A stretch of DNA of 64,000 nucleotides from Streptomyces sp. NBC_00236 (GTDB lineage: Bacteria; Actinomycetota; Actinomycetes; Streptomycetales; Streptomycetaceae): the NCBI RefSeq assembly GCF_036195045.1, contig NZ_CP108100.1, positions 6,944,001 through 7,008,000 on the forward strand, in the 5' to 3' direction. Positions 1 through 64,000 of this stretch are shown in pieces (positions within the stretch are counted from its first letter, which is position 1; each line of letters begins with the position of its first letter). Below the pieces are notes generated by a model that worked only from the letters and a program-made list of their open reading frames with translations, had not been told where the DNA came from and searched no databases. The position numbers were made by a program, and so were the translations under genes.

Positions 1-1
1 G

Positions 2-73
2 GTGGTGGACGTCCGGCTCGACGAGGGACGCAGCCCGCTGCTCTTCCACGACGGCGCCTACCACTCCCTCTGA
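2..73 (+). CDS. C-terminal end of an unidentified protein (partial)
   Basis: An open frame runs from the window edge to a TGA at 71-73 and encodes 23 residues ending in HDGAYHSL. The protein begins outside the window and too little is present to name a family. It lies 41 bp upstream of the ABC transporter operon on the same strand, so it may belong to the same transcription unit; that is inference. Confidence 0.5.
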   Translation: MVDVRLDEGRSPLLFHDGAYHSL

Positions 74-114
74 CAGCCGGCCCACTCCAAAAGACTACGG
101 ATCAGGAATTCACC

Positions 115-1182
115 ATGGCACGCCACGACTCGTACAGGACCGTCGGCCGCAGGTCGTTTCTCGCCCTCGCCGGAGGAGCGGTCATCGGCGGTCTTGCCGC
201 CTGCTCACCCCAGGTCAAGACAGCGGCAAGCGCCGAGCCCGCAGGGAAACTCCCCTCGGGGGCGCCGCCGCCGGGTACGAAACTCTCCATAGCCGTCCGG
301 TCCACGCAACTCCAGCTGGGTCCCGCCGGATTGCGGAAGGAACTTCCCTTCACCGTTTCGCAGTGGCCCAATCTGGCTGCGGGTCCCGATATCATCCAGG
401 GATTCCGGGCCCATTCCATCGACCTCGCGATCAATGCCGGAATTCCGCCGATCCAGGCCCACGCCATCGGCGTCGGAGCGAAGATCGTCGCCGTGCAGGT
501 GCGGAACCATCCCTCGTACGTCTTCGCGACCGCGCCCGGCTCGGACATCAGGTCCGTGGCCGACTTCCGCGGGAAGAAGATCGGCTTCTCCCAGGGCCAG
601 GCGCAGGGCGTCGTCGTCCTGCGCGCACTGAAGCAGGCGGGCATCGCCAATGAGGACGTCGAACTGGTCGCCCTGCCCAGCACCCAGTTCCTCACCGCCC
701 TGCAGTCCGAGCAGGTCGACGTGGCGCCGCTCGGCGAACCGACCCTCACGAAGTACCTCGCCCAGTACGAGAAGGACGGGGCGCGCGGGGTGACGACCGA
801 CGTGGTGGACCTGCTCTCGGTGCTCTGGGCGCCCAACGAGGTGCTGAACGACCGGGCCAAGGTGGCCGCCGTCCGCAGCTTCATCCCGCTGTGGGCCCGC
901 GGTCAGACCTGGGCCTGGGAGAACACCGACGAGTGGATCGACACGTACTACGTGAAGGACCAGGGCGTCACCCGGGAGGACGGCAAGCGCATCGTCGCCT
1001 CACTCCACAAGCCGCAGTTCCCGGTCAGCTGGGACAAGGCGATCGCATGGGAGCAGGAGACCGCCGACCTGCTGGCCGACGGCGGCTTCGTACCGGAGCA
1101 GGACGCCGCCGCACTGTTCGACCGCCGCTTCGAGGGGATCGCGGCCGCGGCCGTGGCCGCCCAGTACCGGGAGACGTCATGA
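115..1182 (+). CDS. ABC transporter substrate-binding lipoprotein, aliphatic sulfonate/nitrate/taurine type
   Basis: The product is a 355-residue extracytoplasmic solute receptor of the SsuA/NMT1-like family. The N-terminus has a twin-arginine motif (RRSFLAL, residues 12-18) and a lipobox LAAC ending at Cys30, so the protein is probably Tat-exported and lipid-anchored. The periplasmic-binding fold follows, with a domain-crossover region around VLRALKQAGI. The TGA overlaps the next ATG (ATGA), so the permease is translationally coupled. The coupled permease, ATPase and flavin monooxygenase suggest an organosulfur ligand. The exact ligand (sulfonate, sulfone, or nitrate-like) cannot be read from the sequence. 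Confidence 0.88.
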   Translation: MARHDSYRTVGRRSFLALAGGAVIGGLAACSPQVKTAASAEPAGKLPSGAPPPGTKLSIAVRSTQLQLGPAGLRKELPFTVSQWPNLAAGPDIIQGFRAHSIDLAINAGIPPIQAHAIGVGAKIVAVQVRNHPSYVFATAPGSDIRSVADFRGKKIGFSQGQAQGVVVLRALKQAGIANEDVELVALPSTQFLTALQSEQVDVAPLGEPTLTKYLAQYEKDGARGVTTDVVDLLSVLWAPNEVLNDRAKVAAVRSFIPLWARGQTWAWENTDEWIDTYYVKDQGVTREDGKRIVASLHKPQFPVSWDKAIAWEQETADLLADGGFVPEQDAAALFDRRFEGIAAAAVAAQYRETS

Positions 1183-2096
1183 CCGAGGTGCTGACGAACA
1201 CCGCCACCGCCGACCGCGTGAGTACGGCCGACGTGCCGCTGGAGAAGACCGCGGCCGAGCCGGCCGACGGGCGGGCGCCCGGGACGAAGCCGGAACCGCC
1301 CGCACCCCGCGCCGCCACCCGCCGGCGGCTCGGCCCCGGCCGTGCCGTTCCCTTCGGGCGGCTGATCGGCCCCGTGCTGGTCATCGCCCTGTGGTGGTTC
1401 GCCTCGGCCATCGGCTACCTCGACCCGAGGATCCTGTCCGGACCCGGCACGGTCCTCTCCACCGCGTCCGATCTCGTCTCCAGCGGCCGGCTCCAGGACA
1501 ACGTCCTCATCTCGCTCCAGCGCGCCGGACTGGGCCTGTTCTTCGGGGTGACCGCCGGGGTCCTCCTCGCCGTCGCCGCCGGGCTCAGCCGCACCGGCGA
1601 GTACCTGCTGGACGGGCCGCTCCAGATCAAGCGCGCCATCCCCTCCCTGGCCATGCTCCCGCTGCTGATCCTCTGGCTCGGCATCGGCGAGCAGATGAAG
1701 GTCACCGTCATCGCGCTCGGCGTCGCGGTGAACATGTACATCAACACGTACGCCTCGCTGACCGGCATCGACAGCAGGTACGTCGAGCTGGCCGAGGGCC
1801 TCGACCTGAGCCGCGCGCAGTTCATCCGCAAGGTCGTCGTGCCCGGTTCGCTGCCCGGCTTCTTCGTCGGACTGCGCCTCGGCGTCACCGCGTCCTGGCT
1901 CGGACTGATCGTCGTCGAGCAGATCAACGCCACCAGCGGCATCGGTTACATGATGTTCCAGGCCCAGCAGTACGCCCAGTCCGACGTGATCATCGTGGGC
2001 CTGGTGGCCTACGGGATCTTCGGCTTCGCATCGGACGCGGCGGTCCGCGCCGTCGAGAGGAAGGTCCTGTCATGGCGACGCACTCTGGCGGGCTGA
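1179..2096 (+). CDS. ABC transporter permease, SsuC/TauC type
   Basis: This 305-residue inner-membrane permease starts at the ATG that overlaps the upstream stop codon; longer in-frame extensions would run through the receptor gene. The first 60 residues are a proline/alanine-rich cytoplasmic tail. About six hydrophobic segments follow, with the BPD_transp_1 coupling (EAA-like) loop around residues 205-235 (EGLDLSRAQFIRKVVVPGS). The ATP-binding gene begins inside its 3' end, so the two subunits are made together. It forms the membrane channel for the receptor encoded just upstream. Confidence 0.9.
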   Translation: MTEVLTNTATADRVSTADVPLEKTAAEPADGRAPGTKPEPPAPRAATRRRLGPGRAVPFGRLIGPVLVIALWWFASAIGYLDPRILSGPGTVLSTASDLVSSGRLQDNVLISLQRAGLGLFFGVTAGVLLAVAAGLSRTGEYLLDGPLQIKRAIPSLAMLPLLILWLGIGEQMKVTVIALGVAVNMYINTYASLTGIDSRYVELAEGLDLSRAQFIRKVVVPGSLPGFFVGLRLGVTASWLGLIVVEQINATSGIGYMMFQAQQYAQSDVIIVGLVAYGIFGFASDAAVRAVERKVLSWRRTLAG

Positions 2097-2881
2097 ACCC
2101 CGTCCACGGGACCGGCACGACGGCGGTCGGGGAACGTCCCGCCATCCGTACCAGGAAGCTGGTCCGCCGGTTCGGGGACCGCGACATCCTCAAGGAGCTC
2201 GATCTCACCGTCGCGCCGGGCGAGTTCACCGCGCTGCTCGGCCGCAGCGGCTCCGGCAAGTCCACCCTGCTGCGGGCCGTCGCCCGGCTCGACCACACCG
2301 TCGAGGGATCGGGCGAACTCACGGTCCCCGACCGGGTCTCGCTCTCCTTCCAGGACTCCCGGCTGCTGCCCTGGCTCCGGGTGATCGACAACGTCACCCT
2401 CGGACTGCGCGGCCCCAAGGCGCGCGAGCGCGGCCTCACCGCCCTGGCCGAGGTCGGCCTGGAGGGCCGCGACCGGTCCTGGCCGCACGAGCTGTCCGGC
2501 GGTGAGCAGCAGCGCGCCGCACTGGCCCGCGCCCTGGTCCGGGAGCCCGAACTCCTCCTGGCCGACGAGCCGTTCGGCGCCCTGGACGCGCTGACCCGGA
2601 TCAAGATGCACGGACTGCTGCGCGAACTCTTCGATCGCCACCGTCCCGCGGTGCTGCTGGTCACGCACGACGTCGACGAGGCCGTCGAACTCGCCGACCG
2701 GGTGCTGGTCCTGGAGGACGGCCGGATCTCCGTCGATCTCACGGTCGACCTGCCCACCCCGCGATCCCGCCGCGACCCCCGGTTCCAGGAGTACCGCGAC
2801 ACGCTGCTCACCGCCCTCGGTGTGGCGCAGACCCCGACCCTTTCCGAGCAGCAGAAGGAAGCCCATGTCCCGCACGCCTGA
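2072..2881 (+). CDS. ABC transporter ATP-binding protein, SsuB/TauB type
   Basis: This 269-residue ATPase powers the importer. Visible motifs are Walker A GRSGSGKS near residue 54, a Q-loop in SLSFQDSRLLPW, the signature LSGGEQQ near residue 142, Walker B LLLADEP and the H-loop VTHDVDEA. The Q-loop followed by RLLPW is usual for the nitrate/sulfonate/taurine branch. The ATG at 2072 lies 25 bp inside the permease gene, and the reading frame extends 17 bp into the following monooxygenase gene, making a tightly overlapping four-gene operon. Confidence 0.93.
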   Translation: MATHSGGLNPVHGTGTTAVGERPAIRTRKLVRRFGDRDILKELDLTVAPGEFTALLGRSGSGKSTLLRAVARLDHTVEGSGELTVPDRVSLSFQDSRLLPWLRVIDNVTLGLRGPKARERGLTALAEVGLEGRDRSWPHELSGGEQQRAALARALVREPELLLADEPFGALDALTRIKMHGLLRELFDRHRPAVLLVTHDVDEAVELADRVLVLEDGRISVDLTVDLPTPRSRRDPRFQEYRDTLLTALGVAQTPTLSEQQKEAHVPHA

Positions 2882-4250
2882 CCGCAAGCAGCTGCACCTC
2901 AACGCGTTCCTCATGTCCACCGGTCATCACGAGGCGTCCTGGCGGCTTCCCGAGAGTCCGGCCGAGGCCAACTCCGACATCGAGCACTACAAGAACCTCG
3001 CCCGGATCGCCGAACGCGGCAGGCTGGACTCGGTGTTCCTCGCCGACAGCCCCGTCCTGATGGGTGACCCCGGCCGGCGGCCCTCCGCCAAGCTGGAGCC
3101 CACCGTCCTGCTCACCGCGCTGGCCGGGGCCACCCGTCACATCGGCCTGATCGCCACCGCCTCGACGAGCTACAACGAGCCGTACAACCTGGCCCGCCGG
3201 TTCGCCTCGCTCGACCACGTCTCCGGCGGCCGGGCCGGCTGGAACATCGTCACCACCGCGGGCGCCGACGCGGCCCGCAACTTCGGCCTGGACGACACCC
3301 CGCTGCACCACGACCGCTACCGGCGCGCCGGTGAGTTCGTCGAGGTGTCCACCAAGCTCTGGGACAGCTGGGCCGACGACGCCGTGATCGCCGACAAGGA
3401 ACGCGGCGTCCACGCCCTGGCCGAACGGGTACGGAAGATCGGCCACAGTGGGGAGTTCTTCCGCGTCGACGGCCCGCTCAACGTACAACGGCCCCCGCAG
3501 GGCTATCCGTTGCTCGTGCAGGCCGGGTCCAGCGAGGACGGCAAGGACTTCGCGGCCCGTTACGCGGAGGCGGTGTTCACCGCCCAGCAGACCCTGGAGG
3601 AGGGCATCGCCTTCTACAAGGACGTCAAGCAGCGCGCCGAGCTCATCCGCCGCAACCCCGACGGCATCAAGATCCTGCCCGGCATCGTGCCCGTGATCGG
3701 CGACACCGAGGCCGAGGCCCTGGCGCTCGACGCCGAGCTGGAGAACCTCATCGTCCCCGAGTACGCCAAGCGGCAGCTCGCCCGGACACTGAGGATCGCC
3801 CCGGACGACCTGGACCTCGACGCGGAGATCCCCGAGGACATTCCCACCGAGGACGAGATCGAGGGTGCCAAGAGCCGCTACACCCTCATCGTGGAGCTGG
3901 CCAGGCGCGAGAAGCTGACCGTGCGTCAGCTGATCGGCCGGCTCGGTGGCGGCCGCGGTCACCGCACCTTCGCCGGCACCGCCGAGCAGGTCGCCGACAC
4001 CATCGAGCACTGGTACGACAGCGGGGCCGCCGACGGCTTCAACATCATGCCCGCCGTCCTCCCCTCCGGCCTGGAGGTCTTCGTCGACCGGGTCGTCCCG
4101 ATCCTCCAGGAACGCGGCCTCTTCCGCACCGAGTACACCGCGAGCACCCTGCGCGGACACTACGGGCTGCCGCGGCCCGCCAACCGGCTCTTCGAGACCG
4201 TCGACCGCGGTGAGGGCCACTTCGGTATCGGCCTGGCGGAGGCCCGGTGA
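2865..4250 (+). CDS. LLM-class flavin-dependent monooxygenase, NtaA/SnaA/DszA family
   Basis: This 461-residue FMNH2-dependent monooxygenase belongs to the bacterial luciferase-like clade that includes nitrilotriacetate monooxygenase component A and DszA. Family traits are the N-terminal NAFLM...GHHEASWRLP, the ILTALAGATRHIGL strand and the GRAGWNIVTTAG flavin-site segment. The start at 2865 is preceded by GAAGGAAG; the longer frame from 2820 overlaps the ATPase more deeply and lacks a site. With the coupled importer it probably cleaves a sulfonate or sulfone after uptake. No flavin reductase gene is adjacent, so reduced FMN must come from elsewhere. Confidence 0.88.
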   Translation: MSRTPDRKQLHLNAFLMSTGHHEASWRLPESPAEANSDIEHYKNLARIAERGRLDSVFLADSPVLMGDPGRRPSAKLEPTVLLTALAGATRHIGLIATASTSYNEPYNLARRFASLDHVSGGRAGWNIVTTAGADAARNFGLDDTPLHHDRYRRAGEFVEVSTKLWDSWADDAVIADKERGVHALAERVRKIGHSGEFFRVDGPLNVQRPPQGYPLLVQAGSSEDGKDFAARYAEAVFTAQQTLEEGIAFYKDVKQRAELIRRNPDGIKILPGIVPVIGDTEAEALALDAELENLIVPEYAKRQLARTLRIAPDDLDLDAEIPEDIPTEDEIEGAKSRYTLIVELARREKLTVRQLIGRLGGGRGHRTFAGTAEQVADTIEHWYDSGAADGFNIMPAVLPSGLEVFVDRVVPILQERGLFRTEYTASTLRGHYGLPRPANRLFETVDRGEGHFGIGLAEAR

Positions 4251-4361
4251 CGGACTGTCCGTGATGAAGGGCTTGACCGTGGGTGCGTGCCGTGGGCCCG
4301 TCACGGACGGCCCCGAACCGGAATCCGGCACGCACCGGTGACCACCGCCCGGGCGGGCAGT

Positions 4362-4730
4362 TCAGGAGACCGGCACCCGGTCCAGGAAGCCGCTGACCGA
4401 GCTGATCCGCCCGTCGTCGGCCAGAGTGATCACGTCCGAACCGGCGACGGGCGCCGAGCCGTCGGCCGCGGCGACCAGTTCCCAGCTGAAGCGGGCCAGG
4501 GCATGGTGCCCGTCCACGGCACCGGCCGGCCGGAAGGAGAACCCGGGGAACTGCTGCTGGGCACCGCTGATGGCGGCGGCCAGGGCCTCGTGTCCCCGTA
4601 CGTCGGCCAGCGGGTCGGTGTACGTGGCGTCCTCGGTGAACGCCGCCGCGACGGCCTTCTCCAGCTCCTCGGCGGTGGCGGCGTTCCAGGCGGCGAAGTA
4701 ACGCTGGACGGCCTCGTCGTATGCGGTCAT
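4362..4730 (-). CDS. SnoaL-like / NTF2-fold protein
   Basis: This is a 122-residue cone-shaped NTF2-superfamily protein. The opening pattern (RYFAAWNAATAEELEKAVAAAFTEDATYTDPL) and the later GHEALAAAISGAQQQFPGF match small polyketide-cyclase-like (SnoaL-like) proteins. Members can be isomerases, hydrolases or ligand binders, and the neighbours do not indicate a substrate. It is convergent with the monooxygenase operon. The 111-bp gap between them holds no gene. Fold is confident; function is unknown. Confidence 0.75.
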   Translation of the reverse strand: MTAYDEAVQRYFAAWNAATAEELEKAVAAAFTEDATYTDPLADVRGHEALAAAISGAQQQFPGFSFRPAGAVDGHHALARFSWELVAAADGSAPVAGSDVITLADDGRISSVSGFLDRVPVS

Positions 4731-4860
4731 CGTGGGGTCCTCTCCCTCGGCTCCGGCCGCTGGGCCGGGAGCGCTGTGCTGGTGAGGAACACGATGCCGG
4801 ACGGGGTGGAGAGCGTCGATTACCTCCGGGGTAAGGGCGGCGGAGGCGGTCCGGCAGGGC

Positions 4861-5313
4861 CTACAGCTGCGCGTCCGGAATGACGTGCATGGCCGCCTCC
4901 TCGGCGGACGCGGCCGCTCCGTCGATCCCGACGTCCTCGCCCGCCATGCTGTCCGGCTCGTTCAGGTCCAGTTCACGGGTGAGCCGTCCGGCGCGTACGT
5001 CGCCGACCTCCGCGTCCCGCGGCTCGCCGTCCCCGTCGGACAGGTCGCCGTCGTCGTCGCCGGGCGGATCGGCGGTCTCGGGCAGCTCACGGGCCAGCCG
5101 GCCCTCCAGCGTCTCCCCGCTGAGCTGCTCGGACCCGGTGGTGCCCCGGTCCTCCACGACCCACGGCCGCTCGGGAGGCGAGTACCCCTCGTCCAGGACG
5201 TCGGCGAGCTGCCGGTCGTCGAGGGTGTCCGCCGCGTCCAGCTGCTCGACGGGGTCGGAGGCCTCCGGCTGCTGGGGCTGGTACACATCGTCGCCCCGGT
5301 CGGCACCTTCCAT
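4861..5313 (-). CDS. Acidic DUF5709-like hypothetical protein
   Basis: The product has 150 residues, is very rich in Asp, Glu, Pro and Gly, and has no membrane segment. It resembles the Streptomyces DUF5709 family (DD.YQPQ....ASDP..QLD..DTLDDR..DVLDEGYSPPERP). The ATG at 5313 is preceded by GGGAAGGGA at good spacing, whereas the longer frame from 5412 has no site. The composition suggests an intrinsically disordered cytoplasmic protein. No activity can be assigned. Confidence 0.72.
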   Translation of the reverse strand: MEGADRGDDVYQPQQPEASDPVEQLDAADTLDDRQLADVLDEGYSPPERPWVVEDRGTTGSEQLSGETLEGRLARELPETADPPGDDDGDLSDGDGEPRDAEVGDVRAGRLTRELDLNEPDSMAGEDVGIDGAAASAEEAAMHVIPDAQL

Positions 5314-5588
5314 GACGATTCCCTTCCCGGTGTCGGGGATCCCGGGCCATGCCTGCCGTACGACGCGGGAGCAAAGGGCCGTAGCGGCCCGATTGCCTTG
5401 AACTTCTCCCATACCCCTTCAGGATAGGCAGCCGGGGCCGGGGCTCGCACCGTGCGGCCGTGCACGGGCGGGGACGGCCGGTGTGCGAGACCATGGAAGG
5501 TGCGGGCCGGACGGACGGGCGCCGCGTGAGCAGCCCGTTCGCAGCCCGGTCCGCACAGCCCGCCGAAGGCCGTCGTGGAGAGGCCGTC

Positions 5589-5819
5589 ATGGATTACCCC
5601 GAGACTTATCAGCTGGTGTTCCAGTCGTCCGCCGTGGAGGACGACACGGTGATCGTGCGGCGGACCGCACAGTCCGGGGCGGGCGGATACCCGGTGTACG
5701 AGGACGAGACCGGGATCGTCCGCGCGGAGATCAGCGAGCGCGGAGAGGTGCGCATGCTCGCCAGCGGCGGGCACCAGCTCCTCGGGACACCGCTGGTCGC
5801 GCCCGGCCCGACCGCCTGA
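5589..5819 (+). CDS. Small hypothetical protein, DUF6296-like
   Basis: This 76-residue protein begins MDYPETYQLVF and contains VRRTAQSGAGGYPVYEDETG and RAEISERGEVRMLASGG. It resembles a small actinobacterial family that I recall as DUF6296. The ATG at 5589 follows GGAGAGG; the upstream frame from 5460 lacks a site and is rejected. The sequence looks like a small beta-rich soluble protein with no signal peptide. It is followed closely by a palindromic repeat element. Function is unknown. Confidence 0.6.
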   Translation: MDYPETYQLVFQSSAVEDDTVIVRRTAQSGAGGYPVYEDETGIVRAEISERGEVRMLASGGHQLLGTPLVAPGPTA

Positions 5820-5861
5820 GCCGGCCGGGCCGCCCGCACCCCCGCGGCGACCACCGCCCGC

Positions 5862-6040
5862 TAGGGCGTGTTTCGAAAGTCCCGCCTGCTCGGCGGCGTC
5901 TGGCACGCACGCTCGCCGCGTTGTCGGGATCACCCCGATACAACCAGTATCGGGGCGACCCTCCGCCTTGCGATCGCACGCACCAGACGCCGCCGAGCCC
6001 GCCCTCCGGGCGGACGGCGCTACTTCCGAAACACGCCCTA
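5862..6040. repeat. MITE-like palindromic element 1
   Basis: This 179-bp non-coding element starts TAGGGCGTGTTTCGAAAGT and ends with its inverse (18 of 19 bases match). Inner arms share CTCGGCGGCGTCTGG in inverted orientation. The centre is a perfect 9-bp hairpin, CCCCGATAC-AACCA-GTATCGGGG (5933-5955). TA dinucleotides bound the ends, as expected of a TA target-site duplication. The flanking core (CGCCGCGTTGTC on the left, CTCCGCCTTGCGAT on the right) recurs in the element at 59168-59335. No transposase is encoded. Confidence 0.7.
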
Positions 6041-6100
6041 ACCGCCTGAGCGGGCGGCGGCCCTCACCCCTGCGGACCACCGCCCCGGGATCATGTGCGC

Positions 6101-7366
6101 ATGACCGAACCGCATCCGCTTCCGCTCGCGGGCATCACCGTCGTCAGCCTGGAACAGGCCGTCGCGGCGCCCTTCGCCACCCGTCAGCTGGCCGACCTCG
6201 GCGCGCGCGTCATCAAGGTCGAGCGTCCCGGCGGCGGTGACTTCGCCCGCCGCTACGACACCACCGTGCACGGCCAGGCCAGCTACTTCGTCTGGCTCAA
6301 CCGCTCCAAGGAGTCCCTGACCCTGGACCTCAAGGCGCCCGAGGGGCGCGAGATCCTCGATGAACTCATCGCCACAGCCGATGTGTTCGTACAGAACCTC
6401 GCCCCCGGCGCGGCCGACCGGATGGGACTCGGCGCCGCCGCCCTCCAGGCCCGGCACCCCTCCCTCATCACCTGTACGGTCAGCGGCTACGGCACGAGCG
6501 GATCGTGGTCCGGACGCAAGGCGTACGACCTCCTGGTGCAGTGCCAGACCGGACTGCTCTCGATCACCGGGTCGCCCGACGAGCCCGCGCGCTCGGGCAT
6601 CTCCGTGGCGGACATCGCCGGCGGCATGTATGCGTACAGCGGCATCCTGTCCGCCCTCTTCACCCGGGCCACCACCGGCCGGGCCCCGACCGTCGAGGTC
6701 TCCCTGTTCGACGCGCTCGCCGAGTGGATGAGCCAGCCCGCGTACTACACGCGCTACGGCGGTACCCAGCCGCCGCGGATCGGCGCACAGCACGCCACGA
6801 TCGCGCCGTACGGGCCGTTCACCGCCGCCGACGGCAAGGACGTGATGCTCTCCATCCAGAACGAGCGCGAGTGGGACGCCCTGTGCGTCACCGTCCTCGG
6901 TCTGCCCGGGCTCGTCGACGACGCCCGGTTCCGCACCGGCCCGGACCGGGTCGCCCACCGCGAGGAGCTCAACGCGATCGTCGCCGCACGGTTCGCGGAC
7001 CTCGGCAGCGAGGAGGCCGGGGAACTACTGGACCGGGCGGCGATCGCCAACGCCGGCGTGAACTCCGTCGCGGAGTTCCTCGACCATCCCGCGCTCATCG
7101 AACGCGAACGCTGGCGTGACGTATCCGTGCCCGGCGCCCCTGGGCCCGTACGGGCACTCCTCCCGCCGGTGGACCTGGGCGGGGTCGCCCCGAGGATGGA
7201 CCCGGTGCCGGCGGCGGGCCGGCACACCGAGCGGATCCTCGCCGGTCTGGGCCGCAGCGCGGCCGACATCGAGCGGCTGTGCGCCCGCGGCGTCGTGGAG
7301 ACCGCGGGTCCTTATCACGACGCCGCACCCGACGACATCATGCCGACGCAGGACAATTCGTCCTGA
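6101..7366 (+). CDS. Family III CoA transferase (CaiB/BaiF type)
   Basis: This 421-residue enzyme of the CaiB/BaiF/formyl-CoA transferase family moves CoA between carboxylic acids through an aspartyl-CoA anhydride. The family start is clear (LAGITVVSLEQAVAAPFATRQLADLGA, then VIKVERPGGGDFAR). The segment KAYDLLVQCQTGLLS carries the candidate catalytic Asp, followed by ADIAGGMYAYSGILSALF. An in-frame GTG at 6095 is an alternative start two codons upstream. It stands alone between a repeat element and terD. The acyl donor and acceptor cannot be predicted. Confidence 0.85.
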   Translation: MTEPHPLPLAGITVVSLEQAVAAPFATRQLADLGARVIKVERPGGGDFARRYDTTVHGQASYFVWLNRSKESLTLDLKAPEGREILDELIATADVFVQNLAPGAADRMGLGAAALQARHPSLITCTVSGYGTSGSWSGRKAYDLLVQCQTGLLSITGSPDEPARSGISVADIAGGMYAYSGILSALFTRATTGRAPTVEVSLFDALAEWMSQPAYYTRYGGTQPPRIGAQHATIAPYGPFTAADGKDVMLSIQNEREWDALCVTVLGLPGLVDDARFRTGPDRVAHREELNAIVAARFADLGSEEAGELLDRAAIANAGVNSVAEFLDHPALIERERWRDVSVPGAPGPVRALLPPVDLGGVAPRMDPVPAAGRHTERILAGLGRSAADIERLCARGVVETAGPYHDAAPDDIMPTQDNSS

Positions 7367-7467
7367 GCCGTCCAACACTTGGTCGAAATTTTGCCCCTGA
7401 TGGGATGCATCCGGAGGACACCAGGCACACTCGACCTGTAGGAATCTCGCCACGAAGAGGATCACGC

Positions 7468-8052
7468 ATGATCACGTTGAAGAAGGAAGACGGCCCGGCG
7501 GATCTGGACGGGGTGACCCACCTGTCCATCGGGGTGTCCTGGGACCCCACGGTCGGTGCCAGTGGCGGACTGATGGGCAAGCTCCGTCAGAAGAAGGGCA
7601 CCGACCTCGACCTGATCGCCATCGCGATGCAGGGCGCGGAGCCCGTCCGGCTGGCAGGCCTGGATTCCCTCGACCCGCTGGCCAACGGCGCGCTCGTGCA
7701 CAGCGGCGACAACCAGACCGGGCACGGTGACGGTGACGACGAGACGGTGACCGTCGACTTCGCCCGGGTGCCGCCCAACATCACGTCCATCGTCTTCATC
7801 GCCGCCGCGTACAAGAAGCACAGCTCCTTCCAGAGCGCGCGCAACATCAGCTTCAAGGTGTACGACGCGACGGGCGGCACCACCCAGCAGGTCGCCGACA
7901 TCTGGCCGAGCCTGCTCAGCAACGACAACGGCTGCGCCGTGGCGAAGGCCATGCGGGTCGGCGGCAGCTGGAAGCTTGAGGTGATCAACGAGACGGGGAA
8001 GATCAAGCAGGGCGACGAGCAGGCCCTGATGCGCTTCGCGGTCAGCAAGTAG
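7468..8052 (+). CDS. TerD-family protein
   Basis: This 194-residue calcium-binding stress protein of the TerD/CABP family has the conserved strands HLSIGVSWDP, DLDLIAIAM and VTVDFARVPPNITSIVFIAAAY. The Asp/Gly-rich loop HSGDNQTGHGDGDDETV contains likely Ca2+ ligands. The start at 7468 follows GAAGAGG. Relatives are found in tellurite-resistance clusters and as stand-alone Streptomyces paralogues affecting development and stress. No other ter gene is nearby, so tellurite resistance should not be assumed. Confidence 0.88.
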   Translation: MITLKKEDGPADLDGVTHLSIGVSWDPTVGASGGLMGKLRQKKGTDLDLIAIAMQGAEPVRLAGLDSLDPLANGALVHSGDNQTGHGDGDDETVTVDFARVPPNITSIVFIAAAYKKHSSFQSARNISFKVYDATGGTTQQVADIWPSLLSNDNGCAVAKAMRVGGSWKLEVINETGKIKQGDEQALMRFAVSK

Positions 8053-8091
8053 CCAACGGCCACTGGCAGGCGTCCGGCGTGAGCGCCCCGG

Positions 8092-8141
8092 CCCCGGCCC
8101 GTACGCGGCGTCTCAGTCGACGCGCCGCGCACGGGCCGGGG
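8092..8141. terminator. Bidirectional terminator hairpin between terD and the DMT exporter
   Basis: Nineteen bases at 8092-8110 pair with 8123-8141 with a single A/C mismatch (a G-U pair in the minus-strand RNA), leaving a 12-nt loop. The structure lies between two convergent genes and overlaps the last codons of the DMT gene. There is no T-tract, as is common in Streptomyces. Confidence 0.7.
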
Positions 8142-9021
8142 CCGTCGCGTTCCCGGAGGCCAGCGGCGAGCGCGCCAGTGCCACGCAGCCCACGGCGATC
8201 AGGCCGAGCGCCAGCAGCTCCGGAATCACCCACCAGCCGGTGCGCAGGTCCTCGCCGAACAGGGTCACCCCGTAGAGGATGCTGATCAGGGCATCGCCCA
8301 GGGTCAGACACGGCTGGACCGCGACCAGCGTCCCCGCCTGCAGCGCGTTCTGCAGCAGGAACAACGCGCCGACGCCCGCCACCGCGGTGCCGTAGAGCTG
8401 CCAGGACGTGAACAGCGCCGCCGCCCCGCCCTCGTCGAGCCGGGCCATGGCGTCCTTCATCAGGGCTGCGGTCAACGCGTACGCACAAGCGGCGGCCAGG
8501 CCCAGCAGCGCCGCCCGGGGATTGCCGCGGGTGGCCAGAGCGGCCCCGATCAGCGCCGCCTCGAACAGACCGGTCAGGATCAGCGCGGGCACCCACGCGG
8601 CCCCGTGCACCCTCGCGCTGCCCCCGCCCGGAGCGGCCGACGCCATGCCGAGGGCCAGACCGAACGTCACGGCCGCCACGCCGGACCACACCGGCCGCGG
8701 CAGCCGCACCCGCATCACGGAGCCGGCCATCAGGAGCGTCGCCGGCAGTTCGATCACGAAGATCGGCTGCACCACGGCGATGGGGCCGGTGGCCAGCGCC
8801 ACGGCCTGGCAGACGGCGGCGACGATCACCAGGCCGATGCCGGCCAACCACACCTTCTGGCGCAGCAGATGGCCGATCAGGGACAGCCGCATCGCGTCGC
8901 TGTCGGGGGCGGTGCTCGCGGCACGACGCTGGAGGACGGAGGCCGCACCGTTGCTGAGCGCGGTCAGGACGGCGAACAGGACGCTGATCACCGGACCATG
9001 ATGCGGGCGCCCGGCACGCAA
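8113..9021 (-). CDS. DMT-superfamily (EamA-like) transporter
   Basis: This integral membrane protein of up to 302 residues has about ten hydrophobic helices in two repeats, typical of drug/metabolite transporters. An early segment SNGAASVLQRRAAS resembles DMT/NIPA-like proteins widespread in actinobacteria. The start is uncertain: an in-frame GTG at 8991 (ISVLFAVLTALSNG) would remove ten N-terminal residues and is the more usual beginning. Substrate is unknown. It is divergent from the AlkZ-like gene, with a 99-bp shared upstream region. Confidence 0.75.
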   Translation of the reverse strand: MRAGRPHHGPVISVLFAVLTALSNGAASVLQRRAASTAPDSDAMRLSLIGHLLRQKVWLAGIGLVIVAAVCQAVALATGPIAVVQPIFVIELPATLLMAGSVMRVRLPRPVWSGVAAVTFGLALGMASAAPGGGSARVHGAAWVPALILTGLFEAALIGAALATRGNPRAALLGLAAACAYALTAALMKDAMARLDEGGAAALFTSWQLYGTAVAGVGALFLLQNALQAGTLVAVQPCLTLGDALISILYGVTLFGEDLRTGWWVIPELLALGLIAVGCVALARSPLASGNATAPARARRVD

Positions 9022-9120
9022 TCCGGGAACCCGTCGGCAGCGGCATGGCGGAGGGACGGCCCGGGGGAAGTCGCACCATCAGGACGGAACCTGACCGCAT
9101 GGCCGCGTAGCGTGCCGTCC

Positions 9121-10275
9121 ATGGCCGTCAAGAAGAAGACCTCAGCCGCCCAGGCTCCCGTGCTCTCGCCGCGGGCGCTGGGGCGCGCCACCCTGGAGCG
9201 CCAACTCCTGCTCCGTCGTACGACGATGAGCGCCCAGGACGCCGTACGCCATCTCGTGGGACTCCAGGCGCAGAACACCAAACCGCCGTACTACCAGCTC
9301 CTCGCCCGGCTGGAGGGCTTCGATCCGGCCGAACTCGCCGGGCTGATGGAGTCGCGCGACCTCGTCCGCATCGTCACCCTGCGCTCCACCATCCACACCC
9401 ACACCGCCGACGACGCCCTGACCCTGCGGCCCCTCGTCCAGGAGGCCCGCGACCGGGAGCTCAGGATCTTCCGGAAGGGGCTGGTGGGCGTGGACCTGGA
9501 CCGGCTGAGGGACCTCAGCAGGCAGTACGTCGAGGAGGCGCCCCGCACCCCGAAGGAGATCCGCGAAAGGCTGCTCACCGAGTGGCCGGACGCGGACCCG
9601 CAGGCGCTGAGCACGGCCGCGCGCTGTCTGCTGCCCCTCGTCCAGATCACCCCGCGCGGGGTGTGGGGCAAGAGCGGCCAGGTCGCCCTGACCACCGCGG
9701 AGCACTGGCTCGGCAGACCCTCCGCTCCGGTCCCCGCGCCCGACGGCACCGTGCTGCGCTACCTCGCCGCCTTCGGACCCGCCTCGGTCAAGGACATGCA
9801 GTCCTGGGCCGGGCTGACCCGGTTGCGCGAGGTCTTCGAACGGCTCCGCCCACAGCTGGTCACCTTCCGGGACGAGAACGGCGTCGAACTCTTCGACCTG
9901 CCCGACGCCCCGCGCCCCGACGAGGACACCCCCGCCCCGCCGCGCTTCCTGCCCGAGTTCGACAACGTCCTGCTCGGCCATGCGGACCGGACCCGGGTGA
10001 TCCCGCTGCCGCTCAAGGGACGCAACGGGGTGGGAAACCAGGCGTACGGCACCGTGCTGGTCGACGGATTCCTCGCGGCCGTCTGGCGGCTGGAGTCCGG
10101 CGCGGCCGGTGCGCCGGCGACGGTCACCGTGCAGGAGCTGCGCCCGCTCACCGCGGCGGAGCGGGACGAGGTCACGGACGAGGCCGTGGCCCTGCTCTCC
10201 GTGATGACGAAGGCGGCCACCGACGGCAACGTCGGTGACGTCCGTTTCGCCTCGTTCGTCGACTTCGGCGACTGA
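9121..10275 (+). CDS. Winged-helix DNA-binding protein, AlkZ-like DNA glycosylase family
   Basis: This 384-residue protein belongs to the HTH_42 (PF06224) family. It carries Gln49-Ala-Gln51 within HLVGLQAQNTKPPYYQLLARL. A Q-x-Q motif at this place is the catalytic motif of Streptomyces AlkZ, which unhooks interstrand crosslinks, and differs from the Q-x-D of E. coli YcaQ. The LVRIVTLRSTIHTHTADDAL segment is also family-typical. It is a candidate base-excision enzyme for bulky alkyl lesions. It is not inside a recognisable biosynthetic cluster, so it is likely a housekeeping homologue. Confidence 0.8.
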   Translation: MAVKKKTSAAQAPVLSPRALGRATLERQLLLRRTTMSAQDAVRHLVGLQAQNTKPPYYQLLARLEGFDPAELAGLMESRDLVRIVTLRSTIHTHTADDALTLRPLVQEARDRELRIFRKGLVGVDLDRLRDLSRQYVEEAPRTPKEIRERLLTEWPDADPQALSTAARCLLPLVQITPRGVWGKSGQVALTTAEHWLGRPSAPVPAPDGTVLRYLAAFGPASVKDMQSWAGLTRLREVFERLRPQLVTFRDENGVELFDLPDAPRPDEDTPAPPRFLPEFDNVLLGHADRTRVIPLPLKGRNGVGNQAYGTVLVDGFLAAVWRLESGAAGAPATVTVQELRPLTAAERDEVTDEAVALLSVMTKAATDGNVGDVRFASFVDFGD

Positions 10276-10277
10276 AC

Positions 10278-11120
10278 CTACGGCAGCAGACCCGCCCTCC
10301 GGGCCGCGACGACCGCCTCCAGCCGGGTGTGCGCGCCCAGCTTCCGCATCGCCGCGCGCAGATACCCCTTCACCGTCTCCGGCCGCAGCCCGAGCCGGTC
10401 CGCCGCCACCGCGTTCGTGGCGCCCGCCGCGACACAGGCGAGGACGTCCACCTCGCGCGGCGCCAGCTGGACATCGCGAGACCTGGGCGCCCGGGCACCC
10501 GCCGCGGCGGCGAGCCGCCCGCACACCGCGAGCAACTCCTCCCGCAGCGCCGGGTCGACGACCTTGGGCGCGAGAGCGCGCAGCTCGCGGTGCGCCTCCC
10601 GGACGTCCTCCCACGCCCCGGGCACCGCCCGTGGGTCGGTGACCTCCTCCCGGGTGACGGCGAGCAACTGCTGCACCTCGTCGCGCACGGCCAGCGCCTG
10701 CTCCACGTCGCGGGCCGCCGCGACCGCCGCGTCGAACGTACGGTCCCCCAGACCGATGGGCTCGCGCAGCGCCCCGTACAGCACGCCCCGCACCTTGCGG
10801 CGTACGACGACGGGCACGGCCACCACCGAGCGCAGGCCCTCCGCGGCCACGGCCAGGTCGTACTCGTGGCTGATGTGGCGTGAGGAGTGGTAGTCGGTCA
10901 CCGCGCACGGCCGGGACAGGGCGATCGACTTGCCGCCGAGGCCGCTTCCCGCCGAGATCACGAGTCCGCGCAGGGCCGTGGTCTGTGCCCCGTTGAGCTC
11001 CGCGATCCTGGCGTGGCGGGTGTCGGAGAGCAGCCCGCCGAACGCCACGGGCAGCCCGCTCGTCCGGCGCAGCCGCAGCAGCGCCGCTTGCATCTCGACC
11101 GCATCGACCGATTCCGGCAC
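10278..11120 (-). CDS. GAF-domain LuxR-type transcriptional regulator
   Basis: The 280-residue regulator has a GAF-like sensory region at about residues 20-160 (SGLGGKSIALSRPCAVTDY, AVPVVVRRKVRGVLYGAL) and a C-terminal LuxR/FixJ helix-turn-helix at about 215-275 (LAPREVDVLACVAAGATNAVAADRLGLRPETVKGYLRAAMRKLGAHTRLEAV). There is no receiver domain, so it probably answers to a ligand or redox cue rather than phosphorylation. It is divergent from the acyl-CoA ligase pair and is a plausible regulator of it. The 150-bp shared upstream region shows no obvious palindrome. Confidence 0.82.
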   Translation of the reverse strand: MPESVDAVEMQAALLRLRRTSGLPVAFGGLLSDTRHARIAELNGAQTTALRGLVISAGSGLGGKSIALSRPCAVTDYHSSRHISHEYDLAVAAEGLRSVVAVPVVVRRKVRGVLYGALREPIGLGDRTFDAAVAAARDVEQALAVRDEVQQLLAVTREEVTDPRAVPGAWEDVREAHRELRALAPKVVDPALREELLAVCGRLAAAAGARAPRSRDVQLAPREVDVLACVAAGATNAVAADRLGLRPETVKGYLRAAMRKLGAHTRLEAVVAARRAGLLP

Positions 11121-11270
11121 GCTGACGCCTCTCCACCCGGCTCCGGGAACACCGTATTCCCCGTGGCACCCCCGTTCGGGGGTGGTGAGAGCTGGGTCAC
11201 TGTTTACATGATGTTAAGCGACCGGCCGAGACCGTGACCCGTCCGGTCCGGTCCGCAATGAGGAGGGCAC

Positions 11271-12947
11271 ATGTCGGCATCCAGCTCGACGGAGACGTTC
11301 CGGGCCGCCCGGGACTTCCTGCTCCGGCACCGCGAGGACTACACCGCGGCCTACGAGGGCTTCCGCTGGCCCCGCAGCGACCACTTCAACTGGGCGCTCG
11401 ACTGGTTCGACGTCATCGCCGAGGGCAACGACCGCACTGCCCTGCACATCGTGGAGGAGGACGGCGGACGCACCGAGGTGTCCTTCGCCCGGATGTCCGC
11501 CCGCTCCAACCAGGCCGCGAACTGGCTGCGCGCCCAGGGGGTGCGCGAGGGCGACCGCATCCTCGTCATGCTCGGCAACCAGACCGAACTCTGGGAGACC
11601 GCGCTCGCCGCGATGAAGCTGCGCGCCGTCGTCATCCCGGCGACGCCGCTGCTGGGCCCCGTCGACCTGCGCGACCGGGTCGAGCGCGGCCGGGTCCGCC
11701 ACGTCCTGGTCCGGGACGCCGACACCGCCAAGTTCGACGAGGTGCCCGGCGAGTACACCCGGATCTCCGTGGGCGCCGACACCGAGGGCTGGATCTCCTA
11801 CACCGGGGCCGACGAACAGCCGGAGACCTTCACGGCGGACCGCGAGACCGACGCCGACGAACCCCTGATGCTCTACTTCACCTCGGGCACCACCGCCAGC
11901 CCCAAGCTCGTCGAGCACACCCACGTCTCCTACCCCGTGGGCCACTTGTCGACGATGTACTGGATCGGGCTCAAGCCCGGAGACGTCCACCTCAACATCT
12001 CCTCGCCCGGCTGGGCCAAGCACGCCTGGTCCAACCTCTTCGCCCCGTGGAGCGCCGAGGCGACCGTTTTCATCTTCAACTACACCCGCTTCGACGCCGG
12101 CCGGCTGATGGCCGAGATGGACCGCTCCGGCGTCACCAGCTTCTGCGCCCCGCCCACCGTCTGGCGCATGCTCATCCAGGCCGACCTCTCCCAGCTGGCG
12201 ACCCCGCCGCGCGAGGTCGTCGCGGCGGGCGAACCGCTGAACCCCGAGGTCATCGAGACGGTCCGGCGTGCCTGGGGCGTCACGATCCGCGACGGCTTCG
12301 GCCAGACGGAGACCGCCGTCCAGGTCGCGAACACCCCCGGCCAGGTCCTCAAGGCCGGTTCGATGGGCCGCCCCAGCCCGGGCTTCAAGGTCGTCCTCCT
12401 CGACCCGGTCAGCGGGGAGCCCGGAGCCGTCGAGGGAGAGATCTCGCTCGACCTCTCGGGCCACCCGGTCGGCCTGATGACCGGATACCACGGCGACCCG
12501 GACCGCACCGCCGAGGCCATGGCGGGCGGCTACTACCGCACCGGCGACATCGGCGCCCGTGACGTCGACGGCTACATCACCTATGTCGGCCGCGCCGACG
12601 ACGTCTTCAAGGCCTCCGACTACAAGATCTCCCCGTTCGAGCTGGAGAGCGCACTCCTGGAGCACGAGGCGGTCGCCGAGGCCGCCGTCGTACCGGCCCC
12701 CGACCCGGTGCGGCTCTCCGTCCCGAAGGCGTACATCGTGCTCGCCGAGGGCTGGGAGCCCGGACCGGACACCGCCAAGGTGCTCTTCGCCCACTCCCGG
12801 GCCGTGCTCGCCCCGTACAAGCGGGTCCGCAGGCTGGAGTTCGCCGAGCTGCCCAAGACCGTCTCGGGGAAGATCCGCCGCATCGAGCTGCGCGAGCGCA
12901 CCGCCCAGGGCGGCGGCACCGAGTACAGCGAGGGGGACCTGACATGA
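11271..12947 (+). CDS. AMP-forming acyl-CoA synthetase, acetyl/medium-chain (ACSM-like) type
   Basis: This 558-residue adenylate-forming enzyme activates a carboxylic acid to the acyl-AMP and then the CoA thioester. Motifs visible are the P-loop YFTSGTTASPKLVEHTH, the A5-like RDGFGQTE, YRTGDIGARDVDGYITYVGRADD, and the C-terminal catalytic lysine region PKTVSGKIRRIELRER. Overall arrangement (SPGWAKHAWSNLFAPW) is closest to medium-chain acyl-CoA ligases. A strong AGGAGGG precedes the ATG at 11271. Its stop overlaps the start of a second ligase (ATGA). Substrate is not determinable. Confidence 0.87.
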   Translation: MSASSSTETFRAARDFLLRHREDYTAAYEGFRWPRSDHFNWALDWFDVIAEGNDRTALHIVEEDGGRTEVSFARMSARSNQAANWLRAQGVREGDRILVMLGNQTELWETALAAMKLRAVVIPATPLLGPVDLRDRVERGRVRHVLVRDADTAKFDEVPGEYTRISVGADTEGWISYTGADEQPETFTADRETDADEPLMLYFTSGTTASPKLVEHTHVSYPVGHLSTMYWIGLKPGDVHLNISSPGWAKHAWSNLFAPWSAEATVFIFNYTRFDAGRLMAEMDRSGVTSFCAPPTVWRMLIQADLSQLATPPREVVAAGEPLNPEVIETVRRAWGVTIRDGFGQTETAVQVANTPGQVLKAGSMGRPSPGFKVVLLDPVSGEPGAVEGEISLDLSGHPVGLMTGYHGDPDRTAEAMAGGYYRTGDIGARDVDGYITYVGRADDVFKASDYKISPFELESALLEHEAVAEAAVVPAPDPVRLSVPKAYIVLAEGWEPGPDTAKVLFAHSRAVLAPYKRVRRLEFAELPKTVSGKIRRIELRERTAQGGGTEYSEGDLT

Positions 12948-14551
12948 CCGAGCCGTCCTACGCCCACGGCACCGGCACCACCGCCCTGCTCGGCGACACC
13001 ATCGGACGCAACCTCGACCGGGCGGTCCAGGCGTACCCGGACCGGGAGGCGCTCGTCGACGTACCGTCCGGGCGGCGCTGGACCTACGCCGAGTTCGGCG
13101 CGGCCGTCGACGAACTGGCCCGCGCGCTCATGGCCTCGGGCGTGGACCGGGGCGACCGGGTCGGCATCTGGGCGGTCAACTGCCCGGAGTGGGTGCTCGT
13201 CCAGTACGCGACCGCGCGCATCGGCGCCGTCATGGTCAACATCAACCCCGCCTACCGGGCACACGAGCTGGAGTACGTACTCCAGCAGGCCGGGATCTCC
13301 CTGCTGGTCGCCTCGCGTGCGCACCGCACCAGCGACTACCGGGCCCTGGTCGACGAGGTACGGGCGAACTGCCCCGCCCTGCGCGCCGTCCACTACATCG
13401 GCGACCGCTCCTGGGACGAGCTGATCGCCGTCTCCGGATCGGTGACTGCCGGGCAACTCGCCGCCCGCGAGGCCGCGTTGTCCTGCGACGACCCGATCAA
13501 CATCCAGTACACCTCCGGCACGACGGGCTTCCCCAAGGGGGCCACCCTCTCCCACCACAACATCCTCAACAACGGCTACTTCGTCGGTGAGTTGGTCGCC
13601 TACACCGAACAGGACCGGATCTGTCTCCCGGTGCCCTTCTACCACTGCTTCGGCATGGTCATGGGCAACCTCGGCGCCACCTCCCACGGCGCCTGCATCG
13701 TGATCCCCGCGCCCGCCTTCGAGGCGGCAGCCGTGCTCGCCGCCGTCGAACAGGAGCGCTGCACCTCGCTGTACGGCGTCCCGACCATGTTCATCGCGGA
13801 GCTGAACCTCCCCGCCTTCTCCTCGTACGACCTCTCCTCGCTGCGCACCGGCATCATGGCCGGATCACCCTGCCCGGTCGAGGTGATGAAGCGGGTCGTC
13901 GCGGAGATGCACATGGACGAGGTGTCCATCTGCTACGGCATGACGGAGACCTCGCCGGTCTCCACCCAGACCCGTCGCGACGACGACCTGGAGCGGCGCA
14001 CCGGCACGGTCGGCCGCGTGATGCCGCACATCGAGGTCAAGGTCGTCGACCCGGCGACCGGGGCGACGCTGGAGCGCGGTGTGTCGGGCGAACTGTGTGT
14101 CCGCGGCTACAGCGTGATGCTCGGCTACTGGGAGCAGTCCGAGCGGACCGCGGAGGTGATCGACGCGGGGCGCTGGATGCACACCGGGGACCTCGCGGTG
14201 ATGCGCGAGGACGGCTATGTGCAGATCGTCGGCCGGATCAAGGACGTGATCATCCGGGGCGGTGAGAACGTCTATCCCCGGGAGGTCGAGGAGTTCCTCT
14301 ACCGGCACCCGAAGATCGCCGACGTGCAGGTGGTGGGTGTCGCGGACGAGCGGTACGGCGAGGAGATCCTGGCCTGCGTCATTCCCTCGGACCCGGCCGA
14401 TCCGCCGAGCCTGGAGGAGGTCAAGGCCTTCTGCGCCGAGCAGCTGGCGTACTACAAGGTGCCGCGCCTGCTCCGGATCATGGAGACCTTCCCGATGACG
14501 GTCAGCGGGAAGGTCCGCAAGATCGAACTGCGGGAGAACTACGGCCGGTAG
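12944..14551 (+). CDS. AMP-forming fatty-acyl-CoA synthetase (FadD-like)
   Basis: This 535-residue AMP-binding enzyme is translationally coupled to the preceding ligase. It shows QYTSGTTGFPKGATLSHHN, CYGMTETSPVS, MHTGDLAVMREDGYVQIVGRIKD, IIRGGENVYPREVEEFLY and the terminal FPMTVSGKVRKIELRE with the acylation lysine. The arrangement matches medium/long-chain fatty-acyl-CoA synthetases (AMP-binding protein family next to gcl in other Streptomyces, from memory). Two coupled ligases with different acyl preferences suggest use of mixed acids, but no beta-oxidation gene is adjacent. Confidence 0.87.
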   Translation: MTEPSYAHGTGTTALLGDTIGRNLDRAVQAYPDREALVDVPSGRRWTYAEFGAAVDELARALMASGVDRGDRVGIWAVNCPEWVLVQYATARIGAVMVNINPAYRAHELEYVLQQAGISLLVASRAHRTSDYRALVDEVRANCPALRAVHYIGDRSWDELIAVSGSVTAGQLAAREAALSCDDPINIQYTSGTTGFPKGATLSHHNILNNGYFVGELVAYTEQDRICLPVPFYHCFGMVMGNLGATSHGACIVIPAPAFEAAAVLAAVEQERCTSLYGVPTMFIAELNLPAFSSYDLSSLRTGIMAGSPCPVEVMKRVVAEMHMDEVSICYGMTETSPVSTQTRRDDDLERRTGTVGRVMPHIEVKVVDPATGATLERGVSGELCVRGYSVMLGYWEQSERTAEVIDAGRWMHTGDLAVMREDGYVQIVGRIKDVIIRGGENVYPREVEEFLYRHPKIADVQVVGVADERYGEEILACVIPSDPADPPSLEEVKAFCAEQLAYYKVPRLLRIMETFPMTVSGKVRKIELRENYGR

Positions 14552-14573
14552 ACGGCGGGGGCGCGGGGCGCTG

Positions 14574-14831
14574 TCAGGCGGCTTCGATGATGTCGCCGGC
14601 GGTGCCCTGGGTCGCGGCCGCCCACTCGATCAGGAGCACCTCGTAAGCGGCGGACTCCATGGGGGACCAGTCCTGGCCGGCCTGCGCGTCCACGAGCGCG
14701 CGGATCGCCTCGTTCGCCTCGACGGCGGCGGGGTGGGCCGGCTGTGCGGGAAGGGTGCTGTGCGACGGAGTCGTCGATGGAGCGGGTGTCGCGGATCTCG
14801 CGGGTGGAGAAAGCCGTGGAGTTAAGACCAT
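14574..14831 (-). CDS. Small hypothetical protein
   Basis: The frame encodes 85 residues from the ATG at 14831, or 99 from an upstream in-frame start at 14873. The N-terminal half is Ser/Thr/Pro-rich and low in complexity. The C-terminal 45 residues (EANEAIRALVDAQAGQDWSPMESAAYEVLLIEWAAA) look like a helical conserved module seen in small Streptomyces proteins. The start is not decided by a clear ribosome site. It is convergent with the acyl-CoA ligase operon. No function can be given. Confidence 0.5.
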   Translation of the reverse strand: MVLTPRLSPPARSATPAPSTTPSHSTLPAQPAHPAAVEANEAIRALVDAQAGQDWSPMESAAYEVLLIEWAAATQGTAGDIIEAA

Positions 14832-14907
14832 GCGCCCCACTCTAGGGCCCGACACTGACAACAGACCGAACATCTGTGGCCCCTGGCTCGAACGTGACCG
14901 ATAGCAC

Positions 14908-15444
14908 TCACTGTGGCCGGTCGGTTTCTGTGAGGTGCGGCACGTCGCGCCGCATGCAGACCCGCGGCCACCGGTCGAGGCCGTGTTCCGCCTCCTCGGC
15001 GCGAATCTTGCGCAGCCCGTCCGTGAGGCCGGATTCCGTCAGGACGCGGAAACCGAGCCGGGCGTAGTACGGCGCGTTCCACGGGACGTGGGTGAACGTC
15101 GTCAGGGTCAGTGCGGTCAGCCCTTCGTGTGCGGCCCAGGCCCCGGCGCGGTCGATGAGGGCGCCGCCCAGGCCGCGCCGGGCGGCCGACGGATGGACGG
15201 AGACCTGTTCGATGTGGGCGGCGCCGTCGACCGGGTCGGCGATCAGATAGCCGAGTGGCCGGTCGTCGGGGCCCGTGGTCACCCAGGCACGGCCGGCCTC
15301 GCGGTAGCCGTCCAGCAGATCCAGGGGCGGGGGGTCGTCGTCGGCCACGAAGGACATGCCGAGCGTGCGGAAGGGTTCGCCTGCGGCGCGCTCGATGTCC
15401 TGGAGGAGCGGAAGATCCGAGCGGCGGGCGGGACGGATGCGCAT
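14908..15444 (-). CDS. GNAT-family N-acetyltransferase
   Basis: This 178-residue acetyltransferase has the GNAT fold: RPARRSDLPLLQDIERAA at the N-terminus, the beta4 strand AAHIEQVSVHPSAARRGLGGALIDRA with the acetyl-CoA pyrophosphate-binding R-R-G-L-G-G, and the NAPYYARLGFR segment near the C-terminus. The acceptor amine is unknown. It starts with ATG at 15444 and is followed at its 3' side by the small hypothetical gene on the same strand. Confidence 0.85.
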   Translation of the reverse strand: MRIRPARRSDLPLLQDIERAAGEPFRTLGMSFVADDDPPPLDLLDGYREAGRAWVTTGPDDRPLGYLIADPVDGAAHIEQVSVHPSAARRGLGGALIDRAGAWAAHEGLTALTLTTFTHVPWNAPYYARLGFRVLTESGLTDGLRKIRAEEAEHGLDRWPRVCMRRDVPHLTETDRPQ

Positions 15445-15490
15445 GCTTCAGTATGGCGCGTGAGGCCTGTCCGGCGGTGGCGTACCGAGC

Positions 15491-16204
15491 TCAGGCGCCC
15501 GTGCTGAGCAGCTCGTCCGCCGGGCTGTTCACCGGCTGCGGGGTCCCGGTGAGGTCCATGACGAACAGCGGGATGCGGAGCCCGTCCGCCCGCTCCCGGG
15601 CGTCCGGCGCGTATCCCGCCAGCGAGAAGAAGACGCTCGACACCGAGGCGCTGAGGGCGTTGAGCCACAGGCATTCGACATCGCGCAGCGCGGTCGGCCG
15701 GGTGGCGGAGTCGACCTGCGCGATGAGTCCGGCCGCCCGCAGGTCGATCCGGGAGGCGGGGCGCCCGGCGGGCTGCACGACGTCGCGGTAGCCCAGCCAC
15801 TTCAGGTACAGCGCGGCGGCGCCGACCGCGTCGCGCGCGGTACGGATCGTCAGCGGCCGGAAAGGGGGCCGCGGCGCCGGAGCCGTACGTGGCAGCGGTA
15901 TGTGCGACGGCCGGGAGGACGAGCGGCCTCCGCGGCCGGGCGCCGCCACCGGGCGGACCGGGATCCGCAGGACTGCCCCGCACGGGCAGCACAGCTCCGG
16001 CTGCGGCCACTGGTCGTGCCGGCCGCAGCCGCGGCAGCGCACCGTCACCCAGTCGTCGTTCCAGGTGCGGTGGGTGATCGGGGTGACGGGAGCGCCGCGC
16101 AGCAGGGGCGGGGCGGTCGGTGCGCCGCAGGGGCAGGGATACGCGGGGGTCACGTACGCGTGGTCGCGGCGGCAGGCCGGGCACCGTACCGGCACTGATT
16201 CCAC
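15491..16204 (-). CDS. Double zinc-ribbon protein with an Mrr-like restriction-endonuclease fold
   Basis: The 237-residue protein starts with two Cys4 ribbons (CPAC...CPCG and CRGC...CPCG). A linker leads to a region resembling Mrr_cat: AALYLKWLGYRDV, IDLRAAGLIAQVD, ECLWLNALSA, SSVFFSLAGYAPDARERADGLRIPLFVMDLTGTPQPVN. In Mrr proteins the corresponding core is D...QxK; here the lysine position reads Asp (QVD). This suggests an altered or inactive nuclease. The GTG at 16204 follows GGGAG at 7-nt spacing; the longer frame from 16489 crosses the gcl upstream region and is unlikely. The family link is by pattern and is moderate. Confidence 0.55.
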   Translation of the reverse strand: MESVPVRCPACRRDHAYVTPAYPCPCGAPTAPPLLRGAPVTPITHRTWNDDWVTVRCRGCGRHDQWPQPELCCPCGAVLRIPVRPVAAPGRGGRSSSRPSHIPLPRTAPAPRPPFRPLTIRTARDAVGAAALYLKWLGYRDVVQPAGRPASRIDLRAAGLIAQVDSATRPTALRDVECLWLNALSASVSSVFFSLAGYAPDARERADGLRIPLFVMDLTGTPQPVNSPADELLSTGA

Positions 16205-16395
16205 CCTCGGACTCCCTACGGCCGACGACCATGCGGCCGGCGCCCGGATTCCGGGCCGGCTCCGCTCCGTACCTCCATGCTCCACCAAGAGCGAGGCCTC
16301 GGGGAGGGACTTGGGGCACTTCGCCACTCCGGTCCGCAGGTGTGACCTCCCCGACCGTCTCTCTTGACGGCTGTCCGGGTGCGCCTTAGATTTGC

Positions 16396-16431
16396 TTCCG
16401 TATAGCAGAATCAATCTTCCGTAATGCGGAA
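16396..16431. promoter_or_regulatory. Tandem 15-bp operator pair upstream of gcl (candidate AllR site)
   Basis: Two palindromes, TTCCGTATAGCAGAA (16396-16410) and TTCCGTAATGCGGAA (16417-16431, a perfect TTCCG/CGGAA inverted repeat), lie 21 bp apart start to start, so on the same DNA face. The same pair and spacing occur upstream of hyi and aceB and, in degenerate form, between allR and allB. The site ends 61 bp before the gcl start, a position suited to repression. Confidence 0.75.
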
Positions 16432-16492
16432 TTGGCGCTCTCAGGTGGCGCGACAGAGCCCGACTCCACCCAGGTCCGAGCAGGAGCACTCA

Positions 16493-18277
16493 ATGCCTCG
16501 AATGACCGCTGCCCGAGCGGCAGTTGAGATCCTCAAGCGCGAAGGCGTCAGCAACGCGTTCGGTGTGCCGGGCGCGGCGATCAACCCCTTCTACGCGGCC
16601 CTCAAGGCCTCCGGCGGGGTTCATCACACGCTCGCCCGCCACGTCGAGGGCGCCTCCCACATGGCGGAGGGCTACACCCGGGCCCGCCCGGGGAACATCG
16701 GTGTCTGCATCGGTACGTCGGGACCGGCCGGCACCGACATGATCACCGGCCTCTACTCCGCCATCGCGGACTCCGTCCCGATCCTGTGCATCACCGGCCA
16801 GGCCCCGACCGCGGTGCTCCACAAGGAGGACTTCCAGGCCGTCGACATCGCCTCGATCGCGGGTCCGGTCACGAAGGCGGCCACCACCGTCCTGGAGGCC
16901 GCGCAGGTCCCCGGCGTCTTCCAGCAGGCCTTCCACCTGATGCGCACCGGCCGTCCCGGACCGGTCCTCATCGACCTGCCGATCGACGTGCAGCTCACCG
17001 AGATCGAGTTCGACCCCGATCTGTACGAGCCGCTGCCGGTGCACAAGCCCGCCGCGACCCGCAAGCAGATCGAGCGCGCCCTGGAGATGCTGAACGCCTC
17101 CGAGCGCCCGCTGCTCGTCGCGGGCGGCGGCATCATCAACGCCGACGCACCCGAACTCCTGGTGGAGTTCGCCGAGCTGACCGGCATCCCGGTCGTTCCC
17201 ACCCTGATGGGCTGGGGCATCATCCCGGACGACCACGCGCTCAACGCCGGCATGGTCGGTCTCCAGACCTCGCACCGCTACGGCAACGCGACCTTCCTGG
17301 AGTCCGACTTCGTCCTCGGCATCGGCAACCGCTGGGCCAACCGCCACACCGGCAAGCTGGATGTCTACACCCGGGGCCGGACGTTCGTCCACGTCGACGT
17401 CGAGCCCACCCAGCTGGGCAGGATCTTCGCCCCCGACCTCGGCATCGCCTCCGACGCCAAGGCCGCGCTGGAGCTGTTCATCGAGGTGGCGCGCGAGCTG
17501 AAGGCGGCCGGCAAGCTGAAGGACCGCTCGCGGTGGGCGGCCTCCGCGCAGGAGCGCAGGGCGACGCTCCAGCGGCGCACGCACTTCGACAACGTGCCGC
17601 TGAAGCCGCAGCGCGTGTACGAGGAGATGAACCGGGCGTTCGGCCCCGAGACCCGGTACGTCACCACGATCGGCCTCTCCCAGATCGCCGGCGCGCAGAT
17701 GCTGCACGTCTACCGGCCGCGCCACTGGATCAACTGCGGCCAGGCGGGCCCGCTCGGCTGGACCATCCCGGCCGCCCTGGGCGTCGCGACGGCCGACCCC
17801 GAGGGCTCCGTCGTCGCCCTGTCCGGCGACTACGACTTCCAGTTCATGCTGGAGGAGCTCGCGGTCGGCGCGCAGCACCGCATCCCGTACGTGCACGTCC
17901 TGGTGAACAACTCCTACCTGGGGCTGATCCGCCAGGCGCAGCGCAACTTCGACATCGACTTCCAGGTCAACCTGGAGTTCGAGAACCTCAACTCCCCGGA
18001 GCTGGGCGTCTACGGCGTGGACCACGTCAAGGTCGTCGAGGGCCTGGGATGCAAGGCGATCCGGGTCACCGAGCCGGACCAGCTGCTGCCGGCGTTCGAG
18101 GAGGCCAAGAAGCTGGCCGCGGAGTTCCGGGTGCCGGTGGTGGTCGAGGCGATCCTGGAGCGGGTCACGAACATCGCGATGAGCGGTACGGACATCGCGT
18201 CGGTCAACGAGTTCGAGGACGTGGCGACGGAGCCGGGCCACGCGCCGACGGCGATCCGGCCGTTCGTGAAGGCCTGA
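16493..18277 (+). CDS. gcl: Glyoxylate carboligase (tartronate-semialdehyde synthase)
   Basis: This 594-residue thiamine-diphosphate enzyme condenses two glyoxylates to tartronate semialdehyde and CO2, the step after allantoin breakdown. It follows the E. coli Gcl pattern closely, including [13 protein letters not shown] and [18 protein letters not shown], with Val51 at the place where other ThDP enzymes have the catalytic Glu. The ThDP pyrophosphate motif appears as [21 protein letters not shown] 16493 follows AGGAG. A tandem operator lies just upstream. The rest of the branch (hyi, glxR) is on the opposite strand 3.5 kb away. Confidence 0.96.
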
Positions 18278-18304
18278 TCCGTCGGGCCCGCGGTCCCGTT
18301 TCCC

Positions 18305-18336
18305 GGGAGCACCTACGGAGATCCGTAGGTGCTCCC
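18305..18336 (+). terminator. gcl terminator hairpin
   Basis: A perfect 14-bp stem (18305-18318 with 18323-18336) closes on a 4-nt AGAT loop, 28 bp after the gcl stop. It lies between gcl and the convergent PLD-like gene and could serve both strands. There is no T-tract. Confidence 0.85.
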
Positions 18337-18391
18337 GCCGGTTGCGCCGTGGACGACATGGCGATCGACGCCGCGATGGGTCCGGCCGCCG

Positions 18392-19666
18392 TCAGCTCTT
18401 GCAGACGGCCACGCTGTCGCTGGTGCCGGGCACGGCGGCGGACCGTGCGGCCTGGAAGTTGGCCTCGAACGCGTCGAAGACCGACGGCGTGGTGATGCGC
18501 AGCATGGCCTCGTCGTTGTCGCGCAGGGCCGAGCCGCTCCAGTTGTGGCTGCCGGTGAACATCACCTTCTGGACGGTGCCCGCGTACATGCCGTCGACCA
18601 TCCAGTTCTTCGAGTGCACGATCCGGTTGGGCGTGGTGGAGTCGCCGTCGTCGTCGTGCTGGTAGCAGCGGTTCGTGATGCCGGAGACTCCGTGCAGGGC
18701 GTTCCAGGTGCCGGAGTCGGTCTCGCTGTAGACCAGATCGACCAGGCAGCCCCGGCCCGCCAGCGCGCGCAGCTCGTCCGCGACGGCCTGCCGGGTGATC
18801 TTCAGCATGGCGGCGTGGACGGTGGTGCGGCGCGCGGTGCCCGCGGAGTCGGTCCAGCGGCACGTGATGTTGTCCATGGCGTTCACCACGGTGTCCGTGG
18901 TCGCGTCGCTGCCCGCGCGGGGGAAGAAGTAGTACTTGTAGTCGCCCGCGTTGCCGTACGTGTAGGACCAGGCGGCGCGGTTCTGGGCCGGGAGACGGGT
19001 GAAGTAGTCCACGTAGCCGTCGTACATGGCGGTGTTGCCGGCGACGGTCACCGAACTGTTCCAGTAGCGGCTGTAGTTGGACGGCGTCAGGTTCGAGGTG
19101 AGCTGGACGACGACGTCCTTCCGGGCGCCGTCGCCGACGCTGCTCGCGAGCAGGAACTTGTTGTGGTTGATGCCCGTCGTCGCGGTACCGAGACATGAGC
19201 GGTCCTTGGCGCACAGGACCACCCAGGAGGCGGCGGAGGTGCTGGTGCCGAGGCTGCTCCTGAGGAGGTCGTAGGAGGCCCGGTACTCCAGGGTGCTCTC
19301 GTCGAGGACTACCTTGACGCTGACACCCCGGGCCTTCGCGGCGCCGAGGTCCGTGGCGACCGTCTCGTCCCACAGGTGGTACATCGCGAGCCGCAGGACC
19401 GAGCCGCTGTCCGCGTTCGCGATCACGGAGCGGACCTGGGCGCGGATGGCCTGCTGCTCGGATGCGGTGCCGGTCGGCTTGTTGAAGACCGGGCCGGCGG
19501 GAACAGTCGCCGCGTCGGCGGTCTGCGCGGGCGCGAGCAGCGCGGCCACGCAGGCGGTGACGGCCAGCAGCACGCCGGCCGCGCGCTTGCCCGGCGCGGA
19601 GGAACGCGGGGAGGCGGAGCACCGGGACAGGGACCAGGGGCGGGTTCTGGCGAGCGTCGGTGTCAT
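18392..19666 (-). CDS. Secreted phospholipase D-like domain protein
   Basis: This 424-residue exported protein has a long signal region (basic N-terminus, then AAGVLLAVTACVAALLAPAQTADA). Two HKD-type half-sites follow: INHNKFLLASS and RIVHSKNWMVDG, the second continuing to MFTGSHNWSGSALRDNDEAM, typical of PLD-like nucleases and phospholipases. The first site has H-x-K without a clear x4-D. The ATG at 19666 follows GAGGGAA; a longer frame to 19729 has no site. It sits between gcl and the catalase gene but has no evident pathway link with them. Confidence 0.82.
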   Translation of the reverse strand: MTPTLARTRPWSLSRCSASPRSSAPGKRAAGVLLAVTACVAALLAPAQTADAATVPAGPVFNKPTGTASEQQAIRAQVRSVIANADSGSVLRLAMYHLWDETVATDLGAAKARGVSVKVVLDESTLEYRASYDLLRSSLGTSTSAASWVVLCAKDRSCLGTATTGINHNKFLLASSVGDGARKDVVVQLTSNLTPSNYSRYWNSSVTVAGNTAMYDGYVDYFTRLPAQNRAAWSYTYGNAGDYKYYFFPRAGSDATTDTVVNAMDNITCRWTDSAGTARRTTVHAAMLKITRQAVADELRALAGRGCLVDLVYSETDSGTWNALHGVSGITNRCYQHDDDGDSTTPNRIVHSKNWMVDGMYAGTVQKVMFTGSHNWSGSALRDNDEAMLRITTPSVFDAFEANFQAARSAAVPGTSDSVAVCKS

Positions 19667-19800
19667 CGGCGGCTTCCCTCTTTCCTCGTGCTTCCGCGTG
19701 GTGCGCGATGGTGACTTCCGGTACGTCAAACCGGGTCAGCAAAGCACGAGTTCAGCGTGAAGTCACCAGGCCGGATGCCGGGTCCCGGGTACGGGACAAA

Positions 19801-19838
19801 GGGCGTGGAGCACGGGACCGTATCCGTGCTCCACGCCC
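19801..19838 (-). terminator. Terminator hairpin downstream of the catalase gene
   Basis: A perfect 15-bp stem pairs 19801-19815 with 19824-19838 around an 8-nt loop. It lies in the 391-bp gap between the catalase stop (20058) and the start of the PLD-like gene (19666), both on the minus strand. I see no gene in the rest of that gap. Confidence 0.8.
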
Positions 19839-20057
19839 TGGCGAAGGGGAAGGACAGGGGCCGCGGCGAGGTGCGAGAGGGCGGCAGGGGCCGGTTCCTT
19901 CAGGTCAGGAGGCCGGACCGCCACCCACACCACCGCACTGGCATCGCACCGCCGCCGCGGCCTCGGGGGTATCCGCCGGACGCCCCCGTCCTGCCCGCGC
20001 CCCGCGCAACCCCTCATCCGGGTGGGCGCGACGGAACGGGCAGGGTATGAGGGAGGC

Positions 20058-21515
20058 TCAGTCCTCGCGCAGGGCGCGGACGGCCTCTTCCACGCGCTTG
20101 CCGTACTCGGCGTCCGCGGCGTGGAAGTGGGCGAGGTTCTTCTCGATCACGTCGTCGCGCGTGACCTGCGACAGGCCCCCCGCGATGTTGGCGATCAGCC
20201 GGCCCTTCTCGTCGTCCGACATCAGCCGGTACAGCTCACCCGCCTGGAAGAAGTCGTCGTCCTTGGTGTGGGCGGGCGCCTCGTGCGTGCCGGTCCAGCC
20301 CTGGACGGCGATCGGGGCGGAGAACGCCGCGTCCGTCTGGGCCGGGCCCGCGTACGAGTTGGGCTCGTAGTTCTTGTCGTGCCGGGCCCCGTTGCGCGTC
20401 GCGTGCAGCCCGTCGCGGCCGTAGTTGTCGACGACGGCCGTGCGCGGCGCGTTCACCGGAAGGTGGGTGTGGTTGACGCCCAGCCGGTAGCGGTGCGCGT
20501 CCGCGTAGGCGAACAGCCGGCCCTGGAGCATCTTGTCCGGGGACGGACCGATACCGGGCACGAAGTTGTTCGGGGAGAACGCGGCCTGCTCCACCTCGGC
20601 GAAGACGTTGTCCGGGTTCCGGTCCAGGACCAGCCGGCCCACCCGCTGGAGCGGGTAGTCGCTGTGCGGCCACACCTTGGTGAGGTCGAACGGGTTGAAC
20701 CGGTAGTCCGCGGCCTCGGCGGCCGGCATGACCTGCACGTACAGCGTCCAGGACGGGTTCACCCCGCGCTCGATCGCCTGGAGCAGGTCCGTCTGGTGGG
20801 AGCTGGCGTCCTTGCCGACGAGCTCGGCGGCCTGGTCGGCGGAGAGCGAGCGCACGCCCTGGTTCGTCTTGAAGTGGTACTTGACGAAGAAGGCCTCACC
20901 CGCGGCGTTCGTCCACTGGTAGGTGTGCGAGCCGTAGCCGTTCATGTGGCGGTACGAGGCAGGGATGCCGCGGTCGCCCATGAGCCAGGTGATCTGGTGC
21001 GTGGCCTCGGGGGCGTGTGCCCAGAAGTCCCAGACGTTGTCCGGCTCCTGACGTCCCGTGAACGGGTCGCGCTTCTGCGAGTGGATGAAGTCGGGGAACT
21101 TGATCGGGTCCTTGATGAAGAACACCGGGGTGTTGTTGCCGACGAGGTCGTAATTGCCCTCGTCGGTATAGAACTTGAGGGCGAAGCCGCGCGGGTCGCG
21201 TACCGCGTCCGCGCCGCCGAGCGAGTCGGCGACCGTGGAGAACCGGATGAAGGTCTCGGTACGGCGGCCCACTTCGGAGAGGAAGTCCGCGCGGGTGAAG
21301 CCGGTGACGTCGTCGGTCACCTCGAAGTATCCGTACGCGCCGGAACCCCGGGCGTGCACCACGCGCTCCGGGATGCGCTCCCGGTTGAAGCGGGCGAGCT
21401 TCTCCAGGAGGTGACCGTCCTGGAGGAGGATCGGGCCTCCGGCGCCGGCGGTGGCGGAGTTCTGGTTGTCGGCGACCGGGGCGCCGGACTCGGTCGTAAG
21501 CACGCGCTGCGTCAT
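20058..21515 (-). CDS. katA: Heme catalase
   Basis: This 485-residue small-subunit monofunctional catalase breaks down H2O2. Family marks are [25 protein letters not shown] with the distal His, [23 protein letters not shown] with the distal Asn, and [23 protein letters not shown] with the proximal heme Tyr. The ATG at 21515 has GGAAGG upstream. It lies between glxR and the PLD gene, and its promoter region carries a palindrome nearly identical to the one before the uricase operon. A role in removing H2O2 from urate oxidation is inferred from that. Confidence 0.95.
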
Positions 21516-21573
21516 GGTGTCGGGGCGACCTTCCGTACGGGAGCTGCTGAACTGCGACGGCCTGGGGGCTCCA

Positions 21574-21616
21574 GGAGCGTAAGTACGCTCCGAACCTGAC
21601 GTCAACAGTTTGTTGA
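21574..21616 (-). promoter_or_regulatory. Catalase promoter region: TCAACA-N3-TGTTGA operator and a second palindrome
   Basis: TCAACA-GTT-TGTTGA (21602-21616) is a perfect 6-3-6 inverted repeat. Read on the minus strand it continues into TTGACG (21605-21600), a good -35 element. The extended 19-mer TTTCAACAAACTGTTGACG differs by one base from the copy before uraD. Downstream, GGAGCGTA-AG-TACGCTCC (21574-21591) is an 8-bp perfect palindrome over the expected -10 region. Confidence 0.7.
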
Positions 21617-21754
21617 AATTCTTGATGGGGGAGGGTGTTCCGGACGGCGCCGGCGCCTGGGCGCGACAGGACAGGTGTCAGCGCCGACGCCGCCCGGAAG
21701 TCTGAGGGCCGGGGGATACGCACCCGGCGGGGTGGTGCCGGCCGGCCCCAGGGC

Positions 21755-21800
21755 CTGTCGTCACACTGCCGTCTGCCGTGCGACGGCAGCGTGACGACAG
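21755..21800 (-). terminator. glxR terminator hairpin
   Basis: Nineteen bases at 21755-21773 pair with 21782-21800, with one position that is a G-U pair in the minus-strand transcript, around an 8-nt loop. It lies 27 bp beyond the glxR stop and separates the hyi-glxR operon from the catalase promoter. Confidence 0.82.
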
Positions 21801-21826
21801 ACCCCGGCGGGGCCCGGCCGCGTCGG

Positions 21827-22726
21827 TCAGTCCTGGACGGACTGGCCGGAGAGGCGCTCCACCGAGCGCAGCAGCGCCGAGTGGTCCAGGCCGCCGTCGC
21901 CCTGCGCGCGCAGCGAGGCGACGAGCTGGGCGACCACGCCGCCGACCGGCAGCGCGGCACCGACGTTGCGGGCGGCGTCCGTGACGATGCCCATGTCCTT
22001 GTGGTGCAGGTCGATCCGGAAGCCGGGAGCGAAGTTCCGGTTCAGGAAGTTGTCCTTCTTGCGGGTCAGCACGGTCGAGCCGGCGAGTCCGCCGTTCAGG
22101 ACGTCCAGCGCGGCGGCGAGATCGACGCCCGACTTCTCCAGGAAGACCACGGCCTCGGCGCAGGCCTGGATGTTGACCGCGACGATCAGCTGGTTGGCCG
22201 CCTTCACCGTCTGGCCCGATCCGTGCGGACCGCAGAGCACGATGGTCTTGCCCAGCGCGTCGAGCACCGGCTTCGCGGCGTCGAAGTCGGCCTGCTCGCC
22301 GCCCACCATGATGGACAGCACGGCCTCGATGGCTCCGGCCTCGCCGCCCGAGACGGGGGCGTCCAGCACCCGGATGCCCTTCTCGGCGGCGTTCTTCGCC
22401 AGGTCCACCGAGGTCTGCGGGGTGATCGAGGACATGTCGACCAGCAGTGCGCCGCGCTTCGCGTTCTCCAGGATGCCCTCGGGGCCGTACGCGATCGCCT
22501 CGACCTGCGGGGAGGCGGGCACCATCGTGATGACCACGTCCGCGTCCTTGACCGCCTCGGCGATCGAGGAGGCGCCGGTGCCGCCGGCCGCGGCCAGCCG
22601 GTCGACCTTGTCCTGCTCCAGGGTGTAACCGGTGACGTCGTAACCGGCCTTGATCAGGTTCTCGGACATGGGCGAGCCCATGATGCCGAGCCCGATCCAC
22701 GCAACCTTGGGGAGGTTGTTGCTCAT
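21827..22726 (-). CDS. glxR: Tartronate-semialdehyde reductase (2-hydroxy-3-oxopropionate reductase)
   Basis: This 299-residue 3-hydroxyisobutyrate-dehydrogenase-type enzyme reduces tartronate semialdehyde to D-glycerate with NAD(P)H. The Rossmann signature is WIGLGIMGSPM, the substrate loop DAPVSGGEAGAIEA, and the catalytic lysine lies in GQTVKAANQLIVAVN. It follows hyi by 48 bp on the same strand and completes the branch started by gcl. The strong hairpin after it ends the operon. Confidence 0.93.
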   Translation of the reverse strand: MSNNLPKVAWIGLGIMGSPMSENLIKAGYDVTGYTLEQDKVDRLAAAGGTGASSIAEAVKDADVVITMVPASPQVEAIAYGPEGILENAKRGALLVDMSSITPQTSVDLAKNAAEKGIRVLDAPVSGGEAGAIEAVLSIMVGGEQADFDAAKPVLDALGKTIVLCGPHGSGQTVKAANQLIVAVNIQACAEAVVFLEKSGVDLAAALDVLNGGLAGSTVLTRKKDNFLNRNFAPGFRIDLHHKDMGIVTDAARNVGAALPVGGVVAQLVASLRAQGDGGLDHSALLRSVERLSGQSVQD

Positions 22727-22774
22727 GAGGGTGCCTTCCGATTCAGCGTGTGTACGAGGGGGAGTCCGCTGCCC

Positions 22775-23614
22775 TCAGCGGGCGGCCCGCGCGGTGGCCG
22801 GGAGCCACGCGAAGGACTCGGCGCTCGGCCGGTCGCCCGGCTTGTACTCCAGGCCGACCCAGCCGTCGTAACCGGCCTTCGTCAGCTCGTCGAGCAGCTG
22901 TTCCAGCGGGAGCGAGCCGGTGCCGGGCGCGCCGCGGCCCGGGTTGTCCGCGATCTGGACGTGACCGGTCCGGTCGGCGTAGGCGGAGATGACCTGGCTG
23001 AGGTCCTCGCCGTTCATCGACAGGTGGTACAGGTCCAGCAGGAACTTCGCGTTGCCGAGGCCCGTCGCCGCGTTGACGCGGTCCACGACCTCGATCCCGG
23101 CCGGCGCGCTCACCAGCGGGTAGCGCGGTGACTCCGGCTTGTTCAGGGTCTCGATCAGCAGGACCGCCCCGATCCGGTCGGCCGCGCGGGCGGCGGTGAC
23201 CAGGTTCTCCAGAGCGAGTTCGTCCTGCGCGGCCGGGTCGACACCGTCGACCCGGTTGCCGTAGAGCGCGTTGAGCGCCCTGCAGCCGACCGAGGCGGCG
23301 AAGTCTGCCGCCACCTCGATGTTGGCCCGGAAGCGGTCCGACTCCGTGCCGGGCACGGAGAGAGCGCCGCGGTCGGGGCCGGGCAGCTGTCCGGCGTAGA
23401 AGTTCAGCCCCACCAACTGGGTGCCCGCCTCGTCGAGCGCCTTCTTCAGCGCGTCGAGCTCGGCCTGCGGAGGGGTGGGGGTCTCGATCCACGGCCACCA
23501 CAGCTCGACCGCGGTGAAGCCCGCCGCGGCGGCTGCCGCGGGTCGCTCCAGGAGCGGGAGTTCCGTGAAGAGGATCGAAAGGTTCACATCGAAGCGCTGG
23601 TCCGGGTAGCCCAT
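22775..23614 (-). CDS. hyi: Hydroxypyruvate isomerase
   Basis: This 279-residue TIM-barrel isomerase interconverts hydroxypyruvate and tartronate semialdehyde. The N-terminus FDVNLSILFTELPLLERPAAAAAAGFTAVELWWPW and the later LNFYAGQLPGPDRGALS and QIADNPGRGAPGTGSL are typical of Hyi. The ATG at 23614 has GGAG about 13 nt upstream. It is the first gene of the hyi-glxR operon and is preceded by the same tandem 15-bp operators as gcl. Confidence 0.92.
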   Translation of the reverse strand: MGYPDQRFDVNLSILFTELPLLERPAAAAAAGFTAVELWWPWIETPTPPQAELDALKKALDEAGTQLVGLNFYAGQLPGPDRGALSVPGTESDRFRANIEVAADFAASVGCRALNALYGNRVDGVDPAAQDELALENLVTAARAADRIGAVLLIETLNKPESPRYPLVSAPAGIEVVDRVNAATGLGNAKFLLDLYHLSMNGEDLSQVISAYADRTGHVQIADNPGRGAPGTGSLPLEQLLDELTKAGYDGWVGLEYKPGDRPSAESFAWLPATARAAR

Positions 23615-23631
23615 GAGGGTTTCGGCGCTCC

Positions 23632-23667
23632 TTCCGTATTGCGGAAGTTAGTTTCTGCTTAACGGAA
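23632..23667. promoter_or_regulatory. Tandem 15-bp operator pair upstream of hyi (candidate AllR site)
   Basis: TTCCGTATTGCGGAA (23632-23646) and TTCTGCTTAACGGAA (23653-23667) are again 21 bp apart. On the minus strand this block aligns with the gcl operator over more than 30 bp, including a shared AGCAGAA. The proximal copy ends 18 bp before the hyi start codon, so bound regulator would block transcription or early elongation. Confidence 0.75.
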
Positions 23668-23787
23668 GATTGCCCGGAGGGTGGGGGGGATGTCAAGGGG
23701 GTGCCCGGAAAACGGGCCCCGGACGGACCGAAGGCGGGGCGGAAGCCGCCCCGGCCCTCCGCCCCGCCCTCCGCGTCCGCTACCGGC

Positions 23788-25221
23788 TCACCCGGCCGGC
23801 ACCGTGTCCTGGAACGTCGTCCCCGCCGTGCGGAACGCCGCCACCTTGGCGCCCACCTGCGCCGGGGTGAGGACCTGGTCCTTCACGTGCAGGACGTAGT
23901 CCACCTGCTGGTCGTACGAGCGCGGCGTCGTGCTCGTCTGCCCGGCCAGGTCGATCAGCCACTGGTTGAAGTTGATCGACATGCCCCGCTCCGGCAGATA
24001 CGCCGCACCGTGGGTCCCGAACAGCTGGCCGTCGACGTAGTACGTGATCGCGCTGTCGTTGATCGTCACGACCAGGTCGTGCCAGCCCGCGAAGCTCTGC
24101 CGGGCCTCGCTGTGCGCGTTGACCGCCTCCCACGGGTCCGGGCGGTAGGTCTCCCACGACGTCGTGTAGAGGATGTTGCCGCTCTCGCCCCAGCCGCCGT
24201 TCGGCAGGTACTCGAAGTCGTACTCCGCGTAGTCGTCCGCCATCGGCGCCTTGAGGTCGTTGATGGTGAAGAACGTCTGGACGAGATGGTCGCCGTCGGG
24301 GCCGGAGACCGGCGCGTCGTTGAACTTCACCCGGGCCGCATACGTGCCGTTGCGGAACTTCATCGACTGGGTCAGGATCTCGGTCTGCTTCGTCGACCCG
24401 CCGCTGCCCGCGGTCGACGTCTCCAGGTTCATCACCGAGTTTCCGCTCTGGGCGGCGAACGTGACGTTCTCCGGCGCCCAGGTGGCGCCGGGCACCCCCG
24501 GTCCACCGGAGTTGGAGCGGACGCTCCAGCCGTGCGCGGCGATCTGCGGGTCCGTGTGCCCGCTGTAGTTGAAGTCGTCGAACAGGGTCGGCGCGCCCTC
24601 CGGCGGATCGGTCGGGTCCGTCGGGTCGGTCGGATCCGTCGGATCGTTGCCCTCCGGGGCCTGGCCCCAGACCGTGGCGCCACCGAGCTGCGCGGTCACC
24701 TTCGACCAGTCGCCGTACGCCGTCCGGCCCGCGTCGAAGGAGTAGTCGTCGCTCTGCACCAGGGTCTGCCAGCTCGACCGGTAGAAGCGCAGCTGCATGT
24801 CTCCGGTGTCGGCGCCCGGCGCGAGCGATCCCGCACCGGCGGTGAAGCCGATCTCCAGGTAGCGGTCGGCGGTGGCGGTCGGGGAGGCGAGCGTGCCGAA
24901 CGTACCGGTGATGTTCGCGCAGCCCTTCACCGCCCAGGAGCAGGCGAACCGGTAGGCGTCGCCCGCCGCCTCGCCCTTGAAGTAGTAGCGGACCTTGACG
25001 GAGCTGAGCTGTACGGCCGCGCTGCCGGTGTTGCGCACCTTCAGCCAGGGTTCGCTCTGGTCGGCGGTGGCTCCCGACGCACTGGTGCGGTACTGCACGC
25101 TGAGCGATCCGTCGGCGGCGCTCGCCGACGACGGGACGGCGGCCAGGGCCGTACAGCCCAGGGCCACGGTGGCGGCGGCTGCCGCCGCCGCGCGGATCCG
25201 GCTCTTCGCGAGTGACTTCAT
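23788..25221 (-). CDS. Secreted CBM3 - GH16 glycoside hydrolase
   Basis: The 477-residue exported enzyme has a signal peptide (to about residue 35), a family 3 carbohydrate-binding module (residues about 38-165, VRYYFKG...DRYLEIGFTAGAGSLAPGADTGDMQLRFYRS), a PTDPTD-type linker, and a GH16 jellyroll domain. The catalytic E-x-D-x-E appears as EYDFE near residue 335, the non-bulged form, followed by WHDLVVTINDSAITYYVDGQLFG. GH16 members cut beta-1,3/1,4 glucans, galactans or remodel chitin-glucan; CBM3 binds cellulose or chitin. It is the last gene of a sugar-uptake operon. Confidence 0.85.
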   Translation of the reverse strand: MKSLAKSRIRAAAAAAATVALGCTALAAVPSSASAADGSLSVQYRTSASGATADQSEPWLKVRNTGSAAVQLSSVKVRYYFKGEAAGDAYRFACSWAVKGCANITGTFGTLASPTATADRYLEIGFTAGAGSLAPGADTGDMQLRFYRSSWQTLVQSDDYSFDAGRTAYGDWSKVTAQLGGATVWGQAPEGNDPTDPTDPTDPTDPPEGAPTLFDDFNYSGHTDPQIAAHGWSVRSNSGGPGVPGATWAPENVTFAAQSGNSVMNLETSTAGSGGSTKQTEILTQSMKFRNGTYAARVKFNDAPVSGPDGDHLVQTFFTINDLKAPMADDYAEYDFEYLPNGGWGESGNILYTTSWETYRPDPWEAVNAHSEARQSFAGWHDLVVTINDSAITYYVDGQLFGTHGAAYLPERGMSINFNQWLIDLAGQTSTTPRSYDQQVDYVLHVKDQVLTPAQVGAKVAAFRTAGTTFQDTVPAG

Positions 25222-25261
25222 GGACGTGTTCCTTTCCGGAACGGTCGTGGGGGAGTGGTTC

Positions 25262-26854
25262 CTACCGGGGTGGCGCTGCTCCTGGGGAAGTGGTCTGGAG
25301 CGACCGGGGGTTGAGGGGGCGGTAGCCGACGCCGAGTGCGTCGAGCCGCGCCGTGTGCCGGCCGAGGCGGGACAGGAAGCCGGGCCAGTCGCTGCGCCCG
25401 CCCGACCAGGCGCGGTCCGCGAGGGCGCACAGCCGTGGGTAGGTCAGGTACTCGATCTGCTCCGGCGTGCGCGCGTACTCGGTCCACAGCTGGGCCTGGG
25501 TGCCCAGCACGCGGGCCGCGTCCGCCGCGTCCCAGCCGTCCGGCACGGGCCGGTTGCCGTGGACGGCCCGCAGACCGACGGGCGGGCCCGGCTGCGCGGC
25601 CGGTTCGCGGGGGTCGTCGGACTGGGCGTAGTCGAGGTAGGTGGCCCGGTGGTGCGCGGCGACCACCTGATGGCCGCGGCGGGCGGCCGCCAGCGCGTGG
25701 GCCGGGTCGCGCCACGTCATCACCGTGAATTCGAGGGGCAGTTCGGTGCCCGTCTCGGCCCAGCCGACCGGGCGCCTGCCCTGCTCGACCAGGAACGAAC
25801 CGATCCGGCCCATGAACCAGCCGTGCAGCGCCCGGGCGTCGGGCAGCCCCTCGGCGGCGGCCCGCGCCCGCGCCGCCGGACTCGCCTCCCACTCGGTGGT
25901 CGGGCACTCCTCGCCGCCGATGTGGATGTACGGGGACGGGAAGACGTCCATGACCTCCTCCAGCACCGTCCGGCAGAAGTCGAAGACCTCCTCGTGGACG
26001 CCGAACACGGTGTCGCAGACGCCCCAGCGGGTCCACACGTCCAGCCGCCGCCCAGGGTCGTTGCCCAGCTCGGGATGGGCGGCCAGCGCCGCGCGCACAT
26101 GGCCCGGCATCTCGATCTCCGGCACCACCCGCACCCCGCGCGCCGCCGCGTAGCGGACCAGGTCCCGCAGTTCCTGCCGGGTGTACGCCCCCGAGTGCGG
26201 AATCCCGTCGAAGGACTCGTCGCCGCGCCCCGGCGGCCCGGACATCGACTGCCTGCGGTGACCGCCGATCCCGGTCAGCCGGGGGTAGGCGGGGACGGGC
26301 ATCCGCCAGCCCTGGTCGTCGGTGAGGTGGAGATGGAGCGTGTTGAGCTTGTGCAGCGCCATCAGGTCCACGTACCGGCGCAGATACGAGACCGGCTGGA
26401 AGTGCCGGGCCACGTCGAGCATCGACCCCCGCCACGGATGCGCGGGCACGTCGCTGATCTCGACACAGGGCAGCATCCACGGCGCGTCCCGCGGCGCCGT
26501 GCCCGACAGGGCCTCGGCGGGCAGCAGCTGACGGATCGTCTGGACACCGCAGAGCAGGCCCGGGAGCCGCGCGGCGCGCAGCAGCAGGGAGTCGGGGCCG
26601 ATGGTGAGCCCGTACCCCTCCTCGCCGAGGCCGCCCAGCTGGGGATCGAGCGCCAGCACGATGCGGCCGGTGGCGGAGGGCGGCAGGGGCAGGCCGGTGG
26701 CCGGGGCGAGCAGGGTGCGCAGCAGGTCCGCGGCGCCCTCCGCGCCGGGATAGGCCCGTACCGAGGTGTCCTGGTCGAGGGTGAACCGGCCGGGGCGGGC
26801 CGAGACCTTGCGGGGGCGGGGCACGAGGGACTGTTCCGGGCGTGATGCGGGCAC
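25262..26854 (-). CDS. Cytoplasmic beta-N-acetylhexosaminidase, GH20
   Basis: This 530-residue GH20 enzyme removes terminal N-acetylhexosamine. Family regions are HPWRGSMLDVARHF, LHLHLTDDQGWRMPVPAYP and VRVVPEIEMPGHVRAAL. The catalytic pair, usually Asp-Glu in GGDE, reads Glu-Glu in YIHIGGEECPTTEW (about residues 311-313). No signal peptide is present, so it should act on imported oligosaccharides delivered by the ABC system encoded upstream. The GTG start follows GGAGG. GH20 enzymes use the substrate acetamido group with help from that Asp, so the replacement is notable. Confidence 0.88.
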   Translation of the reverse strand: MPASRPEQSLVPRPRKVSARPGRFTLDQDTSVRAYPGAEGAADLLRTLLAPATGLPLPPSATGRIVLALDPQLGGLGEEGYGLTIGPDSLLLRAARLPGLLCGVQTIRQLLPAEALSGTAPRDAPWMLPCVEISDVPAHPWRGSMLDVARHFQPVSYLRRYVDLMALHKLNTLHLHLTDDQGWRMPVPAYPRLTGIGGHRRQSMSGPPGRGDESFDGIPHSGAYTRQELRDLVRYAAARGVRVVPEIEMPGHVRAALAAHPELGNDPGRRLDVWTRWGVCDTVFGVHEEVFDFCRTVLEEVMDVFPSPYIHIGGEECPTTEWEASPAARARAAAEGLPDARALHGWFMGRIGSFLVEQGRRPVGWAETGTELPLEFTVMTWRDPAHALAAARRGHQVVAAHHRATYLDYAQSDDPREPAAQPGPPVGLRAVHGNRPVPDGWDAADAARVLGTQAQLWTEYARTPEQIEYLTYPRLCALADRAWSGGRSDWPGFLSRLGRHTARLDALGVGYRPLNPRSLQTTSPGAAPPR

Positions 26855-26884
26855 GGGGGGCCTCCGGGGTTCGGTTCTCGGGCT

Positions 26885-27724
26885 TCAGCCCTTGACGGCG
26901 CCGGCTGCGAAGCCGGAGGTGACATGGCGCTGGAGGAGCAGGAAGACGACCAGCGCGGGCAGGGCGAAGAGGGTCGAGGCGGCCATGGTGGCGCCCCAGT
27001 CGGTGCCGAAGGTGTTCTGGAACGACGACAGCCAGACCGGCAGGGTGCGGCTGTCCTGGTGCTTGATGATCAGGAAGTTGGCGTACGCGAACTCGTTCCA
27101 CGCGGTGATGAAGCCGAACAGCGAGGTCGCCATCAGCCCCGGTGCGAGCAGGGGCAGCGCCACCCGCCGGAACGCGCCGGTCCGGGTGCAGCCGTCGACC
27201 TGCGCGGCCTCCTCCAGTTCCGGCGGAATGGTGGCGATGAAGCCGCGCAGCACCACGATCGAGAACGGCAGCGTGACCATGAAGTAGACGAGCGTGAGGG
27301 TCGGCAGCCGGTCGAGCATGTCCGTGTCGCGGGAGATGATGTAGATCGGGATGATCAGCGACTCCCAGGGCGCCATCTGGGCGATGAAGACCATGAGCAT
27401 GAACTGCCGGCGCCCCTTCCAGCGCATCCGTGCCACGGCGTACGCCGAGCCGATGGCGACGAGCAGGGCCAGCAGGATCGCGCTGAGTGTCACCAGGATG
27501 CTGTTGCGCCAGAACAGCTCGAACCCGTCGGCCCGCACGGCCGTGCGGAAGTGGTCGAGCGTCCAGGTGTGCGGGAAGAGCTTCGGGTCGGCGGACTGGA
27601 TGTCCCGCGACGGTTTGAACGCGGTCGAGATCATCCAGTAGACGGGGAACAGACAGACCAGGACGGTCAGTACGGCGGCGGCGTTCAGCGGGATCCGCCG
27701 GATCCTCGGGCGCAGCAGGGTCAT
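26885..27724 (-). CDS. Carbohydrate ABC transporter permease, MalG type
   Basis: This 279-residue permease has about six membrane segments and the coupling loop EEAAQVDGCTRTGAFRRVALPLLAPGLMAT, typical of MalG/DasC-like inner-membrane subunits. Its ATG overlaps the stop of the other permease by 4 bp, so the pair is coupled. The longer upstream frame is a shadow of the first permease. No ATPase gene is present, as is usual in Streptomyces, where MsiK serves many sugar importers. Confidence 0.9.
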   Translation of the reverse strand: MTLLRPRIRRIPLNAAAVLTVLVCLFPVYWMISTAFKPSRDIQSADPKLFPHTWTLDHFRTAVRADGFELFWRNSILVTLSAILLALLVAIGSAYAVARMRWKGRRQFMLMVFIAQMAPWESLIIPIYIISRDTDMLDRLPTLTLVYFMVTLPFSIVVLRGFIATIPPELEEAAQVDGCTRTGAFRRVALPLLAPGLMATSLFGFITAWNEFAYANFLIIKHQDSRTLPVWLSSFQNTFGTDWGATMAASTLFALPALVVFLLLQRHVTSGFAAGAVKG

Positions 27725-28704
27725 CGGTACTCGTCCTCCTGGCGGAACATCTGGCGGAAGTAGAGGACGAGCACCCCGGACATCAGGACCACGGTGATCA
27801 TCGAGGCGGCCGAACCCAGGTCGTAGCGCTGCCCCGCGAGTGCCTTCTGCACCGCGTACACGGGCAGGATCGTCGTGGCGTCGCCCGGACCCCCGCGGGT
27901 CATCACCCAGATCTGGACGAACGCCTTGAACGTCCAGATCACTTCGAGCGAGAAGACCAGCAGGAAGATGGGCCGGAGGATCGGGAAGGTGACGGAGCGG
28001 AAGATCCGTGAACCGGTCGCCCCGTCCAGCCGCGCCGACTCGTACAGCTCCGCCGGGACCGTGGTGAGCGCCGAGTAGACGGTGATGGCCGCGAACGGCA
28101 CCGACTGCCAGACGATCAGCAGGACCAGGATCGAGAAGGCGGCGCTCCCGTGCGCGAACCACGGATAGCGGTCGAAGGAGGAGAACCCGGCCTCGGTCAG
28201 CAGCCGGTTGACGATGCCGAACTCGGAGTGGAACAGCCACTGGAAGACGGTGGTCGCCGCGACCACCGGCATCGCCCACGCGAGCACCAGCGAACTGAGC
28301 ACCACCGTGCGGCCGAACCGGCCCAGCCGCTCGGTCATCAGCGCGACCAGGGTCGCGATCACCATGATCAGGACCACGTTGACCGCCATGAACAGGAAGG
28401 TGCGCCGCACCACCTCCCAGAACCGCGGGTCGGACAGCAGCGTCCGGTAGTTCCGCAGTCCGACGAACTCCGCGTCGCCCATGATCAATTGGCGCAGCCG
28501 GAAGTCCTGCAACGAGATCAGCACGGCCCGCAGGAGCGGGTAGAGCAGCAGATAGAGCATGCCGCCGACGGCGGGTGCGATCAGGACGTACGGCCAGAGT
28601 CCGCGCGGCTCCCCGGACCGCCGCCGGCGCGGCGGTCCTGCCGTGCCGGTCGCCGGGCGGCGCAGGCGGCTGGGGGGTGCGGTCCGTTCCCGGATGACCG
28701 ACAC
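27721..28704 (-). CDS. Carbohydrate ABC transporter permease, MalF type
   Basis: This 327-residue permease has a basic N-terminal tail, six to seven hydrophobic segments and the coupling loop ELYESARLDGATGSRIFRSVTFPILRPIFLL. It pairs with the MalG-type permease whose gene overlaps its 3' end. It lies 40 bp downstream of the substrate-binding protein gene in the five-gene operon. Confidence 0.9.
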   Translation of the reverse strand: MSVIRERTAPPSRLRRPATGTAGPPRRRRSGEPRGLWPYVLIAPAVGGMLYLLLYPLLRAVLISLQDFRLRQLIMGDAEFVGLRNYRTLLSDPRFWEVVRRTFLFMAVNVVLIMVIATLVALMTERLGRFGRTVVLSSLVLAWAMPVVAATTVFQWLFHSEFGIVNRLLTEAGFSSFDRYPWFAHGSAAFSILVLLIVWQSVPFAAITVYSALTTVPAELYESARLDGATGSRIFRSVTFPILRPIFLLVFSLEVIWTFKAFVQIWVMTRGGPGDATTILPVYAVQKALAGQRYDLGSAASMITVVLMSGVLVLYFRQMFRQEDEYR

Positions 28705-28744
28705 GGCACGCCTCCTCTCGGTGGTCGGGCGGATGGGTGAGGGA

Positions 28745-30013
28745 TCAGGAAGCGGTGTTCATGGCCCGGGTGATGTCGGCGGAGGCCTTGGCGGCCTCCT
28801 TCGCCGGGTCGCCGCCGGTCAGGACGGCGGCCATGTAGTCCTTGATCGGGTTCTCCGCCTCGACGGCGGCCCAGCCCGGCGTGTTCGGCGTCGCGTGCCC
28901 GTTCGCCGCGCCGACCGCCATCGCGGCCGCCCCCGGATCGCCTGCCACCGCCGAGGCGAGGGTCGTGCGGTTCGGTACGTAGCTCATGGCCACGGCCAGT
29001 TTCTTCTGCCAGGCGTCACCGGTGAGCTCCTTGACGAAGGTCAGTGCGGCCTCCTGCTTGCCGGACGCCGTGGGAATCACCAGGTCGGAGCCGCCGGTGA
29101 AGACGGCACCCGGGGTGTCCGCGCTCTTGCCCGGGATCGGGAAGAAGGCGAGCTTGCCCTTCAGTTCCGGGTTCTTCTCCATGACGACCTTGGCGCCGCC
29201 CGGGGTCGAGATCACCTGGGCGACCTTCCCCTGGGCCATCACGTCGGCCTGCGGCGGGGAGTCCTCGTCCGAGTCCTTCGGCCCCTTGCCGAGTGCCTGG
29301 AGCTGTTCGTAGAACTCCATCCCGCGCAGTGCCTCGGGAGTGTCCAGCGCGCCCTTCCACGCGCCGCCGGACTCGGTGGCGAGGTCGCCGCCCTCGTCCC
29401 AGACGAAGCCCGCAAGCGCGTACCACATCTGACCGGGCAGGTAGATGCCCTGCGTGCCGCCCTTGTTGAGCTTGCCGGTGGCCTCGATCCACTGCTCCCG
29501 CGTCTTGATCCCGGACGCGTCGACCCCCGCCTTCTCGAACAGGTCGGTGCGGTAGATGACGACACGGTTGGCCGCGTAGTACGGGATGCCGTACTGCTTG
29601 CCCTCGTACGCCCCGGGCTCGGCGAGCCCCTTGAGCCAGTCCTTGCCGTTCAGCTCGTCGACCTTGTCGCTCAGGTCGAGCAGCCCGCCGCTCTGGGCGA
29701 ACTGGGCGACCTGGGTGTTGCCGCTCTCGATCACGTCCGGTGCGTCGTTGCTGGCCAGCGCGGCGGTGATCTTCTCGCCGATGCCGTCCCACTCCTGGAT
29801 CTGGACCCGGACCTTGATCGTGGGATGTGCGGCCTCGAAGCCCTTGACGAACTCCTTCTGGAACTGGGCGGAGACGCTGTCGCGCATCAGCCACACATCG
29901 ATGTCCGTCTTCCCGTCACCGGACGCCCCGGACGAGTCGGACGACGAGCTGCAGGCACTGAGAACGGCGGCCATCACGAGCGCGGACCCACCGGCAAGCA
30001 AGCGGTACTTCAC
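28745..30013 (-). CDS. Sugar ABC transporter substrate-binding lipoprotein
   Basis: This 422-residue extracellular sugar receptor of the SBP_bac_1 (MalE/DasA/NgcE-like) family begins MKYRLLAGGSALVMAAVLSAC with lipobox Cys21 followed by a Ser/Asp-rich tether. Conserved elements include DIDVWLMRDSVSAQFQKEFVKGFEAAHP and YYAANRVVIYRTDLFEKAGV. The start is GTG at 30013 behind AGAGGTG. As first gene of an operon with a cytoplasmic GH20, its ligand is probably an N-acetylhexosamine oligosaccharide; this is inference. Confidence 0.88.
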   Translation of the reverse strand: MKYRLLAGGSALVMAAVLSACSSSSDSSGASGDGKTDIDVWLMRDSVSAQFQKEFVKGFEAAHPTIKVRVQIQEWDGIGEKITAALASNDAPDVIESGNTQVAQFAQSGGLLDLSDKVDELNGKDWLKGLAEPGAYEGKQYGIPYYAANRVVIYRTDLFEKAGVDASGIKTREQWIEATGKLNKGGTQGIYLPGQMWYALAGFVWDEGGDLATESGGAWKGALDTPEALRGMEFYEQLQALGKGPKDSDEDSPPQADVMAQGKVAQVISTPGGAKVVMEKNPELKGKLAFFPIPGKSADTPGAVFTGGSDLVIPTASGKQEAALTFVKELTGDAWQKKLAVAMSYVPNRTTLASAVAGDPGAAAMAVGAANGHATPNTPGWAAVEAENPIKDYMAAVLTGGDPAKEAAKASADITRAMNTAS

Positions 30014-30048
30014 GGTTCACCTCTGGGAGACAGGACCTGACCACCTGA

Positions 30049-30108
30049 CCAGTGAAGCCCACTGGACAGCTCACCTCTTGATGGTGGATGAAGGTGGCAT
30101 AGACCAAT
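30049..30108 (-). promoter_or_regulatory. Operators upstream of the sugar-binding protein gene
   Basis: CCAGTG-AAGCC-CACTGG (30049-30065) is a perfect 6-5-6 palindrome 36 bp before the start codon and a likely site for the divergent GntR protein. TGGCATAGACCAAT (30095-30108) matches the DasR dre core TGGTCTAGACCACT at 11 of 14 positions. Together they suggest local and global (GlcNAc) control. Confidence 0.55.
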
Positions 30109-30203
30109 GGGGTCGTCAAGCCCCTTGGTAGCTATGGGTTTTGGTGATCTCCCGGAAATGTGGGCGCGGATGATCGGACGGAGACCGGCTACACTTCCCC
30201 TGA

Positions 30204-30244
30204 CCAGTAACCGAGTTCGCCTTACTGGTTCCTCAACTGGTAAG
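30204..30244 (+). promoter_or_regulatory. ACTGGT-type inverted repeats upstream of the GntR gene
   Basis: CCAGTAA (30204-30210) and TTACTGG (30222-30228) form an inverted repeat, followed by a further ACTGGTAAG (30236-30244). The shared CCAGT/ACTGG half-sites match the palindrome on the other side of the intergenic region, so the GntR protein may regulate itself and the operon. Confidence 0.5.
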
Positions 30245-30271
30245 TGAGAGAAAGGTCAGGAGGGGCAGCGC

Positions 30272-31111
30272 ATGGACTCCGACGCATCGGGAACGGTGCT
30301 CAAACGGGAGCGGGCCCGCGACGCCGTGCTGGAGCTGATCGAGTCGCGCCGCCCGGGGGACGCCATTCCTTCGGAGCGGGCGCTGTGCGCCACGCTCGGC
30401 GTCTCGCGGCCCACCCTGCGCGCCGCGATCGACGAGCTGGTGGCCGTCGGGCTGCTGGTGCGGGAGCACGGCCGCGGCATGTTCGTCGCACCCGCGAAGA
30501 TCACCCAGGAGCTCATCTCGGCCGACCTGGCCCTGACGGTCCCGCAGGCGGCGGGGGCCTGGTCGAGCCGGCTGCTGGAGTTCACCACCCTCCAGGCCGG
30601 CGCCCGGGTCGGCCGGAAACTGCGCATGTCGCCCGCGGCGGAGATCGTGTACGTCGCCCGGCTGCGGCTCGTCGACGGCGCCCCGATGGCCATCGAGCAC
30701 CTGCACATCAGGGCCGAACTGGTCCCGGGGCTGACCGCCCGGGAGCTGGAGCACGGCGACCTGTACGAGCACCTGCGCGAGCGCCACGACGTGCACGTCC
30801 ACGAAGCGGTCCAGGCCATCGAGCCCACCGTGGTGACGCGCGCCGAGGCCCGGCTCCTCGACGTGCCGGAGCTGTCCCCGGCCCTGCTCTTCGAGCGGCT
30901 GACCTCGGACACCGCCGGCCGTCCCGTGGAGTACGTGCACTCGCTCTACCGCGGCGACCGCTACCGGATCGTCTCCCGTCTGGCCCTCGGCCCGGCCGCC
31001 GCCGTGGAGCCCGTGGAGGGCGGGCACCACCCGGGGATCCCGCCGGGTGACTTCGCCCAGAGGGACCCGATCACGTCGTCCACCCGGGGCGACATCCAGT
31101 CCGGTGACTGA
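30272..31111 (+). CDS. GntR-family (HutC/UTRA) transcriptional regulator
   Basis: This 279-residue regulator has an N-terminal winged helix (about residues 10-75: PSERALCATLGVSRPTLRAAIDELVAVGLLVREHGRGMFVA) and a C-terminal UTRA ligand-binding domain (about 95-235: VYVARLRLVDGAPMAIEHLHI, VEYVHSLYRGDRYRIVSRL), the same architecture as DasR. ATG 30272 follows AGGAGGGG. It is divergent from the sugar-uptake operon and shares operator-like half-sites with it. It is probably the local repressor, with a sugar or sugar-phosphate effector. Confidence 0.88.
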   Translation: MDSDASGTVLKRERARDAVLELIESRRPGDAIPSERALCATLGVSRPTLRAAIDELVAVGLLVREHGRGMFVAPAKITQELISADLALTVPQAAGAWSSRLLEFTTLQAGARVGRKLRMSPAAEIVYVARLRLVDGAPMAIEHLHIRAELVPGLTARELEHGDLYEHLRERHDVHVHEAVQAIEPTVVTRAEARLLDVPELSPALLFERLTSDTAGRPVEYVHSLYRGDRYRIVSRLALGPAAAVEPVEGGHHPGIPPGDFAQRDPITSSTRGDIQSGD

Positions 31112-31193
31112 CCAGGAGGCCGCCCCGTACCCGCCGCGCGCACCGCGCCATGGCCGGTGCGTCTCTTGTGCGGGCCATCGGCAGGAGGCCACT

Positions 31194-31241
31194 GTGGCTG
31201 ACACATCCGACGCCACCGACCCCACGAGGTGCCTCGCATGA
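31194..31241 (+). CDS. Possible 15-residue leader ORF before the lactonase
   Basis: A GTG at 31194 lies 5 nt after a full AGGAGG (31183-31188) and opens a 15-codon frame that ends in a TGA overlapping the lactonase ATG (ATGA). The encoded peptide (VADTSDATDPTRCLA) has no recognised family. The strong ribosome site and exact coupling suggest it is translated, perhaps to load ribosomes onto the lactonase. It could also be chance. Confidence 0.3.
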   Translation: MADTSDATDPTRCLA

Positions 31242-32410
31242 CATCGTCCACCAGCCGCCGCACCGTCCTCGGCGCCCTCCTGGCGGGCGGCGCCCTCGCC
31301 GCCGCCCCCGGCCTTCCCCGCAGCGAGCGCCGCCCCGGCCCGCCGCCGCACCCCGCGAAACCCGGGGTGCGCCGGACCGGGACGCTCTTCCTGGGCACGT
31401 ACACCTCGGCCACCCCGGGCGGCACCGGCATCGGTGTCGCCTCGTACGACACGGCGACGGGCGGCATCATCTCCCGCACCGTCATCACCGGCGTCGAGAA
31501 CCCCTCGTACCTCGCGACGCACCCCACCGGCCGCACGCTCTACGCCGTCGACGAGCAGCAGAACGGCGGCGTCACGGCCGTCGCCCTCGCCGGTGACGGC
31601 ACCTTCCGGGTGCTGGGGACACGGCCCACCGGCGGCGCCGGCCCCTGCCACCTCTCGGTCCATCCGGCCGGGCGGTGGCTGCTCAGCGCCAACTACACCT
31701 CCGGCAGTGTCGCCGTGCACCCCCTCGCCGCCGACGGATCGGTGGGGGAGCGCACCGACCTGGTCGCTCACACCGCGCCCGCACCCGGCCCCGGCCAGGA
31801 CGGACCCCACGCCCACCAGATCGTCACCGCCCCCGACGGCGGCCACGTCCTCGCCGTCGACCTGGGCAACGACACGGTGTACACGTATCGGCTCGACGAG
31901 GACCACGGCACCCTGGAGCAGCTCTCGTACGCCGCACTGCGACCGGGCGCCGGACCGCGCCACCTCACCTTCCATCCGGGCGGCCGCCACGCCTACCTCG
32001 CCTGTGAGCTCGACAACACGGTCGTCGTCTGCGGCTACGACCCCGCCACCGGCACGCTGACCCCGGGTGCCCCGCAGCCCACCGGAACCGGCGAGGGCAC
32101 CAGCTACCCCGCCCAGCTCCTGGTCACCGGCGACGGCCGCTTCGCCTACCTCGCCAACCGGGGACACAACAGCCTCACCCGGTACGCCGTCGAGGACGAC
32201 GGGGCCACGCTGCGCCTGCTGGACACCGTGCCGGTGGGCGGCGACTTCCCCCGGCACGCCGCCTTCTCCCCGGACGGGACCCTCCTCTTCGCCGCCAACC
32301 AGCGGTCCGGCACGGTCACCGCCTTCCGGGTCGACGCGGACAGCGGCGCCCTGAGCCCGGTCGGGAGCCCGTTCCCCGCCCCGGTGGCGGTCTGTGTGCT
32401 GCCGGTGTAG
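31238..32410 (+). CDS. Lactonase-family seven-bladed beta-propeller protein (6-phosphogluconolactonase-like), Tat-exported
   Basis: This 390-residue protein belongs to the YbhE/3-carboxymuconate-cyclase-like propeller family (PF10282). Typical blades are GIGVASYDTATGGI, NPSYLATHPTGRTLYAVDE, GPCHLSVHPAGRWLLSANY and GPRHLTFHPGGRHAYLACELDNTV. The N-terminus RRTVLGALLAGGALAAAPG is a Tat signal, so the protein works outside the cytoplasm and is unlikely to be the pentose-phosphate enzyme. ATG 31238 has GAGG at proper spacing. It follows the GntR gene and may serve the same carbohydrate system. Confidence 0.82.
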   Translation: MTSSTSRRTVLGALLAGGALAAAPGLPRSERRPGPPPHPAKPGVRRTGTLFLGTYTSATPGGTGIGVASYDTATGGIISRTVITGVENPSYLATHPTGRTLYAVDEQQNGGVTAVALAGDGTFRVLGTRPTGGAGPCHLSVHPAGRWLLSANYTSGSVAVHPLAADGSVGERTDLVAHTAPAPGPGQDGPHAHQIVTAPDGGHVLAVDLGNDTVYTYRLDEDHGTLEQLSYAALRPGAGPRHLTFHPGGRHAYLACELDNTVVVCGYDPATGTLTPGAPQPTGTGEGTSYPAQLLVTGDGRFAYLANRGHNSLTRYAVEDDGATLRLLDTVPVGGDFPRHAAFSPDGTLLFAANQRSGTVTAFRVDADSGALSPVGSPFPAPVAVCVLPV

Positions 32411-32483
32411 AGCCTGCGCGGGTTAGGGTCGTGCCCGAGCCGCGGGTCGCCCCGGACGCGGCGCGACGCATGAGGGAGACACA

Positions 32484-32735
32484 GTGCGCTTGAGAGTGGA
32501 GTTCACCACCGAGCCGTTCGATCTCGACGAGGCGCCGGCCCATGCGGTCGTGGCCCGCGAGGTCATCCAGTCGGCCGAACTGGACGCGGTCGACGTCGGC
32601 CCCTTCGGCAACACGGCGGAGGGCGGCGCCGACGAGGTGCTCACCGCGGTGGACTCCCTGCTGCGCCAGGCGCTGGCATCCGGTGCCACCCGGGTCTCGC
32701 TCCAGGTCAACGTCATCGGGGAGGACCCGAAGTGA
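32484..32735 (+). CDS. Small thiamine-binding-like (MTH1187/UPF0045-type) protein
   Basis: The 83-residue protein starts with GTG behind GAGGGAG. The pattern LRVEFTTEPFDLDEAP...GPFGNTAEGGADEVLTAVDSLLRQAL...ATRVSLQVNVI resembles the ferredoxin-like MTH1187/YkoF-type thiamine-binding family, though shorter at the N-terminus. Its stop overlaps the next start (GTGA), so it is coupled to the HTH gene. The assignment is by pattern; a role with the neighbouring purine genes is unknown. Confidence 0.55.
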   Translation: MRLRVEFTTEPFDLDEAPAHAVVAREVIQSAELDAVDVGPFGNTAEGGADEVLTAVDSLLRQALASGATRVSLQVNVIGEDPK

Positions 32736-33112
32736 CCGAGGCCGCGGACCACCCTCTCGTCGCCGCCGTGAAGCCGCTCGTCGACGCCATGGGCGCCGAG
32801 CTGCTCGGACCCGAGCAGGCGCAGGCCGACGACGTCGTCCTGGCCTGGGAGGGCGAGGACGTCATAGCCGTCCGGCTGCCCCAGCTCTCCGACTCGCTGG
32901 ACCACATCCTGGCCGCGATGGAGCGCCGGCACGGCAGGCCGCTCGCCGAGCTGGACCGCAGGACCAAGCAGGAGGTCGTCCGCACCCTGGAGGCACGCGG
33001 TGCCTTCTCGGTGCGGCACGGCGTCGAGACGGTGGCGGGGGCCCTGGGGGTCTCCCGCTTCACCGTCTACAACTACCTGAACAGGGCGGAAAACGGCGCC
33101 AAGGGCGAGTAG
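32732..33112 (+). CDS. DauR/YheO-type helix-turn-helix protein
   Basis: This 126-residue protein ends in an HTH_22 domain: ELDRRTKQEVVRTLEARGAFSVRHGVETVAGALGVSRFTVYNYLNR, as in YheO and DauR. The N-terminal 70 residues correspond to a shortened PAS-like sensor (DDVVLAWEGEDVIAVRLPQLSDSLDHILAAM). The GTG start overlaps the previous stop. It lies directly upstream of the uricase operon but is separated from it by a strong terminator. It is a candidate regulator of purine catabolism, including the TCAACA palindrome; this is inference from position only. Confidence 0.72.
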   Translation: MTEAADHPLVAAVKPLVDAMGAELLGPEQAQADDVVLAWEGEDVIAVRLPQLSDSLDHILAAMERRHGRPLAELDRRTKQEVVRTLEARGAFSVRHGVETVAGALGVSRFTVYNYLNRAENGAKGE

Positions 33113-33152
33113 TTGGACCCATCGGTAGATGTAAACAGCACATGAACGCGAG

Positions 33153-33186
33153 AGCCGTCGTCCGGATCATCGGGCGACGGCTTTTT
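33153..33186 (+). terminator. Rho-independent terminator with T-tract
   Basis: A 12-bp stem (33153-33164 with 33171-33182, one G-T pair) closes a 6-nt loop and runs into five Ts. It is the only clear U-tract terminator noticed in the window. It separates the HTH gene from the uricase-operon promoter. Confidence 0.88.
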
Positions 33187-33200
33187 ACATGAACGGAATT

Positions 33201-33241
33201 TCAACAAAGTGTTGACGTGGTGTTGTGGAGGGCGTTAGCTA
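33201..33241 (+). promoter_or_regulatory. Uricase-operon promoter with TCAACA-N3-TGTTGA operator
   Basis: TCAACA-AAG-TGTTGA (33201-33215) is a perfect 6-3-6 palindrome whose right arm overlaps a -35 TTGACG (33212-33217). After an 18-bp spacer comes TAGCTA (33236-33241), a reasonable -10. A bound regulator would occlude the -35. The extended 19-mer TTTCAACAAAGTGTTGACG recurs with one change before the catalase gene. Confidence 0.72.
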
Positions 33242-33288
33242 TCCGCAGCCCGACCAACGCACAGCGAAAAACAGCCACGGAGGCTCCC

Positions 33289-33840
33289 GTGACTTCGAGC
33301 TCCACACCGGGCCTCGCCCGGTTCAACACCCTGGCGGACGACGAGGCGGCAACCGCGCTGCACGAGGTCTGTGCCAGTGCGGCCTGGGGAAGAGCGATCC
33401 TCTCCCGCCGTCCGTACGCCACCGCCGAAGCCCTGTTCTCCGCGAGCGACACCGCCACGGCGGCACTGGGCGCGGAGGACCTGGCCGAGGCCATGGCCGG
33501 TCACCCGCCGATCGGCCGCCCGAAGCCCGGGGACCCGACCTCCTCCCGCGAACAGCGGGGGATGGCCGGCGCCACCGAGGAGCTCAAGGCCGAGATGCTC
33601 GCACTGAACCTGGCCTACCAGGAGCGGTTCGGACATGTCTTCCTGATCTGCGCCACCGGCGCCACCGGTGAGCAGATGCGCGACGCGGTGAAGTCCCGGA
33701 CCGGGAACACGCCCGAGCAGGAGCGCGCCGTCGTGCGTACCGAACTGGGCAAGATCAACCGCATCCGCCTCACCCGTCTCGTCACGGAAGGCTCGTCAGA
33801 GCTCGTAACGGACGGAGAGCTCGAAACAGAAGGAGAGTGA
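33289..33840 (+). CDS. uraD: OHCU decarboxylase
   Basis: This 183-residue helical enzyme converts 2-oxo-4-hydroxy-4-carboxy-5-ureidoimidazoline to S-allantoin, the last step of urate oxidation. Family signatures are RFNTLADDEAATALHEVC, the catalytic His region GHPPIGRPK, SSREQRGM, and LALNLAYQERFGHVFLICATG. GTG 33289 follows GGAGG; the longer frame from 33217 begins inside the promoter. It is the first gene of the uraD-uraH-uricase operon and overlaps the uraH start. Confidence 0.93.
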   Translation: MTSSSTPGLARFNTLADDEAATALHEVCASAAWGRAILSRRPYATAEALFSASDTATAALGAEDLAEAMAGHPPIGRPKPGDPTSSREQRGMAGATEELKAEMLALNLAYQERFGHVFLICATGATGEQMRDAVKSRTGNTPEQERAVVRTELGKINRIRLTRLVTEGSSELVTDGELETEGE

Positions 33841-34238
33841 AGGTCTTGAGCACCTTCGCCACCGCATCGGTGTCCACCCACATCCTGGACACCAGCATCG
33901 GCCGCCCCGCCGCAGGCGTCACCATCACGCTCGCCGCCCGCTCGGGCAGCGACGCGCAGTGGGTGGCGCTCGGCGGATCCGCGACCGATGCGGACGGGCG
34001 CTGCAAGGACCTGCCGGCCCTGCCGGAAGGCACCACCCACGTACGGCTCGACTTCGAGACCGAGTCGTACTTCACCGCCAAGAAGCAAGCCGAGGCGCAG
34101 CAGGACGCCCCCCGCGTAAGGGACAGCGGCGCGTTCTTCCCGGAGGTGGCGATCACGTTCGCCGTCACCCCGGGCGAGCACTATCACGTACCGCTGCTGC
34201 TCAACCCGTTCGGCTACTCCGTATACCGAGGGAGCTAG
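33837..34238 (+). CDS. uraH: 5-hydroxyisourate hydrolase (transthyretin-like)
   Basis: This protein of about 130 residues hydrolyses 5-hydroxyisourate to OHCU. It has the transthyretin-like start STHILDTSIGRPAAGVTI, the mid-region DADGRCKDLP, FFPEVAITF and the diagnostic C-terminal YRGS. Two starts compete: GTG 33837, coupled to the uraD stop (GTGA) but with its Shine-Dalgarno only 1 nt away, and TTG 33846, with GGAG at 10-nt spacing and the usual family N-terminus STFATASVSTH. The function is clear either way. Confidence 0.92.
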   Translation: MKVLSTFATASVSTHILDTSIGRPAAGVTITLAARSGSDAQWVALGGSATDADGRCKDLPALPEGTTHVRLDFETESYFTAKKQAEAQQDAPRVRDSGAFFPEVAITFAVTPGEHYHVPLLLNPFGYSVYRGS

Positions 34239-34245
34239 CAGACAC

Positions 34246-35169
34246 ATGCCCACGATTCTCGGCCAGAACCAGTACGGCAAAGCAGAGAACCGCGTCGTCA
34301 GGATCACGCGGGACGGCGACACCCACCACATCAAGGACCTGAACGTCTCCGTCGCCCTCTCGGGCGACATGGACGACGTGCACTACTCCGGCTCCAACGC
34401 GAACGTCCTGCCCACCGACACCACCAAGAACACGGTGTTCGCGTTCGCCAAGGAGCACGGCATCGAGTCCGCCGAGCAGTTCGGCATCCACCTCGCCCGC
34501 CACTTCGTGACGTCGCAGGAGCCGATCAAGGTCGCCCGCATCCGCATCCAGGAGTACTCCTGGGAGCGCATCGCGACCTCGGACAACAGCTCCAGGTTCA
34601 TCGGATCGGACGAGGTCAACCACTCCTTCGCCCGCAAGGGCCAGGAGCTGCGGACCACGCAGGTCACCTACGACGGCGAGAAGTGGGAGATCATCTCCGG
34701 CCTGAAGGACCTCACGGTCATGAACTCCACCAACTCGGAGTTCTGGGGCTACGTCAAGGACAAGTACACGACGCTCAAGGAAGCGTACGACCGCATCCTG
34801 TGCACCGACGTCGCCGCCGCCTGGCGCTACAACTGGACCAGTGACGACGACCGCATGCCCAACTGGGAGAAGTCGTACGAGCAGGCCAGGAAGCACATCC
34901 TGCAGGCCTTCGCGGAGACGTACTCGCTCTCGCTCCAGCAGACCCTGTACCAGATGGGTTCGCGCGTCATCAACAGCCGCAGCGAGATCGACGAGATCCG
35001 CTTCTCGCTGCCGAACAACCACCACTTCCTGGTGGACCTGGAGCCGTTCGGCCTCAAGAACGACAACGAGGTCTACTTCGCGGCCGACCGTCCGTACGGG
35101 CTCATCGAAGCCACCGTGCTGCGGGACGGAGTCGAGCCGCAGATCCCGGTCGACATGACCAACCTCTGA
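34246..35169 (+). CDS. pucL: Uricase (urate oxidase)
   Basis: This 307-residue cofactor-free T-fold enzyme oxidises urate to 5-hydroxyisourate and releases H2O2. Conserved segments are GQNQYGKAENRVVRITRDG, DVHYSGSNANVLPTDTTKNTVFAFAK with the active-site Thr, and FRFN-type IRFSLPNNHHFLVDLEPFG near the end. It follows uraH by 7 bp. All three oxidative steps from urate to allantoin are therefore in one operon. The H2O2 by-product gives a reason for the matched operator at the catalase gene. Confidence 0.97.
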   Translation: MPTILGQNQYGKAENRVVRITRDGDTHHIKDLNVSVALSGDMDDVHYSGSNANVLPTDTTKNTVFAFAKEHGIESAEQFGIHLARHFVTSQEPIKVARIRIQEYSWERIATSDNSSRFIGSDEVNHSFARKGQELRTTQVTYDGEKWEIISGLKDLTVMNSTNSEFWGYVKDKYTTLKEAYDRILCTDVAAAWRYNWTSDDDRMPNWEKSYEQARKHILQAFAETYSLSLQQTLYQMGSRVINSRSEIDEIRFSLPNNHHFLVDLEPFGLKNDNEVYFAADRPYGLIEATVLRDGVEPQIPVDMTNL

Positions 35170-35236
35170 CGCGGTGCCGCCCCGGTTCCCGTCCGTCCAC
35201 AGCGGACGGGGGCCGGGCGGACCGGAGGGAACTCCC

Positions 35237-36634
35237 ATGGCACAGCCTGCACTTGGGCCCGCAGAAGCAGAAGGCCCGTGTTCCACCCCGCTGGAGAGCC
35301 CGGTCCACCCGGTGGACGAGAAGCCTGCCCCGTCGCGGCTCGTCCCCGCCGCGCTCCAGCACATCGCCGCCATGTACGCCGGCGTCGTCACACCACCGCT
35401 CATCATCGGACAGGCGGTCGGCCTCGACCAGGCCGGCATGACCCGGCTGATCGCGGCGAGCCTCCTGATCGCCGGCTGCGCCACCCTCCTCCAGACCCTC
35501 GGCATCGGCGGCTTCGCCGGTAACCGGCTGCCGTTCGTCAACGCCGCCTCATCGGCGGGCATCGCGCCGATGCTCGCCATCGCGGAGACCAGCGCTCCCG
35601 GACACCAACTGCCCGCGATCTACGGGGCGGTGCTCGTCGCCGGGGTGTTCTGCCTGGCCGTCGGCCCGTTCTTCGGCAGACTGCTGCGCTTCTTCCCGCC
35701 GCTCGTCACCGGCGTCGTCATCACCCTCATCGGGGTCACCCTGATGCCGGTCCCGGTCTCCTGGGCCCAGGGCGGTGACAAGGAAGCAGCCGACTTCGGC
35801 GCCATGAAGTACCTCGCCCTGGCCGCCTTCACCCTCACCGTCATCCTGATCGTCCAGCGATTCGGACGCGGATTCCTCAAGCAAGTGGCCTTGCTCATCG
35901 GCCTGGTGGTCGGCACGCTGGCCGCCGTCCCGTTCGGGCTCGCGGACTTCTCCGCGATCGGGTCCGCGCCCGTCGCCGCCCTCCCCACGCCCTTCGCCTT
36001 CGGCGCACCCGAGTTCCAGCCCGCCGCGATCCTCTCCCTCTGCATCGTGATGCTCGTCCTGATGACCGAGTCCTCCGCCGGCATGCTCGCGCTCGGCGAG
36101 ATCTGCGACCGGCGCACCGACGGCAGGACCATCACCCGCGGACTGCGCACCGACGGCATCGCCACCCTCGTCGGACCGGTCTTCGGCGGATTCCCGACCA
36201 GTGCCTTCGCGCAGAACGTCGGCGTGGTGTCACTGACGAAGGTGCGCAGCCGGTACGTGGTGGCCGCCGCCGGCGGCGCCCTGCTGGTCCTCGGCGCCTT
36301 CCCGGTCCTCGGAGCGGTCGTCTCGCTCGTCCCGATGCCCGTGCTCGGCGGCGCCGGCATCGTCCTGTTCGGCTCGATCGCCGTCAGCGGCATCCGTACG
36401 CTCTCCGAGGCCGGACTCGACGACGGCTCCAACATCGTCCTGGTCGCCGTGGCGCTCGGCGCGGGCATCATCCCGCTCGCCGCGCCCGGCTTCTACGCGG
36501 GATTCCCGTCCTGGGCACAGACCGTCCTGGGGTCCGGCATCAGTGCCGGAGCGCTGGTCGCGGTCCTGCTCAACCTGTTCTTCCACCATCTCGGCACCCA
36601 CGGCCGCACGGCTGTGGCACTCAAATCCTCCTAG
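35237..36634 (+). CDS. NCS2-family purine (xanthine/uric acid) permease
   Basis: This 465-residue permease of the nucleobase:cation symporter-2 family has about 12-14 membrane segments. Marks are LQHIAAMYAGVVTPPLIIGQAVGL, LPFVNAASSAGIAPM, and the signature near VLMTESSAGMLALGEICDR followed by GPVFGGFPTSAFAQNVGVV. The ATG at 35237 follows GGAGGGA. It lies 67 bp after the uricase gene and is probably cotranscribed, importing xanthine or urate. A second, similar permease is encoded 1.7 kb downstream. Confidence 0.92.
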   Translation: MAQPALGPAEAEGPCSTPLESPVHPVDEKPAPSRLVPAALQHIAAMYAGVVTPPLIIGQAVGLDQAGMTRLIAASLLIAGCATLLQTLGIGGFAGNRLPFVNAASSAGIAPMLAIAETSAPGHQLPAIYGAVLVAGVFCLAVGPFFGRLLRFFPPLVTGVVITLIGVTLMPVPVSWAQGGDKEAADFGAMKYLALAAFTLTVILIVQRFGRGFLKQVALLIGLVVGTLAAVPFGLADFSAIGSAPVAALPTPFAFGAPEFQPAAILSLCIVMLVLMTESSAGMLALGEICDRRTDGRTITRGLRTDGIATLVGPVFGGFPTSAFAQNVGVVSLTKVRSRYVVAAAGGALLVLGAFPVLGAVVSLVPMPVLGGAGIVLFGSIAVSGIRTLSEAGLDDGSNIVLVAVALGAGIIPLAAPGFYAGFPSWAQTVLGSGISAGALVAVLLNLFFHHLGTHGRTAVALKSS

Positions 36635-36676
36635 GGTCCTGCCGTGCCCACATCGCTGATGAGAGAAGGAAGCACC

Positions 36677-38071
36677 ATGGCAGCACCGGGAGCCGACCGA
36701 GTGGAACGCATCGTCATCGAGAACTGTTCGATCGCGACCGTCGACGCCGACGACACCGAGTACGCCTCGGGCCACGTCGTCGTCGCGGGCAACCGCATCG
36801 AGTCCGTCGGCGCCGGCCGGGCGCCGGAGGCACTGGAGAACGTCGTACGCCGGATCGACGGCACCGGGCACCTCGTCACGCCCGGTCTGGTCAACACGCA
36901 CCACCACTTCTACCAGTGGATCACCCGCGGACTGGCCACCGACCACAACCTCTTCGAGTGGCTGGTCGCGCTGTACCCGACGTGGGCGCGCATCGACGAG
37001 CCGATGGCCCGCACCGCCGCGCAGGGCTCGCTCGCCATGATGGCCCGCGGTGGTGTCACCACCGCCATGGACCACCACTACGTGTACCCGAAGGGCTCCG
37101 GCGACCTGTCCGGCGCGATCATCGGCGCCGCCCGTGACATGGGCGTACGGTTCACCCTCGCCCGCGGGTCCATGGACCGCAGCGAGAAGGACGGCGGGCT
37201 GCCGCCGGACTTCGCCGTGGAGACCCTCGAAGGCGCGCTGGCCGCCACCGAGGCGACCATCGACGCGCACCACGACACCTCCTTCGACGCGATGACCCAG
37301 ATCGCCGTCGCACCCTGCTCCCCGTTCTCCGTGTCCACCGAACTGATGCGTGAGGGTGCCGCGTTGGCGCGCCGTCGCGGGGTCAGGCTGCACACGCACG
37401 GATCGGAGACCGTGGAGGAGGAGAAGTTCTGCCACGAGCTGTTCGGCATGGGGCCGACCGACTACTTCGAGTCGACCGGCTGGCTCGGCGCCGACGTGTG
37501 GATGGCGCACTGCGTCCACATGAACGACTCCGACATCGCCGCGTTCGCCCGCACCGGCACCGGGGTCGCGCACTGCCCGTCCTCCAACGCCCGCCTCGCC
37601 GCGGGCATCGCCCGGGTCCCGGACATGCTCGCCGCAGGCGTCCCGGTCGGCCTCGGCGTCGACGGAACCGCCTCCAACGAGTCCGGCGAACTCCACACCG
37701 AACTGCGCAACGCCCTCCTCATCAACCGCCTCGGCCCGCACCGCGAACGCGCCCTGAACGCCCGTCAGGCCCTGCGCCTGGGTACGTACGGCGGCGCCCA
37801 GGTCCTCGGCCGCGCGGACCAGATCGGCTCCCTGGAGCCCGGCAAGCTCGCCGACCTCGTGCTGTGGAAGCTGGACACCCTCGCCCACGCCTCCATCGCG
37901 GACCCGGTGACCGCCCTGGTCTTCGGCGCCGCCGCCCCGGTCACCCTGTCGCTCGTCAACGGCAAGCCGGTCGTCGAGTCCAACCGCCTGACCACCGTGG
38001 ACGAGGACGCCATCGCCCGCGCCACCCGCGACGAGGCCCGCCGCCTCGCGCAGATCGCCGCCGGAGCCTGA
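36677..38071 (+). CDS. 8-oxoguanine deaminase (amidohydrolase)
   Basis: This 464-residue zinc amidohydrolase is closest to 8-oxoguanine/isocytosine deaminases, which yield urate from 8-oxoguanine. Metal and substrate motifs visible are LVNTHHHFYQWITRG, GGVTTAMDHHYVYP, VAPCSPFSVS, RLHTHGSET, WMAHCVHMND and GLGVDGTASNES. ATG 36677 follows GAAGGAAG. Placed between two purine permeases and after uricase, it feeds oxidised guanine into the same route. Guanine deaminase activity is a possible alternative. Confidence 0.85.
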   Translation: MAAPGADRVERIVIENCSIATVDADDTEYASGHVVVAGNRIESVGAGRAPEALENVVRRIDGTGHLVTPGLVNTHHHFYQWITRGLATDHNLFEWLVALYPTWARIDEPMARTAAQGSLAMMARGGVTTAMDHHYVYPKGSGDLSGAIIGAARDMGVRFTLARGSMDRSEKDGGLPPDFAVETLEGALAATEATIDAHHDTSFDAMTQIAVAPCSPFSVSTELMREGAALARRRGVRLHTHGSETVEEEKFCHELFGMGPTDYFESTGWLGADVWMAHCVHMNDSDIAAFARTGTGVAHCPSSNARLAAGIARVPDMLAAGVPVGLGVDGTASNESGELHTELRNALLINRLGPHRERALNARQALRLGTYGGAQVLGRADQIGSLEPGKLADLVLWKLDTLAHASIADPVTALVFGAAAPVTLSLVNGKPVVESNRLTTVDEDAIARATRDEARRLAQIAAGA

Positions 38072-38092
38072 CGGCCCGGCGGCCCCCGATAC

Positions 38093-38202
38093 CGGCCGGC
38101 CGAGGGGGACGGCCCTCGGCCGGCCGCCGTGGACCCGAGCGGGGTCCACGGCAACCGGTAGGGGAGGCGCATACCTCAGACGTACGCGCCTCCCGTACCG
38201 GT
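38093..38202 (+). terminator. Three consecutive hairpins between the deaminase and the second permease
   Basis: Hairpin 1 pairs 38093-38106 with 38113-38126 (14 bp, 6-nt loop). Hairpin 2 pairs 38127-38136 with 38142-38151 (10 bp, 5-nt loop). Hairpin 3 pairs 38154-38170 with 38186-38202 (ACCGGTA and GGGAGGCGC arms, one G/G mismatch). They fill the gap after the deaminase stop and may terminate strongly or act as a leader for the permease 168 bp further on. Confidence 0.65.
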
Positions 38203-38369
38203 GACCCGAGCTGCCCGCACCAGCTGCACGACCTGCCCCACCTGCATCAACGCACCACACGGGGCCCGGTCCGGCGGACATGTCTGGCGCATGTCCCGAC
38301 GGCCGGTCCCGGCACCACCTCCCTGACACCCACGTCGCCGCAGACGTGTACCCGACCGGAGGAACCGCC

Positions 38370-39806
38370 GTGGCAGCTACGCCCAGGTTTCGCAACGACG
38401 CAAGTGCAGCACCCGACCCGGAATCGTCGCCGGCCGACCGGAAACACCCGGTCGACGAGACGCTCCCCCCACTGAAGATGTTCACCAGCGGTCTCCAGCA
38501 CGTGGCCGCGATGTACGCGGGCGTGGTGGCCCCGCCCATGATCGTGGGGCCCGCCGTGGGCCTCACCGCCAAGGAGACCGCCTTCCTGATGGGGGCGAGC
38601 CTCTTCACCGCGGGCATAGCCACCCTGCTCCAGACGCTCGGCTTCTGGCGCATAGGCGCCCGGCTGCCGTTCGTCAACGGCGTCTCGTTCGCCGGGGTGA
38701 CGCCGATGGTCGCCATCGGCAAGGACCGCGGTCACGACGGCATCGCCGTGATCTTCGGCGCGATCATCGTCGCCAGCCTCCTGGGCTTCGTCCTCGCGCC
38801 CTACTTCTGCAAACTGGTCCGCTTCTTCCCGCCCGTCGTCACCGGCACGGTCATCACCCTGATCGGTGTCTCCCTGCTGCCGGTCGCCTTCAACTGGTCC
38901 CAGGGCGGCAACGCCACGGCAGACGACTACGGCTCCACCACCAACATCACGGTGGCGGCCGTCACCCTGGTGATCGTCCTCGCCCTGAGGAAGCTGCTGC
39001 GCGGCTTCCTCCAGCAGATCGCGATCCTGCTCGGCCTCGTGGCCGGCACGCTCATCGCGATCCCGGTCGGCACCACGGACTTCGGGGCCATCAAGGACGC
39101 CGACGTCATCGGCTTCCCCACCCCGTTCCACTTCGGGGCGCCGCAGTTCGAGATCGCCGCGATCGTCTCGATGTGCATCGTGATGCTGGTCTGCATGACG
39201 GAGTCGACCGCGGACATGCTGGCCCTCGGCAAGATCGTCGACCGGCCGGCGGACGAGCGCACCATCGAGGGCGGGCTGCGCGCCGACACCCTGGGCAGCG
39301 CCATCAGCCCGCTGTTCAACGGCTTCATGTGCAGCGCCTTCGCCCAGAACATCGGGCTGGTCGCGATGACGAAGGTCCGCAGCCGGTTCGTCGTCGCCGC
39401 CGGCGGCGGCATCCTCATCCTGCTCGGCCTGTGCCCGGTGGCGGCCTCCGTCATCGCGCTGGTGCCGCTGCCGGTACTGGGCGGTGCGGGCATCGTGCTG
39501 TTCGGCTCCGTCGCGGCGAGCGGCATCCAGACGCTGGCCACCGCCGCGCTGGAGAAGGGCGAGAACGCGCTGATCGTCGCCGCCGCCGTGGGTGTCGGGC
39601 TGATACCGATCGCCGCGCCGGAGTTCTACCACGCGTTCCCGAAGGACCTGCTCGTCGTCCTCGACTCGGGCATCTCGACCGGGTGCGTCGTGGCGATCGT
39701 CCTCAACCTGGCCTTCAACCACCTGGGCAGGAAGCCGGACGCCGGGCCCGATGCGGAGTCGGGAGACCACGAGAAGGCCACCCCCGCTCCCGTGGCCGTT
39801 CACTGA
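38370..39806 (+). CDS. Second NCS2-family purine permease
   Basis: This 478-residue permease is paralogous to the one at 35237-36634, with the same LQHVAAMYAGVVAPPMIVGPAVGL, LPFVNGVSFAGVTPM and VCMTESTADMLALGKIVDR regions and SAFAQNIGLVAMTKVRSRFVV. The GTG at 38370 has GGAGGAA at ideal spacing; the frame from 38280 lacks a site. It has its own upstream region with three hairpins. The two permeases may divide xanthine, urate or 8-oxopurine uptake. Confidence 0.92.
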   Translation: MAATPRFRNDASAAPDPESSPADRKHPVDETLPPLKMFTSGLQHVAAMYAGVVAPPMIVGPAVGLTAKETAFLMGASLFTAGIATLLQTLGFWRIGARLPFVNGVSFAGVTPMVAIGKDRGHDGIAVIFGAIIVASLLGFVLAPYFCKLVRFFPPVVTGTVITLIGVSLLPVAFNWSQGGNATADDYGSTTNITVAAVTLVIVLALRKLLRGFLQQIAILLGLVAGTLIAIPVGTTDFGAIKDADVIGFPTPFHFGAPQFEIAAIVSMCIVMLVCMTESTADMLALGKIVDRPADERTIEGGLRADTLGSAISPLFNGFMCSAFAQNIGLVAMTKVRSRFVVAAGGGILILLGLCPVAASVIALVPLPVLGGAGIVLFGSVAASGIQTLATAALEKGENALIVAAAVGVGLIPIAAPEFYHAFPKDLLVVLDSGISTGCVVAIVLNLAFNHLGRKPDAGPDAESGDHEKATPAPVAVH

Positions 39807-39885
39807 CGTCCTGTCACAGCTGTGGCGCGTACGGTTCCGCCATGAGGGCGGTCGTACGCGCCACAGCCGGTCGCGGCCCGGTCCG

Positions 39886-40749
39886 TCAGCCGATGTGGAA
39901 GCTGTCGCCGTACACCTTCCAGTCGAGCGGCGGGTCCAGGTTCAGATTGCCGTTCTCCAGGAAGACCCGCTGGGCGGTGTCCACCCGGCTGGTGTCCGAG
40001 TGGGCCTCCTCCTGCTTCATGGCCCAGACCCGCGCGTCCAGGAAGGCGTTGAGGTAGGTGACCTCGTCACCGCCCTGGGACGGCGGCTCCGCCTGCGCGA
40101 GGGCGCGCTCGCGGATCGAGCCGAAGCTCGTGCTGTCGCCGCCGTCGCCGTGCATCACGATGGCGTCGTAGTACGCGAACTGGCCCAGTGTGCCCAGCCC
40201 GTCGCTCTTGCCCCGGCCGACCGCCGGGTCGAAGTACACCCGGTCGCGTTCGTCGTTCTGCGCCTGCTGGAACGCCGGATCACCGGCCGCGGTCTCCCAG
40301 GCCTCGGTGAAGCCGGGGTCGAGACCGTCGTGCGAATCCGTGCCGTCCACGTCGCGCAGGGCGGGCAGGTACTCGGCGAGCGGGTTGCCCGGCTCCCGCT
40401 GGGTGTACAGCTCGACCAGGTCCAGCATGTCGCCCGTGCCGGAGCAGAATCCGATGATGCCCGCCGTGTAGCCGCGGCCGTCACCGATGTCCTCGATGTA
40501 GCCGTACTGCGCCTTCCAGTCCAGCGAGGAGTTCTCCGCGCTGGAGACCAGTTGCATGGCGATGTCCTTCTTCGCCGGATCGTCGAGCCCGGTCGCGGCT
40601 GCCTCCTGTTGGTGAACCGCCGTGGGGGCGGGTGCGGTGCCTGCGAAGGCGGTGGCGGGAATCGCCGTGAGGGTCAGACCGAGCGCGACGAGTGCGACGC
40701 GCACGGATCGGTTGCTGCGACGTGCGGTGCGCTTGTGGGGAGCGTGCAC
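39886..40749 (-). CDS. csnA: Secreted chitosanase, GH46
   Basis: This 287-residue endo-chitosanase carries a signal peptide (basic start RTARRSNRSVRVALVALGLTLTAIPATAFA) and a GH46 domain. The catalytic Glu and Asp lie in QLVSSAENSSLDW and YIEDIGDGRGYTAGIIGF. Further marks are LGTLGQFAYYDAIVMHG and the C-terminal DWKVYGDSFHI. The GTG at 40749 follows GGAGGACTG. A CsnR-type palindrome lies upstream. It cuts chitosan to oligosaccharides outside the cell. A lipoprotein paralogue is encoded 0.7 kb further along. Confidence 0.93.
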   Translation of the reverse strand: MHAPHKRTARRSNRSVRVALVALGLTLTAIPATAFAGTAPAPTAVHQQEAAATGLDDPAKKDIAMQLVSSAENSSLDWKAQYGYIEDIGDGRGYTAGIIGFCSGTGDMLDLVELYTQREPGNPLAEYLPALRDVDGTDSHDGLDPGFTEAWETAAGDPAFQQAQNDERDRVYFDPAVGRGKSDGLGTLGQFAYYDAIVMHGDGGDSTSFGSIRERALAQAEPPSQGGDEVTYLNAFLDARVWAMKQEEAHSDTSRVDTAQRVFLENGNLNLDPPLDWKVYGDSFHIG

Positions 40750-40787
40750 CAGTCCTCCAAGGGAGTTCGTCGTTCCGATTGTTCTGT

Positions 40788-40802
40788 TAGGAAGCTTTCC
40801 TA
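40788..40802 (-). promoter_or_regulatory. CsnR-type operator upstream of the chitosanase gene
   Basis: TAGGAA-GCT-TTCCTA is a perfect 6-3-6 palindrome 38 bp before the GTG. It fits the AGGAAA/TTTCCT palindromes known before Streptomyces chitosanase genes and bound by the ROK repressor CsnR. No csnR gene is in this window. The second chitosanase gene lacks such a site. Confidence 0.72.
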
Positions 40803-40869
40803 TCAGAGTCGAACGACGGTCGTACACCCCTGCGACGCGGGCGAGTTCGTGCGGTCCGGGTATGCGAAG

Positions 40870-40905
40870 GCCCCGCACCGGGCGCATGGGTGCCCGGTGC
40901 GGGGC
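40870..40905 (-). terminator. Terminator hairpin after the SH3-protein gene
   Basis: A perfect 14-bp stem (40870-40883 with 40892-40905) encloses 8 nt, 14 bp beyond the stop of the SH3 gene on the minus strand. It insulates the csnA promoter from upstream transcription. Confidence 0.82.
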
Positions 40906-40919
40906 TGTGGAGTGCGGGT

Positions 40920-41231
40920 TCAGCAGTCCAGGTAGGCCACGTGGATCCAGACGCCTGTGGGGCCGCCCCACAGGTCACCCATCACCCAGCTGCCCTCCTG
41001 GCCGCGTGCGTCGAGGTTCTGGCCCCGGTTCACCTGGCCCAGCACCGGGTAGTCCGTTCCCGGACCGCCACGGAAGTTCACCCCGTTGTCGTTGACCGTG
41101 CAGACGAGCGCCGGGGCCGCCTCGACGCTGTGCGCGGCGGTCGTGCTCGGGGTGGCCTGGGCGGCGGGGGAGACGGCCAGGCCCAGACCGGCGGTCAGCA
41201 TGGCCGCGCCCAGCAGAATCTTCTTCATCAT
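40920..41231 (-). CDS. Small secreted SH3-domain protein
   Basis: The 103-residue product has a signal peptide (MMKKILLGAAMLTAGLGLAVSPAAQA) and a bacterial SH3-like domain: DNGVNFRGGPGTDYPVLGQVNRGQNLDARGQEGSWVMGDLWGGPTGVWIHVAYLDC. Two cysteines, near the start of the domain and at the C-terminus, may form a disulfide. Such domains bind cell wall or polymers. The first of two adjacent ATGs at 41231 follows GAGGAG. It lies between two chitosanase genes on the same strand, so a link to polymer binding is plausible but unproven. Confidence 0.8.
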   Translation of the reverse strand: MMKKILLGAAMLTAGLGLAVSPAAQATPSTTAAHSVEAAPALVCTVNDNGVNFRGGPGTDYPVLGQVNRGQNLDARGQEGSWVMGDLWGGPTGVWIHVAYLDC

Positions 41232-41419
41232 GTCGCGAACTCCTCAGTGATCCGGCCCACGGCGCGTGGACCGTCCGCCCGCCTCAACGGGTCGGCCGGC
41301 CACCGGGACACGGGTGGAGGAAGCCATCACGAAAGGAGTGAAAGCGCAGGTCACATGCCATACGCACCGGCGCACACGGGCCACCCGGCCAACGCTTCGT
41401 GCGCCTGCCGATCATGGGT

Positions 41420-42268
41420 TTACGAAGCGTCCGGGCCCTTGATCAGATAGCTGTCGCCGTACACCGTCCATCGCAGCGGTGTCTCCAGGCCGAAATTCTC
41501 CTCGCGCACGAAGACCCGCTGTGCCGTCTCGACCCGGCTGGTGTCGCTGTGCGAGGGCTCCTTGCCGATCGCCCCGACGCGTGCGTCGAGGAAGGCGTCG
41601 AGGTACGTGCCCTCGTCGCCGTCCTCCGCCGGGGGCCGGTCCTCGGCGAGTGCCTGACGGCGCATCGTACGGAACCCGACCGTGCCCTCCGTGTCACCGG
41701 CCCCGTGCATCACATAGGCGTCGTAGTAGATGAACTGGCCGAGCGTGCCCAGCCCGTCCTTCTTCGCCTGTGCGACCGCCGGCTCGAAGTACCCCCGGTC
41801 CCGCTCGGTGTCCTGGGCCGCACGGAACGCCGCGTCACCCGCGGCCCTCGACCATGCCTCGGTGAACGGACGGCCGAGTCCCGTATGCGCGTCGGTCCCC
41901 TTCACCGCGCGCAGCGCGGGCAGGAACCGCTCCAGCGGATTTCCGGGCCGCGCTTCGGCATACCGCTCGACCACGCTGAGCATGTCGCCGGTCGCGGAAC
42001 AGAAGCCGATGATGCCCGCCGTGTAGCCCCGGCCGTCACCGATGTCCTCGATGTAGCCGTACTGCGCCTTCCAGTCCAGGGTCGAGTTCTCCGCGCTGGA
42101 CACCAGTTGCATGGCGATGTCCTTCTTCGCCGGATCGTCCAGCCCCGGACCCGGGCCCCCCTTGCCCGAGGAGCCGCCGGGACCCGCCCCCGCGCATCCG
42201 GACAGCAGGGCGGCGGCCAGGGCGAGAGCGACGGAGGTGACGACGGGAGAACGCGCGGTGAGCTTCAC
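41420..42268 (-). CDS. Lipoprotein chitosanase, GH46
   Basis: This 282-residue GH46 protein is a close paralogue of the adjacent secreted chitosanase. It keeps SSAENSTLDWKAQYGYIEDIGDGRGYTAGIIGF (catalytic Glu and Asp), LGTLGQFIYYDAYVMHG and LRWTVYGDSYLI. Unlike the first, its signal ends in a lipobox LSGC with Cys25 followed by a Gly/Ser/Pro tether, so it should be anchored to the membrane surface. The GTG at 42268 is the only reasonable start but its ribosome site is weak. No CsnR palindrome is seen before it. Confidence 0.88.
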   Translation of the reverse strand: MKLTARSPVVTSVALALAAALLSGCAGAGPGGSSGKGGPGPGLDDPAKKDIAMQLVSSAENSTLDWKAQYGYIEDIGDGRGYTAGIIGFCSATGDMLSVVERYAEARPGNPLERFLPALRAVKGTDAHTGLGRPFTEAWSRAAGDAAFRAAQDTERDRGYFEPAVAQAKKDGLGTLGQFIYYDAYVMHGAGDTEGTVGFRTMRRQALAEDRPPAEDGDEGTYLDAFLDARVGAIGKEPSHSDTSRVETAQRVFVREENFGLETPLRWTVYGDSYLIKGPDAS

Positions 42269-42328
42269 CTTTCCAGCCTGCCAGGCCGTGGGAATGATCT
42301 TTGCCCATTCGGCTGTAGCGTCAGGGGC

Positions 42329-43012
42329 ATGGATGATCAGTCTGTTGTGGATGTCGGCGATGTACGTCTGGCGTACCGGACCTGGGGCGACCCGTTCGGC
42401 TCGCCCGTCGTGCTGCTGCACGGCCTCGGCGATTCCGCCGCGAGCTGGGAGGCGGCCGGGAGTCTGCTCGGCCAGGAATGGCGGGTGTACGCCCTCGACC
42501 TGCGGGGTCACGGCGAGAGCGACTGGCCCGACGAGTACGACTTCGAGCTGATGCTCGACGACCTCTTCGGCTTTCTCGACGCGTGCGAACTCGACCGCGT
42601 CGGCCTGGTCGGCCACGGCATGGGAGGCGTCGTCGCCCATCTCTTCGCCCAGACGCACGCGGACCGGGTGGAGCGGCTGGTGCTGGTGGAGACCCCGCCG
42701 CCGTTCCCCGGAGCGGCGGGCCCCGACGTGCGGCCCGAAGGCCCGGTCGACTACGACGAGGCCGTGCTCGGAGCCGTACGCACCCAGCTGGCCGACCCCG
42801 ACCCGGCGTGGGAGGAGGGCCTCGGCGAGATCGTGGCCCCGACGCTGATGCTCGCCGGCGGCCCGGCCAGCACCATGCCGCAGGCCCGCCTCCAGGACAT
42901 GGCCACGTTGATCCCGGACTGCCACCTGATCACCCTCGGCGGCGGCCACCGGGTGCACCAGGTCCACGCCGACCAGGTCGCCCAGCAGATCACGGAGTTC
43001 TTCACCAGCTGA
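42329..43012 (+). CDS. Alpha/beta-hydrolase-fold protein with Gly in place of the nucleophilic Ser
   Basis: This 227-residue protein has a normal alpha/beta-hydrolase start (PVVLLHGLGDSAASW, YALDLRGHGESDWP) and a C-terminal His candidate in GGGHRVHQVH. The nucleophile elbow, usually GHSMGG, reads GHGMGG at residues 95-100, with a GGC codon at 42617-42619 where AGC would give Ser. It may be a non-catalytic member, use another nucleophile, or be a recent loss of function. It is divergent from the lipoprotein chitosanase gene, with starts only 60 bp apart. Confidence 0.8.
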   Translation: MDDQSVVDVGDVRLAYRTWGDPFGSPVVLLHGLGDSAASWEAAGSLLGQEWRVYALDLRGHGESDWPDEYDFELMLDDLFGFLDACELDRVGLVGHGMGGVVAHLFAQTHADRVERLVLVETPPPFPGAAGPDVRPEGPVDYDEAVLGAVRTQLADPDPAWEEGLGEIVAPTLMLAGGPASTMPQARLQDMATLIPDCHLITLGGGHRVHQVHADQVAQQITEFFTS

Positions 43013-43089
43013 CGCGGTTGCCCTCAGCTCCCCGGCTGCCGGTTCGTGCGTGGCCGTCAGGCCTCGGGCTGCCGGATCGTGCGTGGTCG

Positions 43090-43695
43090 TCAGTTCTCGG
43101 GCTGCCAGTCCGGGCGCCGGCCACTGCGCGCCACCGCCCGGTCCAGCAGCGGCGCGTCGTCCGGGACCGGGACCGGCGGGCCGAACGGGGAGCCGGCCGG
43201 CGGGTTGTCGCCCAGGTCGGCCAGCAGTGCCAGCGTGCTGCGCAGATGCGCCTCCTCGGCCCCGTACGGCTGCCCGGTCGACCTCGCCAGGTCCCAGCCG
43301 TGCAGCACCAGTTCGTTGAGCGCGACCATGCCGGCCACCTCGCCCGGCAGGTCGACGCTGCCCGCCCGGGTCATTCCCTGCCAGGCGTCGGGCGAGCGCC
43401 AGGCCGCCACCATCTCGTCGAGGGCCGCGGGCAGGGTGGAACGCCAGCCGCCGTCGAGCACCCCCGACTCCACCGAGGGTGCCGTGTCGGTCGTGGCCCC
43501 CAGGTCCTTGCGTGCGGCATCCCGGAACGCCACGGCCAGCCCTTCCACGTGGGCCAGCAGCGCGCCCACGGCGACATCGGGGCAGGGGGTCGGGCCGGAC
43601 AGCCGGGCGTCGTCGATGGCGGGGAGCATTCCGGCGATCTGCCGGGCCGCGGGTCCCAGGTCGAGGAGGGGTGCGGAGTTCGTCTGCGTATTCAT
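43090..43695 (-). CDS. TIGR03086-family metal-binding protein (DinB/mycothiol-isomerase-like)
   Basis: This 201-residue protein fits the actinobacterial TIGR03086 family of the DinB/mycothiol maleylpyruvate isomerase N-terminal fold. Seen are DLGPAARQIAGMLPAIDDARLSGPTPCPDVAVGALLAHVEGL and ALNELVLHGWDLARSTGQPYG, which supply the His ligands of the metal site (HVEG and LHGWD). Members are thought to act in mycothiol-dependent transfer reactions. The substrate is unknown, and it has no operon partner. Confidence 0.82.
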   Translation of the reverse strand: MNTQTNSAPLLDLGPAARQIAGMLPAIDDARLSGPTPCPDVAVGALLAHVEGLAVAFRDAARKDLGATTDTAPSVESGVLDGGWRSTLPAALDEMVAAWRSPDAWQGMTRAGSVDLPGEVAGMVALNELVLHGWDLARSTGQPYGAEEAHLRSTLALLADLGDNPPAGSPFGPPVPVPDDAPLLDRAVARSGRRPDWQPEN

Positions 43696-43878
43696 ATCTG
43701 TGCAGACTGCCCGAGCGCCCCGGAATCATCGCTCGGCGCGCGGTGGAGGCCATGTCACGCCGCACCCGCGCGGCGCACACCGGCACATTGCGGAACGTTC
43801 CGCTTCATCCCCTTGTCGGCGACCCCCGCACCATGCGATACAGGTCTGGACCATTGCTGTCGGATGGAAGGCACCATC

Positions 43879-44856
43879 GTGCAACGCCCCCACGCAACCG
43901 CCGCGTTGGCCTGTTCCGCCGCCCTGTTCCTCGCCACGCTCACCGCCTGCGGATCGGAGGCCGAGGCGGACTCCCGGAAACCGACCGCGCCCCACGGGGT
44001 GACGGTCCAGGCGAGCAGTGCCACGTCCGCCCATGTGATGTGGGAGCCCGCCACCGACGACAAGGCCGTCACCGGCTACGAGGTCTACCGTCAGGGCAGG
44101 AAGGTCAAGTCCGTCCCGGCGGCCAAGGTGATGATCGACGTGGACGGGCTGGCCGCCTCCACCGCGTACACCTTCACCGTCCGGGCCCGTGACGCCGCCG
44201 GAAACCTCTCCGCGCCAAGCGCCGCCGCGTCCGTCACCACCCCCGCGCCGACCCCCGCCGACCACGAGGCCCCCACCCGGCCGGTGAAACTGCGCGGCAA
44301 GACCGACGGCTCCCAGGCCGCGACCCTCTCCTGGGGCGGTTCCACGGACGATGTCGGCGTCACCGCGTACGACATCTACCAGGAGGGCTCCCGCATCCAC
44401 AGCGTGCCCGGCACGCAGACCACGGCCCGGCTGACCGGGCTGCGGCCCGGCACCATCTACACGTTCACCGTCCGGGCCCGCGACGCGGCCGACACCTCGT
44501 CGCCCGACAGCGACACCGTCGACCTCACCACCGCGTCCGCCCTCGGCGCACCCGCCGGCACGGCCCCCACGGACCTGCGGATCACGAGCAGCGCCCAGGG
44601 CAAGGAGTACGCCGTCGACCTGGACTGGAAGCAGCCAAAGACGGGCGGGAAGATACCCGCCTACCAGCTCTACCTGGACGGCCGGCTGACCACCACGATC
44701 GTCTGGGGCGGCGAACCTCCCGCGGGCCGGGCGAGCTACCGGCTCACCGTCACCGACCCGCGCGGCACCCGCTACTCGATGAAGATCCGCGCCAAGCTCC
44801 CCGACGGGACGTGGGGCGACTTCTCGGCGGCGCGCACCGTCGTGCTGGGCGGCTGA
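43879..44856 (+). CDS. Lipoprotein with fibronectin type III domains
   Basis: The 325-residue surface protein has a lipobox LTAC (Cys24) and at least two FnIII domains (about residues 35-130 and 135-230: SSATSAHVMWEPATDDKAVTGYEVYR; QAATLSWGGSTDDVGVTAYDIYQ). A third, divergent beta domain follows (APTDLRITSSAQGKEYAVDLDWKQP). No catalytic domain is present. GTG 43879 has GGAAGG at good spacing; ATG 43864 is an alternative. It lies just before the chitinase gene, whose FnIII domains are similar, suggesting shared origin or cooperation at the cell surface. Confidence 0.8.
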   Translation: MQRPHATAALACSAALFLATLTACGSEAEADSRKPTAPHGVTVQASSATSAHVMWEPATDDKAVTGYEVYRQGRKVKSVPAAKVMIDVDGLAASTAYTFTVRARDAAGNLSAPSAAASVTTPAPTPADHEAPTRPVKLRGKTDGSQAATLSWGGSTDDVGVTAYDIYQEGSRIHSVPGTQTTARLTGLRPGTIYTFTVRARDAADTSSPDSDTVDLTTASALGAPAGTAPTDLRITSSAQGKEYAVDLDWKQPKTGGKIPAYQLYLDGRLTTTIVWGGEPPAGRASYRLTVTDPRGTRYSMKIRAKLPDGTWGDFSAARTVVLGG

Positions 44857-44896
44857 GCAGCTTCCCTGCCGGCGCCGGCGAGGGCGGCGATTGAAT

Positions 44897-44941
44897 AATT
44901 GGTCTGTACCTATTGACGAGTTGGTCCAGACCAATTACTTT
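44897..44941 (+). promoter_or_regulatory. Chitinase promoter with paired DasR-type (dre) sites
   Basis: TTGGTCTGTACC (44899-44910) and TTGGTCCAGACC (44921-44932) are 12-bp direct repeats 22 bp apart. The second extends to a perfect TTGGTC-CA-GACCAA palindrome. A -35 TTGACG (44913-44918) and -10 TACTTT (44936-44941) with a 17-bp spacer place the second repeat wholly inside the promoter. This is the arrangement known for Streptomyces chitinase promoters. Confidence 0.85.
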
Positions 44942-45018
44942 CCGCAGTGCTCCATGGAACGACGTGCCTCCGCTCCCCCCGAGGACCGCCTCACCGGTCC
45001 CAGCCGCAAGGGAGAACC

Positions 45019-47307
45019 ATGTTCGAGCACCTGCCCCTCAGACGGAGAACGGCGACCGCACTGCTTGCCGCCCTCGCCCTCCTCCTCACCCTGCTGTCCC
45101 TCCAGGCGACCCCCGCGCACGCGGCGGGCAGGCTGACGGCGACCTTCACCTCGGCCGACAACGGCCCGTGGTGGAAGGGGACCTACATCCTGCGCAACGA
45201 CACCGACACGGCCGTCACCGGCTGGAGCCTCGAGTTCGACCTGCCCGCCGGGGTCGCGATCAGCTCCTCGTACAACGGCACCGTCACCACCCAGGGCAGT
45301 CACCTCACCGCGGTCAACGCCCACTACAACGGCACGGTGGCCGCACACAGCACGACCGAGCCGTACAGCTTCTGGTTCGTCGCCACCGGCCCGATCACCG
45401 CACCGACGGGCTGCCGGATCAACGGTGACAAGTGCGACGGCTCCGCCGACGTGCCGCCCGGCGCACCCGGCGGCCTGAAGCGGACCGATGTCACCGCCCG
45501 CACCGCCTCCCTGGCGTGGACGGCCGCCGCCGCGGGCGACTTCCCGGTGGCCTCGTACGACATCCTGGCCGGCGGCAAGGTGGTCGGATCGGCCACCGCG
45601 ACGACCTCCGCCACGGTCACCGGTCTCACCCCCGCCACCACCTACTCCTTCACCGTCCGGGCCAAGGACACCCGGGGCAACACCTCCGCCGAGAGCGCCC
45701 CGCTGACCGTCGCCACCGTCGACCCGGCCACCGACACCTCCCCGCCCACGGCCCCCGGCGCGCTGCACGCCACCGCGACCGACGCCTCGTCCGTCACCCT
45801 GGCCTGGACCGCCGCGACGGACAACCAACGGGTCGCCGCGTACGACATCTACAAGGGCGGCGCCCTGGCCACCACGGTCTCCGGCACCACGACCACCGCC
45901 ACCATCGGCGGCCTGTCGCCCTCGACCTCGTACACCTTCACCGTGAAGGCGCGCGATGCGGCCGACAACGCCTCGCCCGCGAGCAACACCCTGACCGTGA
46001 AGACCGACGACATCGTGGGCGCCGGCAACTATGCGAAGGTCGGCTACTTCGTCCAGTGGGGGATCTACGGCCGCCAGTACTTCGTCAAGAACCTCCACGA
46101 CTCCGGCGCCGCCGGGAAGCTCGACATCGTCAACTACGCCTTCGCCAACATCGACCCCAACAACCTCACCTGCCTCAACGGAGTCACCAAGGGCACCACC
46201 GCCGACCCCCAGGACCCCGAGCAGGGCACCGGAGCCGGTGACGCGGACGCCGACTACGCCCGCCCGTTCAGTGCCGCCCAGTCCGTGGACGGTGTCGCGG
46301 ACGACGGCTGGGGCAAACTGCGCGGCAACTTCAACCAGTTGAAGAAGCTGAAGAAGCTCCACCCGGACCTCAAGATCGTGGTCTCGCTCGGCGGCTGGAC
46401 CTACTCGAAGTACTTCTCCGACGTCGCCGCCACCGACGCGGCCCGCAAGAAGTTCGTCTCCTCCTGCATCGACATGTACATCAAGGGCAACCTGCCCGCG
46501 TACAACGGCGCAGGCGGCCCCGGCACCGCGGCCGGCATCTTCGACGGCTTCGACATCGACTGGGAGTGGCCCGGCACCGGCACCGGACACCCCGGCAACC
46601 ACTACTCGCCGAACGACAAGGGCAACCTCACCCTCCTCCTCGCCGAGTTCCGCAAGCAGCTCGACGCCCTCGGCGGCGGCCACCGCCTCCTGACCGCCTT
46701 CACCCCCGCTGATCCGCAGAAGATCGACGAGGGCTGGGACCTGTCGAAGGTGTTCGACTCCCTCGACGTGGCCAACGTCCAGGGCTACGACTTCCACGGC
46801 TCCGGCAGCGACAACTCCTGGGAGCCGAACCGCACCGGCCACCAGGCCAACCTCTACACCGACGACCAGGACCCCTACGGCTTCCACTTCAGCGCGGACG
46901 CCGCCATCAAGGCCTACACGGACGTGGGCGTCGAACCCCGGAAGCTGACCCTCGGCATCCCGTTCTACGGCCGCGGCTGGCAGAACGTGACCGACGGCGG
47001 AGCAGCGGGCGAATGGCAGCCCGCGGGCGGCGCCGCCCCCGGCCAGTTCGCGGAGGAGGCCGGCACCCGTGGCTACGCCAACCTCATCGGCGCGTACCCC
47101 ACGATGGCGGTCCACCACGACGAACAGTCCGTATCGACTTACGGATATACCGGCAACCAGTGGTGGTCGTTCGACGACACATGGTCCATCGGCAAGAAGA
47201 CGGCCTACGTGAAGGACAAGGGCCTGCTGGGCGTCATGGTCTGGGAGATGTCGGGAGACACCCCGCAGGGCACGCTGATGAGCGCCCTGGATTCGGGTCT
47301 GGGCTAG
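45019..47307 (+). CDS. Secreted chitinase: CBM2, two FnIII, GH18
   Basis: This 762-residue exported chitinase has a signal peptide (to about residue 35), a CBM2-type binding module (about 37-140), two FnIII domains (about 150-235 and 245-335) and a GH18 barrel (about 340-762). The DxxDxDxE catalytic motif is DGFDIDWEW near residue 507; SLGGWTYSKYFSD and the terminal GVMVWEMSGDTPQGTLM are also typical. The ATG at 45019 follows AAGGGAGAA. Paired dre sites in the promoter indicate DasR control by GlcNAc status. No terminator was picked out in the 71-bp gap to the convergent aceB. Confidence 0.95.
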   Translation: MFEHLPLRRRTATALLAALALLLTLLSLQATPAHAAGRLTATFTSADNGPWWKGTYILRNDTDTAVTGWSLEFDLPAGVAISSSYNGTVTTQGSHLTAVNAHYNGTVAAHSTTEPYSFWFVATGPITAPTGCRINGDKCDGSADVPPGAPGGLKRTDVTARTASLAWTAAAAGDFPVASYDILAGGKVVGSATATTSATVTGLTPATTYSFTVRAKDTRGNTSAESAPLTVATVDPATDTSPPTAPGALHATATDASSVTLAWTAATDNQRVAAYDIYKGGALATTVSGTTTTATIGGLSPSTSYTFTVKARDAADNASPASNTLTVKTDDIVGAGNYAKVGYFVQWGIYGRQYFVKNLHDSGAAGKLDIVNYAFANIDPNNLTCLNGVTKGTTADPQDPEQGTGAGDADADYARPFSAAQSVDGVADDGWGKLRGNFNQLKKLKKLHPDLKIVVSLGGWTYSKYFSDVAATDAARKKFVSSCIDMYIKGNLPAYNGAGGPGTAAGIFDGFDIDWEWPGTGTGHPGNHYSPNDKGNLTLLLAEFRKQLDALGGGHRLLTAFTPADPQKIDEGWDLSKVFDSLDVANVQGYDFHGSGSDNSWEPNRTGHQANLYTDDQDPYGFHFSADAAIKAYTDVGVEPRKLTLGIPFYGRGWQNVTDGGAAGEWQPAGGAAPGQFAEEAGTRGYANLIGAYPTMAVHHDEQSVSTYGYTGNQWWSFDDTWSIGKKTAYVKDKGLLGVMVWEMSGDTPQGTLMSALDSGLG

Positions 47308-47378
47308 CCCTCTGGCCACACCTCCGCCCCCGGCGCCGTGCGGCACCGGGGGCGGAGGCATACGCAGGACGAGCCGCG

Positions 47379-48998
47379 TCAGCGCAGCTGCTCGTACGCC
47401 GGCAGCGTCAGGAAGTCCGCGTAGTCCTGGTCCAGGGAGACCTGGAGCAGGAGGTCGTGGGCCTGCTGCCACTTGCCGGCCGCGAAGGCCTCGTCGCCGA
47501 TCTCGGCGCGGATCGCGGTCAGTTCCTCGGCCGCGACCTTGCGGGCCAGCTCCGCCGTGGCGTGCTCGCCGTTCTCGAAGACCACGTCCGCGTTGATCCA
47601 CTGCCAGATCTGCGAGCGCGAGATCTCGGCGGTGGCCGCGTCCTCCATCAGGTTGAAGATGGCGACCGCGCCCATGCCGCGCAGCCACGCCTCGATGTAG
47701 CGGATGCCGACCGCGACGGCGTTGCGCAGGCCGTCGTACGTGGGCTTGGCGTGCAGGGTGTCGATGGCGATCAGGTCGCCCGCGGCCACCGAGACGTCCT
47801 CGCGCAGGCGCTCCTTCTGGTTCGGCTTCTCGCCGAGGACCGCGTCGAAGGAGGCCATGGCGATCGGGACGAGGTCCGGGTGGGCGACCCAGGAGCCGTC
47901 GAAGCCGTCGCCGGCCTCGCGGTCCTTGTCGGCCTTGACCTTCTCGAAGGCGACCTTGTTGACCTCGGCGTCCCGGCGCGACGGGATGAAGGCCGCCATG
48001 CCGCCGATCGCGTGGGCGCCGCGCTTGTGGCAGGTGCGGACGAGGAGTTCGGTGTACGCCCGCATGAACGGGGCGGTCATCGTCACCGCGTTGCGGTCGG
48101 GCAGGACGAACTTGGAGCCGCCGTCGCGGAAGTTCTTGACGATGGAGAAGAGGTAGTCCCAACGGCCCGCGTTCAGCCCGGAGGCGTGGTCGCGCAGTTC
48201 GTAGAGGATCTCCTCCATCTCGTACGCGGCGGTGATCGTCTCGATCAGGACCGTGGCGCGGACCGTGCCCTGCGGGATGCCGAGCTCGTCCTGGGCGAAG
48301 ACGAAGATGTCGTTCCAGAGGCGGGCCTCCAGGTGCGACTCCGTCTTGGGGAGGTAGAAGTAGGGGCCCTTGCCGAGGTCGATCAGGCGCTGCGCGTTGT
48401 GGAAGAAGTAGAGACCGAAGTCGACCAGCGCGCCGGGCACCGGGGTGCCGTCGAGCTGGAGGTGGCGCTCGTCCAGGTGCCAGCCGCGGGGGCGGGTGAC
48501 GACGGTCGCGAGCTCGTCGGCGGGCTTCAGGGCGTAGGACTTGCCGGACTTCGGGTCGGTGAAGTCGATGGACCGGTTGTACGCGTCGATCAGGTTGAGC
48601 TGGCCGGTGATGACGTTCTCCCACGTCGGAGCGGAGGCGTCCTCGAAGTCGGCGAGCCAGACCTTCGCGCCCGAGTTCAGGGCGTTGATGGTCATCTTGC
48701 GGTCGGTCGGACCGGTGATCTCCACCCGGCGGTCGTTCAGCGCGGCGGGCGCCGGTGCGACCTTCCAGGAGTCGTCCGCACGGATCGCGGCGGTCTCCGG
48801 CAGGAAGTCCAGCGTGGAGGTGCGGGCGATCTCCGCGCGGCGCTCACCGCGCCGGGCGAGCAGCTCGTCACGCCGGGGCGTGAACCGGCGGTGCAGCTCG
48901 GCCACGAACGCGAGGGCCGCGGGGGTGAGGACCTCGTCCTGCCGGGGCAGGGGCTCGGCATCGACGATGGCCAGCGAGGACGGCGCTGGTGCGGACAT
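47379..48998 (-). CDS. aceB: Malate synthase A
   Basis: This 539-residue enzyme condenses glyoxylate with acetyl-CoA to malate. It is of the short A isoform: RRDELLARRGERRAEIA, LADFEDASAPTWENVITGQLNL, PRGWHLDERH, GLNAGRWDYLFSIVKNF, and the C-terminal YADFLTLPAYEQL. No isocitrate lyase gene is nearby. Its upstream region carries both operator types found at the purine genes, so it probably disposes of glyoxylate from allantoin rather than serving only acetate growth. Confidence 0.96.
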   Translation of the reverse strand: MSAPAPSSLAIVDAEPLPRQDEVLTPAALAFVAELHRRFTPRRDELLARRGERRAEIARTSTLDFLPETAAIRADDSWKVAPAPAALNDRRVEITGPTDRKMTINALNSGAKVWLADFEDASAPTWENVITGQLNLIDAYNRSIDFTDPKSGKSYALKPADELATVVTRPRGWHLDERHLQLDGTPVPGALVDFGLYFFHNAQRLIDLGKGPYFYLPKTESHLEARLWNDIFVFAQDELGIPQGTVRATVLIETITAAYEMEEILYELRDHASGLNAGRWDYLFSIVKNFRDGGSKFVLPDRNAVTMTAPFMRAYTELLVRTCHKRGAHAIGGMAAFIPSRRDAEVNKVAFEKVKADKDREAGDGFDGSWVAHPDLVPIAMASFDAVLGEKPNQKERLREDVSVAAGDLIAIDTLHAKPTYDGLRNAVAVGIRYIEAWLRGMGAVAIFNLMEDAATAEISRSQIWQWINADVVFENGEHATAELARKVAAEELTAIRAEIGDEAFAAGKWQQAHDLLLQVSLDQDYADFLTLPAYEQLR

Positions 48999-49120
48999 GA
49001 GCTGTCACTCCTTCAGCGGGCGGTGCGGGCGACGTCTCACGGCCGCCGGGTCGCCTGAAATGGCACGGCGTGCCAGGGCTCCGGGATACGGCCGTGGTCG
49101 CCGTCTGAGGTGCAGAGGGC

Positions 49121-49173
49121 TTCTGACCAGTGGATAGTAGTTTCCTCATGGTGGAAGTTCAATGGTTTGTTGA
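49121..49173 (-). promoter_or_regulatory. Composite operator region upstream of aceB
   Basis: TTCTGACCAGTGGAT (49121-49135) and TTCCTCATGGTGGAA (49142-49156) repeat the gcl/hyi architecture with the same 21-bp step. Directly beyond lies TCAATG-GTT-TGTTGA (49159-49173), a two-mismatch copy of the uricase/catalase palindrome. The region ends 123 to 175 bp before the aceB start, so a long leader or another promoter position must be assumed. Confidence 0.6.
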
Positions 49174-49232
49174 TGTCGAGATTCTCCGGGTCGACAGAAG
49201 TGGGGCCCTGCTGGCGCAGCGTGCCAGTGCGT

Positions 49233-49865
49233 TCACTCAAGGTGCGCCAAGTCCTCCGCCGTGTCGATGTCGTACGCCTGAGCCACATCGGAACACTCGA
49301 CGAGCGTGATCGCATCGCGGTGCGCCCGCAGATACGCCCGGGCCCCCTGATCGCCCACCGCCCCCGCCGCGATGTCTGCCCAGAGCGCGGCCCCGAAGAG
49401 CACCGGATGGCCCCGCTCCCCGTCGTACGAGGCCGCCGCCAGGCTCGTCCGTGAGCGGTACGCCGCCCGCACCCGGGCCACCGCTTCGGCGCCGATACCG
49501 GGCTGGTCGACCAGCAGGACGACCACCGCGTCCGCGCCCGTGCCGGTGAGGGCGTCGAGTCCCGCCCGCAGCGAGGAGCCCATGCCCTCGGCCCACTCCG
49601 GGTTGACGCTCACCGCGCAGCCGGACAGTTCGGCGCGGGCCCGCACCTCCCCGGCGGCCGCGCCGAGCACCACGTGCAGCGGGCCGCAGCCGCCCTCCCG
49701 GAGCGTGGTCACCGCGTGGTCGGCCAGCAGGCGGCCACGGTGCTCCAGCAGCGCCTTCGGGCGCCCGCCGAGCCGCCGTCCGCCGCCTGCCGCGAGCAGG
49801 AGGCCGGCGACGACGGGCGAGGCGGGCGGGGTGGGTGAGGAGGGGGAGTGCGGTGTGCTTGTCAT
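49233..49865 (-). CDS. MobA/MocA-like nucleotidyltransferase
   Basis: This 210-residue protein has the NTP-transferase motif VAGLLLAAGGGRRLGGRPKALLEHRG, the acidic metal site VVLLVDQPGIG, and GERGHPVLFGAALW, typical of MocA-type molybdopterin cytidylyl/guanylyl transferases. Such enzymes complete the cofactor of xanthine dehydrogenase, the step before urate. No xdh gene is in the window, but the purine context supports this role. The ATG at 49865 has AGGCGG upstream; the longer frame adds a region without homology. Confidence 0.8.
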   Translation of the reverse strand: MTSTPHSPSSPTPPASPVVAGLLLAAGGGRRLGGRPKALLEHRGRLLADHAVTTLREGGCGPLHVVLGAAAGEVRARAELSGCAVSVNPEWAEGMGSSLRAGLDALTGTGADAVVVLLVDQPGIGAEAVARVRAAYRSRTSLAAASYDGERGHPVLFGAALWADIAAGAVGDQGARAYLRAHRDAITLVECSDVAQAYDIDTAEDLAHLE

Positions 49866-50074
49866 GCCGCCTGGATACACCGGACCGGCCGTTCGTGCAC
49901 GGACCGGACCGGCCTCCCGGCCCGCGTCGACGCGGTGGACACTCCGAGTTCCGTCCTCGGAGTGGCGCCCGGCACCTGTCATGGCGTTAACTTGCCCGCA
50001 CCCCCGGACACTTGACCACCGTTCGGGGCGTGGTCGAAACACCGGCACAAAGATGTGCGAGGGGGAGTGCTTTG

Positions 50075-50386
50075 TTGAAGAGCGTGGGGCAGGCGCGGGT
50101 GACCAGCAGTGGCGAGGACCCGAGGGTGGCGGAGTTGCGTACGGCCGTCTCCCGGCTCCGACGGGAGCTGGCCGGACATCCCGCGGAGTTCCCGGACCGG
50201 GCGATCGCCGAGGACGAGCTGGCGGCGCTGGACGCGATGGCGGCCGGCGGCGCGCCCGAGATTCCCCGGCTCCGCCGGTCGCTGCTGCTGATCGCGGGGG
50301 CGGTCGGCTCGGTCAGCGCGCTGGCGTCGGCACTCAGGGACGTACGGATCGCGGTCGATCTGTTCGGTGAGCCGCCGCGTCGCTGA
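50075..50386 (+). CDS. DUF5955-like hypothetical protein
   Basis: This protein of about 103 residues contains DPRVAELRTAVSRLRRELAGHPAEFPDRAIAEDELAALDAMAAGG and a hydrophobic C-terminal stretch SLLLIAGAVGSVSALASALRDVRIAVDLFG. It resembles a small Streptomyces family I recall as DUF5955. The start is probably TTG 50075 behind GGGGGAG, with TTG 50072 and GTG 50084 as alternatives. The C-terminal helix may associate with the membrane. Function is unknown. Confidence 0.62.
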   Translation: MKSVGQARVTSSGEDPRVAELRTAVSRLRRELAGHPAEFPDRAIAEDELAALDAMAAGGAPEIPRLRRSLLLIAGAVGSVSALASALRDVRIAVDLFGEPPRR

Positions 50387-50406
50387 AGCGGTCGGGGGGA
50401 TGTTGT

Positions 50407-51045
50407 TCAGCGGCGGATGAGCCTGCGGGCCGTCGCCGCCGCAACGGCCGCGGTGCGCGAGTCCACGCCCAGCTTGGCGTAGATGTGCACCAGATGGGAC
50501 TTCACCGTCGCCTGGCTGAGGAACAGCTTCTTGCTGATCTGCAGGTTCGACAGTCCCTCGCCGACCAGCTGCAGAACCTCCAGCTCGCGCTTGGTGAGCG
50601 CCTGGGCAGGCATCCGCATGCGGTCCATCAGCCGGTGCGCGACGGCCGGTGCCAGGGCGGAGCGGCCCGCCGCCGCGGTACGGACCGCGGCGGCCAGCTC
50701 CTCCGGCGGGGCGTCCTTGAGCAGATAGCCGGCCGCACCCGCCTCCACCGCCGCCAGGATGTCGGCGTCGCTGTCGTACGTCGTCAGGATCAGGACCCGG
50801 GGCGCGCCGGGCACCGCGGTGATCGCGGCGGTCGCCTCGGAGCCGTGCATACCCGCACCGAACTGCAGGTCCATCAGGACGACGTCGAACTCGCCGGTCG
50901 CGGCCAGCGCCACCGCTCGTTCCGCCGTGTCGGCCTCGGCGACGACGCGGAAGTCCGGCTCGGTGTCCAGGACGGCCCGCAGGCCCGCCCGTACGACCGG
51001 GTGGTCATCGGCGAGCAGCAGCCGGATCGGAGGGGGCACGGTCAT
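50407..51045 (-). CDS. NarL/FixJ-type response regulator
   Basis: This 212-residue regulator has a receiver domain (LLLADDHPVVRAGLRAVL with the acidic pair, phospho-acceptor Asp near residue 58 in VVLMDLQFG, switch Thr in ILTTYDSD, Lys in LLKDAPPEE) and a LuxR-type HTH (LTKRELEVLQLVGEGLSNLQISKKLFLSQATVKSHLVHIYAKLGV). Its ATG overlaps the stop of the sensor kinase gene. It probably controls the divergent ABC exporter operon. Confidence 0.93.
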   Translation of the reverse strand: MTVPPPIRLLLADDHPVVRAGLRAVLDTEPDFRVVAEADTAERAVALAATGEFDVVLMDLQFGAGMHGSEATAAITAVPGAPRVLILTTYDSDADILAAVEAGAAGYLLKDAPPEELAAAVRTAAAGRSALAPAVAHRLMDRMRMPAQALTKRELEVLQLVGEGLSNLQISKKLFLSQATVKSHLVHIYAKLGVDSRTAAVAAATARRLIRR

Positions 51046-52250
51046 GCGGCATCCTGTCCGGTCCGGCCGTCGGGCAGGGGCAGCGGCAGGGTCAGGGCGA
51101 CGGCGGTGCCCTGGCCCGGCGCCGATTCGACGCTCAGGGTGCCACCCAAGGAACGGGCCCGGGACCGCATGGCCGGCAGACCGAAGCCGCCCGTCCCGGT
51201 GCCCCTGCTCGCGGCGGAGTCGTCGGTGAAGCCGCGGCCGTCGTCGACCACGTCCAGCGCCACCGAGGTGTCCATGAAGCTCAGGGTGATCTCCGCCCGC
51301 CGTGCGTCGGAGTGCTGCACCGTGTTGGCCAGCGCCGACTGGGCGGTACGCAGCAGCGCCACCTCGTAGGGGGTGGGCAGCTCCACCGGGGTGCCGCTCA
51401 CGGCGAACTGGACCGTCAGCCCGGGCGTGGTGGTGCGGGCGGAGAGCCGCTCCAGGGCGGCTGCCAGGGAGCCGTTCTCCAGATCGGGCGGGGTCAGGGC
51501 GCGTACGAAGCGACGGGCCTCGGCGAGATTGTCCTGGGCGGCCTCGCGGGCCTGACGGACGTGGGCCGCGGCGGGGGCATCCGCGGGGAGGGTGCGCTCG
51601 GCGGCGCGGAGCAGCAGCTGGATGCTGGACAGGCCCTGCGCGAGGGTGTCGTGGATCTCGCGGGCCAGCCGTTCGCGTTCGGCGAGCGTCCCGGCGGTGC
51701 GCTCCGCCTCGGCCAGCTCCGCACGGGTCGAGACGAGCTCCTCGATGAGCTCGCGGCGGCGTTCGCTCTCGCGGAACAGCGCGTCGTATCCGAGGACCGT
51801 GGCGACCGCGACCGCCGCCCCGAGCAGCGGGCCGATGAACGTGCCGGGGGTGATCTCCTGGCCGTGCAGCAGGAAGCCGGCGATGGCGGCCCCCGCCGTC
51901 ACCACCACGGCGGGCAGGCTCCAGCGCATCGGCAACAGGTGCAGCTGGAGGAAGTAGAGCGGGAACGCCAGCCACAGCGCGTCCGGCGACAGCACCAGCA
52001 GCGCCAGCCAGAGTGCCCACAGCACCGCGAGCCAGAGCGCCCCCGCCCGGGTCCGCGGCTGCACGACGGGAGCGAGGGCGCCCGCCGCGTACACCGCCGC
52101 CAGCACCGCCGCGATCACGACGACGGCTCCCGAGTGCGGGGCGCCGCCGCTCACGGCCTTCACCGCGGCGAGCGCCAGCAGCCCCAGCAGGAGCGCGTGC
52201 AGGCACAGCCGCAGCGCGGCGGCGACCGGGGGGTGGACACGTTTTTCCAT
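51042..52250 (-). CDS. Sensor histidine kinase (HisKA_3 type)
   Basis: This 402-residue kinase has a hydrophobic N-terminal half with about five to six membrane segments and no large external domain. A coiled region follows, then the phospho-acceptor His in REIHDTLAQGLSSIQ near residue 196 and an HATPase domain with VVDDGRGF and GFGLPAMRSRARSLGG. It partners the coupled NarL-type regulator. Intramembrane-sensing kinases next to ABC exporters often detect envelope stress or peptides; the signal here is unknown. Confidence 0.92.
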   Translation of the reverse strand: MEKRVHPPVAAALRLCLHALLLGLLALAAVKAVSGGAPHSGAVVVIAAVLAAVYAAGALAPVVQPRTRAGALWLAVLWALWLALLVLSPDALWLAFPLYFLQLHLLPMRWSLPAVVVTAGAAIAGFLLHGQEITPGTFIGPLLGAAVAVATVLGYDALFRESERRRELIEELVSTRAELAEAERTAGTLAERERLAREIHDTLAQGLSSIQLLLRAAERTLPADAPAAAHVRQAREAAQDNLAEARRFVRALTPPDLENGSLAAALERLSARTTTPGLTVQFAVSGTPVELPTPYEVALLRTAQSALANTVQHSDARRAEITLSFMDTSVALDVVDDGRGFTDDSAASRGTGTGGFGLPAMRSRARSLGGTLSVESAPGQGTAVALTLPLPLPDGRTGQDAA

Positions 52251-52360
52251 GATTCGTCCAGCGTAGACGCGGGGTGCGCGGGGCCGGTCAATCGAAAGGT
52301 TGATGTCTCGACCGGCCCGCGGGCGATGTTTCCGCGGCCGGGAAATCCCAGGCTGGAGTC

Positions 52361-53452
52361 ATGTTCGTCGCATGGAGAGATCTTCGGTTCGCCAAGGGCC
52401 GGTTCGCGCTCATGGGCACGGTCGTGGTCCTGATCACGCTGCTCGTGGGTCTGCTGTCCGGCCTCACCGCCGGGCTGGCCCGGGAGAACACCTCGGCCGT
52501 CACGGGGCTGAACGCCGACCACATCGCGTTCGCCGCCCCGCCCGACGGCCAGTCGGTGTCCTTCACCAGTTCGACCGTCCGGGAGACCGCCTGGCGGAGC
52601 TGGGAGAAGCAGCCCGGGATCACCGCGGCGCAGCCCCTCGGCATCCGCACGCTGAACGCCGCCGCGGTGGCGGGGGAGCGGGCGGCGGCCGTGTCGGCGT
52701 TCGGTGTCGAGCCGGGGAGCGGGCTGGCACCCCGGGGCGCCCCGGTCGGACCGGGCGAGGTCGTGCTCTCCGAGCAGGCCGCCGAGGACCTGGCGGCCGG
52801 CGCCGGTGACCGGCTGAGGATCGGCGGCGACGAGGTCACCGTCGCGGCGGTCGCCGGTGACGCCTCGTACAGCCATACGCCGGTCGTGTGGACGTCGCTC
52901 GCGGACTGGCAGCGGTTCGGGGCCGATGGCGAGGGCGGCGCGGAGCACGCCACGGTGATCGCGCTGACCACCACCGACGGGGCCGACCTGGCCGCCGGTG
53001 ACCGTGCGGCGGGCACCAGCACGCTCACGCTCGACGGTTCCCTCACAGCGATCGGCTCCTACCAGGCCGAGAACGGCTCGCTCCAGCTGATGCGCGGCTT
53101 CCTCTTCGCCATCTCCGCCCTGGTCATCGGTGCCTTCTTCACCGTCTGGACGATCCAGCGCAGCGGCGATGTCGCCGTTCTCAAGGCACTGGGTGCCTCC
53201 ACGCCGTATCTGCTGAGGGACGCACTCGGGCAGGCCGTGGTGATGCTCGCGATCGGTACGGGAGTGGGCACCGCGCTCGCCTCCGGCATCGGTGCGCTGG
53301 TCAGCGGCGGGGCCGTGCCCTTCGTCCTGGAGGCGTCGACCGTCCTGTTCCCGGCCGCCGTCATGATCGCCCTCGGCGCGGTCGGTGCGGCCCTGTCCAT
53401 CCGGCGGATCACCGCCGTCGACCCGCTCACCGCACTGGGGAGTGCCCGATGA
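52361..53452 (+). CDS. ABC transporter permease, FtsX/MacB type
   Basis: This 363-residue permease begins MFVAWRDLRFAKGRFALMGTVVVLITLLVGLLSGLT, has an extracellular MacB-like core domain (about residues 45-230) and three C-terminal membrane segments (FLFAISALVIGAFFTVWTIQRSGDVAVLKALGAS onward), the FtsX layout. It is encoded divergently from the kinase gene and followed by its ATPase. Such pairs export or dislodge peptides, lipids or antibiotics. Substrate is unknown. Confidence 0.88.
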   Translation: MFVAWRDLRFAKGRFALMGTVVVLITLLVGLLSGLTAGLARENTSAVTGLNADHIAFAAPPDGQSVSFTSSTVRETAWRSWEKQPGITAAQPLGIRTLNAAAVAGERAAAVSAFGVEPGSGLAPRGAPVGPGEVVLSEQAAEDLAAGAGDRLRIGGDEVTVAAVAGDASYSHTPVVWTSLADWQRFGADGEGGAEHATVIALTTTDGADLAAGDRAAGTSTLTLDGSLTAIGSYQAENGSLQLMRGFLFAISALVIGAFFTVWTIQRSGDVAVLKALGASTPYLLRDALGQAVVMLAIGTGVGTALASGIGALVSGGAVPFVLEASTVLFPAAVMIALGAVGAALSIRRITAVDPLTALGSAR

Positions 53453-53519
53453 CCACGATGCCGCCCCTCAGCCCGCCCCGCGGTTCCCGATGCCGCCGCT
53501 CAGCGCCCCGGAGTGCCCG

Positions 53520-54200
53520 ATGACCCTCACACTCACCGACGTCACGCTCACCTACCCGGACGGCGACGGCCGGCTCACCGCCCTGGACCGTGTCACGCTC
53601 GACGTGCCGGCGGGCACCCTCACCGCCGTCGTCGGCCCCTCGGGCTCCGGCAAGTCGAGTCTGCTCGCCGTGGCGGCCACCCTGGTCACGCCGGACGAGG
53701 GCGCCGTCGTCGTCGCCGGTACGGACACGGCCGGACTCGGCCGCGCGGACAAGGCGGCGCTGCGTCGCGAACGGATCGGCATCGTCTTCCAGCAGCCCAA
53801 TCTGCTGCCGTCGCTGACCGCCGCCGAACAGCTCCAGGTCATGACCCACCTGTCGGGCCGCGCGGCGCGGACCGCCCGGGCCCGCGCCCTGGAGCTCCTG
53901 GACGCGGTCGGTCTCGCCGACAAGGCGGACCGCAGGCCGCACCAGCTCTCGGGCGGGCAGCGCCAGCGGATCAACATCGCGCGGGCCCTGATGAACGACC
54001 CGGCGGTCCTGCTCGTCGACGAACCGACCAGCGCGCTGGACCACGAACGGGGAGCGGCGGTGCTCGATCTGCTCGTCTCGCTGACCCGGCAGCGGTCCAC
54101 GGCGACCGTCATGGTCACGCACGACCGGACCCATCTGGAGCGGACGGACCTCACCGTCACCATGCAGGACGGCAGGCTGACCGCCCCGGCCCTGACCTGA
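53520..54200 (+). CDS. ABC transporter ATP-binding protein, LolD/MacB type
   Basis: This 226-residue ATPase has Walker A VGPSGSGKSSLL, Q-loop VFQQPNLLPSLTAAEQ, signature LSGGQRQR, Walker B VLLVDEPTSALD and the H-loop VTHD, in the LolD/MacB pattern that pairs with FtsX permeases. The ATG at 53520 is chosen from the family N-terminus; an in-frame ATG at 53489 would add ten residues. A 67-bp gap separates it from the permease, containing a partial duplication of the permease 3' end. Confidence 0.92.
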   Translation: MTLTLTDVTLTYPDGDGRLTALDRVTLDVPAGTLTAVVGPSGSGKSSLLAVAATLVTPDEGAVVVAGTDTAGLGRADKAALRRERIGIVFQQPNLLPSLTAAEQLQVMTHLSGRAARTARARALELLDAVGLADKADRRPHQLSGGQRQRINIARALMNDPAVLLVDEPTSALDHERGAAVLDLLVSLTRQRSTATVMVTHDRTHLERTDLTVTMQDGRLTAPALT

Positions 54201-54225
54201 GTGCCCCGGGGGCGGATACCGCGAA

Positions 54226-54259
54226 GGGGCGGCCGGAGCCCGCAGGCTCCGGCCGCCCC
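54226..54259. terminator. Bidirectional terminator between the ABC exporter and allR
   Basis: A perfect 15-bp stem (54226-54240 with 54245-54259) closes on a CGCA tetraloop, between convergent genes ending at 54200 and 54270. Confidence 0.88.
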
Positions 54260-54269
54260 TCCTCACGTC

Positions 54270-55070
54270 TCAGCCGGCCGACCCGCTGCTGGCCAGCGCC
54301 TCGGACAGTTCCTTCGCGGCCTGCTGGAGGATCGGCACAATGCGCTCGGTCGCCGCCTCGGTCACCCGGCCCGCCGGCCCGGAGATCGAGATCGCCGCGG
54401 AGGTGGGGGAGTTGGGGACCGGGACCGCCAGGCAGCGGACCCCTATCTCCTGCTCGTTGTCGTCCACCGCGTAGCCCACCCGGCGGACCTGCTCCAGGGC
54501 GTCCAGGAAGCCGTCCGGGGTGGTGATCGTCTTCTCGGTGGCGGCCGGCATCCCGGTCCGTGCGAGCAGGGCCCGCACCTCGTCCGGCGGGGTGTGCGCC
54601 AGCAGCGCCTTGCCCACTCCGGTGGAGTGCGGCAGCACCCGGCGGCCCACCTCGGTGAACATGCGCATGGAGTGCTTGGACGGCACCTGGGCCACGTACA
54701 CGATCTCGTCGCCGTCGAGCAGGGCCATGTTGGCCGTCTCGCCGGTCTCCTCGACCAGCCGGGCCAGGTACGGGCGGGCCCAGGTGCCGAGCAGCCGCGA
54801 GGCGGACTCCCCGAGCCGGATCAGCCGCGGGCCGAGCGCATAGCGCCGGTTGGGCTGCTGGCGTACGTAACCGCACACGACGAGCGTGCGCATCAGCCGG
54901 TGAATGGTGGGCAGCGGAAGCCCGCTGCTCGCGGAGAGCTCGCTCAGGCCGACCTCGCCCCCCGCGTCGGCCATCCGCTCCAGCAGATCGAAGGCGCGCT
55001 CAAGGGACTGCACACCACCGCTGGAACCGGCGGACTTGGAGTCGGAAGTGCTGGCGTGGGACGGCGGCAC
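54270..55070 (-). CDS. allR: IclR-family regulator, AllR-like
   Basis: This 266-residue IclR regulator has an N-terminal winged helix (about residues 20-85: VQSLERAFDLLERMADAGGEVGLSELSASSGLPLPTIHRLMRTLVVCGYVRQ) and an effector domain (MALLDGDEIVYVAQVPSKHSMR, HSTGVGKALLA, RRVGYAVDDNEQEIGVRCLAVPV). The GTG at 55070 follows AAGGACC; 55100 is an alternative. It is divergent from allB, the same setting as S. coelicolor AllR, which represses allantoin genes and (from memory) releases DNA with allantoate or glyoxylate. Likely targets are gcl, hyi, aceB and allB. Confidence 0.88.
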   Translation of the reverse strand: MPPSHASTSDSKSAGSSGGVQSLERAFDLLERMADAGGEVGLSELSASSGLPLPTIHRLMRTLVVCGYVRQQPNRRYALGPRLIRLGESASRLLGTWARPYLARLVEETGETANMALLDGDEIVYVAQVPSKHSMRMFTEVGRRVLPHSTGVGKALLAHTPPDEVRALLARTGMPAATEKTITTPDGFLDALEQVRRVGYAVDDNEQEIGVRCLAVPVPNSPTSAAISISGPAGRVTEAATERIVPILQQAAKELSEALASSGSAG

Positions 55071-55235
55071 GTCAACGGTCCTTTCGAAGCGGAAGAGCAA
55101 GGCAGCAGCCTACCGGGCACTTCCCGATCGGCCCACTGTCGCAGGGGCACCGTCCTGGCCGGTCAGGGCTCGTTTGTCCCGGTGTCCGGGGCCGGCCCGA
55201 CGGTCCGTGCGGTGCCACGTATGGCCCATTCTACA

Positions 55236-55271
55236 TTCCGCACTACGAAATATGACTTTTACTTTGTGGAA
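55236..55271. promoter_or_regulatory. Degenerate tandem operator between allR and allB
   Basis: TTCCGCACTACGAAA (55236-55250) has one mismatch to TTCYG-N5-YGGAA. Exactly 21 bp further, TTTTACTTTGTGGAA (55257-55271) keeps the right arm only. The conserved spacing is the reason for calling it. It lies in the shared upstream region, so it could serve autoregulation of allR and repression of allB. Confidence 0.5.
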
Positions 55272-55358
55272 ATCTCCAGTCCGAGCCGCACATGGTCGGC
55301 TGGGCGGTCCGAGGGGAGGATGGGGTCTTGACGGGTGACACTCCCGAGTGAAGACTCC

Positions 55359-55375
55359 TTCAACAGTTCGTTGAA
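55359..55375 (+). promoter_or_regulatory. TTCAAC-N5-GTTGAA palindrome before allB
   Basis: TTCAAC-AGTTC-GTTGAA is a perfect 6-5-6 palindrome ending 21 bp before the allB start. It matches the uricase and catalase operator with one base difference in the inner arm. A possible -35 TTGACG lies at 55328-55333, so the site would cover the transcription start region. Confidence 0.6.
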
Positions 55376-55396
55376 TTCATGAAGTGGGGAGCACGG

Positions 55397-56740
55397 GTGT
55401 CCGGTACGGACGTGAAGCTGGTTCTGCGCTCGACGCGCGTCGTCACCCCCGGGGGCACCCGGCCCGCCGCGGTCCATGTCACCGGCGCGACGATCGACGC
55501 CGTCCTGCCGTACGACGCCGAGGTGCCGGAGGGGGCCCGGGTGGAGGACTTCGGCGACGACGTCCTGCTGCCCGGACTCGTGGACACGCACGTCCATGTG
55601 AACGATCCCGGCCGAACCGAGTGGGAGGGGTTCTACACCGCCACCCGCGCCGCCGCGGCCGGCGGGATCACCACACTGCTCGACATGCCGCTCAACTCCC
55701 TCCCGCCGACCACCACCGTCGAGCACCTGCGCGTCAAGCAGCAGGTGGCGGCCCCCAAGGTGCACGTCGACACCGGCTTCTGGGGCGGCGCCATCCCCTC
55801 CAACGTCAAGGACCTGCGCCCGTTGTACGAGGCCGGGGTCTTCGGCTTCAAGTGCTTCCTCTCGCCCTCCGGCGTCGAGGAGTTCCCCGAGCTCGACCAG
55901 GAGCAGCTGGCCCGGTCGATGGCCGAGATCGCGGGCTTCGGCGGCCTCCTGATCGTGCACGCCGAGGACCCGCACCACCTGGCGTCCGCGCCGCAGCGCA
56001 GCGGCCCGGCGTACGCCGACTTCCTCGCCTCCCGGCCGCGCGACGCCGAGAACACCGCGATCGAGGGCCTCATCGCCCACGCGAAGCGGCTGAACGCACG
56101 CATCCACATCCTGCACCTCTCCTCCAGTGACGCACTGCCGCTGATCGCCGCCGCCAAGCGCGAGGGTGTCCGCGTCACCGTCGAGTCCTGCCCGCACTTC
56201 CTCACCCTCACCGCCGAGGAAGTCCCGGACGGGGCCACCGAGTTCAAATGCTGCCCGCCCATCCGTGAGGCCGCCAACCAGGACGCGCTGTGGCAGGGAC
56301 TCGCCGACGGCACCATCGACTGCATCGTCTCCGACCACTCGCCCTGCACCACGGACCTCAAGACGCCGGACTTCGCCTCGGCCTGGGGCGGCATCTCCTC
56401 CCTCCAGCTCGGCCTGCCCGCCATCTGGACCGAGGCCCGCAGGCGTGGCCACAGCCTCGACGACGTCGCCCGCTGGATGTCGGCCGCCCCCGCCGAACTG
56501 GCCGGACTGACCGCCAAGGGCGCGATCGAGGCCGGACGCGACGCCGACTTCGCGGTCCTCGCGCCCGACGCCACCTTCACCGTCGACCCGGCCGAACTCT
56601 TCCACCGCAACCAGGTCACCGCATACGCCGGCCGGACCCTGCACGGCGTCGTGCGCTCGACCTGGCTGCGCGGCGTACGCATCGCCACCGAAGGCACCCT
56701 CGCCGAGCCCACCGGCCGCCTCCAGACAAGGAAGCACTGA
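55397..56740 (+). CDS. allB: Allantoinase
   Basis: This 447-residue cyclic amidohydrolase opens allantoin to allantoate. Metal-site motifs are [13 protein letters not shown], the carbamylated-lysine region [35 protein letters not shown] and [14 protein letters not shown], in AllB order. GTG 55397 follows GGGGAG at 6-nt spacing and is preferred to ATG 55379, which overlaps the operator region and has no site. Allantoicase follows after 2 bp. The divergent allR is the likely repressor. Confidence 0.95.
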
Positions 56741-56742
56741 CC

Positions 56743-57855
56743 ATGACGGCGACCACGCACTTCACCGGTGACGCGAACCCCTACGGCGGCGGCGACCCGT
56801 ACGCCGACTACCGCACCGCCGATTTCCCCTTCACCCACCTCGTCGACCTCGCCGACCGGCGGCTCGGCGCGGGTGTGATCGCCGCCAACGACGAGTTCTT
56901 CGCGGAACGCGAGAACCTGCTGAAGCCGGAGCCCGCCCACTTCGACCCCGAGCGCTTCGGGCACAAGGGCAAGATCATGGACGGCTGGGAGACCCGCCGT
57001 CGCCGTGGCGTGAGTGCCGCACAGCCGCACCCGGTGGACGAGGACCACGACTGGGCGCTGGTCCGCCTCGGCGCGCCCGGTGTCGTGCGCGGCATCGTCG
57101 TCGACACCGCTCACTTCCGCGGCAACTACCCGCAGGCGGTCTCCGTGGAAGGCGTCTCGCTGCCGGGCTCGCCGTCCCCCGAGGACCTCCTCGCCCCGGA
57201 CGTGAAGTGGACGACGCTCGTCCCCCGTACGGCAGTCGGTGGCCACGCGGCCAACGGGTTCGCCGTCGAAGCGGCGCAGCGCTTCACCCACCTGCGGGTC
57301 AACCAGCACCCGGACGGGGGCATAGCCAGGCTCCGGGTGTACGGAGAAGTCGCCCCGGACCCGGCCTGGCTGACGGCGCTCGGCACCTTCGACCTCGTCG
57401 CGCTGGAGAACGGCGGCCGGGTCGAGGACGCGTCCGACCGCTTCTACTCCCCGGCGACGAACACCATCCAGCCCGGCCGCTCGCGCAAGATGGACGACGG
57501 CTGGGAGACCCGGCGCCGGCGCGACCGGGGCAACGACTGGATCCATTACCACCTCGTCGAGGAGGCGGAGATCCGTGCCGTCGAGATCGACACCGCGTAC
57601 CTGAAGGGCAACTCGGCCGGCTGGGCGCGCCTTTCGGCCCGGCTCACGGGCGGCGACTGGACCGAAGTGCTGCCCAGGACCCGCCTGCAGCCCGACACCA
57701 ACCACCGCTTCGTGCTGCCGGAGGCCGTTCGGGCCGCCGAGGTCCGCATCGACATCTACCCGGACGGCGGCATCTCGCGGCTGCGCCTCTTCGGCTCGCT
57801 GACCGGGCCGGGTGCCGCACGGCTGACGGCCCGCCACGTCGAACTGGGCGGCTGA
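56743..57855 (+). CDS. alc: Allantoicase
   Basis: This 370-residue enzyme splits allantoate to ureidoglycolate and urea, leading to glyoxylate. It consists of two homologous jellyroll repeats, each with the family motif: MDGWETRRRR near residue 80 and MDDGWETRRRR near 250, followed by HYHL/DTAYLKGN-type strands and two DGGI(A/S)RLR endings. It follows allB in one operon. Neither a ureidoglycolate lyase nor a urease gene is in the window, so the next step must be encoded elsewhere. Confidence 0.95.
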   Translation: MTATTHFTGDANPYGGGDPYADYRTADFPFTHLVDLADRRLGAGVIAANDEFFAERENLLKPEPAHFDPERFGHKGKIMDGWETRRRRGVSAAQPHPVDEDHDWALVRLGAPGVVRGIVVDTAHFRGNYPQAVSVEGVSLPGSPSPEDLLAPDVKWTTLVPRTAVGGHAANGFAVEAAQRFTHLRVNQHPDGGIARLRVYGEVAPDPAWLTALGTFDLVALENGGRVEDASDRFYSPATNTIQPGRSRKMDDGWETRRRRDRGNDWIHYHLVEEAEIRAVEIDTAYLKGNSAGWARLSARLTGGDWTEVLPRTRLQPDTNHRFVLPEAVRAAEVRIDIYPDGGISRLRLFGSLTGPGAARLTARHVELGG

Positions 57856-57946
57856 ACCGGCCCGGCCGAGGACTGTCCGTATTCGGGCGATACCGTAGGG
57901 ATGCGGGAGCCTGTCCTGGTTCCCGCGCATCCCCACAGGAGTCGCC

Positions 57947-58273
57947 ATGATCTTCATCGCCGTCAAGTTCACCGTGCGCACCGCCGAGCGCGACAACTGG
58001 CTGCCGGCCGTCGAGGACTTCACCCTCGCCACCCGGCAGGAGCCCGGCAACGTGTTCTTCGACTGGTCCTACAGCGTCGAGAACCCGGACCAGTTCGTGC
58101 TGCTTGAGGCGTTCGCGTCCGCCGAAGCCGGCGCGGCCCACGTGCAGTCGGCGCACTTCGCCGCGGCGATGGACACGATGGCGGACCTGGTGGCGGAGGT
58201 GCCCGAGATCATCAACGTCGAGGTGCCGGGCGAGGGCTGGTCCCGCATGGCGGAGGTACAGCCGCGGTCGTAG
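57947..58273 (+). CDS. Antibiotic biosynthesis monooxygenase (ABM) domain protein
   Basis: This 108-residue ferredoxin-like dimeric protein of the ABM/putative quinol monooxygenase (YgiN-like) family shows FIAVKFTVRTAERDNWLPAVEDFTLATRQEPGNVFFDWSYSVENPDQFVLLEAFASAEAGAAHVQSAHFAAAM. ATG 57947 is preceded by AGGAGTCGCC. Members oxidise quinols or act in aromatic or heme catabolism. It follows alc by 91 bp but has no clear part in purine breakdown. Confidence 0.85.
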   Translation: MIFIAVKFTVRTAERDNWLPAVEDFTLATRQEPGNVFFDWSYSVENPDQFVLLEAFASAEAGAAHVQSAHFAAAMDTMADLVAEVPEIINVEVPGEGWSRMAEVQPRS

Positions 58274-58300
58274 GGCGAACGGGCGGTGCGCCGCCCCGGC

Positions 58301-59131
58301 TCAGAACTCCTCGTGCACCTCGGGGTCCCCGCCGAACCGCTCCTGCGGGCCGGCCGCGATACGCGCCAGCTCGTCGGGCGTCAGCTCGAACCCGAACAGA
58401 TCGAGGTTCTCCCGCTGCCGGCCCGGATCGGCGGACTTCGGGATCGGCACGGCGCCCAGCTGGGTGTGCCAGCGCAGCACCACCTGGCCGGGCGTCACAC
58501 CGTGCGCCCCGGCTGCGGCGGTGACCGCCGGGTCGGCCAGCAGGTCATGGCCGCGGCCCAGCGGGCTCCAGCTCTCCGTGACGATGCCCTTGGCGGCGTG
58601 CAGGGCCCGCAGCTCCTCCTGCGGCAGCCGCGGATGCATCTCGATCTGGTTGACGGCGGGCAGTACGCCCGTCTCCTCCTCCAGCCGTGCCAGATGCTCC
58701 GCGGTGAAGTTGGAGACCCCGATCGACCGCACGAGCCCGTCCTCGCGCAGCCGGATCAGCGCCCGCCACGTGTCGGCGTACAGATCGACACGCGGCAGCG
58801 GCCAGTGGATGAGGTACAGGTCCACGTAGTCGAGGCCGAGGTTGCGACGGGACTCCTCGAACGAGGCGAGGGTCTTCTCGTACCCCTGGTGGCGGCCCGG
58901 CACCTTGGTGGTGACGAAGACGTCCTCGCGCGGTACGCCGCTGCGGGCGATGCCGCGCCCCGTGCCGGTCTCGTTGCCGTAGTTCAGCGCGGTGTCCACG
59001 AGCCGGTAGCCACGCTCCAGCGCCCCGGCGACCGCTTCCTCGGCCGCGTCGTCGTCCAGCGGCCAGGTACCGAGTCCGACCGCGGGGATCGCGCGGCCGT
59101 CGTTGAGGGTGTGCGCCGGGGTCGCGGGCAT
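58301..59131 (-). CDS. Aldo/keto reductase
   Basis: This 276-residue NADPH-dependent TIM-barrel oxidoreductase has the catalytic tetrad in VDTALNYGNE (Asp, Tyr), FVTTKVPG (Lys) and YLIHWPLP (His), and the cofactor loop in the C-terminal PKSADPGRQRENLDLFGF. It is of the 2,5-diketo-gluconate-reductase-like AKR5 group. The ATG at 59131 follows AAGGGACGACC; the extension to 59155 is less likely. A MITE-like repeat begins 36 bp upstream and may affect its promoter. Confidence 0.9.
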   Translation of the reverse strand: MPATPAHTLNDGRAIPAVGLGTWPLDDDAAEEAVAGALERGYRLVDTALNYGNETGTGRGIARSGVPREDVFVTTKVPGRHQGYEKTLASFEESRRNLGLDYVDLYLIHWPLPRVDLYADTWRALIRLREDGLVRSIGVSNFTAEHLARLEEETGVLPAVNQIEMHPRLPQEELRALHAAKGIVTESWSPLGRGHDLLADPAVTAAAGAHGVTPGQVVLRWHTQLGAVPIPKSADPGRQRENLDLFGFELTPDELARIAAGPQERFGGDPEVHEEF

Positions 59132-59167
59132 GGTCGTCCCTTCTGTACGGATCACTGCCCCGCCAGC

Positions 59168-59335
59168 CTAAGGGCTGTCCCGCAATTCCTGGCGGGCGCG
59201 CGACGCCAGCTACGGCACCTCGCCGCGTTGTCGAAACGCCCGAATACATCCAGTATGCGGGCGCCTCTCCGCCTTGCGATGCACCGCATCTGACGCCGCG
59301 CGCTGATCCACCAGGAATTGCGGGACAGCCCTTAG
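59168..59335. repeat. MITE-like palindromic element 2
   Basis: This 168-bp element has perfect 25-bp terminal inverted repeats (59168-59192 and 59311-59335), beginning CTAAGGGCTGTCCCGCAATT. The core contains CGCCGCGTTGTC, a central hairpin GCCCGAATAC-ATCCA-GTATGCGGGC and CTCCGCCTTGCGAT, matching element 1 at 5862-6040. The terminal repeats of the two elements are unrelated. It encodes nothing and lies between the promoter side of the AKR gene and the DivIVA-like gene. Confidence 0.78.
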
Positions 59336-59405
59336 GGTCTTTCGTCTGGATCAGGCCGGATCAGGCCGGACCCCGCGAGCCCGGCATGATCCGGACGAAA
59401 GACCC
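59335..59405 (-). terminator. Long imperfect hairpin abutting the MITE-like element
   Basis: GGGTCTTTCGTC (59335-59346) pairs perfectly with GACGAAAGACCC (59394-59405). Inner arms continue with GGATCA/TGATCC and CCGG pairs, and the left arm has a tandem GGATCAGGCC repeat. It starts at the last base of the MITE-like element, 7 bp beyond the stop of the DivIVA-like gene, so it can terminate that gene. Confidence 0.6.
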
Positions 59406-59411
59406 CAGGTT

Positions 59412-59648
59412 CTACGACGGTCCGCCCGGCCCCGCCTCGCGGTGGAGCCGGTTGATGACCTCGTCGACCCGGCCGCGCTCATAGCCGCGCCGGGCCAGGT
59501 CGAAGGCCACGACCCCGGCCGGCGGGGCGCCGGCGAGGAGCCGGGTGAGGTAGGCCTCGACCTGGTCGCGGTCGTAACCGCGCCGGGCGATACGGAGTCC
59601 GAACCGCTCGTACAGCGGACGGTCGTCCTTCTCACCCGGCACGGACAC
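59412..59648 (-). CDS. Small DivIVA-like domain protein
   Basis: The 78-residue product holds two copies of a short DivIVA-domain motif: FGLRIARRGYDRDQVEAYLTRLL and FDLARRGYERGRVDEVINRLH. Each has the RGYD/E..(Q/R)V(E/D)..(L/I) pattern that in full DivIVA proteins precedes a coiled coil. No coiled coil is present here, so it is a domain-only protein, perhaps an interaction partner of polar-growth proteins. The neighbouring SDR gene is 44 bp upstream on the same strand. Confidence 0.72.
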   Translation of the reverse strand: MSVPGEKDDRPLYERFGLRIARRGYDRDQVEAYLTRLLAGAPPAGVVAFDLARRGYERGRVDEVINRLHREAGPGGPS

Positions 59649-59692
59649 GAGGGCCTCCTCAGGGCGGGATCAGTTCCCCCACCCTGCCACGC

Positions 59693-60439
59693 TCAGGCCG
59701 CGTGGCCACCGTCCACGACCATTTCCGCACCGGTGACGAACGCCGCCTCGTCACTGGCCAAGTAGGCGACCATCGCGGCCACTTCACCGGTCGTCCCGAA
59801 CCGGTCCAGTGCGTTGGCGGCCCGCTGCCCGGCGGCGAACGGGCCGTCGGCGGGGTTCATGTCGGTGTCGACCGCGCCTGCCTGGACCAGGTTGACCGTG
59901 ATGCCGCGCGGGCCGAGCTCGCGGGCGAGCGGCTTGGTCAGTCCGGACAGTGCCGACTTGCTCATCGCGTAGAGCGTGGAGCCGGGGCCGCCCGCGTACC
60001 GGCTCAGGGCCGTACCGACCGAGATGATGCGGCCGCCCCGCTCCATGACACCGGCCGCCGCCCGGCAGGCCAGGAAGACCGCCCGGACGTTGACCGCGAG
60101 AACCCGGTCGACATCGGCGTCGGTGATGCCGTCGATCGGGCCGAGGACGCCGATGCCCGCGTTGTTGACGAGGATGTCGAGCCGCCCGAAGGTCTCCGCA
60201 GCCCGGTGCACCGCCCCGGGGACGGCCTCCGGGTCGGCCGAGTCCGCACGCAGGGCGACGGCGCGACGGCCGACCGCCTCGATCTTCCGTACGACCTCGT
60301 GGGCGGCCACCTCGTCCTGTACGTAGGTCAGCGCCACATCGGCGCCGTCCTGGGCGAGCCGCAGGGCGGTCGCGGCGCCGATGCCGCGGCTGCCGCCGGT
60401 GACGAGCGCGGTGCGGTTCGTGCTGACGTTGCTGTTCAT
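59693..60439 (-). CDS. SDR-family oxidoreductase
   Basis: This 248-residue short-chain dehydrogenase has the cofactor motif TGGSRGIGAAT, NNAGIGVLG, the catalytic Ser region RIISVGTALSR and Tyr-x-x-x-Lys in LYAMSKSALSGL, and ends AEMVVDGGHAA. The ATG at 60439 fits the family N-terminus; the longer frame to 60631 reads through the promoter region. It is divergent from the RibD-like gene. Substrate is not predictable. Confidence 0.9.
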   Translation of the reverse strand: MNSNVSTNRTALVTGGSRGIGAATALRLAQDGADVALTYVQDEVAAHEVVRKIEAVGRRAVALRADSADPEAVPGAVHRAAETFGRLDILVNNAGIGVLGPIDGITDADVDRVLAVNVRAVFLACRAAAGVMERGGRIISVGTALSRYAGGPGSTLYAMSKSALSGLTKPLARELGPRGITVNLVQAGAVDTDMNPADGPFAAGQRAANALDRFGTTGEVAAMVAYLASDEAAFVTGAEMVVDGGHAA

Positions 60440-60624
60440 GAGGGTTCCTGTCCCTTGCCGGTCGTGCTGACAGGAACCAGCAAAGTCTTTTCGCGGACCG
60501 GATACCGGCGGGAAACGGACGCCCACTCCGGTACGGCGGTGGCGGCCACCGATGAGTTCCGGCCGCCGGCGAGGTCGGAACAGGTGGAAGCACGATCGGC
60601 GGATGTTCCCGAAGGAGCAGGACC

Positions 60625-61248
60625 ATGGCACAGCTGACGCTGACCACCTTTCTCACCCTCGACGGCGTCATGCAGGCGCCCGGCGGCCCCGAGGAGGACA
60701 CGAGTGACGGGTTCACGTACGGCGGCTGGGTCGCGCCGTTCCTGGACGAGGGCATGGGAGCGTTCATGACCGAGGTGTTCGACCGTGCGGCGGCGTTCGT
60801 GCTGGGCCGGCACACGTACGACATCTTCGCGGCGTACTGGCCGGGCGTCACCGACCCCGGGGACCCGATCGCCTCCCGCCTCAACGCCCTGCCCAAGTAC
60901 GTCGTCTCGACCACGCTGGAAAAGGCGGACTGGCAGAACAGCACGGTGATCTCCGCCGGTGTCGCCGAGGAGATCGCCCGGATCAAGGACCGTACGGAAG
61001 GCGGTGAGCTGCAGATCCACGGCAGCGGCCTGCTCGCCCGGTCCCTGATGGCGCACGACCTGATCGACGCGTACAACCTGCTGGTGTTCCCCGTCGTGCT
61101 CGGCCGCGGGCGGCGGCTGTTCCCGGACGGCGGACTGCCGACGGCCTTCGGACTGACCGGCTCCCGGACGACGCCCAACGGGATCACGATCCAGACCTAC
61201 CGGCCCGCGGGACGGGCCGCCTTCGGCTCGGTCCCGGACGGCACCTGA
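60625..61248 (+). CDS. Dihydrofolate-reductase-family (RibD C-terminal) protein
   Basis: This 207-residue protein shows the RibD_C/DHFR-like pattern: LTLTTFLTLDGVMQAPGGPEED, FVLGRHTYDIFAAYWP, KYVVSTTLEKADWQNSTVI, LQIHGSGLLARSLMAHDLIDAYNLLVFPVVLGRGRRLFPDG. Stand-alone members are NADPH-dependent reductases of unknown substrate, common in Streptomyces. ATG 60625 is preceded by GGAGCAGG. No riboflavin gene is nearby. Confidence 0.87.
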   Translation: MAQLTLTTFLTLDGVMQAPGGPEEDTSDGFTYGGWVAPFLDEGMGAFMTEVFDRAAAFVLGRHTYDIFAAYWPGVTDPGDPIASRLNALPKYVVSTTLEKADWQNSTVISAGVAEEIARIKDRTEGGELQIHGSGLLARSLMAHDLIDAYNLLVFPVVLGRGRRLFPDGGLPTAFGLTGSRTTPNGITIQTYRPAGRAAFGSVPDGT

Positions 61249-61364
61249 GCGATCGGAGCGGTCAGGGGACTCGCCATCGAAGGAGGGCGCCGGGTAGCGT
61301 GATCGTTCCGCGTGCGAGCCAGTGAGGTCTCCACATCTGCCCTGTGGAGAACCAGGAGATCCGG

Positions 61365-62288
61365 GTGTCCTCCGTCACCGTGCCCGTCCTCGCCCCGCCG
61401 CGCCGTGCGTGGCTGACCGATCTGCCTGTCCTGCTCGTCGCCGTGGTGTGGGGCTCCAGCTATCTGGCCGCCAAGGGCATCACCACGACGCAGACCGTCA
61501 TCGCCGTCCTCGTGCTGCGGTTCGCCGTCGTGCTGCCCGTCCTGGTGATCGCCGGATGGTCCCGGCTGCGGGCGCTGACCGCCGCCCAGTGGCGGGGTGC
61601 GGGGCTGCTGGGCCTCGTACTCAGCGGGATCTTCCTCGTGGAGACGTACGGCATCGTGCACACCTCGGCGACCAACGCCGGGCTCATCATCAGCCTCACC
61701 ATGATCTTCACCCCGCTCGCCGAGGCCGCCGTGACGCGGAACCGGCCGACCGGGGCCTTCCTGGCGGCCGCCGGGCTCTCCGTCGCCGGAGTGGTCCTCC
61801 TGACCCAGGGCGGCGGATTCACCAGCCCCTCGGCGGGCGACCTGCTGATGCTCGTCGCCGCGCTCGCCCGTACCCTCCACGTGCTCCTGATGGCGCGCAT
61901 CAAGTCCGTCCGGTCGGCGGACTCGCTGTCCCTCACGACGGTCCAGCTCGGCAGCGCGGTCGCCGTCTTCGCCCTGCTGGCCGCCGCCCCCGGCACGGGG
62001 GAGTCACCCTGGTCGGTCGCGGCCGGGTTCGGCGCCCGGGAATGGGGCGGACTGCTGTTCCTCTCGGTCTTCTGCACGCTCTTCGCGTTCTTCGTGCAGA
62101 TGTGGTCCGTACGCCGCACCTCACCGTCCCGGGTCAGCCTGCTGCTCGGTACGGAACCGCTCTGGGCCGCCGCCGTCGGCATCGCGATCGGCGGCGAACG
62201 CCTCGGCGTCCTCGGGATCGCGGGCGCGGTGCTCGTGCTGGCCGGAACGGCGTGGGGGCGCCGCAGCGCGGACCCCGTCACCCCATGA
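61365..62288 (+). CDS. EamA/DMT-family transporter
   Basis: This 307-residue transporter has ten predicted membrane segments in two EamA repeats (LPVLLVAVVWGSSYLAAKGITTTQTVIAVLVLRF; GLLFLSVFCTLFAFFVQMWSVRRTSPSRVSLLLGTEPLWAAAVG). The GTG at 61365 follows AGGAG at 6-nt spacing; GTG 61344 is an alternative seven residues longer. Relatives export amino acids or drugs. It is distinct from the DMT protein at 8113-9021. Confidence 0.87.
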   Translation: MSSVTVPVLAPPRRAWLTDLPVLLVAVVWGSSYLAAKGITTTQTVIAVLVLRFAVVLPVLVIAGWSRLRALTAAQWRGAGLLGLVLSGIFLVETYGIVHTSATNAGLIISLTMIFTPLAEAAVTRNRPTGAFLAAAGLSVAGVVLLTQGGGFTSPSAGDLLMLVAALARTLHVLLMARIKSVRSADSLSLTTVQLGSAVAVFALLAAAPGTGESPWSVAAGFGAREWGGLLFLSVFCTLFAFFVQMWSVRRTSPSRVSLLLGTEPLWAAAVGIAIGGERLGVLGIAGAVLVLAGTAWGRRSADPVTP

Positions 62289-62299
62289 CCTCCGCCGGG

Positions 62300-62503
62300 T
62301 CACTCCTTGACCGAATCCGACGCGATCATGACGGCGACCCCCGCCACCACCAGCACGATGCAGACGAACAGCGAGTGGTCACCGAAGAACGGCAGCCGCC
62401 GCACCACGCTGAAGAACCTGAACCAGTCGAACCATTCGTGGAGCAGCCCGGCCGCACCCTGGACGAAGACCAGGAAGCCGACCGTCTCGCAGAGCTTCTT
62501 CAT
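62300..62503 (-). CDS. Small membrane protein
   Basis: The 67-residue protein from ATG 62503 has two hydrophobic segments (TVGFLVFVQGAAGLLHEWF and SLFVCIVLVVAGVAVMI) separated by the aromatic/basic loop DWFRFFSVVRRLPFFGDH. A longer frame to 62584 adds a charged, low-quality N-terminus. The pattern resembles small conserved Streptomyces membrane proteins of unknown role. It is convergent with the DMT gene. Confidence 0.62.
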   Translation of the reverse strand: MKKLCETVGFLVFVQGAAGLLHEWFDWFRFFSVVRRLPFFGDHSLFVCIVLVVAGVAVMIASDSVKE

Positions 62504-62649
62504 GGGGACGAGCCTGGCGGGCCGCGTACGGGCCCCGCGTCGGCCGGTGGTCTGCGCCGCCGGTCCGAAAGTCTCGCCTTCCACGACTTTGGTCGCTCCG
62601 CGGCCCGGAACGCCCGGAAGCCCCGCCCCGGCTGCGTAGCTTTGTCGAT

Positions 62650-63867
62650 ATGACGCGCACCGAATACCCCTGGCTGCTGCCCTCGGCGATGGCCGACCCC
62701 GAACTGCCGGGCGACCGGGGCAGCCGGACGCGCCGTACCGTGCGGGACTGGGTCGTCGACATCACGGCGTTCCTGTGTGCGGCGGGGATCGGCCTGGCGG
62801 CCGTCGCCGCGGTCGAGGCCGACGAGACCACCCCCGACGTCTTCGTCCTCATCGACTCGCTCGTCGGCGCCGCGGCCTGCTGCGCGCTGTGGGTCCGGCG
62901 TCGCTGGCCGGTCGGCCTCGCGGTCGCGCTGACACTCCTGTCCGTCGTCGAACCGGTCGCGGCGGGGGCCTGGCTGGTGGCGCTGTTCAGCGTGGCCGTG
63001 CACCGGCCGTTCCGCCCCGTGGCCTTCATCGGCGCGGGAGCCCTGCTGGTCGCCCCCGTACAGCCGTATCTGCGCCCGGACCCGTCCACCTCGTACGTCG
63101 CGTCCACCATCATCGGGGTACTGCTGGTCCTGCTCGTGCTCAGCTGGGGCATGGTCGTACGGTCCCGGCGCCAGCTGGTCGTCACCCTGCGCGAGCGCGC
63201 GAGGCGGGCCGAGTCCGAGGCCGGCCTGCGGGCCGAGCGGGCACAGCGGCTGGCCCGTGAGGACATCGCCCGCGAGATGCACGACGTCCTCGCCCACCGG
63301 CTGACCCTGCTCAGCGTCCACGCGGGCGCCCTGGAGTTCCGCCCCGACGCACCCACGGCCGAGGTCGCCCGCGCCGCCGGGGTCATCCGGGACAGCGCCC
63401 ACGAGGCGCTCCAGGACCTCCGCGAGATCATCGGCGTCCTGCGCAGCCCTCGCGACGGGGAAGGCGACCGGCCGCAGCCCACCCTCGCCACCCTGGACGC
63501 CCTCGTCGCCGAGTCCCGGCTGGCCGGCACGAAGGTCACGCTCGACAACCGCATCGCCGACCCGGCCGCAGCCCCCGCCGCCACCGGCCGGACCGTCTAC
63601 CGCATCGCCCAGGAGGGCCTGACCAACGCCCGCAAGCACGCGCCGGGCGCCGAGGTCACCGTCACGGTCGCCGGCGGACCCGGCCGGGGGATCACCGTCG
63701 AGGTGAGCAACCCGGCCCCCGTCGAACCGTTCGAGCAGGTACCGGGATCCGGCCAGGGCCTCATCGGTCTGACCGAGCGGGCCACCCTCGCCGGGGGCCG
63801 TCTCGACCACGGACCGGAACCTGACGGCGGGTTCGGGGTGCGTGCCTGGCTACCGTGGTCCTCATGA
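62650..63867 (+). CDS. Sensor histidine kinase (HisKA_3 type)
   Basis: This 405-residue kinase has four to five membrane segments in residues 35-165, a helical linker (RARRAESEAGLRAERAQRLAREDIA), the phospho-acceptor His in REMHDVLAHRLTLLSVHAG near residue 208, and an HATPase domain (RIAQEGLTNARKHAPGAEVTV, GSGQGLIGLTERATLAGG). The N-box has NARKH. It is coupled by ATGA to a response regulator gene at the window edge. Confidence 0.92.
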   Translation: MTRTEYPWLLPSAMADPELPGDRGSRTRRTVRDWVVDITAFLCAAGIGLAAVAAVEADETTPDVFVLIDSLVGAAACCALWVRRRWPVGLAVALTLLSVVEPVAAGAWLVALFSVAVHRPFRPVAFIGAGALLVAPVQPYLRPDPSTSYVASTIIGVLLVLLVLSWGMVVRSRRQLVVTLRERARRAESEAGLRAERAQRLAREDIAREMHDVLAHRLTLLSVHAGALEFRPDAPTAEVARAAGVIRDSAHEALQDLREIIGVLRSPRDGEGDRPQPTLATLDALVAESRLAGTKVTLDNRIADPAAAPAATGRTVYRIAQEGLTNARKHAPGAEVTVTVAGGPGRGITVEVSNPAPVEPFEQVPGSGQGLIGLTERATLAGGRLDHGPEPDGGFGVRAWLPWSS

Positions 63868-64000
63868 CCACCCCGGCTCCCGCCTCCGCGCCCCGTCCCG
63901 TCCGGCTGCTGATCGTCGACGACGACCCGCTGGTCCGGGCGGGGCTCACCCTCATGCTGGGCGGCGCCGAGGACATCGACATCGTGGGGGAGGGGGCCGA
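63864..64000 (+). CDS. Response regulator, N-terminal part (truncated by the window)
   Basis: The first 45 codons encode a receiver-domain start: VRLLIVDDDPLVRAGLTLMLGGAEDIDIVGEGA, with the acidic residues of the phosphorylation site. The ATG overlaps the kinase stop codon. The remainder, probably a LuxR-type HTH as in NarL proteins, lies outside the window. Confidence 0.88.
   Translation, partial: MTTPAPASAPRPVRLLIVDDDPLVRAGLTLMLGGAEDIDIVGEGA

Follow-up and report, generated by a model that had tools for sequence, protein, structure and literature searches.

A 21-bp-phased double operator at allantoin and glyoxylate genes of Streptomyces sp. NBC_00236 and its recurrence upstream of a DUF6986 gene

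Described IclR-type systems and the paired operators

Allantoate may be an effector of AllR. In S. coelicolor, AllR is reportedly an IclR-family repressor of allantoin pathway genes, as Navone and co-workers are said to have described in 2015. The regulon analyzed here is probably largely known from that species; a DUF6986 gene and a second palindrome, both described below, go beyond it. E. coli AllR and IclR resemble the present system in their glyoxylate/allantoin regulons, and their DNA binding is decreased by glyoxylate, as is that of BhcR, which controls the beta-hydroxyaspartate cycle of Paracoccus denitrificans and for which one palindrome upstream of the -35 region has been proposed (passages of PMC11323563). 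The glyoxylate-binding residues of E. coli IclR are given there as Gly160, Ala161, Asp212, Ser239 and Ser241 (PMC11323563). A survey of IclR-family regulators describes group-1 palindromes of the form WTTYCRYW3RYGRAAW and, in 94 orthologous groups, tandem sites with 18-22 nt, mainly 19-21 nt, between centres (PMC8222616). It proposes tetramers with their dimers on one helix face, and reports three-box motifs with alternating half-sites in 32 groups. The operators of E. coli AllR and IclR, listed in a table of the same survey as KTTGGAAWAWTWTTCCAAC and TGGAAATNATTTCCA, are of another type.

The window analyzed here, the whole stretch of 64,000 nucleotides from Streptomyces sp. NBC_00236, contains four loci that an earlier note, made from the sequence, had assigned to steps of allantoin or glyoxylate use or to their IclR regulator. 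NCBIfam and Pfam models agree with this assignment, hyi scoring below the cut-off of its best NCBIfam model:

16493..18277, + strand: gcl, glyoxylate carboligase (TIGR01504, 1187 bits, cut-off 711)
21827..22726, - strand: glxR, 2-hydroxy-3-oxopropionate (tartronate semialdehyde) reductase (TIGR01505, 483 bits, cut-off 341)
22775..23614, - strand: hyi, hydroxypyruvate isomerase (TIGR03234, 313.6 bits, cut-off 353)
47379..48998, - strand: aceB, malate synthase A (TIGR01344, 844 bits, cut-off 595)
54270..55100, - strand: allR, IclR-family regulator (PF01614 and PF09339; start codon uncertain)
55397..56740, + strand: allB, allantoinase (TIGR03178, 616 bits, cut-off 358; start codon uncertain)

At each of these loci, two 15-bp palindromes with starts 21 bp apart had been reported, and all eight were found in place:

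16396..16431, + strand: gcl tandem operator, boxes 16396-16410 and 16417-16431, step 21
23632..23667, - strand: hyi-glxR tandem operator, starts 23632 and 23653, step 21, its end 17 bp upstream of the hyi ATG
49121..49156, - strand: aceB tandem operator, starts 49121 and 49142, step 21
55236..55271, no strand assigned: allR-allB tandem operator, starts 55236 and 55257, step 21, between the divergent allR and allB
16364..16392, + strand: putative gcl promoter TTGACG-N17-TAGATT, recognized by eye, ending 3 bp upstream of the gcl operator

The operator array can be written as TTCCG-N5-CGGAA-N6-TTCCG-N5-CGGAA, that is, as four half-sites (TTCCG/CGGAA) in alternating direction that read as two palindromes 21 bp apart. 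The half-site centres are spaced 10, 11 and 10 bp, and all of them therefore lie on the same side of the helix. The form TTCYG-N5-YGGAA that had been given for the boxes holds for both gcl and both hyi boxes (on either strand), but the aceB pair departs from it at two positions and the allR-allB pair at three. These two pairs are weak sites. Compared with the IclR group-1 consensus (TTYCRYW3RYGRAA, 15 positions), the eight boxes match at 14, 15, 15, 14, 10, 13, 14 and 14 positions, the first aceB box being the poorest with 10 of 15, while a random 15-mer at 71% G+C reaches 12 of 15 in 0.02% of cases. The box arms carry 1.81-1.92 bits per column, compared with 0.61-1.19 in the flanks.

The spacing between box centres is 21 nt at all four window loci and at the DUF6986 gene, within the 18-22 nt by which IclR group-1 tandem sites are defined. 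Compared with the tandem operators presented in the survey (PMC8222616), we see no difference of principle; the present system has the complete pair, with one exact spacing, at all five targets. A spacing of two turns is general among IclR-type sites and not peculiar to the glyoxylate/allantoin regulon. The paired operator is a clear and well-conserved phased example of the IclR type, and could serve to test tetramer cooperativity by helical phasing.

Specificity and conservation of the pair

Exact single palindromes were found at 25 distinct places in the 8.33-Mb genome (32 rows counted by strand; backward control 12), so that one box means little and the single palindrome was rejected as evidence. 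A pair with up to three mismatches was found at only nine genome places (12 rows counted by strand; control 3), namely the four window loci, the DUF6986 gene, a malic-enzyme-like gene (weak) and three others that we take for chance. We also built a profile, R1, for the 36-bp pair; its training set comprised 45 operators, drawn from five gene groups, together with their reverse complements. At E<=3, R1 yielded only five genome places, hyi (1.7e-5), gcl (1.4e-4), aceB (0.022), allR-allB (0.05) and DUF6986 (0.12), four of these five operators having been in the training set as the genome's own contribution. The genome scan for pairs with a 21-bp step, a check proposed in the earlier note, thus produced no crowd of sites at unrelated genes. 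Among the matches listed, 59 of 61 same-genus genomes had at least one R1 match at E<=1 under stricter filters; the other two (G043 and G035) had none at this threshold among the matches listed, and G035 still has a pair with step 21 before allR.

The malic-enzyme-like gene (PRK12861, 369 bits, under the cut-off) has a degenerate tandem site upstream, at genome place 3017330-3017365 (locus L013). It is doubtful as a sixth target: step 21 was the best in 11 of 30 genomes, some of the sites being weak and several genomes having none, and the gene is absent from the R1 list at E<=3.

We also note some R1 matches in single other genomes, with neighbouring genes identified by eye. AllR-type pairs precede short-chain-dehydrogenase-like genes in G033 (L298) and G040 (L301), and forms CGGAA-N6-TTCCG lie near dctA-, kdpA- and acyl-CoA-synthetase-like genes.

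In order to follow the pair in relatives, upstream regions of gcl, hyi, aceB, the DUF6986 gene and the malic-enzyme-like gene were collected from 30 same-genus genomes, the best DUF6986 matches among 61 sampled. The box matrix used for scoring was derived solely from allR-allB sites, and steps between 12 and 45 were all allowed. Step 21 gave the best pair in 26 of 28 loci for gcl and 28 of 30 for DUF6986 (in both cases, the other two are cut at contig ends), in 28 of 28 for hyi, and in 28 of 30 for aceB, although these genomes are mutually related and the counts are not independent. One of the 28 aceB pairs is weak, and the two exceptions are a step of 28 with a 7-bp insertion and a paralogue. 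Genomes G003 and G026 had no gcl or hyi match at the thresholds used (28 of 30 genomes matched); both retain the pairs at aceB and DUF6986, the weak one at aceB being that of G026. The distance from operator to first matched codon ranges over 32-131 bp for gcl, 10-90 bp for hyi, 53-189 bp for aceB and 15-30 bp for DUF6986. Since this gap varies, simple sequence inertia does not account for the constant 21 bp. Orthologous upstream regions, which the earlier note had suggested for comparison, thus keep both pair and step in Streptomyces relatives.

For allR-allB itself, 80 named loci were inspected, of which 78 are titled Streptomyces. By a crude 10-letter score, step 21 was the best of all steps in 52, and 78 reached at least 14 when step 21 was imposed. 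Many of the best pairs with other steps appeared to combine one real box with noise, and the crude score was therefore replaced by the matrix, which was trained on the 78 allR-allB loci with pairs picked at step 21. As a consequence, the allR-allB spacing is not independent evidence, whereas the spacing at the other genes is. Of 15 genomes that are more diverged, 11 have step 21 as the best upstream of allR; G043, G037 and G060 have an AllR orthologue with no site upstream, and G045 has a partial one. Upstream of allR in L071 and L085, strong pairs with steps 16 and 18 stand beside the usual 21-bp pair.

Promoter geometry and the candidate regulator

The best explanation for the four pairs, and a probable one, is that the local IclR-family repressor, AllR, uses them as its operators. 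A tetramer of AllR, with two dimers side by side, would occupy the pair, and bound AllR would cover the -10/start region, so that transcription would be blocked. Glyoxylate, and perhaps allantoate, would loosen AllR, and allantoinase, the glycerate route (gcl, hyi, glxR), malate synthase and AllR itself would be induced together.

The position of the operators relative to promoter elements was judged by eye in aligned upstream regions. A TTGAC-like -35 and a TA..T-like -10 element lie directly upstream of the operator at gcl, hyi (with a weak -10) and DUF6986; at gcl, the majority consensus across 26 aligned loci is ttgacg / Ta.atT. At aceB, TTGAAC lies ahead of the first box, and the -10-like sequence, a conserved TA.TAT, shares positions with the 6-bp spacer and with the beginning of the second box. 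At allR-allB, no promoter elements were recognized in the aligned upstream regions. At four of the five targets, gcl, hyi, aceB and DUF6986, the operator overlaps a TTGAC-like promoter or follows it closely. A protein bound there would block transcription, and this geometry is compatible with a repressor acting by covering the -10/start region.

The same overlap with promoter elements, including that of the aceB -10-like element with the spacer, would also be expected if each pair consisted of two independent single operators, their spacing being kept by promoter geometry or history and not by contact between dimers. The conserved sequence of the hyi and aceB spacers (1.51 and 1.61 bits) points the same way. 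Nevertheless, we regard this as unlikely, because 21 bp recurs at five promoters of differing layout, and because the spacer at gcl varies freely in sequence (0.48 bits) yet not in length across the 26 readable loci.

As to the identity of the protein, AllR carries the IclR helix-turn-helix (PF09339) and effector (PF01614) domains. Its closest NCBIfam model is BhcR, with 206.7 bits against a cut-off of 350. With 120 bits, it misses the cut-off of 406 of the E. coli AllR equivalog NF007548 and therefore does not belong to the orthologous group of E. coli AllR, although in role it appears to be like that protein. It is related in sequence to E. coli AllR (PDB 1tf1) and IclR (PDB 2o99). Four of the five residues that contact the glyoxylate oxygens in E. 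coli IclR are identical in AllR, with Val in place of Ala161, when mapped by eye on the alignment. These retained residues, together with glyoxylate release in IclR, AllR of E. coli and BhcR, make it likely that AllR, too, is released by glyoxylate.

Streptomyces hold many IclR proteins, and the pairs might be bound by another IclR-family paralogue, or by AllR together with another protein, AllR merely being encoded beside one of the pairs. Genomes that keep AllR with no site upstream of allR would be compatible with such an arrangement. We give it a small probability: in most loci AllR has a site within its own divergent promoter, genomes yielded a single AllR orthologue each at the threshold applied, and an AllR-like gene is present in two of the four clear pair-bearing loci of other families (see below). 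Co-occurrence of AllR and site within the genus was uninformative, because AllR is nearly universal (60 of the 61 sampled genomes have one match each at the threshold used, the exception being a genome that is 82% complete) and its presence cannot prove that it is the binder. That the pairs are an effect of chance or base composition can practically be dismissed: single palindromes are frequent and three of the nine loose pair matches look like chance, but the 8.33-Mb genome has five places on the R1 list, of which four lie at known genes of a single pathway, controls are lower, and the pair is conserved in relatives.

Returning to AllR as the preferred binder, the claim that one IclR-type protein jointly controls the four loci is supported by the genome-wide specificity, the retention of pair and step, the agreement with the IclR group-1 consensus and spacing, and the site between allR and allB. 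It is strongly suggested that AllR would bind all five operators, and it may do so cooperatively at each pair.

DUF6986 and a second palindrome

The fifth tandem operator lies at genome place 518921-518956 (L010, 1501-1536), 6.4 Mb from the gcl gene of the window in the record. It starts 62 bp upstream of the first matched DUF6986 codon, downstream of etfB-/etfA-like genes (identified by eye) that run in the same direction. The protein scores 628 bits with PF22484 and 23.4 bits with PF03328, under the gathering cut-off of 25. Under the term DUF6986, no function was found described in the literature searched, where other names may exist. The single sequence found no solved relative, but a profile of 45 homologues (A2) matches malyl-CoA lyase 4l9y over part of the protein (E 2.2e-5). 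The stretch aligned to 4l9y contains E227 and D261, invariant in the 45 homologues, which we take to be residues of the metal-binding type. The protein thus distantly resembles the HpcH/HpaI-CitE-malyl-CoA lyase superfamily and may be a remote member.

Outside Streptomyces, the neighbourhood of the gene is informative. In a sample of 296 genomes over the phylum, 100 pass the DUF6986 family cut-off, most of them through a short stretch. A near full-length match is present in 25, 16 of them outside the genus, and 15 of these 16 neighbourhoods were fetched. At least one of uricase, OHCU decarboxylase, allantoinase and allantoicase is present in 14 of the 15, and the fifteenth, at a contig end, holds ureABC. 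The order allB-alc-OHCU-uricase-DUF6986 is found in six (L384, L385, L386, L388, L389 and L390), and a HIUase gene precedes DUF6986 in L391. DUF6986 adjoins aceB in G068, with an AllR-like gene nearby, and adjoins an AllR-like gene in G101 and G346. No AllA was found among ten proteins from these neighbourhoods compared with Pfam.

A clear pair, with steps 12-45 allowed, was present in four of the 15 loci outside the genus: L379 (score 18.1), L381 (32.8) and L392 (39.5) with step 21, and L383 (19.2) with step 20. Three of the 15 loci exceeded a score of 15, compared with a mean of 0.33 and a maximum of 4 in a control with 100 permuted matrices, the score by itself being soft across families. 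L378, which has an AllR-like gene and a step of 21, was not accepted as positive, since its score of 10.5 does not stand out from those of the ten pairless loci, which reach 14.1. AllR-like genes occur only in L378, L383 and L392, that is, in two of the four loci with a clear pair and in none of the ten pairless loci.

The AllR-type operator leads us to predict that DUF6986 takes part in ureide/glyoxylate use. Uricase and allantoinase neighbours, together with the likeness to malyl-CoA lyase, suggest that it may act on glyoxylate or ureidoglycolate, and two readings are compatible with this: it may be a glyoxylate-condensing enzyme or it may carry out a ureidoglycolate step. The malate synthase gene beside DUF6986 in G068 argues mildly against a plain malate synthase. 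In this way, a widespread domain of unknown function gains an area of function from a control site that singles out one pathway within an 8-Mb genome.

A second palindrome, TTCAACA-N3-YGTTGA, was found at four places:

21601-21617 of the window: before catalase, conserved in relatives
33200-33216 of the window: before the OHCU decarboxylase-uricase operon, conserved in relatives
55359..55375 of the window, no strand assigned: TTCAACA-N3-YGTTGA(A) beside allB; TCAAC-N5-GTTGA is present in 79 of 80 allR-allB loci
785470 of the genome (L343, 1501-1516): 61 bp before the urease gamma gene ureA

With at most one mismatch, the window holds three places (6 rows counted by strand; 0.02 expected). In its perfect form, the palindrome occurs at four genome places, which are those before urease, catalase and the uricase operon and beside allB; with one mismatch, there are 22 rows counted by strand genome-wide versus 6 in the control. 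In relatives, 25 of 28 stretches downstream of glxR contain TCAAC-N5-GTTGA; the start of catalase was visible in 23 of these 28. Of 13 stretches fetched for OHCU decarboxylase, 12 included that gene, and all 12 have the motif before it. Upstream of gcl and hyi the motif was found in none of 28 each, and upstream of aceB and DUF6986 in one of 30 each. A limited literature search found no paper on this palindrome.

By this distribution, one protein would appear to act on the urate-to-urea genes and a different one on the glyoxylate genes, both boxes being present at allB; Streptomyces may thus split urate-to-urea conversion and glyoxylate disposal between two switches. Taken together, DUF6986 may be an unrecognized actinobacterial enzyme of purine/ureide breakdown, malyl-CoA-lyase-like and active in glyoxylate C-C condensation or in the step from ureidoglycolate to glyoxylate. 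It would be tied to the pathway in Streptomyces by the AllR double operator, though encoded far from the pathway genes, and close allB-alc-OHCU decarboxylase-uricase operons in Euzebya, Egibacter and others, while a second, unnamed regulator would act through TTCAACA-N3-YGTTGA at urease, catalase, the uricase operon and allB, so that allB would integrate both switches. We give this joint reading about an even chance of being right.

Two further arrangements were seen outside the genome of the window. Upstream of catalase in other genomes (L165-L168 and L170-L179, about 10 of 23 readable), there is a half-site array such as CTCCACAAAGCGGAA-N6-TTCCGC, which was not seen in the genome analyzed here and which resembles the published three-box IclR motifs (PMC8222616). 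G144, a genome of another family, has both the second palindrome and, next to it, a 21-bp AllR-type pair in front of uricase (L381, 11822 and 11861), and the two switches may therefore be divided differently there.
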